This document shows positions 1 to 24,991 of a stretch of 24,991 nt of DNA, piece by piece. The DNA comes from a virus. A model generated the notes under the pieces. It was not told where the DNA came from, made no database searches, and worked only from the letters and a program-made list of their open reading frames with translations. Both the position numbers and the translations under genes were made by a program. The stretch lies in the IMG/VR virus record IMGVR_UViG_3300025647_004194, positions 1 through 24,991 of that record; one strand, written 5' to 3'. Every line of letters begins with the position of its first letter. The stretch's first letter is position 1.

Positions 1-710
1 ACGTCGGCCTGGGCGTCCAGGTTGCCGCCCTGGGTTGCCGCAGCGCCCACGCGCGCTGCCTTGCCGGCCTTGTACATCGTGCCCGTGTTGGTCCAGTACC
101 AGCCGGCGAAGTAGCCACGAGAGGCCATCAGCGCCGCCGTGTTGGACACCAGCAGGTAGAGCCCGGCGTTGCCACCGATCGCCGCCGCCGCGTCCGGTGT
201 CGAGCACGTCATCGAGACGCGGATGCCCACCGCGCCCGCGGGCTTGTCGGTGAGCTGCTTGGTGGCCGCGTAGGCGTCCACGCCGCTATCGGGCCGACCA
301 TGGACAGCCGCCACCTCGATCCGGTTGGTGGTGCCCAGCGAGGTGTTCCCGCCCTTCTGGCCGGTGTTGCTCTCGGTGGCCCCGGTGAGGTCGAGCGTCA
401 GCGCTGGCGGGATCTTGATGGCTACCGAGTCCACCGCATCGGAGTCTGCGTCCAGCGTGATGGTCGCCACGTAGGTCACGCCAGCCACCACCGGCGTAAA
501 GGTCGGGCCAGCAACGGTTGCGTTGCTCAGCAGGTCGGTGCTGTCCGTCGTCGTGCCGTCGCTGTTGAGGCGCGAGAGCGTCCACGCGATTGTCGAGTAG
601 CCAGAAGACGAGGAGCCATCGAGCGTGACCAGCCCGAGGGTCGACGCGATCTGATCCGAGCCCGCATGAGCAATCGGGCCACCGCCACTGGGCTGAACCT
701 TCTGGCGCAT
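1..710 (-). CDS. Virion-associated protein with PKD/Ig-like domain (partial, 3' end outside window)
   Basis: The reading frame stays open from an ATG at 710 to the window edge, giving at least 236 residues, so the C-terminus is missing. GGAG lies about six bases before the ATG, inside the end of the upstream gene, whose stop is at 714-716. Residues about 17-85 resemble a PKD/Ig-like beta-sandwich: VTLDGSSSSGYSTIAWTL is followed by a run ending in GVTYVATITLDADSD. The rest is rich in Gly, Ala, Thr and Ser, with an aromatic patch (GYFAGWYW) near residue 205, typical of fibrous or adhesive virion proteins. It is last in the tail operon, after the tail hub-like gene, so a role in the tail tip, a fibre or a decoration is inferred. 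I recognise no specific family. Confidence 0.75.
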   Translation of the reverse strand, partial: MRQKVQPSGGGPIAHAGSDQIASTLGLVTLDGSSSSGYSTIAWTLSRLNSDGTTTDSTDLLSNATVAGPTFTPVVAGVTYVATITLDADSDAVDSVAIKIPPALTLDLTGATESNTGQKGGNTSLGTTNRIEVAAVHGRPDSGVDAYAATKQLTDKPAGAVGIRVSMTCSTPDAAAAIGGNAGLYLLVSNTAALMASRGYFAGWYWTNTGTMYKAGKAARVGAAATQGGNLDAQAD

Positions 711-713
711 GGC

Positions 714-1046
714 CTACTCCTGGACCAGTTCGACGGACACCGTGCCCGCCTGAGCCGCCACGAACACGCTGGTGATTCGCTTGGCCGGATCCGGGTAGAG
801 ATCGACCTCGATGCCGTTGGTGACCTGGGCGGCAGTCCAGGAGGAGCGGACCGCCCCGACGGCGCCACCATCCGCCGCGCCATCCTCGCTGGAGGCGTAG
901 TAGATGGCGCCATCCGCCTTGACGGTCACCCGCCTGGACTTGATGAGCGTGTTGAGCTTGAACTCCTGCCAGGTGGTGCCGACGCTGGTGTCGACCGCCG
1001 TGGCCCAAAGCTTGGTGGCGTCGAACAGGTCCGTGTTGGTGGCCAT
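714..1046 (-). CDS. Small virion-associated protein, function unknown
   Basis: The product has 110 residues and a clear Shine-Dalgarno (GAGGAG) about five bases before the ATG at 1046. It looks soluble and beta-rich, with no signal peptide or membrane segment. Two stretches suggest a compact beta-sandwich: TWQEFKLNTLIKSRRVTVKA in the middle and ITSVFVAAQAGTVSVELVQE at the end. Its stop is three bases before the start of the next gene, and its last codons carry that gene's ribosome site, so the two are probably translated together. A plus-strand lipoprotein gene separates it from the rest of the tail operon, so it may need its own promoter (see 1084-1093). A small tail or fibre-associated structural protein is the likeliest role. 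This is inferred from position only. Confidence 0.7.
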   Translation of the reverse strand: MATNTDLFDATKLWATAVDTSVGTTWQEFKLNTLIKSRRVTVKADGAIYYASSEDGAADGGAVGAVRSSWTAAQVTNGIEVDLYPDPAKRITSVFVAAQAGTVSVELVQE

Positions 1047-1083
1047 GGAAACTCCTCAAGTAGGGCAGCGCTGAGACGATGAG

Positions 1084-1093
1084 AGGATAACCT
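1084..1093 (-). promoter_or_regulatory. Candidate promoter element before the gene at 1046
   Basis: On the minus strand this reads AGGTTATCCT, containing a TATCCT -10-like hexamer. The eight bases ATAGGTTA (1088-1095) are identical to bases 21040-21047 before the portal gene. The site lies in the gap created by the plus-strand lipoprotein gene, where the downstream minus-strand genes would need a fresh start of transcription. No good -35 box is visible. Confidence 0.25.
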
Positions 1094-1130
1094 ATGAGCA
1101 GGCGTGCTGATACGCCGTCCAGGAGCCACC

Positions 1131-1424
1131 ATGTTGATCGCGCTTTTGTCAAGCCTTACGGGCTGTCGCGAGTCCATCGCCGACGACAACCTCACCCCCG
1201 CCGTCGAGGTCTACGGCTACCGCGAGAAGGCGACTTGTGGACCGCAGCACGACAGCATCGAGATCGACCTCGGCGCGGATGATGTCTGGGCTACTCAGGT
1301 GCGCGTGTGTCGAGACGGGTGCCTGACGAACCATTCCCGCTGGACCCTCTCAGCGCCCGGCGTGGTTGAGGTGGAGTGTCTCAGCGAAGAGACCGTCGAG
1401 GTCACTTGGCTCAGCGCTGGCTGA
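1131..1424 (+). CDS. Small secreted lipoprotein, moron-like; possible superinfection exclusion factor
   Basis: This gene opposes the surrounding operon. From the ATG at 1131, which has AGGAG five bases upstream, the product is 97 residues. It begins with a short hydrophobic stretch ending in the lipobox LTGC, so Cys12 would be lipidated and the protein anchored in a membrane facing outward. An in-frame GTG at 1104 would add nine residues including two arginines, giving a textbook lipoprotein signal, but its ribosome site is weak. Four more cysteines follow, enough for two disulfides, which fits an exported protein. The residue after the lipidated Cys is Arg, not the Asp that retains lipoproteins in the inner membrane of enteric bacteria. 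Small phage lipoproteins encoded near tail-tip genes, such as T5 Llp, block re-infection. That role is inferred; an outer spanin or a host-surface modifier are alternatives. A 5-bp-stem hairpin lies at 1101-1116. The stop is three bases from the convergent hub gene, with no clear terminator. Confidence 0.72.
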   Translation: MLIALLSSLTGCRESIADDNLTPAVEVYGYREKATCGPQHDSIEIDLGADDVWATQVRVCRDGCLTNHSRWTLSAPGVVEVECLSEETVEVTWLSAG

Positions 1425-1427
1425 GGG

Positions 1428-2960
1428 TCAGCGGCGAGAGTTAGGCGTCCTGTCGATCAGGTCGACAGCCACCGTTGCCGCTGCCTCTCCATACTGGATG
1501 GACCGGATCACTGCCTTGTGGTCCGAGATGCCCCATGTATCGGTATTCAGAAGGAAGACCATCCCGGCCCTGAGCAGCGGCAAGACATCAGGCACAGCGT
1601 AGAAGGTCAACTGTCGGCGCTGAAGTGCGAGCCTGGATGCTCGAGCGCGAAGCAGCCCGTAGGCTGTACCTGAGTCATGTACGGCCGTCGTCTTCAGCGG
1701 CTTTTCTGCCCTGACCTTGTTGCCCCCGAGTTGATAGGCCAGCAGGCAAAGGGCATCGTTCGTGTGATCGATGGTGGCCGAACCATCATACGCTCCCGAT
1801 TGCATGTTGTAGTCGTAGAGGAGAGAGAAGCTCGTGTAGGTGGCGTCCGCGTCCGAAAAGGTCATCGGCCCAACTCGGTGCAGTTCCTGCCCCTCGGTCA
1901 GGGTGCATTCAGGCTCTCGAACATGAGGATCGCTGTAGGCGAAGTACAGCCCCTCAGAGCCCATGACCTCCACAATCGGGAAGACCGGTGCCAGCCGCTG
2001 GCGAATGAGATCCAGCGCCCCGACCTCTTCGTCAACCCAGAACCCGCACTGAAAACGGTCCAGGCGCTTGAGGGTGGGCTGCATGGCATCCCAATCCACC
2101 TTCTCCCCAGAGTCCTGAAGGAGGCGGGCAAGAACACCCGAGGCCCTAAGTGCAGGCTTGGAGAAGTCGTTGTAAGCCCTCGTACCGCCGCGAGTAGCGT
2201 CCCAGGTGTAGCCGCCGTTCGCGGCCCTGTAGACGGTTCCTGACGAGACGTAGGAGTAGGATCCGCCCGTGTTGCTGTCCGTAAACGGGTTGGCGACCAC
2301 GGGCCCACCATCGTCCTCGTAGACTGAGATCGAGCCAAGGTCTGGCAGGAGGTGGCCGCACAGCACCAAGCGGTCTGAGCCAGACACGGCGCCTACCTTG
2401 TAGGCAGGGACCCGCTTGGCGTCCCCGTAGACGAACACCCGCTTACGCCCCACAAGGCTGGAGATCGCGCCGGCCACGGTATCTGTCAGCGGGTCGGCCC
2501 AGACATCGCCCATGTCGATGGTATCGCCGCCTACATTGGCACCCGCCACACTGCCGAGCCCCTCGAGCACCAGCACGGTGAGTTCGCCCACCTTGCCCAT
2601 CTGGAGGTTCTGGATGCGCCCATCAGCCAGCAGGATGCGCCGCTGTTCGTAGCCCGTTGTGTCCCCCATCATGATGGCAAGCTCGCCCTTTCCTGATGCT
2701 ACCGCGCGCCAGTCTGCCGCCTTCACAGCAAGGTCTTCGGAGGTCAGGACCGATACCTGGGCCTGCTGAAAACTGGCTGAGGAGTCCAAGGAAAACAGGT
2801 CCACCTCCTCGCCATAGACCGGGTCCGAGGTGAGGATGGCGTCGAAGGCATAGACCTGCCCCGATGCGCTGGTCAGGGTCGTGGGACGCGTGGCCGCCCG
2901 GATCACCGTCCCATCAGGGAGGCTGACGGTGAGCAGCCATACCAGTGGGGTGCCAGCCAC
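1428..2960 (-). CDS. Tail hub / tail-tip baseplate-like protein
   Basis: The 510-residue product starts with GTG at 2960, with GAGGAG about eight bases upstream and only two bases after the preceding stop. The N-terminal 130 residues are beta-rich (LLTVSLPDGTVIRAATRP). A central region carries Gly/Ser/Tyr-rich loops. The C-terminal 90 residues (LTFYAVPDVLPLLRAGMVFL, then a strand-rich finish) resemble the barrel domain of tail hub proteins, in which a substrate-path or start-position phrase is followed by a short insertion phrase. It lies directly after the fibre-like gene and near the end of the tail operon, where siphophages encode hub and tip proteins. The family assignment rests on architecture and position rather than a diagnostic motif; a gene transfer agent-like baseplate component is an alternative description. 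It converges with the lipoprotein gene three bases away. Confidence 0.6.
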   Translation of the reverse strand: MAGTPLVWLLTVSLPDGTVIRAATRPTTLTSASGQVYAFDAILTSDPVYGEEVDLFSLDSSASFQQAQVSVLTSEDLAVKAADWRAVASGKGELAIMMGDTTGYEQRRILLADGRIQNLQMGKVGELTVLVLEGLGSVAGANVGGDTIDMGDVWADPLTDTVAGAISSLVGRKRVFVYGDAKRVPAYKVGAVSGSDRLVLCGHLLPDLGSISVYEDDGGPVVANPFTDSNTGGSYSYVSSGTVYRAANGGYTWDATRGGTRAYNDFSKPALRASGVLARLLQDSGEKVDWDAMQPTLKRLDRFQCGFWVDEEVGALDLIRQRLAPVFPIVEVMGSEGLYFAYSDPHVREPECTLTEGQELHRVGPMTFSDADATYTSFSLLYDYNMQSGAYDGSATIDHTNDALCLLAYQLGGNKVRAEKPLKTTAVHDSGTAYGLLRARASRLALQRRQLTFYAVPDVLPLLRAGMVFLLNTDTWGISDHKAVIRSIQYGEAAATVAVDLIDRTPNSRR

Positions 2961-2962
2961 GG

Positions 2963-5902
2963 TCAGAGCTCCTCGCTCAGGATGAGTTGGTCAATACGGG
3001 CCAGCCCGGTGCTGAGCTCACCGCGCTGGTTGGGTCGGGAAAGGGTCCCCTCGACCCGGACGAGCCTCAGGGTGTCGATATCCGAGGTGTCTCGCCAAAA
3101 GGCGATCGGAGTCTTCGACCCCTCGATGGCCGCGTAGAAGGCCGCGATCTTTGCTCCCTGCTGCCCGTGCCCGGAGTGCATCGCATTGATCGGGTCCCAC
3201 TGGATCAGGACCTGGTAGCGACGAGGACCAGTGCGGGAAGAGAAGCGATAGCCCGCCGTGCTCTCCTCAAGAGAGACGTTTGGCGCCGTCCGGTCCGAGA
3301 AGTTGTGGCTGTACGCGATGTCGGGCTCGTGGCCTTCTCCCCAGATAGGGGTTCCGATCCGCAGGTCTCCGTCAGCCGTGTCCTGGGCAGGGATGAGGAT
3401 GCTCGCGTAGCGGTAGCGCTGGGTGAGGCCCATGACCGCGCCAGCCCTGTCGCTGAAGATGTAGAAGGTGGAGGCAGGGACTCCGCTGAAGTCGACCCCC
3501 TCGACGTAGATCGTCTGCTGGTCGTTGTCCGTGATCTCGTATGTGTCGTCAGCCACGGTGATGAAGTAGCGGTGGGCGTCCCCGTCCGACCTGAACTGAC
3601 CCGGGATCCACGTCCCAGACGAGGGGCCGATGAAGCCCGGCCCTCGGTTGCCCGTGCTGGTGGTCCCCGTGGCGATCTGGGTGGTCATCGCCTGAGAGAC
3701 GGACGGTGCGCCCCATGAGTCGGTGGCGTTCATCTCGAACGTGATGGTGCGAGCGTTGGTGCCGAACATGGCGACGTGCTTGGCAGTGAAAACGTTGTTC
3801 ACTCCTGCGTCGAAGACCACCCTCAAGGCGGTTCCATCCGACGTGGATCGGAGCTGGCGAGAGGGCCGGAACTCGCGCCAGAGGTTCCGCTTGTCGTAGC
3901 TGTAGGCCGTCTGGAGCGTGTAGCTGTCTCCCGGCATCCCTGCACCGTTCATCCCAGCAAGGAGCAGGCCGTCCGTCAGGTACATGGGGTGTGCCGCCTG
4001 GAGAGGCCGACCCGTCAGGTCACCCGGGTTGGTGAACCCTGAAGCCATGCCAGTATCGTTGTCGCTGGTCTCGAGCAGAAGGATCTGCCAATTGACCGCG
4101 TACGAGCCGGCCTCGCCCCCAAAGGCGAGAATGTTCGACGCGCCCACGTCCTCGACCACGGTGGCACCATTGATCTGATTGGTCCAAAGTTGGTCGGCGT
4201 CTTGCTTGGTCCAAAGACTGATCTGGCCCTGGCCAGCGGTGGAGTCATGCTGGAAGGCGATCTTGATGTCCGTCCATTCCGTCATCGTCAGGGAGACAGA
4301 ACCCAGGGAGTTCCCAGGCCCATCCGTCACCTCGAAGCCGGTGGTGTCGAACTTGCACTGGACGAACTGCTGGTTCACTCCATCCGTGATGGCGAACTTC
4401 AGCTTGGAGCAGTGGAGGGTCTTGCTGCCGCCCGTGTTCACCCGAAGACGGAAGCGGAGACGACGTGAATCTCCGGCCGAAGGGTTCCAGAAGGTTGCCG
4501 GCGCGCTGTAGAGGGTGTTGTCCGCCGCTGTTCCGATCAGCCGGAGCGTCTGCTGGTTCGTGATCGTAGCGCCGGCTCCGAGCGTTGCAGCGGTCCAGCC
4601 GAGGGCGTCAGGATAGTCGACGGGAACGTAGGTGTGGCCGTAGGGCTTGGCATCCGAGCGGACGACCTCACTGGTGTTGTCGTACTCGCCGAAGATCAGG
4701 GCCAGGACGTTGTGGTCGGAGCCCGTGTCAGCCTGGGTGGTGACCAGCATGACGCACTGCTCGTGCCACGAACCCACGACCATGGAGGCGAACGCGTTGG
4801 CGGTGGGAGTGTCGCCGAGGTCAAACACGGCATCCGAGTCGATGAGCGTGAAGGTGGCGCCATCGTCCACGGAGACAGCGATCTCCATGTTGGCCGCATT
4901 CGATGCCGTCGTGTTGAAGCCCCAGACGAAGATGGTCCCATCGTCCCGGCAGCAGATGGCCTGGATGCCGTCGTAGTCCCCGACCTGGCCCTGGACCGTC
5001 TCACCGAACCCACCGCCCGGGATGATCTCCGTGACCTCGGCGTTGACGGTGCCCTTGGTGACCATCAGGACCCTTCCGGTCTTCGTCACGCAGGTCTGGG
5101 GGTTGGGCCCCGTCTTCGTTGCGTGGGTCCCCGTCAAAACGAAGTTGACTCCACCATCGTAGGAGGTCCAGACCTCAAGCTTGTCTCCGGTCCCGTGGTG
5201 GTCGATCACCGCCACGAGGACATCGCCCACCACCTCGAGGGAGGCGTTGTTGTGCCCGTAGGAAGTGTCACCCACCAGGGCGTTAGTGGAGAGGAGGGCC
5301 CAGGTGACTCCCAGGTCATCCGAGTACCAGGTGTCCCACTGGTGGCCGATGTTCCCTGCCACGAGGGCGATCAGCCGACCCGTCGCCAGGACGGCCAGCC
5401 CGTACTGGTCGCGGAGAAAGTCAGACGAGGCACCCGTCGTGGTCTCCGTCAGGACACCCGCGTTGTCGATGCGGTTGAACTTGCAGACCGAGCCGGTTCC
5501 CTGGATGAGGAAGCCTAAGCTCCCGTCGGAGAGCTGGCGGGGGACCGAGCACGTCCGACGGTTCGCCACGTAAGCGGAGACGGGGCTGGTGACACGGGCC
5601 AGGACGGGCGTGTCGGTGAACCCTCGGTACTCCGTGGAGGCATCCGAGGTGTTCTTCCACAGCTGGGCGGCCCCAGACCCCGCAGGGTGGGAGACGCTCG
5701 GGCCCGTGGGGTTGCCTCCCGACTGAAGCAGGATGTCAGCATCCACCGCAGCCAGGGGCTCGCCCGCAGGACGGAGCCGAAGCACACCCTTGTTGGCGGT
5801 GGCCGGGGTGGCCGGCTGGGTGGTCAGGCCAGCCTCGGACGTGGAGCTCAGCACGTTGGCCGGAACGTGGAGGTGGTCAGGACGGAGGAAGATGGTGGCC
5901 AT
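2963..5902 (-). CDS. Large tail fibre / adhesin with Asp-box (BNR) repeats and lectin-like domain
   Basis: The product has 979 residues and its ATG overlaps the tape measure stop (TGATG). After a leader of about 100 residues, three Asp-box motifs of the sialidase-type beta-propeller appear: SDDLGVTW near 194, SYDGGVNF near 247 and SVDDGATF near 344. Residues about 430-615 look like a LamG/concanavalin-type jelly roll (SRRLRFRLRVN, WTDIKIAF, QGQISLWTK). The last 120 residues (YRFSSRTGPRRYQVLIQWDP onward) resemble a distal tail protein-type domain that could anchor the chain to the tail tip. The layout suggests a receptor-binding fibre that recognises or trims a surface glycan. Asp-boxes are structural, so they do not by themselves show enzyme activity, and I see no convincing sialidase active site. 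The position between tape measure and hub supports a tail-tip location. Confidence 0.7.
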   Translation of the reverse strand: MATIFLRPDHLHVPANVLSSTSEAGLTTQPATPATANKGVLRLRPAGEPLAAVDADILLQSGGNPTGPSVSHPAGSGAAQLWKNTSDASTEYRGFTDTPVLARVTSPVSAYVANRRTCSVPRQLSDGSLGFLIQGTGSVCKFNRIDNAGVLTETTTGASSDFLRDQYGLAVLATGRLIALVAGNIGHQWDTWYSDDLGVTWALLSTNALVGDTSYGHNNASLEVVGDVLVAVIDHHGTGDKLEVWTSYDGGVNFVLTGTHATKTGPNPQTCVTKTGRVLMVTKGTVNAEVTEIIPGGGFGETVQGQVGDYDGIQAICCRDDGTIFVWGFNTTASNAANMEIAVSVDDGATFTLIDSDAVFDLGDTPTANAFASMVVGSWHEQCVMLVTTQADTGSDHNVLALIFGEYDNTSEVVRSDAKPYGHTYVPVDYPDALGWTAATLGAGATITNQQTLRLIGTAADNTLYSAPATFWNPSAGDSRRLRFRLRVNTGGSKTLHCSKLKFAITDGVNQQFVQCKFDTTGFEVTDGPGNSLGSVSLTMTEWTDIKIAFQHDSTAGQGQISLWTKQDADQLWTNQINGATVVEDVGASNILAFGGEAGSYAVNWQILLLETSDNDTGMASGFTNPGDLTGRPLQAAHPMYLTDGLLLAGMNGAGMPGDSYTLQTAYSYDKRNLWREFRPSRQLRSTSDGTALRVVFDAGVNNVFTAKHVAMFGTNARTITFEMNATDSWGAPSVSQAMTTQIATGTTSTGNRGPGFIGPSSGTWIPGQFRSDGDAHRYFITVADDTYEITDNDQQTIYVEGVDFSGVPASTFYIFSDRAGAVMGLTQRYRYASILIPAQDTADGDLRIGTPIWGEGHEPDIAYSHNFSDRTAPNVSLEESTAGYRFSSRTGPRRYQVLIQWDPINAMHSGHGQQGAKIAAFYAAIEGSKTPIAFWRDTSDIDTLRLVRVEGTLSRPNQRGELSTGLARIDQLILSEEL

Positions 5903-8118
5903 CAGGAAAGCACTCCGAGGCCAGACATGCCCACTTCGGGGCCGCCTTGCCGGTTTGCACGCACGGTGGCGACGATCTGGCCCCCACTACGCAGGTCGGT
6001 TCGGATGATCTCGCGGGCCTCAAGACGGCCGATCTGCAAGGAGACCCTGCTCGAGGAGCCTCCCCCACCATCGCCCCCGGCCTGAAGGTCTCGGATGCCC
6101 TCGGCGCCCAGCCGCTCCGTGGTCGACCGATCCAGCACCGCCTCGCCTGGCAGCAGGTCAGCGGTCACGATGCCGCCCTGGTGAAACGTGGGCTGCTGAC
6201 GGGCCACGATGCCCGCCTGTACGGCGCCGAGGATGCCGATACCGACGCCAGCGATAGCGCCAGCAATCGGGCCCAACTGAGCGACGGCCTGCGTGATGGC
6301 CACCGCCGTGTTGACCGTGATCTGGAGGAGGGCGGCGATCTTGTTGGCGATGAAGGCCTCACGCGCGGCCTTCTTCTCAGCCTTGATGCGCTCGCGGAGC
6401 ACCTTCTTCTCCTCGCTCAGTCGCTCCCGCTCAGCCTTGATGGCCTGCTTCTTCTCCTCGCGACTGAGATCCGTGCGCTCATTGATGTCCGCGCGGAACT
6501 GAGACATGCCCTCTTCAGCGAGCCGGTCGAGCTCCATCTGCAAGGCCTCAGCGTTGGCGAGGCGCTCGTCCTGGGCGGCCTGCGCCAGCATGGAGATCGC
6601 CGCCAGCGTGTCCTGCGCTGCCGAGATGGTCGCCGTCTGGAAGTCCGCGTTCCGCTGTGCAGCCTCCTCCTGAGCCAGCATCTCGGCCTCTCGACGGGCG
6701 TCGATGTTGGCCTGGTTGGCCTCACGGATGAGCTTGAGGTCCTCGAGCATCCGGTCGAGCTCTTCCTGGGCGGCCTTCTCGCTCTCCTCGGCCGCCTTGG
6801 CCTCAAGGGCAGCCTGCTCCTCGGTGAACTGCCGCAGGGCCGCAGCGCGGGCGGCGTCGGCCTGCTGAACGTCGCCGGTCCTCGCCTCGAGTTCGTCGAT
6901 GAGCTCGAGCTGCTTCTCCAACTCCTGCACGATCTGCTTGTGCGGGTCGCTGGTCTTGTCGATGATGTCCTGGAGTTTCTCAGCGGCTGCCGCCTGGTCC
7001 TTGAGGGCCTTTTCCTGCTCGCGGATGGCCTTCTCAGCGTCGGCCTTCTTGAACTCCTTTCTGACGGCCTTGACCCCCTCGGCAACCTCGGACAGCGTGT
7101 CCAACTCATCGCCAGCGGCATCGATCTCGGCTGCGAATCCAGCCATGGCGTCCGCGTCATCTTCCAGCGCCGAAGCCAGGGTGACCGCCGCCTTGCGGGC
7201 TTCCTCGATCTGGCCCAGGCCGGTGAACTGGCCGAACGCCTTGGTGATACCCGTCACCTCCTTGGAGGCCTCAGCCAGCGTCACAATGAGCTGAGACATC
7301 AGGCTGATTGTCTCAGCCACCTCGGGCGTTAGGCCTGCACCGAAGGCGAGTGTTGCCTGGTCCGTAGCGATCTTGAGGTCCTGCATCGCCAGGTCCATCT
7401 CGGCAGAGGCGCCCTGGGCGTTGTCGAAGGCGGCCGAGAGTTCCGCGGTACGAATGCGTCCCTCGGTGAGGGCTTCGCTGCTGTTGCCCAGCGCCGCCGC
7501 GATCTCAGAACCGCGAGCTCCGAACAGCGCCGCCGCCGCCGCCGCCTGCTCCGTCTCGCTGTCCAGGTTGCCGATAGCGTCGAGCGTGTCCGCGAGGATG
7601 GCGTCCATGTCGCGCAGGTTGCCGCTGCTGTCCTCGATGGAGATCCCGAAGTCCTCGAAGACCTTGGCCGAAGCGCCGCCCAGACGATGAGCCTCACCCG
7701 CCCGCAGCACGAAGGCAGCGAGCCCGGCTTCCATCTGCTCGAGGCCCGAGCCGCCACGGCTGGCCGCATCACCGAGAGCAAGCAGCGTCTCCTGGGAGAG
7801 GCCCACCCTTCGGCTCAGGATGTTCATGTCGTCGACCATGACGCTGGCAGCGTTGGCCAGCTCAAACGTCGCCTTGGCAGCCACAGCCACAGCAGCAGCC
7901 AGCGCCGAGCCTGCCGCCGCCGTCTTCTTCATGGCGTCAGCCGCAGCCTTGGACTCCTTCGCTACGTCCCGGGTCTCCTTCTCCTGCTTGTCGAGTTCCT
8001 TCGCAGTCTCGCGCGAGGACTTGCCGAGATCCGCAGTGGCCTTCTGGGCGCGCTCTACACCCTTCTCAAGGTCGGTGGTGTCCGCGGTGTAGCTGATCTT
8101 TACTTCTTGGTCGGCCAT
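5902..8118 (-). CDS. Tape measure protein
   Basis: The product has 738 residues and is the third longest chain in the window. Translation in this frame could extend back to 8400, but that stretch overlaps a real gene and reads like noise. The ATG at 8118 overlaps the upstream stop (TGATG) and gives the proper-looking start MADQEVKISYTADTTDLEKG. Residues 80-250 contain the Ala-rich LSRRVGLSQETLLALGDAAS section seen in many tape measures. A long charged coiled coil covers about 330-610. A hydrophobic helix pair follows (IAALLQITVNTAVAITQAVA, then GAIAGVGIGILGAV), and the end carries FHQGGIV and LPGEAVLDRSTTERLG, typical of this family. The protein sets tail length and passes through the tail during DNA ejection. 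At roughly 0.15 nm per residue, the family rule, the tail would be near 110 nm. Confidence 0.93.
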   Translation of the reverse strand: MADQEVKISYTADTTDLEKGVERAQKATADLGKSSRETAKELDKQEKETRDVAKESKAAADAMKKTAAAGSALAAAVAVAAKATFELANAASVMVDDMNILSRRVGLSQETLLALGDAASRGGSGLEQMEAGLAAFVLRAGEAHRLGGASAKVFEDFGISIEDSSGNLRDMDAILADTLDAIGNLDSETEQAAAAAALFGARGSEIAAALGNSSEALTEGRIRTAELSAAFDNAQGASAEMDLAMQDLKIATDQATLAFGAGLTPEVAETISLMSQLIVTLAEASKEVTGITKAFGQFTGLGQIEEARKAAVTLASALEDDADAMAGFAAEIDAAGDELDTLSEVAEGVKAVRKEFKKADAEKAIREQEKALKDQAAAAEKLQDIIDKTSDPHKQIVQELEKQLELIDELEARTGDVQQADAARAAALRQFTEEQAALEAKAAEESEKAAQEELDRMLEDLKLIREANQANIDARREAEMLAQEEAAQRNADFQTATISAAQDTLAAISMLAQAAQDERLANAEALQMELDRLAEEGMSQFRADINERTDLSREEKKQAIKAERERLSEEKKVLRERIKAEKKAAREAFIANKIAALLQITVNTAVAITQAVAQLGPIAGAIAGVGIGILGAVQAGIVARQQPTFHQGGIVTADLLPGEAVLDRSTTERLGAEGIRDLQAGGDGGGGSSSRVSLQIGRLEAREIIRTDLRSGGQIVATVRANRQGGPEVGMSGLGVLS

Positions 8119-8588
8119 CAGATCTCCAGGTCCAGCGTCTCGGTGCCGGTGTCGCCGTCTCGGATCGGCCGACTGGGGCCAGGCTTGGTCAGGCCGTTCA
8201 TGATCTCGCGGGTCAACTCCGCGACGAACTGAGGAAGCAGCTGCCTGTTCACATGGTCGGTGAGGCGCTGCACCTCGCGCGGGGAGTTCTTGCTCCTGCG
8301 GACGTAGCCCACGTAGGGCTTGCCGCTGCGCCAGCCTCGCGCCTCGTTGAGGATGGTGATGCGCGGGCCTCTCATCGTGCTGTCGATGCGCTCCGTCCAC
8401 GCATCGTAGGAGACCAGCCGAGGGGCGTCAGCCGGTCGGCCCTCGTACTTCCAGCCCACCCACGGGTTCTGAAAGCCCTCACGGAAGCGCCTCGCCCACT
8501 TCTTGAGCACAGCCCGCTCAGCCTGAGACAGCCTGCGACCGAGCGTCTTGGTGCTGGGCGTGGTGGTGGTGATCTTCACGTCAGCCAT
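8118..8588 (-). CDS. HK97 gp10-like tail/connector protein, copy 2
   Basis: The 156-residue protein overlaps its upstream neighbour by eight bases (ATGGCTGA) and the tape measure gene by one. Its middle (ITILNEARGWRSGKPYVGYV) matches the pattern of HK97 gp10-type proteins, in which a beta hairpin with Gly-rich turns ends near a Tyr-Val-basic stretch. It is a diverged paralogue of the gene at 8581-9033: both have an early LSQAER/LTLAER helix followed by VLKKWA/VLRRWA, and both end in a long C-terminal helix preceded by QLLPQFV/RLIPQI. The usual family position is the head-tail connector region; here both copies sit just before the tape measure, which is unusual. A minor tail or tail-completion role is inferred. 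Confidence 0.65.
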   Translation of the reverse strand: MADVKITTTTPSTKTLGRRLSQAERAVLKKWARRFREGFQNPWVGWKYEGRPADAPRLVSYDAWTERIDSTMRGPRITILNEARGWRSGKPYVGYVRRSKNSPREVQRLTDHVNRQLLPQFVAELTREIMNGLTKPGPSRPIRDGDTGTETLDLEI

Positions 8589-9033
8589 TGGTCACCCCAA
8601 ACAGGCGCAGGAAGCCCTGAACGCCGGGGCCCTGCTGCTGGCGCTTCAACTCGGCCTCCGTCTTGTCGATGGCGGTCTTCATGTCGGCGAGCAGGGCTGG
8701 GGAGACCTGCCGGATGATCTGGGGGATGAGGCGACGCCAAAGGAAGTCAAGGCCCGCCTGCTTCTCCCCCTTGCGACGCACCCACTGCACATAGCCCACG
8801 TCGTCCTGGATGATGATCTGGAGCGGCCTGCGGCTGGCCTGAATGGTGGCGAAGTAGCCGTCTCGGCTCAGCCCCGTGTCTACCGGCCAGTTGGCCTGGA
8901 TGAGGTCCACGATGTGATCCGCCCACCGACGCAGGACCTGCCGCTCGGCCAGCGTGAGCTGCCGAAACGAGCCATGAGCCTGCACGATGTAGTCCTCAAC
9001 GGACCGCAGCCGGATCGGTACGCGGATGCCCAC
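8581..9033 (-). CDS. HK97 gp10-like tail/connector protein, copy 1
   Basis: This 150-residue product starts with GTG at 9033, directly abutting the upstream stop (TGA then GTG). The segment NWPVDTGLSRDGYF is the family hallmark of HK97 gp10-like proteins (Pro-Val-Asp-Thr-Gly followed by a small basic/Ser residue). It is followed by the strand LQIIIQDDVGYVQWV and a C-terminal helical part. These proteins normally join the neck or tail top of siphophages. It forms a tandem paralogous pair with the next gene, which has lost the PVDTG signature. Both are retained in the operon, so both are probably used. Confidence 0.7.
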   Translation of the reverse strand: MGIRVPIRLRSVEDYIVQAHGSFRQLTLAERQVLRRWADHIVDLIQANWPVDTGLSRDGYFATIQASRRPLQIIIQDDVGYVQWVRRKGEKQAGLDFLWRRLIPQIIRQVSPALLADMKTAIDKTEAELKRQQQGPGVQGFLRLFGVTNG

Positions 9034-9234
9034 TCAGTGAACCCCCACGCTGCACGAGGGACACGCCACCTTGACCCGAGCGCCCACGGGACTGGACACC
9101 GTGACCAGCGACCACCCACGAGGCATGGCGCCGGCAAGCGCCTCCTCGGGCTTGGTGATGTCCATCTTGTCGATGTCCACGAGGGCTTCACCCCTGCGCA
9201 GGCAGTGGACGCACTCCAGCGGGATCGAGGTCAT
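9034..9234 (-). CDS. Small zinc-ribbon protein
   Basis: The 66-residue protein carries two CxxC knuckles, CVHC near residue 8 and CPSC near residue 58, which could bind one zinc ion and close the chain into a ribbon. The middle holds a Gly/Trp turn (MPRGWSLVTVSS). Its ATG overlaps the previous stop (ATGA) and its stop abuts the next start. It sits between the probable tail chaperone and the gp10-like pair. It may be a small structural or assembly factor, or a regulator; nothing in the sequence decides between these. Confidence 0.65.
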   Translation of the reverse strand: MTSIPLECVHCLRRGEALVDIDKMDITKPEEALAGAMPRGWSLVTVSSPVGARVKVACPSCSVGVH

Positions 9235-9458
9235 GTGTCCATCCAGGTCTGCACGCCAGCCATCGCCGCCTCATCCGTCTCCGGCTTCTTCTTGGCGTGG
9301 ACGGCGTTGTGCAGGGAGATAGCGTCCCGCTTCGTCGAGGGGTGCTGAGAGACGGCCCCCAGGCTCTCGTCTTCGCTACGCGCGAAGGCCCAGGCAAGCG
9401 CCTCCACCTGGTCGTCCAGGTGCATGTCCAGAAGCGCGGAGGGGTGACCCATCATCAT
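9231..9458 (-). CDS. Probable C-terminal (T-like) part of a frameshifted tail assembly chaperone
   Basis: As a free gene this would be 75 residues from the ATG at 9458, but no ribosome site precedes that codon. The same frame continues upstream, in the -1 frame relative to the gene at 9455-9997, and reads protein-like for about 15 codons (DDRSGWLDYIATDLG) with strongly GC-ending codons. Over that stretch the zero frame loses this codon bias. This is the arrangement of lambda gpG/gpGT, where a -1 slip near the end of G adds a T domain. With a slip at the C run the fusion would be about 255 residues. Translation by restart at the overlapping ATGATGATG/TGA is the alternative. The segment is acidic and helical (LLDMHLDDQVEALAWAFARS). 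Confidence 0.6.
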   Translation of the reverse strand: MMMGHPSALLDMHLDDQVEALAWAFARSEDESLGAVSQHPSTKRDAISLHNAVHAKKKPETDEAAMAGVQTWMDT

Positions 9459-9997
9459 GCCGAGGTCCGTGGCGATGTAGTCGAGCCACCCTGACCGGTC
9501 GTCCGCTCTTCGGCGCTGGGCGCCTGGCTGCTTTCGGGGGGAGCGGCTTCGCCCGAAGCGGAGAAATCCGCACGCTCCCGAGCTCGGGCCACGACGTTGA
9601 GGCGGTCACGCATCGCCGCCCCGCACGCGGTGTACAGCGCGGACACCTCGAGGAGCCGGTAGTCGTGCTCCATCAGCTCGTCTGCGACCTGCTCGCCGTA
9701 CTCCAGCAAGGCGTTGTCGTCGGCACGCCAGCCCGGGTGCTCGGTCACGAGGTCAAAGCCCCGGTGCCACCAGCACGAGCCGAGGACCAGCCCCATCCAC
9801 GGGGACAGCTGACGAAGCTGGGCAGCACCCTCGGCCTCGCACTCCAGCAACGCCTGTGACGTGAGCCGCTGCACCTTGTCCGCCATGGCCCAGCCGGGGA
9901 AGCGGAAGCCGTGCAGGCCCTTGGGCTCCTGCAGGTCCACGGTCCAGTAGCGCTGGGAGTTGGGCGGGATCTCGCGGTAGTTGTCACGGGGCTTCAT
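9455..9997 (-). CDS. Probable tail assembly chaperone (gpG-like position)
   Basis: The start chosen is the ATG at 9997, which overlaps the upstream stop by four bases (ATGA); a longer frame to 10021 begins inside that gene. The product is 180 residues and mostly helical, with Trp-rich patches (SPWMGLVLGSCWWHRGFDLV) and a final 35 residues of Ser/Thr/Ala/Pro/Gly low complexity. The gene lies between the tail tube-region genes and the tape measure, as tail chaperones do, and a -1 overlapping frame extends its end. Chaperones of this class coat the tape measure and recruit tail tube subunits. Sequence conservation in the family is low, so the call rests on position and the frameshift signature. 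Three genes separate it from the tape measure, more than usual. Confidence 0.6.
   Translation of the reverse strand: MKPRDNYREIPPNSQRYWTVDLQEPKGLHGFRFPGWAMADKVQRLTSQALLECEAEGAAQLRQLSPWMGLVLGSCWWHRGFDLVTEHPGWRADDNALLEYGEQVADELMEHDYRLLEVSALYTACGAAMRDRLNVVARARERADFSASGEAAPPESSQAPSAEERTTGQGGSTTSPRTSA
9536..9541 (-). promoter_or_regulatory. Candidate -1 ribosomal frameshift site (C6 run)
   Basis: On the minus strand two in-frame proline codons (CCC CCC, followed by GAA) form a six-C run, 154 codons into the chaperone gene. A one-base backward slip there would let translation run on in the -1 frame through 9231. The frame is open on both sides of this site, so other slip points downstream are possible. 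No obvious pseudoknot or strong hairpin was identified just after it. Confidence 0.4.
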
Positions 9998-10560
9998 CCT
10001 CGCCCCCACTGCTCGACCCACTCGCGAGCGTCAGCACCCTTGGGCATGGCCTCCAGCGCAGCCTCCACGACCTCCAGGCTGCGCCCAACCTCCAAGGCCA
10101 GGCGAGGAGCCGAGAGGACAGGGGCGACCGGTCCAGGGGCAGCAGGGAGCGCCACGGGAGACACCCGCGGAGGCGGTTCGGGGTGATGCTCGGGGGCCGA
10201 TTCGATGGGGTGCGCGAAGCACTTGCCTTCCTGCCGACCAGCACCCGAGGACACGACGACGCCGTAGTCCATCCCGCGCATGAGCAGGCTGTGCCGCTTG
10301 AGCAGCCACTTCAACCGCTTGACGTGGCTCAGGGTGTACGGGGCAGCCGGCATTCCGCCCACGGTGAACGGGCGGCCCTTGAGCTTGTACCCGGGAAGGT
10401 GTGCCGGACCGTGGGGGGTCTTGACCACGTTGGGCAGCCGGTCGTAGCCGGGCCAGATGCGGTCCAGCTCGGCCTCGATGGCGTGAATCTCGGTTGCGTG
10501 GGGTTCTGCCTCAACGGGCAGGGCCGAGACCAGCGATGTCTCGGAGTAGGACGCCTGCAT
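9994..10560 (-). CDS. Tail-region protein of unknown function
   Basis: The start is set at the ATG at 10560, which has AGGAGAG seven bases upstream. A longer frame to 10737 would run across the divergent promoter region and overlap a plus-strand gene. The product is 188 residues. It begins with an acidic helical section (ATEIHAIEAELDRIWPGYD), then a basic middle (LSHVKRLKWLLKRHSLLMRG) and a Pro/Ala-rich linker before a C-terminal helix ending in EWVEQWGRG. It overlaps the next gene by four bases and is first in the minus-strand segment that resumes after the plus-strand cassette. It could be part of the tail chaperone system, but I recognise no family. Confidence 0.7.
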   Translation of the reverse strand: MQASYSETSLVSALPVEAEPHATEIHAIEAELDRIWPGYDRLPNVVKTPHGPAHLPGYKLKGRPFTVGGMPAAPYTLSHVKRLKWLLKRHSLLMRGMDYGVVVSSGAGRQEGKCFAHPIESAPEHHPEPPPRVSPVALPAAPGPVAPVLSAPRLALEVGRSLEVVEAALEAMPKGADAREWVEQWGRG

Positions 10561-10587
10561 AGCGAAACTCTCCTGGGATGTGGGGCC

Positions 10588-10596
10588 AGTGTAACC
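10588..10596 (-). promoter_or_regulatory. Candidate promoter element before the gene at 10560
   Basis: The minus strand reads GGTTACACT, identical over nine bases to the element before the portal gene (21036-21044). TACACT could serve as a -10 box, with transcription starting some 20 bases before the ribosome site of the 10560 gene. It would restart the tail operon after the opposing cassette. A -35 box is not evident. Next to it on the minus strand is CGACACGT, also found at 18670-18677 in the gap upstream of the capsid gene. Confidence 0.35.
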
Positions 10597-10662
10597 GACG
10601 TGTCGAGGAATTGGCGCGGGTGTTGGCTCCTCAACTAATTGCACGACACCGGATAATAGTTG

Positions 10663-10691
10663 TGGACGTGGATTAGGTGGCGCCGTATAAG
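10663..10691 (+). promoter_or_regulatory. Promoter of the two-gene plus-strand cassette
   Basis: TGGACG (10663-10668) and TATAAG (10686-10691) are spaced by 17 bases and match the bacterial housekeeping consensus at four and five of six positions. Transcription would start near 10698, just before the ribosome site GGGAG and the ATG at 10715. It is the best promoter by consensus seen in the window. Confidence 0.5.
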
Positions 10692-10714
10692 TAGGCATCA
10701 ACCCGGGAGACAAC

Positions 10715-10903
10715 ATGCTCAGCATCGCCGACATCATCGAGGCCGTCGATTCCTACACTGGCGGGCGCTTCGCCGTCGTCCTCACAAGCACGGAGGACGA
10801 GTGTGCGGCTGGCGATCTCATCGAACCAGAAACAGGCGCCATTGCAGGAGCATGGTCACTGGAGATGCACGGCTACGCTGCGCCCTACATCTCCTGGGCC
10901 TGA
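10715..10903 (+). CDS. Small acidic protein of the plus-strand cassette, function unknown
   Basis: The 62-residue product begins at an ATG with GGGAG seven bases upstream. It is acidic (ADIIEAVDSYTGGRF, then STEDECAAGDLIEPETG) and ends in an aromatic stretch (MHGYAAPYISWA), with no signal peptide or membrane segment. A consensus-like promoter precedes it and the ribbon-helix-helix gene follows one base after its stop, so the two form a single transcription unit. A moron product, an anti-host effector or a partner of the DNA-binding protein are possible. The acidic small protein plus ribbon-helix-helix layout recalls toxin-antitoxin operons, but no toxin fold can be recognised, so that is only a possibility. 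Confidence 0.65.
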   Translation: MLSIADIIEAVDSYTGGRFAVVLTSTEDECAAGDLIEPETGAIAGAWSLEMHGYAAPYISWA

Positions 10904-10904
10904 C

Positions 10905-11063
10905 ATGACACCCAAGCGAGGCCGCCCTCCCAAGGCCACCGAGGACCTTCAGACCGTCCGCGTCACTGTCCGCCTGACCAAGGCGCAGGCGGTGGAGTTG
11001 GACCGGCAACGTGGCAAGGTGAGCCGGTCAGCGTGGCTGGCTCGACCGTTGAGGGAGGAGTGA
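10905..11063 (+). CDS. AT-hook/ribbon-helix-helix DNA-binding protein
   Basis: The start is the ATG at 10905, one base after the previous stop, consistent with coupled translation; a longer in-frame start at 10803 lies inside the upstream gene. The 52-residue protein has an AT-hook-like KRGRPPK near residues 4-10. A complete ribbon-helix-helix fold of the CopG/Arc type follows: strand VRVTVRLT, helix KAQAVELDRQR, turn GKVS and a second helix RSAWLARPL. Such proteins bind DNA as dimers, usually to operators near their own gene. It may therefore regulate the cassette or the divergent tail operon start. The pairing of a minor-groove hook with this fold in so short a chain is noteworthy. A strong hairpin terminator follows. 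Confidence 0.75.
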   Translation: MTPKRGRPPKATEDLQTVRVTVRLTKAQAVELDRQRGKVSRSAWLARPLREE

Positions 11064-11084
11064 GCGTATGGCCAGAGCAGAAGA

Positions 11085-11104
11085 GCCCGCCGATTAGGGC
11101 GGGC
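11085..11104 (+). terminator. Bidirectional-type hairpin terminator
   Basis: A perfect seven-pair GC stem, GCCCGCC at 11085-11091 and GGCGGGC at 11098-11104, encloses the loop GATTAG. Flanking AGAAGA and CTTCTCT extend the pairing with one bulge. A pyrimidine run follows instead of a pure T tract. It lies between convergent transcription units, so it could stop both. Confidence 0.65.
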
Positions 11105-11127
11105 CTTCTCTCTCGGGAGAGCAGCGG

Positions 11128-11682
11128 CTAAGCCGAGCGGCCGATGATCAGCAGGTCCCAGGTGTTGCTACTGGTGCCACCCTGGGTGATGACCGCGAGC
11201 TCGTCCGTGGACCCAGCGGCCACCGGGACGCCGCCTCGGCTGTGCAGGATGACCCAGGAGCCATCCCCGTCCTGACTGTTGAAGTCAGCCGGGACCACGT
11301 TGCGGTCGGACGCATCCGCCCAGAAGCCCTTGTTGCTCGCCACCACGCCGAAGCCGTTGGTAGCGTCGGGGCCGATCAGCAGGTAGTTCGCGGCGGTGCT
11401 GGATCGGTTGCGGATGGCGATCAGGACCACCTCCGCGAAGTCGAGAGCGCCACCGCTCAGGTCGGCCAGGCTGGTGTCGAGGTCGTAGACCGTGGTCACG
11501 CTCGCGCCGATGCCCGTCTTCTGGTCGGAGTACACGAGGTCGCACTCTCCATCGGACGTGCCGTTGGCCATGTCCAGGAAGAGCTCGAGCTCTCGCCGGT
11601 TCACGCCCTTGAGGGGACCATCGCTGACCACCTCGGCGCCACGGATCGAGAACTGAACCGTGGCCTTCATCGTCGAAGCCAT
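11128..11682 (-). CDS. Tail tube-region structural protein (second of two)
   Basis: The product has 184 residues and is beta-rich throughout, with no signal or membrane segment. Strand-forming stretches include ATVQFSIRGAEVVSDGPLKG, DFAEVVLIAIRNRSS and NYLLIGPDATNGFGVV. It follows the other tail tube-region gene after nine bases. A GGGGG-type ribosome site precedes the ATG at 11682. Beta-rich proteins of this size at this point are typically tail tube or tail decoration subunits. Either this or its neighbour should be the major tube protein; I cannot tell which. The gene ends at the hairpin that separates it from the plus-strand cassette. Confidence 0.6.
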   Translation of the reverse strand: MASTMKATVQFSIRGAEVVSDGPLKGVNRRELELFLDMANGTSDGECDLVYSDQKTGIGASVTTVYDLDTSLADLSGGALDFAEVVLIAIRNRSSTAANYLLIGPDATNGFGVVASNKGFWADASDRNVVPADFNSQDGDGSWVILHSRGGVPVAAGSTDELAVITQGGTSSNTWDLLIIGRSA

Positions 11683-11691
11683 GTCGTCCCC

Positions 11692-12189
11692 CTACAGCAC
11701 GGTCGGGATCAGCGCGTGGCTGGTTCCCGAGATGGACGTGGTGTTGGGGTCGCCATCGGCCCGGCTGGCCCGGATCGTCGAGTAGGGCAGCTGCAGCGTG
11801 ATGTCGCTCTCGCCGAAGTCGCTGCCCTCCTGGGTCAGGTTGACGCTCCAGGTCGTCGCGTCGCTGCTGGTGCCGATGGTGCTGGTCCAGTTGCTGGCGA
11901 CGTACTTGCTGGAGAAGATGACCGCCAGGTCCAGGAGCGTGGCGTGACCCGCGGCGCTCAGCCAGTCCCGCTCGTAGGCGGTGTGGCTGAACGTCATCGG
12001 GGCCTCATCGCCCAGACGGATGCTCGGCGTGGAGCCGATGACGCCCCGGTCCAGGAAGAGGTTGACCGAGGCCTTGGGGATGTCCAGGTTGAAGTCACCC
12101 GGCTCGTAGGCCACGGTGTAGGTGTTGACACCGTCGGTGTAGGCCACCTGGATGTCGCGCTTGGTCCTTACAATGGTAGACTCACTAAT
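11692..12189 (-). CDS. Tail tube-region structural protein, likely major tail protein; start uncertain
   Basis: The 165-residue reading starts at an ATT codon at 12189, because the strong ribosome site GGGAGG lies six bases before it. A TTG at 12207 is the nearest ordinary start, giving 171 residues, but lacks any ribosome site and would read MCGRC through the Shine-Dalgarno itself. The chain is beta-rich (DIQVAYTDGVNTYTVAYE, ASVNLFLDRGVIG, ESDITLQLPYSTIRASRA), typical of siphophage tube proteins. It is first after the head-tail joining genes. The HNH gene inserted just upstream on the other strand may have altered its 5' end, which would explain the odd start. ATT starts are rare but known; this needs protein data. 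Confidence 0.6.
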   Translation of the reverse strand: MSESTIVRTKRDIQVAYTDGVNTYTVAYEPGDFNLDIPKASVNLFLDRGVIGSTPSIRLGDEAPMTFSHTAYERDWLSAAGHATLLDLAVIFSSKYVASNWTSTIGTSSDATTWSVNLTQEGSDFGESDITLQLPYSTIRASRADGDPNTTSISGTSHALIPTVL

Positions 12190-12229
12190 GGTACACCTCC
12201 CGCACAAGCTGTGCGATGCTCGCCGCCGT

Positions 12230-12237
12230 GTTACACT
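12230..12237 (+). promoter_or_regulatory. Candidate -10 element for a leaderless HNH transcript
   Basis: GTTACACT sits five bases before the ATG at 12243, sharing eight bases with the elements at 10588 and 21036 in the opposite orientation. A -10 box so near the start codon would make a transcript starting at or beside the ATG. No ribosome site is present there, which fits. The -35 region is poor. Confidence 0.35.
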
Positions 12238-12242
12238 TAGGC

Positions 12243-12986
12243 ATGGGTCAGAACTTCTGTAGCTTCAAGGGATGCGGGCGCGCTGCGTCCACAAAGGGGC
12301 TGTGCCGCAGTCACTACAAGCAGCAGTGGCAGGGCAAGGATCTCAAGCCGCTCAAGCCGTACAGGCCGAACGTCGGGAAGGTATGCACCTTCCCTGGGTG
12401 TGGCCTTGGCGCCACCTGCAAGGGCCTGTGTCAGGGCCACTACGTGCAGCATAGGCGAGGGCAGGTCATGCGTCCCCTGCGGGACAGTGGGACCAATACC
12501 GTTGTCGGGGCCGACTGCGCATCGGTGGAGTTGAGCCTGACCAACCGTCACGGAATGCCGGTGGCGATCTGCGTCATCGACCTCGCCGACCTTGGCCGGG
12601 TCCGTGCGCTGGGACGAATCCACCGCGATGGCAACGGGTACGCACGAGTGGGCGATGTCCAGTTGGGGCGCATCCTTCTTGGCATCGAGGACAGTGCCCT
12701 GTACTGCGACCACATCGACGGCGACCGCCTCAACAACCGTCGCAGCAACTTGCGCGCCGTCACCCCGGCCGAGAATGCCCAGAACGTCGCCCGGCCTGGT
12801 CGTGAGCGCGCACGCGGAGTCTCGCGCAGGTCCCGTGGCGGACGACGGCCCTACCAAGTGGACGTGATGGTCAATGGTGTTTCGCACTACGGCGGCGTCT
12901 TCGCCACCGAGGACGAGGCCGTTGAACGAGCCCGAGCCCTGCGGGCCGAACTCATGACTCACGCCAACGAGGACCGTCATCAGTAG
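12243..12986 (+). CDS. HNH homing endonuclease with two zinc knuckles and AP2 domain
   Basis: The 247-residue protein opposes the operon. I choose ATG 12243 over 12216 because the protein MGQNFCSFKGCGR begins just before the first zinc knuckle. Two knuckles share the spacing C-x4-C-x9-C-x2-H, at residues 6-24 and 48-66. The HNH nuclease motif follows near 155-172 (CDHIDGDRLNNRRSNLR, His157, Asn165, Asn169). Residues about 192-235 form an AP2-type DNA-binding domain (YQVDVMVNGVSHYGGVF). Such free-standing enzymes nick or cut sites in phage lacking the gene and spread by copying. Its insertion between the tail terminator-like gene and the tail tube-region genes fits a mobile element; the target would be the unoccupied junction. 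Two hairpins follow its stop. Confidence 0.85.
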   Translation: MGQNFCSFKGCGRAASTKGLCRSHYKQQWQGKDLKPLKPYRPNVGKVCTFPGCGLGATCKGLCQGHYVQHRRGQVMRPLRDSGTNTVVGADCASVELSLTNRHGMPVAICVIDLADLGRVRALGRIHRDGNGYARVGDVQLGRILLGIEDSALYCDHIDGDRLNNRRSNLRAVTPAENAQNVARPGRERARGVSRRSRGGRRPYQVDVMVNGVSHYGGVFATEDEAVERARALRAELMTHANEDRHQ

Positions 12987-13022
12987 GAGCATCTCAGGCT
13001 CCTCCCAGGGCTGCGTCCCTGG
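12985..13022. terminator. Two hairpins between convergent genes
   Basis: AGGAGC (12985-12990) pairs with GCTCCT (12998-13003), and CCAGGG (13005-13010) pairs with CCCTGG (13017-13022). They span the end of the HNH gene and the end of the tail terminator-like gene. No T tract follows in either direction, so termination is uncertain. Confidence 0.3.
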
Positions 13023-13437
13023 ACGTGGTGAAGGTCATCGAGCAGAACCACCAAGACGCATCCAGCGGATGCAGCCCTCGTGATGCTCCCCGAAAGGTGG
13101 TGTGGCTCGCAAGCTGGGGGGCCCGCGAGGTGAGAAGCTTACGGATCTGCTCCTCCAGAAGCATGGCCTCGGCGCGGCATGCCTTCTGCTTAGTGGCGAC
13201 GATCTGGTAAAGGAACTCCACCGTGATGTCGTCCAGGACCCGGGCCAGGTGCCGGTCTCGGTACTGGTCCCGGTTGTTGGTCGTGTCCGACCGGACGAGT
13301 ACGCCCTTGTTGGCCAGCGTGTTGGGCGTGTGGGTCGTGATGGGCCCGATACGGTCGATGACCTTCAGGCCCAGGTCCGCGCCCTCGAGCACGGTCTCGT
13401 ATTCGGCCAGCGTATCGCTCAGCAGGTAGCCGCTCAT
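12994..13437 (-). CDS. Tail terminator-like protein
   Basis: The ATG at 13437 overlaps the upstream stop (ATGA) and gives 147 residues; a GTG two codons earlier is possible. The chain has an early GYLLSDTLAEYETVLEG helix, a central strand-helix part (LDDITVEFLYQIVATKQKAC) and a strand-rich end (ASWWFCSMTFTTSRDAA). This order matches siphophage tail terminator proteins, which cap the tail tube and join it to the neck. Its place after the connector gene and before the tube genes is the usual one. The HNH gene follows in opposite orientation at its 3' end. The call rests mainly on position and fold-like pattern. Confidence 0.55.
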   Translation of the reverse strand: MSGYLLSDTLAEYETVLEGADLGLKVIDRIGPITTHTPNTLANKGVLVRSDTTNNRDQYRDRHLARVLDDITVEFLYQIVATKQKACRAEAMLLEEQIRKLLTSRAPQLASHTTFRGASRGLHPLDASWWFCSMTFTTSRDAALGGA

Positions 13438-14165
13438 CGCCACCGCCTACGCGGGCCAGCCGTGATGATGAGGTTGGTCCCAGCGCTCTCGCGGCTCGCC
13501 TCGGAGATGGTGCCCGTCTCGTCCGAGTCATAGCGGAAGTTCATGTTCTCGATCGTGTACCTGTACCGCTCGAGGTAGGTCGCTGCGAGCTCACGATAGC
13601 GGCCGTCTCCGATGACGCTGCTCTCGTCCATGAAGATGAGGTGCAGGGACATGAAGAGGTGGGCCCGCCGCGCTGCGCTGCGGTCGAAGATCAGCCAAGG
13701 CCGGCGCCCCTGATTCAGCAGGGCCATCTGGACCTCGACGTTGGCCTCGTTGCGGTACTTGGCGAAGCTGTCGATCCCGCGCTTGGTGCGGATGTTGGAC
13801 AGCTCCGTGTGCCGGTCGGTCAGGTCCGTGTCGGTGATGGTCGGGTGGTAGGCCCGCCGGACGATGTAGCCCTCGCGCTGGAAGATCTGCGCGGTGCTGT
13901 CGACCGTGGCAGACCAGACCTCAATGTAGCCGTCTGAGGGGCTGCGGCTGGTCGTGGTCGCCGCTGCGAGCGTGTAGGTGCTGGTAGACCCCTCGGTCAC
14001 GTCACCGGCCGTGACAAGCTTCTCGGCGCCGTCGTAGATGGTGACCGTAGCGCCAGCGTCGGGCGTGAGTGCCGTCCCGTCCTCGTCCGTGACGATGAGA
14101 TCCAGCGACTCCGCAACGCCGATCTCGATGAGCCTGGGGAGCTGGTAGCGATGCACGATGGCCAT
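13434..14165 (-). CDS. Head-tail connector-like protein with N-terminal Ig-like domain
   Basis: The ATG at 14165 overlaps the upstream stop by one base (TGATG). A frame extending to 14210 lies inside the sulfotransferase-like gene and is rejected. The product has 243 residues. The first 100 residues are beta-rich with an Ig-like pattern (SLDLIVTDEDGTALTPDAGA, ATVTIYDGAEKLV). The C-terminal half is helical (AKYRNEANVEVQMALLNQ, RELAATYLERYRYTIENMNF) and ends in a basic tail. Helical adaptors of this kind join the portal to the neck. The neighbour order, with a tail terminator-like gene next, supports a neck role. Confidence 0.6.
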   Translation of the reverse strand: MAIVHRYQLPRLIEIGVAESLDLIVTDEDGTALTPDAGATVTIYDGAEKLVTAGDVTEGSTSTYTLAAATTTSRSPSDGYIEVWSATVDSTAQIFQREGYIVRRAYHPTITDTDLTDRHTELSNIRTKRGIDSFAKYRNEANVEVQMALLNQGRRPWLIFDRSAARRAHLFMSLHLIFMDESSVIGDGRYRELAATYLERYRYTIENMNFRYDSDETGTISEASRESAGTNLIITAGPRRRWR

Positions 14166-14830
14166 CAGGCAGCCCTCCGGTTGCTCATCTTGAGTTGGAC
14201 CTGCTCCCACAGCGGGCCCTCGACCTCGGCGATGCGGGCGCGCTGAGCAGCGGTCAGGGTCGGCAGGTCGGACTTGCGGGTGACGTGCTTCGGGGGCAGG
14301 TCGTCCACGAGGCCCAGGCGGGCCAGGTCAGCAGCGATGTCCTCACCGATGAGCACGTCAGCCTCCCAGTCGCCAAGGGCGTTCTGGGTGTAGTAGCGGG
14401 TGGCCCAGGACCAGATGCCGCCCTCGGCAGCGTCAGGGGCCCACTCGGCACCGATCTCACTGGGTCGCGTGCCGATGAGCAGGGGGAAGTCTCCCCAGCC
14501 CTCGTGAGGCTCCAGGGCGCCCTCGAGCACGTCCGCCCAGGCCATGGAGCCTCGGCCGATGCGAGCGAGCGCCTCGGGCTCGTTGCGTACACACCAGGCG
14601 TACCAGGACGGCAGCCAGGTGTAGGGGTCTCTCACCGTCGCCACGATGAGGCGCGACTCCCCCCAGCCGTGCAGCCGAAGCCACCAGGCCGGGAGGTGTC
14701 GAGCCGAGCCGTCCTGCAAACGCATGACCGCACGCGGCAGGCGACCCTTTCGGAGGATCACCTTGCTCGTGTAGACGGTCCCGGTGCGCGGCATGTCCGC
14801 ATGCACCAGGCGCTCGCAGGCGTGGCTCAT
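14165..14830 (-). CDS. Sulfotransferase-like enzyme (PAPS-binding fold)
   Basis: The 221-residue protein overlaps both neighbours by one base. MPRTGTVYTSKVI (residues 13-25) resembles the 5'-phosphosulfate loop of sulfotransferases, and TVRDPYTWLPSWY (65-77) resembles the 3'-phosphate-binding RDP...S element. Later, DVLIGEDIAADLARLGL and KHVTRKSDLPTLTAAQRARI fit the conserved second half of this fold, ending in a C-terminal helix. These enzymes move a sulfuryl group from PAPS to an acceptor hydroxyl or amine. The acceptor is unknown. It may be a host surface glycan, a virion protein or a sugar on the neighbouring lectin-like protein. The chain is short for the family and the catalytic base is not certain. 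Its tight coupling to structural genes suggests expression at virion assembly. Confidence 0.68.
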   Translation of the reverse strand: MSHACERLVHADMPRTGTVYTSKVILRKGRLPRAVMRLQDGSARHLPAWWLRLHGWGESRLIVATVRDPYTWLPSWYAWCVRNEPEALARIGRGSMAWADVLEGALEPHEGWGDFPLLIGTRPSEIGAEWAPDAAEGGIWSWATRYYTQNALGDWEADVLIGEDIAADLARLGLVDDLPPKHVTRKSDLPTLTAAQRARIAEVEGPLWEQVQLKMSNRRAA

Positions 14831-15909
14831 CAGCCGATGACCCGAGAGATCGCCTGGCCGAAGACGTAGATGTGCTTGGCAGCCGCAGCCCCGTCAGCGG
14901 CGACGCCGATGTAGGGGATGAAGTCGGTAGCATCGGTAAGGGCCGAGGTCGTCCGCACCAGCGTGTTGTTGAGGTAGCACTTGGCCACCCGGTCGCTCCC
15001 GATGATGATCTTGAGGTAGATCTCGGTGTCGACCGCGCCAGCCACGCTGGTGTCGGTGCTGGTGTCGGTGCCGCCGATGGAGTCCACGACCTCCCAGTTG
15101 CCGGAGGCCACGTCGTCCTCGTAGCGGAAGTACACCTGATCGTCGTCCGTGGCCTTCACCTCGGTGTTGGTCAGCTTGAGACCGGCCCAGATGATGGCGT
15201 TGGTGATGTTGGAGCCCGTCTTGATGTGGGCCTCCCACACGACGCTCTTGTCCGTGCCCCAGGTGACCTCGGTCCAGACAGACTGGCCGGCGTCCAGGTG
15301 GGGGAGCACGATGACCTCGTCACCGTCGGCGCCGTCCGTCTCGAGCTTGATGCCGCCCTCGGCGTAGTAGGTCACGTCGTCGGCGCTGGCGTTGGTGCCC
15401 AGGATCTCGAAGCGGGGATCGATGAGGTCAGACGCGGCGGTCGCGTTCAGGTCCGGGAGACCCTCGGCACCAGCGATCCACTTGAGCTCGAAGCGCGGGC
15501 TCAGGCCGTTGTAGCCCTGGGGGCGCGAGGTGAAGGGCAGGGCCTGCACGCCCGAGGCCGAGGGGCCAACGCCCTGACCGGCGATCTGCCATGCGCTGGC
15601 CGCACTGACCTGGACCTTGGCCCAGCCGCCGCCGGGGATGACCACGACCGCAGAAGCCGCGTCGTTGTTGATGGTGAGATCCTCGCCAGCCTCGCCGGCG
15701 TTGCGGATCTCGAAGTACATGCCCTCGTTGCCCTCCTCCTTCGGAAGGGTCACGGTCCGAGCGGCGCCGCCCGGGTCCAGGGTGAGGACCTGCGCGTCCT
15801 GACGAGTCAGGGTCAGGGCCCCGCTCATCGTGATGGCTTCGCCACCGTACTTGTGATGCACCTGACGGGCGATCACGAACGGGTTGCTGCCCTTCTGTAC
15901 CTTTGCCAT
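14830..15909 (-). CDS. Head or neck decoration/fibre protein with lectin-like C-terminal domain
   Basis: The product has 359 residues and a clean ribosome site (AGGAG, seven bases before ATG). After about 25 residues an N-terminal beta domain (LTLTRQDAQVLTLDPGG, VTLPKEEGNEGMYFEIRN, TINNDAAS) is typical of trimeric phage fibre or decoration modules that display a helper surface. Residues about 190-355 look like a concanavalin-type jelly roll (VWTEVTWGTDKSVVWEAHIK, NAIIWAGLKLTN, EIYLKIIIGSDRVAKCYLN). Such domains on capsids can bind host or environmental glycans. The gene follows the head-region genes after a large hairpin and precedes the sulfotransferase-like gene. The fold assignment is by pattern. 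Confidence 0.6.
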   Translation of the reverse strand: MAKVQKGSNPFVIARQVHHKYGGEAITMSGALTLTRQDAQVLTLDPGGAARTVTLPKEEGNEGMYFEIRNAGEAGEDLTINNDAASAVVVIPGGGWAKVQVSAASAWQIAGQGVGPSASGVQALPFTSRPQGYNGLSPRFELKWIAGAEGLPDLNATAASDLIDPRFEILGTNASADDVTYYAEGGIKLETDGADGDEVIVLPHLDAGQSVWTEVTWGTDKSVVWEAHIKTGSNITNAIIWAGLKLTNTEVKATDDDQVYFRYEDDVASGNWEVVDSIGGTDTSTDTSVAGAVDTEIYLKIIIGSDRVAKCYLNNTLVRTTSALTDATDFIPYIGVAADGAAAAKHIYVFGQAISRVIG

Positions 15910-15948
15910 TTCTGTTCTCCTATTCCCGGGCTCTCGCCCATTTCAGAA

Positions 15949-16010
15949 GATGCGGCCCGCGTCAGCGAACCATCCCAGGAGCGGCGAGGCGTGCCGCTGC
16001 GGGCCGCATC
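15949..16010. repeat. Large nested inverted repeat (hairpin)
   Basis: A perfect 12-base repeat, GATGCGGCCCGC at 15949-15960 and GCGGGCCGCATC at 15999-16010, encloses a second perfect six-pair stem, AGCGGC at 15980-15985 and GCCGCT at 15993-15998, which abuts the outer arm. On the minus strand it begins at the stop codon of the upstream gene and ends 39 bases before the decoration gene's start. A GGGC-GAGA-GCCC tetraloop-type hairpin lies just downstream on that strand. No T tract follows. It may be an RNA processing, stability or attenuation element. Confidence 0.6.
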
Positions 16011-16302
16011 AAGAGCTCCTCTTGGGTCGTCCGAGGCGGCGCTCCATGCGGTGCGCCTGCTCTCGCGCGATCCGTCGAGACGTAGCGGGGTCGTTCCCGT
16101 TGTCGATGAGCTGCTTGGTGAAGCGGTCCATCGTGGCCCGCATGCCAGGGACCTCGCCCCCGCTGGGAAGGTGGCGCATGTCCACCGTGTCAGGAGAGCC
16201 ACGCAGCCCATCAGGCAGGGCGATGTGGGCGAACGGGTCCGAGCCGCCATCCGAGCGGAAACGGCGGTCAGCGCGCTCCTCGGCGGTCTCGAACATGCTC
16301 AC
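16009..16302 (-). CDS. Small head-region protein, function unknown
   Basis: The 97-residue reading starts with GTG at 16302, overlapping the upstream stop (GTGA); ATG at 16296 is a close alternative. The first third is charged (ETAEERADRRFRSDGGSD), the middle has Pro/Gly turns, and the end is strongly basic and helical (IAREQAHRMERRLGRPKRSS). The stop codon lies inside the outer arm of the large hairpin. It is one of a chain of short genes after the capsid gene and may be a minor head protein or an assembly factor. Confidence 0.6.
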   Translation of the reverse strand: MSMFETAEERADRRFRSDGGSDPFAHIALPDGLRGSPDTVDMRHLPSGGEVPGMRATMDRFTKQLIDNGNDPATSRRIAREQAHRMERRLGRPKRSS

Positions 16303-16466
16303 AGCGCAGCCCCCTCAGTGAAGAGAGCGGACGCAGCAGCGAGGTCCTTTCGACGCAGGGCAACGCCCAGCTTCTCGTAAAGGGCGTTCATCTTGGCCTG
16401 CTTGTCCTTCTCGAGGGCAGCGGCCCGGCGCGCAGCAGCGGCGCTCTTCTTGGCGGTGGTGCTCAC
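16299..16466 (-). CDS. 55-residue basic helical protein, unknown
   Basis: A short frame begins with GTG at 16466 overlapping the previous stop and ends in TGA overlapping the next GTG (both GTGA overlaps), which strongly supports it despite its size. The product starts MSTTAKKSAAAARRAAALEK and ends LAAASALFTEGAAL, so it is Ala-rich, basic at the N-terminus and helical. The ending recalls the helical hairpin at the C-terminus of the preceding gene (GRYGDAAEQFAMAGVAAADA), so the two may be distant relatives. No function can be given. Confidence 0.6.
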   Translation of the reverse strand: MSTTAKKSAAAARRAAALEKDKQAKMNALYEKLGVALRRKDLAAASALFTEGAAL

Positions 16467-16807
16467 TTGAGTTCCGAGTTGGCAGCGTGGGCATCGGCAG
16501 CGGCCACACCAGCCATAGCGAACTGCTCGGCAGCATCACCATAGCGGCCCGATCGGGCGGCCTCGAGCGCAGCATCCATGGCCCGGAGCATGACCACGCG
16601 GGCTTCAGCCATCGCAGCCTTGAGCTCTCGGCGGGTGGGCGGAGCCACATCAGCGGAAGCCTGGACGGGCGTCTCATCGACGACCGGAGCGGCCTCGACC
16701 ACAGGCTCCACGACGGGAGCGGGAGCGGGGGCGGGCTTCTTGGCTGGGGCCTTCTTCGCCCGGCTCTTGCGGGGGGCGCGGGCGCGCTTGGGCTTGGTCT
16801 CAGCCAT
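16463..16807 (-). CDS. Ala/Pro/Lys-rich (histone H1-like tail) head-region protein
   Basis: The product has 114 residues and overlaps the upstream gene by eight bases (ATGGCTGA). Residues 1-31 are packed with Lys, Arg, Ala and Pro (KRARAPRKSRAKKAPAKKP), as in histone H1 tails. A Pro/Val/Ala/Glu linker follows, and then two helices at about 60-110. The basic tail could bind DNA or a capsid inner surface, while the helices may dimerise. The low-complexity composition limits homology calls. It lies in the head gene block after the capsid gene, so a role in DNA organisation or head assembly is possible but unproven. Confidence 0.65.
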   Translation of the reverse strand: MAETKPKRARAPRKSRAKKAPAKKPAPAPAPVVEPVVEAAPVVDETPVQASADVAPPTRRELKAAMAEARVVMLRAMDAALEAARSGRYGDAAEQFAMAGVAAADAHAANSELK

Positions 16808-17561
16808 CGGTGGTCTCCGTGGGTGCGGGCTTGGCGCGGCGAGTGGCGCGGCGCTTGGGGACGACGGGGGCGGTCTCCTCGGCGAGGATGCCGGTGTAGA
16901 CCTTGTAGTCCTCCTCCATCATCTCGATCCGCCCCTCCTGCGCCTCGACGCGGTGCTGAAGCCCGGGGTTCTTGCCAGCGACCTCGTAGAGGCGGCTGAG
17001 CTTCTGGCGCTCGGTGGCCATCTGCTTGAGGTAGAACTCCCGCAGGAAGGGGAGGGCGAGACCCGAGTCACGCAGGTGACGGCGGAAGTTCATGACGGCG
17101 GGGATCACGTCGTCGCTGTTCCAGAGGATCTCCTTGGTGGGCAGGACCACCGCCTCCTGGCCAGGCTCGATGAACCACTTGCCGCCGGTCTGCGTGTCGT
17201 AAAACTCGTCGTAGTAGAGGTAGTCCCCGAGGAGCGGGTCCGTCGGGTGGATGACCTTGGCGCCCTTGGCGGTGTGCCGGTTGAGCGCGGGCATCATGTT
17301 CTCGATCGTCACTTCGCCGCCGTGGGGGTCGGTGACGCCGTTGCATCCGGGCTGGCCGACGATGCGCTTGGGGCGAGGGAGCCAGCCGTAGCGCGTGCCC
17401 TTCTCGTCCGAGAGACCCACCCAGGACCACGACTGCGCGTAGTGGATGTAGACGTAGGGGTGCGCGGGGCGGTTGGCGCGACCGCCAACCGGGAGGCCGG
17501 TGGCCTGGGTGTTGTCGCGGTTGCGCTTCTTGGGCTGCGTGAGCCGCGTGACGCTGGACAT
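16800..17561 (-). CDS. Head-region protein of unknown function
   Basis: This 253-residue protein has a ribosome site GGAG nine bases before its ATG and follows the capsid gene. It begins with a basic, flexible stretch, then an aromatic core (PAHPYVYIHYAQSWSWVG, LGDYLYYDEFYDT), an alpha-helical section at about 160-225 (LREFYLKQMATERQKLSRLY) and a basic Pro/Thr-rich tail. No signal or membrane segment is present. The position suggests a minor head protein or capsid cement. I do not recognise the family. Confidence 0.65.
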   Translation of the reverse strand: MSSVTRLTQPKKRNRDNTQATGLPVGGRANRPAHPYVYIHYAQSWSWVGLSDEKGTRYGWLPRPKRIVGQPGCNGVTDPHGGEVTIENMMPALNRHTAKGAKVIHPTDPLLGDYLYYDEFYDTQTGGKWFIEPGQEAVVLPTKEILWNSDDVIPAVMNFRRHLRDSGLALPFLREFYLKQMATERQKLSRLYEVAGKNPGLQHRVEAQEGRIEMMEEDYKVYTGILAEETAPVVPKRRATRRAKPAPTETTDG

Positions 17562-17599
17562 GGGGGGTTGCTCCTGGGGTGCGTGAAGGGGAGGGGCAA

Positions 17600-17628
17600 G
17601 GTGCTCGAGCCATCACAGCCCGAGCACC
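17600..17628 (-). terminator. Hairpin after the major capsid gene
   Basis: Perfect eight-base arms, GGTGCTCG at 17600-17607 and CGAGCACC at 17621-17628, lie 11 bases past the capsid stop codon on the minus strand; wobble pairs extend the stem inward. TTGCCCCTCCCCTTC follows, a weak pyrimidine tail. Partial termination here would set a high ratio of capsid to downstream products. Confidence 0.5.
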
Positions 17629-17639
17629 CTGTCAGCGAA

Positions 17640-18569
17640 TCACGCGTCGCTGATGATCTCGACGCCGCGCAGGTCCTCAGCCTCGACCACCGAGGGGTAC
17701 ATGTTGAGGATCGCGGTGGTCATGGCGTTGGTCGCGTCACGGTCGCGCTCGACGAAGCCGATGCCGAAGTCCGCGAGGATCTCGGCCGGAGCCAGCTGAC
17801 CCTGCAGCAGGCGACGCCAGGAGCGCAGCGTGTAGGCGAAGCAGCCCATGCCGAACATCGCGCCAGACCGGTCGGCAGACGAGTTGACCAGGGTCACGCT
17901 GTCCGACTGGAAGAAGTTGATGCCGTTCCAGGAGCCCTTGAAGCCGGGACCACGGAGCGCCAGCATGTCAGCCGTCGCGGGCACGAACTGCTGAGCACCG
18001 GTCTCGCTGCGGAGGCTGGTCTGGAAGTCGTTGATCTGCACGGGGTGCAGGACACAGGCGAACTCGCCGGGCACGCTCTGGCTGTTCAGCTGGAACTGAG
18101 CGCTGTAGATGTCGTCCACGGTGAGGTCGTTGCCCGTGCCGGGGCCGACATCGTTGGCCAGCGCCGGGAAGAGCGCGCACAGCAGGTCGGTCAGGGTGAG
18201 GCCGATCGACTGGTTCAGGTTGTCGATCACCTGCTGCATCTGGACGGGGCCGCCGTTGATGCCCAGGAGGTCCGTCAGCTCGTACTGCAGGACGTAGCGA
18301 GCCCAGGTGTGCTGGTACTGGCTGGTCGTGTAGGCCGTGTTGGACTGACCACCGACCGTCTCGCTGGTAGCGGCGGCGGCGGGCTGGGGGACAGCGTCCT
18401 GGGTGATGTTGCCGGTGTCGGACCCGACGATGCCGTCGAGGTCGTCGAACCGCATCAACTGACGCAGGTCGGTGGGGTCGAACAGCTGAGCGATCAGCAT
18501 GTCCGTCATGACAGCGCTGATCTGACCACCGTTGGTCTGCAGCAGTGCGTGGGTGACTTCGTTCGCCAC
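17640..18569 (-). CDS. Major capsid protein (HK97-fold type)
   Basis: The 309-residue protein starts with GTG at 18569, with GGAG six bases upstream. It follows the scaffold gene after a 124-base gap, and its order after terminase, portal and scaffold is canonical. The sequence has an N-terminal helical arm (SAVMTDMLIAQLFDPTDLRQ), a long helical spine segment (YQHTWARYVLQYELTDLLGI, MQQVIDNLNQSIGLTLTDLL), the peripheral-type loop CVLHPVQINDFQ and a C-terminal strand segment (SGAMFGMGCFAYTLRSWRR). This suits HK97-like capsid proteins of this length. No protease domain is seen at its N-terminus. A hairpin follows the gene. Confidence 0.85.
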   Translation of the reverse strand: MANEVTHALLQTNGGQISAVMTDMLIAQLFDPTDLRQLMRFDDLDGIVGSDTGNITQDAVPQPAAAATSETVGGQSNTAYTTSQYQHTWARYVLQYELTDLLGINGGPVQMQQVIDNLNQSIGLTLTDLLCALFPALANDVGPGTGNDLTVDDIYSAQFQLNSQSVPGEFACVLHPVQINDFQTSLRSETGAQQFVPATADMLALRGPGFKGSWNGINFFQSDSVTLVNSSADRSGAMFGMGCFAYTLRSWRRLLQGQLAPAEILADFGIGFVERDRDATNAMTTAILNMYPSVVEAEDLRGVEIISDA

Positions 18570-18663
18570 GATGAACTCCGGGTTAGGGAAGGTTGGTTGC
18601 CTTGACCTACACCCGGTTTTTCACGCGCGGGGACGCGGGGTCTTGATGACTGCTTAGCACAAG

Positions 18664-18680
18664 TGACAACGTGTCGTCAA
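18664..18680. repeat. Operator-like repeat in the capsid upstream gap
   Basis: TGACAACGTGTCGTCAA shares TGACAACG-N-GTC with 21063-21074 on the opposite strand before the portal gene. It has TGAC/GTCA ends, giving partial twofold symmetry. Both copies sit in non-coding gaps, so a shared regulator or promoter element is possible. The rest of the 18570-18693 gap holds only GC-rich sequence. Confidence 0.3.
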
Positions 18681-18693
18681 TCGGGACGTGCTG

Positions 18694-19506
18694 TCAGCCC
18701 TCGACCTTGCCGCCGTCGATCATGAACTGCTGCCACGCAGCCGACCCGCCCGTGGGCTTGCCGTCCGCGCCGATGCGGCCTGCGCGCCACTGACCCTTCG
18801 CCCGGAAGCGGTTGATCTTGGCGCTGGTCCACTTCGAGCCGCTCTTGCCCGGAGGAGGAGCCGTGCCGGTGTGCAGCGTACCGCCCTGGCCGAGAGTCCC
18901 GATGACCTTGCCGGTAGCGGGGTCGACGATCTGCAGGCCCTGACCGGCCGGCTGCTCGGTCTCTTCCTCGAGCTCGTCGTTGGTCTCGGCCGCCTTGGGG
19001 AAGTGGACCCCGAGGAGGGGGTCAGCGCGCACGGCCTCGCTGTTGAGCCAGGTCCCGAAGTCCTCGGGCTCCGAGGTGCTCTGGGCGTACCGGTCGTACT
19101 CGGAGCGGGCGAGGTTCTGAACCGAAGCGTGGCCGAAGTTGCCGCCCACGCGCTGAAGCACGAGGTCCTGAGCGTGACGCTTGGCCTGCATCTGGAGAGC
19201 GCTGGTTGCCTTCTCAGCCTTTGCGGCAGCCTCAGCCGCGGCCTGCTTGGCGGCCTCGATCTGCTGCTGTGCCGTGGTCTTGAACTCGCCGAAAGACGAC
19301 AACTGCGCCTTGGCCTGCTTGAGGTCGAAGCGCGTGCGCTGGTAGCGCTCCCAAGCAGACTGATTCCAGCCCTCGGGCGCCTGCGTCGGCTCGAACTCGG
19401 CAGCGGACGTGTGTGCAGGCAGCTTCGGCTCAGCGGGGGCGGCCGGAGGCTGAGCGGCGGGCGCAGCAGCAGGCGGCGTGGGGACCTTGGGGGTCTCGTC
19501 AGACAT
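18694..19506 (-). CDS. Capsid scaffolding protein (probable)
   Basis: The 270-residue product has GGAG nine bases before its ATG and lies between portal and capsid genes, where scaffolds are encoded. Residues 1-45 are Pro/Ala-rich and disordered. Residues about 55-115 form a coiled coil (RTRFDLKQAKAQLSSFGEFK, AAAEAAAKAEKATSALQM), as in scaffolds that guide capsid assembly. A Gly/Pro-rich linker leads to a basic C-terminal section (KWTSAKINRFRAKGQWRAGR), the usual capsid-contacting end of scaffolds. No protease motif is visible, so the scaffold may leave intact or be cut by another enzyme. Confidence 0.72.
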   Translation of the reverse strand: MSDETPKVPTPPAAAPAAQPPAAPAEPKLPAHTSAAEFEPTQAPEGWNQSAWERYQRTRFDLKQAKAQLSSFGEFKTTAQQQIEAAKQAAAEAAAKAEKATSALQMQAKRHAQDLVLQRVGGNFGHASVQNLARSEYDRYAQSTSEPEDFGTWLNSEAVRADPLLGVHFPKAAETNDELEEETEQPAGQGLQIVDPATGKVIGTLGQGGTLHTGTAPPPGKSGSKWTSAKINRFRAKGQWRAGRIGADGKPTGGSAAWQQFMIDGGKVEG

Positions 19507-19511
19507 GGGGG

Positions 19512-21029
19512 TTACTCCTGGGATTCGGCGTCGTCGCCGGGGGACTCGTCAACGGGCAGGGCGGGGACGGCCTCAGCGATCTGGCGCTGGATCTCCGCCT
19601 CTTCCTGAGCGTTCTTGATGATGCGCGCGATCGCCTCTTCGCGGGTCATGCCCGGGTTGAAGCGCAGGAACTGGTCCACCTGCCCCAGCACGCCCTGCTC
19701 ACGCATCACCTTGGCCTCCTCGAGCGAGGCCTTGACCTCATCCAGGCTCAGGTTGAGATCCGCGTAGATGATGCGGTAGTCTTCCGGGTCCTCGGGGAGG
19801 CTCGTCCCCGTGAGGGCGTTGAGCAGCGTGGCCGACGTGGCCAGGCGCATCTTGTCGCCGCGCATCATGGGGACCTCGAGCGCCTTGCGAGCCTTGCGCT
19901 GCCCGTCCCTGCTCAGGGCGATGGCGTAGCCGCTCATCCCCGTGGAGCCGCCGCTGATGGAGATGTCCTGCGGCGCGACACCAGCGTAGACCGCGAGCTC
20001 AGCCGAGTAGGCGGCAATGGCCTCGCCTGCGCTTTTCGGGTCCATGGCGGGGGCGAACTGACCCAGCGAGCCCGACTTGTCAGTTCCGACGGACCGCCAC
20101 TGGAGCACGCCCATCTGGTTCATCCGAACCACCTTGACACCCTTGGCCTTCCCGTCCGTCATCGACGTGTTGCCAGCCATCACCGGCTCGGCATCCAAGG
20201 TCCAGCGCTGCGGGTGAGCCCCATCGCGAACGCCGGCCACCCAGTACGTCTTGAGGGCTGCGCCGGTGAGCGTGCCGTTGAAGACCTCGGAGCCGGCCCA
20301 TGGGCGCATGAGCGCGTTGCTGACCCGACGGTGGTACGCGGTCCACGTCCAGATCGGAGCGCCGGCTGCATCGGTGTAGATGTAGCGACCGCCGAGCCCT
20401 GGGGCGTAGATCTCGGTGACATCCTCCAGCGCATCGCCAGGGCTGTGCCCCTCGCCCTCAACCTCGACCTTGAACACCGGGTTGGCCGGGTCGCGCAGGT
20501 CGTAGGTCGTCCAGGTCCATTCCTTCAGCGGCGGACTGGTGTTGGGACGAATGCTCGCCTCGAGGTGCCTGACGTAGTTGGGCTGGTCGGGCATCTGGGG
20601 GTTGGGCGACATCTCGATACTGTTGAGCGGCACCACCTTGTGCCACAGCCCCCGCCCTTCGGTGAAGCCCGTGAGGACGAGCACGTCGTTGGTGCCCACG
20701 ACCAACTGGAGCAACTCTTGCGACTGCGCCCACAGCTCAGGAGGCATCAGCACCTCGAGCTCTTCGTCGGTCGTTCCCTCAGCCTCGACCACCGGCGGGT
20801 CGTCGTAGAGGGTCGACAGCTGCAGGTTGATGGTCAGCGCGGGATTGTGCGAGACCTCAGCGGGCGGCAGGAACTCCAGCACCTCGGGGGCGAAGAAGTC
20901 GGCCAAGCGCTCGTCTGCGTACTGGGACCAGTTGCCCGTCAGGACGGCGACACGCATGGTGACGTGCTCCCAGATCTCCTGGAGAGCCTCGTCCTCGGGC
21001 TTCGGGCGTAGCTTGCGGAAGTCGCTCAC
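19512..21029 (-). CDS. Portal protein
   Basis: The 505-residue protein is the size of a standard portal, starts with GTG at 21029 and lies next to the terminase. The N-terminal helical part (ALQEIWEHVTMRVAVLTGNW) leads to beta-rich wing regions. After about residue 340 comes the stem and clip region (AIAAYSAELAVYAGVAPQDI, MSGYAIALSRDGQRKARKAL). The C-terminus has the familiar crown pattern DLNLSLDEVKASLEEAKVMR followed by MTREEAIARIIKN. Portals form the 12-subunit ring through which DNA enters and leaves. No ribosome site is visible before the GTG; a TTACACT element ends six bases upstream, so a leaderless transcript is possible. Confidence 0.9.
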   Translation of the reverse strand: MSDFRKLRPKPEDEALQEIWEHVTMRVAVLTGNWSQYADERLADFFAPEVLEFLPPAEVSHNPALTINLQLSTLYDDPPVVEAEGTTDEELEVLMPPELWAQSQELLQLVVGTNDVLVLTGFTEGRGLWHKVVPLNSIEMSPNPQMPDQPNYVRHLEASIRPNTSPPLKEWTWTTYDLRDPANPVFKVEVEGEGHSPGDALEDVTEIYAPGLGGRYIYTDAAGAPIWTWTAYHRRVSNALMRPWAGSEVFNGTLTGAALKTYWVAGVRDGAHPQRWTLDAEPVMAGNTSMTDGKAKGVKVVRMNQMGVLQWRSVGTDKSGSLGQFAPAMDPKSAGEAIAAYSAELAVYAGVAPQDISISGGSTGMSGYAIALSRDGQRKARKALEVPMMRGDKMRLATSATLLNALTGTSLPEDPEDYRIIYADLNLSLDEVKASLEEAKVMREQGVLGQVDQFLRFNPGMTREEAIARIIKNAQEEAEIQRQIAEAVPALPVDESPGDDAESQE

Positions 21030-21035
21030 GCGCGG

Positions 21036-21064
21036 AGTGTAACCTATATCGTCAAGCCTGTTGA
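21036..21064 (-). promoter_or_regulatory. Candidate promoter of the portal gene
   Basis: On the minus strand TCAACA (21064-21059) and TACACT (21041-21036) are 17 bases apart; both match the housekeeping consensus at four positions. The -10 box ends six bases before the GTG start, and no ribosome site is present, so the message may be leaderless. An inverted repeat GTCAA-GCCTG-TTGAC (21051-21065) covers the -35 side and could be an operator. Confidence 0.4.
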
Positions 21065-21074
21065 CTCGTTGTCA
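21061..21074. repeat. Operator-like element in the terminase-portal gap
   Basis: TTGACTCGTTGTCA is an imperfect palindrome (TGAC/GTCA) overlapping the candidate portal promoter. It shares TGACAACG-N-GTC with the gap before the capsid gene. Confidence 0.3.
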
Positions 21075-21083
21075 GCAGGTGGC

Positions 21084-22490
21084 TCATACCACGAGCATCG
21101 GGATCTCGTCCCGCGTGAGCAGCCTCGGGTCCAGCAGCAGGTCCAGCACCGCGTAACGGGCCGAGTCGAGCGGGTCTTTCAGGTCCTCCTCGGTCCCGGT
21201 GTAGTACCGAGCCGAGCGGATGAAGGGGAGACACTCCTCGTGGACCAGCCATCGCTCCTCGCCCATGAGCGCGTTGATGGCGCTCTCCCCTGCCCGGACA
21301 CTACCGCCACCCTTGTGCGGGCTCTCGACGCGCTTGGGGCACTGAGAGACGCCGAGCAGCTGGGCGAGCTCGTACTCCACAAGCTGGTTGAACTGGATGG
21401 CGCCGCGAACACCGAGCCCCGCGGTGTTGATGTCGCCGAAGATGCGGTCAACGTGGTGAATCGTCCAGTCCCACGAGGCCAGCCCGTCCAGCACCGCCTG
21501 CGCTGTCTCCTTTGCGCCCACGCCCGCCTCCGTCGCTGCCCACTGCCACAGCAGATAGAACCGGCCACCAATGCGGGCCACGATGCTCACAACCTGCTTG
21601 CCGACTCCCTGCCCGTGGTCGATGCCCACCCGCACGAGGTCGCCCTTGTTGATGGGCAGCCCGGCCACCGTCTCGTCGTCGATGAGCAGGCGAGGAGAGA
21701 AGCGGGACAGCCGGCGACCCTGCGCCAAGCCTTCCCACTTGGCGTAGATGCGCTGAGGGCGCTCCCACTCGTCCGTCTCGGCGATCTGCGCCTCGATGCT
21801 GGACGGGCTACGGTGGGGAGCGTTGCGGACGCTGAGTTCTACGTGCTGGACGTGCCAGTCGTCCTCGAGCGGCGGCTTGCCCTCCTCCTCGTCGCCCTCC
21901 ACAATGTCGCGCAGCCACTCGGTGGGGCGGTTGACGGGCGTGAGGGTCATCCACAGGTCGCCCATGTCGAAGGTGAGACGAGCTCGTAGCGCGTCGAAGT
22001 GGCCTTTCTTGGGCGGCTCATCGACCCACGCCCAGTGAACGCGCGGACCCTCCAGCGCCATGAGGTCCTGCTTGCAGGACTTGCACTCCAGGATGGAGCC
22101 CCACGCCGTGACGAGCATCTTCTTGCCGCGGTACAGATACCCGACACCCTCGACGTACTTGCACTCGTCCGAGAGGGCGCCCTTCGGCTCCAACTCCCGC
22201 AGGCAGCGCGAGATCGAAGGCCAACCGGTGGTGTGGTCCTGACACAAGAGCCAGCCCAGCGAGCCACGGGGCGGCACGGTTCGGTAGGGGTGCCAGCCCT
22301 GCAAGTACCACCACGCCTCGGCAGCACCGCTGTAGGACTTCCCGACCTTGTTGGCGGCGAGGAGGATCCGCTTACGCGCCTGGCTCTCGTGGAAGTCCCG
22401 CTGAAACGGGGCGGCCTTGGCCTTGTGGTAGACCCACAGCGGGTTTTCAGCGAGCGCGAGGGCCGCCATCATGGCGAGGCTGGCGCTCAC
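21084..22490 (-). CDS. terL: Terminase large subunit
   Basis: The 468-residue protein starts with GTG at 22490, overlapping the upstream stop (GTGA). The ATPase half has the Walker A-type AANKVGKS at 45-52 and Walker B WVDEPP (Asp157, Glu158). Coupling motif MTLTPVN follows near 181. The nuclease half has the acidic triad pattern of the RNase H-like fold: Asp291 in VGIDHG, Asp353 in FGDINTAG and Asp439/Asp442 in KDPLDSARYAVLDLL. The enzyme drives DNA into the prohead and cuts the concatemer. Length and motif order are normal. Confidence 0.93.
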   Translation of the reverse strand: MSASLAMMAALALAENPLWVYHKAKAAPFQRDFHESQARKRILLAANKVGKSYSGAAEAWWYLQGWHPYRTVPPRGSLGWLLCQDHTTGWPSISRCLRELEPKGALSDECKYVEGVGYLYRGKKMLVTAWGSILECKSCKQDLMALEGPRVHWAWVDEPPKKGHFDALRARLTFDMGDLWMTLTPVNRPTEWLRDIVEGDEEEGKPPLEDDWHVQHVELSVRNAPHRSPSSIEAQIAETDEWERPQRIYAKWEGLAQGRRLSRFSPRLLIDDETVAGLPINKGDLVRVGIDHGQGVGKQVVSIVARIGGRFYLLWQWAATEAGVGAKETAQAVLDGLASWDWTIHHVDRIFGDINTAGLGVRGAIQFNQLVEYELAQLLGVSQCPKRVESPHKGGGSVRAGESAINALMGEERWLVHEECLPFIRSARYYTGTEEDLKDPLDSARYAVLDLLLDPRLLTRDEIPMLVV

Positions 22491-22777
22491 TCGTCCTCAA
22501 CGTCTACCAGGTCGGCACGGATCAGATCGACGACCTCGGCCTGAGTTACGGCGAGATGCCCGGCCAGCATCGTCCTGAGTTGGGCGTCGTCAGCCCCGGC
22601 CCACGAGTAGTGGCCACGACGGTCGGCCGGGCCATGCTGAACCACGCCAGCAAGCGCCACCGCCCGCAGTTGTCCCGCCTCGGCGAGGTTGAGGGCCTGA
22701 CGCAGCACCGAGACAACGCGCTCGCATGGCTGCTCGTCGGAAGGGGTCAACGATACCAGCGTCGGCGTATCGCTCAT
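22487..22777 (-). CDS. Small packaging-region protein, function unknown
   Basis: The 96-residue protein is encoded between the two terminase genes and overlaps the large subunit gene by four bases. Its core reads CERVVSVLRQALNLAEAGQL, then RAVALAGVVQHGPADRR and an ending of acidic helices (AHLAVTQ-type turn to LIRADLVDVEDE). Small helix-strand proteins of this kind occur near packaging and other genes in phages. No motif points to an activity. It may be a terminase accessory factor by position. Confidence 0.65.
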   Translation of the reverse strand: MSDTPTLVSLTPSDEQPCERVVSVLRQALNLAEAGQLRAVALAGVVQHGPADRRGHYSWAGADDAQLRTMLAGHLAVTQAEVVDLIRADLVDVEDE

Positions 22778-22781
22778 CGCC

Positions 22782-22814
22782 TCACCACCTTGCGCACGAT
22801 GGGGTCAGTCTCAT
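22782..22814 (-). other. Possible 10-residue leader peptide
   Basis: ATG at 22814 is preceded at eight bases by CCCAGGAG, the same ribosome site seen before several phage genes in this window. Ten codons (MRLTPSCARW) end in TGA four bases before the next ATG at 22777. It could couple translation of the next gene to the small terminase or be accidental. Confidence 0.3.
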
Positions 22815-22834
22815 GATGGTTGCTCCTGGGATGT

Positions 22835-23398
22835 TCAGGCGATCTTGACGAGCGCCTTCTTGATGTCGGGCGGCAGCTGCTCAAACATCGCCTCAGCCTC
22901 AGCGATGCCCTGCGCCGTCGTGAGGTCGGGCATGTCCCGAGCCCCGTCCGTGTTCTTGTCGATGCCGAGGATGCCGGGGCACTTGTCGGTCAGAATGCCC
23001 ACCACCAACGCGGCGGCCTTGGCCCGGGTGGGGTCTGCCTCGGAAAGGGCGTGTAGCGAGACGTTGCCCGAGCTGTCCTCGAGGTCCGAGTAGGCGGCGA
23101 TCTGGAGGTTCCGCTCTACCGCCTGGCGGATGAGGCGCTTGGTCACGGCGTCCAGGCTCTCGGACTTGACTGCTACCCGTCCATTGCCGGTGCTGACCGC
23201 CTTGCCGTCCATGCCCAGCACTTGGGCTCCGCGGGCGGGGGGCTGAACATGACGGCCGGACTTCGTGGCCCGCCGCACCTTGTTCATCAGGCTGCGCACG
23301 TTGCAGCCGTACTTCTCGGCGGCCTGCTTGTTGTTCAGGCGCCCCGCCATGACCTCGTCAAAGGCTGCAGTGAGCTTCGGGTCTTCCTTTCCGGCCAT
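22835..23398 (-). CDS. terS: Terminase small subunit (probable)
   Basis: The 187-residue protein lies just before the large terminase region. A helix-turn-helix occupies about residues 14-42 (DEVMAGRLNNKQAAEKYGCN, VRSLMNKVRR), as in small terminases that recognise the packaging site. The middle is a helical oligomerisation part (LDAVTKRLIRQAVERNLQIA, ADPTRAKAAALVVGILTDKC), and the C-terminus (AEAEAMFEQLPPDIKKALVK) suits contact with the large subunit. The ATG at 23398 has an AAGGTGG ribosome site. A perfect inverted repeat lies 40 bases upstream. The assignment is by fold pattern and order; another DNA-binding protein is the main alternative. Confidence 0.75.
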   Translation of the reverse strand: MAGKEDPKLTAAFDEVMAGRLNNKQAAEKYGCNVRSLMNKVRRATKSGRHVQPPARGAQVLGMDGKAVSTGNGRVAVKSESLDAVTKRLIRQAVERNLQIAAYSDLEDSSGNVSLHALSEADPTRAKAAALVVGILTDKCPGILGIDKNTDGARDMPDLTTAQGIAEAEAMFEQLPPDIKKALVKIA

Positions 23399-23438
23399 GC
23401 TGCCACCTTAGCCCGAGGCTGGTTTCTTGGTCACCTTT

Positions 23439-23460
23439 CATTGGTGCAGCATCACCAATG
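23439..23460. repeat. Perfect inverted repeat before the small terminase gene
   Basis: CATTGGTG (23439-23446) and CACCAATG (23453-23460) flank CAGCAT. It lies in the only non-coding gap next to terS. It could be an operator, a terminase recognition site or an RNA hairpin; no T tract argues against a simple terminator. Confidence 0.5.
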
Positions 23461-23479
23461 CGGTCACGAATGCCCTCCC

Positions 23480-23689
23480 TTAGCCCGTCTTCTGGCCAGT
23501 CCGGTGCTCAGCCCAAGCCCTCGCGACGGCAGCGGGACGGTCGGTGATGACAGGACGGCTTCGCAGTCGAGCGATGACCGCCGCGCGGGCTCCCGGCCTC
23601 GTGCATTCGCTTCGTGGCTCGCCGGGAAAGTGTCCACACTCACACACCAGCGTGTGCCCTTGGCGCTTGTAGAGGTGGTTCGAGTTCAT
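23480..23689 (-). CDS. Small Cys-containing protein, unknown
   Basis: The 69-residue protein starts at an ATG overlapping the upstream 27-codon gene (ATGA). It opens MNSNHLYKRQGHTLVCECGH, with Cys16, Cys18 and a third Cys at residue 29, plus histidines that could complete a zinc site. The rest is basic and helical (AAVIARLRSRP, AVARAWAEHRTGQ). It ends the replication module. A DNA-binding or regulatory function is possible; I recognise no family. Confidence 0.6.
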   Translation of the reverse strand: MNSNHLYKRQGHTLVCECGHFPGEPRSECTRPGARAAVIARLRSRPVITDRPAAVARAWAEHRTGQKTG

Positions 23690-23769
23690 GCCAACACCTC
23701 CCTGATCCGCTTCCTCAGCACACCACGCCTCGCAGCGTCGTCCTCGTTGAAGCAGAACACCGCCTTCAT
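23686..23769 (-). CDS. 27-residue coupled small protein
   Basis: ATG at 23769 overlaps the upstream stop and its own stop overlaps the next ATG (ATGA on both sides), so the frame is bracketed exactly by coupled genes. The peptide starts MKAVFCFNEDDAARRG and ends VLRKRIREVLA, a basic amphipathic helix. Its size limits certainty, but the exact fit in the gap supports it. Confidence 0.5.
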   Translation of the reverse strand: MKAVFCFNEDDAARRGVLRKRIREVLA

Positions 23770-24533
23770 ACCAGCCCCCTCGCGACCATCTCAGCCGCTA
23801 CCGCTCGCCGCTGCTCCCTCTCGGTGGGCACGCCCCCATGGGTCAGCGCAGCGTAGAGCTCGAGCGATCCCCCGCCCTGGTCCGACCGGAAACACTGCCA
23901 GTGCATCGCCCCCCGCCTCGAGCGGTAGACCTTGGCCTCGTGCTCTCCACGGTGCAGCGGGCACTCGATCCCGCCCCTCACCCGAGCCAGGCCCATCGTC
24001 TGCGCGAGGAGGTCCGCGTCCATGGCGTCGATCGCTTCCCACTGCTCGCGGGAGACCTGGACCTTGGGCGGCTCCTCCATCGGGCGAAACACCGGGGCGC
24101 GGTAGGTCCTGCCAGCATCCCACTGACGCCCCGCCAGCGCCTTCCTGAGCGCGCCTGCCCGGTTCTCCCGTGTCTCGACCGCCTCGGGGTAGGTGGCGGC
24201 CTCCTGACGCGCCTGAACCAGCATGTCCGCAATGTCCTGGTAGGTGTAGACCTGACGCGCCAACTCCCGCTCGAACTCGGTGGGGTCCTGGAGGATGCGT
24301 GGGGCTCGCGCCTCAGCCTCACGCATGAACAGCGGCAACTCAGCGGGCGCCGGTGGTGTGGGGATCTCTCCAGTGCTGATCTGGTCCCAGATACGCAGCT
24401 CCTCGTCCGTCCTGGGGAGCTCCGAGGCCGGGACATGCTCCAGCGCATCGCCAGGGCTCATCCCGTCCAGCATCGCATCGAGCAGCGTCAGCGACCCGGG
24501 CCAGATGGCCGCGTAGTTGGGGTGCAGGTTCAC
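23766..24533 (-). CDS. Protein with primase-type (CHC2-like) zinc finger
   Basis: The 255-residue protein overlaps the helicase gene by four bases (ATGA). Near its C-terminus, CPLHRGEHEAKVYRSRR (Cys191, His194) and HWQCFRSDQGGG (Cys214) follow the layout of the DnaG zinc-binding domain, with the Cys-x2-His, two strands and the Cys-Phe-Gly-rich turn. The fourth ligand, normally Cys three residues later, is Ser217. The first 180 residues are acidic and helical (SLTLLDAMLDGMSPGDALEH, TYQDIADMLVQARQEAATYP) with no recognisable polymerase domain. Pairing with a DnaB-type helicase suggests a primase-helicase accessory or helicase loader. In DnaG the finger is N-terminal, so the order is unusual here. 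Confidence 0.65.
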   Translation of the reverse strand: MNLHPNYAAIWPGSLTLLDAMLDGMSPGDALEHVPASELPRTDEELRIWDQISTGEIPTPPAPAELPLFMREAEARAPRILQDPTEFERELARQVYTYQDIADMLVQARQEAATYPEAVETRENRAGALRKALAGRQWDAGRTYRAPVFRPMEEPPKVQVSREQWEAIDAMDADLLAQTMGLARVRGGIECPLHRGEHEAKVYRSRRGAMHWQCFRSDQGGGSLELYAALTHGGVPTEREQRRAVAAEMVARGLV

Positions 24534-24991
24534 AGCATCACCCGCTTGTCCCCGAGGAACGTGAAGTGGTCGCGCAAGAACTGGATCTCGTAGGTGCCCA
24601 GCGGGCCCTCTCGGTTCTTCGCCACGATGGCCTGCGCCATCTCCGCGCCTTGCAGGCGCTGGTCGGCCATCTGGGGACGGTGCAGGAACAGCACCGCGTC
24701 CGCGTCCTGCTCGATGGCCTTCGAGCCGTAGAGGTCGGAAAGGATGGGGCGAGAGTCAGCGCCGCGCTTGTCGAACTCCCGGTTCATCTGGCTCAGCAGG
24801 ACAACGAGGCATTCCTGGGTGATGGCGAGGTCCTTGAGGAATGCGGTGACCTCCGCGATCTTCTGGTTCTCACCCGTGCGCGCGTCCATGTCGGTGTAGG
24901 ACCAGCGGTGCAGGTGGTCGACCACGATGTAGTCGGGCTTCCCGTGCTGCCGGCACTCGGACAGCCACCACCGACGAAAGCCCGTGATGGT
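24530..24991 (-). CDS. DnaB-type replicative helicase, C-terminal part (5' end outside window)
   Basis: The frame is open to the window edge, so only the last 153 residues are present, starting TITGFRRWWLSE. DYIVVDHL is the Walker B strand of the RecA-like motor. LLSQMNREFDKR is the motif 3 LSQxxR element, followed by the DLYGSKAIEQDADAVLFLHR segment conserved in DnaB. AIVAKNREGPLGTYEIQFLR carries the KNR-type arginine finger region near the C-terminus. The enzyme unwinds DNA 5' to 3' at the phage fork. The missing part should hold Walker A and the N-terminal collar. Its coupling to a primase-like finger gene fits a replication module. Confidence 0.93.
   Translation of the reverse strand, partial: TITGFRRWWLSECRQHGKPDYIVVDHLHRWSYTDMDARTGENQKIAEVTAFLKDLAITQECLVVLLSQMNREFDKRGADSRPILSDLYGSKAIEQDADAVLFLHRPQMADQRLQGAEMAQAIVAKNREGPLGTYEIQFLRDHFTFLGDKRVML

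What the first reader, a model, noticed from the sequence alone, without database searches (positions are those of the whole stretch)
1104..1424. Opposing lipoprotein gene next to the tail-tip genes
A 97-residue (or 106 with GTG 1104) lipoprotein with a clear LTGC lipobox and four extra cysteines is read against the tail operon beside fibre and hub genes. The position resembles phage T5 Llp, a small lipoprotein that masks the receptor. A new superinfection-exclusion lipoprotein paired with the adhesin at 2963-5902 is a reasonable hypothesis.
Basis: partly seen in the sequence, partly recalled or inferred. Interest (0 to 1): 0.62.

Follow-up and report, generated by a model that had tools for sequence, protein, structure and literature searches.

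The report
Orphan lipoprotein gene beside phage tail-tip
A small phage gene of unknown ancestry, read against its neighbours in the tail-tip region, probably makes a membrane-anchored lipoprotein; its position copies that of known phage lipoproteins that close an infected cell to further phages, but its sequence matches none of them and its function is untested.

Summary
The ORF is there as described (+ strand, ATG 1131 to TGA 1424, 97 aa) and is very probably a gene. It is the only coding-like frame in a 381-bp gap of a tightly packed minus-strand tail operon, follows the phage's synonymous codon bias (P=0.0002 against base composition) and has an AGGAG site 5 nt before ATG 1131. Lipidation is likely but not secure. 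The best-supported start gives an 11-residue signal without any K/R. GTG 1104 gives a textbook signal (R4 R5, Cys21) but has poor ribosome-site and codon support. No homologue was found in Pfam, NCBIfam, PHROGs, PADLOC, PDB, IMG/VR, GTDB contigs or phage genomes. In T5, llp is divergent from oad by 79 bp; here the gene is divergent from minor-tail gene 714-1046 by 84 bp and convergent with the hub, not next to the adhesin. Sequence membership in the Llp/Cor/Rtp45 group failed. Best guess: an unrelated-sequence superinfection-exclusion lipoprotein (about 0.4). Host and lysis genes are unknown, and no relative covers the locus.

The parts
1131..1424 (+). Small probable lipoprotein gene, 97 aa, preferred start ATG 1131
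   Evidence: coding frame; ribosome site; no homologue
1104..1130 (+). Alternative N-terminal extension (GTG start, MLIRRPGAT), which would supply a charged signal n-region
   Evidence: non-coding codon score; weak ribosome site
1121..1125 (+). AGGAG ribosome-binding site, 5 nt before ATG 1131
   Evidence: sequence
1131..1166 (+). Signal peptide and lipobox MLIALLSSLTG|C (acylated Cys12 predicted)
   Evidence: inference
1047..1130 (.). 84-bp divergent intergenic region between the lipoprotein gene and gene 714-1046; no sigma-70-like promoter match found
1409..1424 (+). CTCAGCGCTGGCTGAG hairpin at the end of the gene, within a stretch (1380-1500) that folds better than shuffles (z -2.8); no U-tract, possible terminator of the convergent pair
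714..1046 (-). Tail-operon gene, 110 aa, divergent neighbour; candidate minor tail or receptor-binding gene by position
   Evidence: no family match
3..710 (-). Following gene, runs off the contig, Ig/PKD-like composition; candidate fibre or receptor-binding gene by position
   Evidence: no family match; inference
1428..2960 (-). Putative tail hub, 510 aa, convergent neighbour
   Evidence: position after tape measure and adhesin; weak local match to the gene in the same position in L008 (E 0.001); no family match
2963..5902 (-). Putative adhesin with sub-threshold BNR/Asp-box signal, 979 aa; C-terminal third matches the L008 protein
5902..8280 (-). Tape measure protein
   Evidence: phrog_8125 E 4e-16; PF10145 above cutoff

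Best explanation
A real phage gene encoding a small exported lipoprotein that works like the superinfection-exclusion lipoproteins Llp, Cor and Rtp45. Transcribed on its own against the tail operon, it would be exported, acylated at the Cys of LTGC, folded with up to two disulfides, and carried to the outer membrane (+2 residue Arg, not the Asp retention signal of E. coli). There it would bind the host's phage receptor from the periplasmic side and stop the phage's own receptor-binding protein from docking, sparing progeny virions from infected cells and debris. Shown: the ORF, its codon bias, ribosome site, lipobox, cysteines, orientation and tail-tip neighbourhood. Inferred: export, lipidation, disulfides, receptor, exclusion.
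For: Coding. Lipobox and cysteines; Cys enriched 9-fold over the phage's structural genes (5/97 against 37/6432, P=0.0003). Position: Rtp45 is read opposite J just after rtp44, the RBP; Llp is opposite to and divergent from oad with 79 bp between; T1 Cor is opposite the tail genes, after J and two small genes; here the gene is opposite the tail operon, 3 bp from the hub and 84 bp divergent from the next tail gene. Exclusion lipoproteins within the structural cluster, in several sequence types that tend to follow the receptor used, were shown experimentally in mEpimmI phages (PMC11893012). Llp and Rtp45 mechanisms: PMC9586334 and PMC12685063. No transmembrane segment after the signal and low proline argue against a spanin.
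Against: No sequence similarity to Llp, Cor or Rtp45 beyond the lipobox (hhalign probability 4.7%). It is longer (97 against 75-77 aa) with two more cysteines. The start with translational support gives a short, uncharged signal. A lipobox-like pattern turns up in about 4% of other ORFs. The host, and whether it has an outer membrane, is unknown. The one distant relative with the same tape measure-adhesin-hub order (L008) has no opposing lipoprotein after its hub. No promoter found.
Confidence: 0.4

Rival explanations
1. A real lipoprotein moron with another role: it changes the host surface or envelope (as lambda Bor does for serum resistance) or blocks DNA entry of unrelated phages, and its place next to the tail-tip genes is just a tolerated insertion site.
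For: Single-gene insertion on the opposite strand with its own ribosome site. The phage carries other opposite-strand islands: the HNH gene 12216-12986, absent from that site in relative L004/L007, and small ORFs at 10715-11063.
Against: Tail-tip position and orientation match three exclusion lipoproteins. No match to Bor or any other lipoprotein family.
Confidence: 0.25
2. A real gene, but not a lipoprotein: a small cysteine-rich protein whose hydrophobic start resembles a signal by chance, for example a cytoplasmic anti-host or anti-defence protein.
For: Preferred start gives only 11 residues before Cys with no K/R. Loose lipobox matches are not rare in this GC-rich window. No PADLOC hit does not exclude anti-defence.
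Against: The hydrophobic stretch abuts LTGC exactly at the N-terminus. High cysteine content in a phage whose structural proteins hold few fits an oxidising compartment. No CxxC zinc-binding pairs.
Confidence: 0.2
3. Outer-membrane spanin subunit (Rz1-like) or unimolecular spanin used in lysis.
For: Small phage lipoprotein; lysis genes were not identified in the window, so the usual spanin is unaccounted for.
Against: No C-terminal transmembrane segment (excludes a u-spanin), only three prolines, four cysteines, no overlapping Rz-like partner with an N-terminal transmembrane segment nearby, and no spanin-family match.
Confidence: 0.05
4. Not a gene: an open stretch in a non-coding gap.
For: 13% of random 381-bp stretches hold a complete ORF this long; no homologue anywhere; codon score below the phage's average.
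Against: Synonymous codon bias (P=0.0002), AGGAG at the right distance, ORF fills the gap to within 3 bp of the hub stop, all other frames non-coding.
Confidence: 0.1

Closest known systems
Phage T5 Llp (superinfection-exclusion lipoprotein for FhuA)
   Same: Small lipoprotein; read opposite the tail and RBP genes; divergent from a tail gene with a similar spacing (79 bp in T5, 84 bp here); cysteines beyond the lipid one.
   Different: 77 aa, 15-residue KK signal, one disulfide; no sequence similarity. In T5 the divergent partner is the proven RBP; here it is an unidentified 110-aa gene.
Phage Rtp Rtp45 (exclusion lipoprotein for LptD)
   Same: Opposite strand to the J/hub gene, at the end of the tail module; disulfide-bearing small lipoprotein.
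   Different: 76 aa; co-directional with its RBP gene rtp44, which lies between it and J; no such RBP gene here; no sequence similarity.
Cor family (T1, N15, phi80)
   Same: Opposite-strand small lipoprotein after the tail fibre gene (T1).
   Different: 75 aa, KK signal, two extra cysteines; separated from J by two genes in T1; no sequence similarity.
mEpimmI Lpp exclusion lipoproteins
   Same: Lipoprotein genes inside the structural cluster, in several sequence types (PMC11893012).
   Different: Experimentally shown in E. coli; sequences not compared here.

Membership tests
Llp/Cor/Rtp45-type exclusion lipoproteins | Lipobox at a short N-terminal signal | tested here: met
   LTGC; loose lipobox pattern met from both starts; charge and Cys-position rules met only from GTG 1104
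Llp/Cor/Rtp45-type exclusion lipoproteins | Sequence similarity to Llp, Cor or Rtp45 | tested here: not met
   No match at E<=1 in the whole T5, T1 and Rtp records; hhalign probability 4.7%, lipobox only; blastp E 1.6 to Rtp45
Llp/Cor/Rtp45-type exclusion lipoproteins | Gene beside RBP or J/hub, opposite strand to the tail operon | tested here: met
   Window; references. A proven RBP is not identified in the window
Llp/Cor/Rtp45-type exclusion lipoproteins | Precursor of about 75-77 aa with one disulfide | tested here: not met
   97 aa with four extra cysteines
Llp/Cor/Rtp45-type exclusion lipoproteins | Blocks adsorption of the encoding phage by binding its receptor | not testable with these tools
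   Needs the host and an infection assay
Spanins (o-spanin or u-spanin) | Proline-rich lipoprotein with an i-spanin partner, or a C-terminal transmembrane segment | tested here: not met
   Three prolines, no transmembrane segment, no partner among the genes scanned; lysis region outside the window not seen
Lambda Bor (Pfam Lambda_Bor) | Profile match | tested here: not met
   No Pfam or NCBIfam match

The most novel reading that the evidence does not exclude
A new, sequence-unrelated family of superinfection-exclusion lipoproteins, with two disulfides, in a phage lineage without sequenced near kin that infects an undetermined non-enteric GC-rich host: independent recruitment of the same opposite-strand tail-tip position as in T5, T1 and Rtp.
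Probability: 0.3. Interest if true: 0.55.

Novelty: new member of a known kind. Interest (0 to 1): 0.36.

Why it matters
Exclusion lipoproteins with solved mechanisms come from coliphages. If unrelated lipoproteins keep appearing at the same place and orientation beside the tail-tip genes of uncultured phages, that position becomes a usable genomic marker for finding exclusion proteins, and through them phage receptors, where no host has been cultured.

Tried and rejected
Homologue searches of the lipoprotein in viral and GTDB contigs, phage genomes, Pfam, NCBIfam, PHROGs, PADLOC and PDB gave nothing usable. The Microbacterium phage hits (E 0.03-0.2) lie antisense to annotated genes and were rejected. 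The weak phrog_36014 hit (E 0.06) was rejected because the same model also rings in 8 of 14 unrelated control genomes. Relatives by terminase, capsid and tape measure all end before the locus. The adhesin search gave only L008 (28% identity) with no opposing lipoprotein. Hub and 714-1046 searches gave nothing. The terminase search of GTDB contigs for a host or prophage gave nothing. Structure models of the lipoprotein (mean pLDDT 45) and hub (32) are too poor for a fold search. Full-genome phages with a similar terminase or capsid are not syntenic.

Full report
What is there. The window is a 24,991-bp linear virus fragment whose minus strand carries a packed head-tail operon: terminase, portal, scaffold, capsid, tape measure, then a 979-aa putative adhesin, a 510-aa putative hub, and small genes 714-1046 and 3-710. 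Between hub and 714-1046 lies a 381-bp gap. On the plus strand this gap holds ATG 1131-1424, 97 codons, ending 3 bp from the hub stop.

Is it a gene? Of six frames in the gap only this one scores as coding. With amino acids held fixed, its codons fit the phage's usage far better than base composition (7.2 bits against -35 +/- 12, P=0.0002) and a little worse than typical phage genes. AGGAG stands 5 nt before the ATG, as in the adjoining tail genes. ORF length alone is weak evidence (13% by chance). I put the probability of a real gene near 0.9.

Is it a lipoprotein? MLIALLSSLTG|C has a clean lipobox but is only 11 residues long with no Lys or Arg; this fails the charge and Cys-position conditions commonly used with the lipobox rule (own knowledge of PROSITE PS51257). 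GTG 1104 gives MLIRRPGATMLIALLSSLTG|C, which meets them, but its nine extra codons look non-coding and its ribosome site is poor. Lipobox-like patterns occur in about 4% of other ORFs here. The five cysteines stand out against the phage's structural proteins (P=0.0003) but not against a random frame of this composition (P=0.14), so they support export only if the frame is coding. I put lipidation at about 0.7.

What it resembles. I fetched three characterised exclusion lipoproteins in their genomes. In Rtp, rtp45 and rtp44 are read against the J gene. In T5, llp is read opposite the tail genes, divergent from oad across 79 bp. In T1, cor is read opposite the tail genes, after J and two small genes. 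The window gene shares the orientation, is 3 bp from the hub stop and is divergent across 84 bp from the next tail gene. This is the main support for an exclusion role, and it points to 714-1046/3-710 or the hub, rather than the adhesin, as partner. Papers: Llp binds FhuA from the periplasmic side and folds extracellular loops inward (PMC9586334); Rtp45 binds LptDE at the periplasmic outer-membrane interface and shifts extracellular loops so that the RBP cannot bind (PMC12685063); mEpimmI phages carry several sequence types of exclusion lipoproteins within the structural cluster (PMC11893012).

Membership. By sequence it is not one of them: no match in the whole T5, T1 and Rtp records, only the lipobox aligns to their profile, and length and cysteine number differ. 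It may work like them; it is not shown to belong to them.

Comparative evidence. Three related contigs, two of them almost identical to the window, end before the locus. A distant phage fragment (L008) keeps the order tape measure, adhesin, hub but has no opposing lipoprotein after the hub. Hence conservation and co-variation could not be tested. The host is unknown: the closest terminases and capsids are about 25-28% identical to phages of Arthrobacter, Proteobacteria and spring-water phages, and no GTDB genome contig carries a relative of the terminase. If the host lacked an outer membrane the Llp-like mechanism would not apply.

Verdict. Probabilities: exclusion lipoprotein 0.4, other lipoprotein moron 0.25, non-lipoprotein gene 0.2, not a gene 0.1, spanin 0.05.

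Noticed in passing
L008:8378-10993: The distant adhesin relative appears to start at a TTG with a GGAGG site and carries KSVFITVITFLLISSC, a lipoprotein-like signal, ahead of the adhesin body.
   Followed up: partly
window 12216-12986 (+): HNH endonuclease gene read against the operon; absent from that site in the relative L004/L007, so probably a mobile insertion.
   Followed up: partly
window 10715-11063 (+): Second opposite-strand island: a 62-aa ORF and a ribbon-helix-helix-like ORF (RGRPPKATEDLQTVRVTVRLTKAQ...); part of the stretch is conserved in L007 (76% over 10914-11059).
   Followed up: no
window 1380-1500: The convergent junction of hub and lipoprotein genes folds more stably than shuffles (z -2.8); possibly a bidirectional terminator without U-tract.
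   Followed up: partly
L002:27-683: Another HNH-like homing endonuclease ORF near the end of the related contig, upstream of the replication genes.
   Followed up: no
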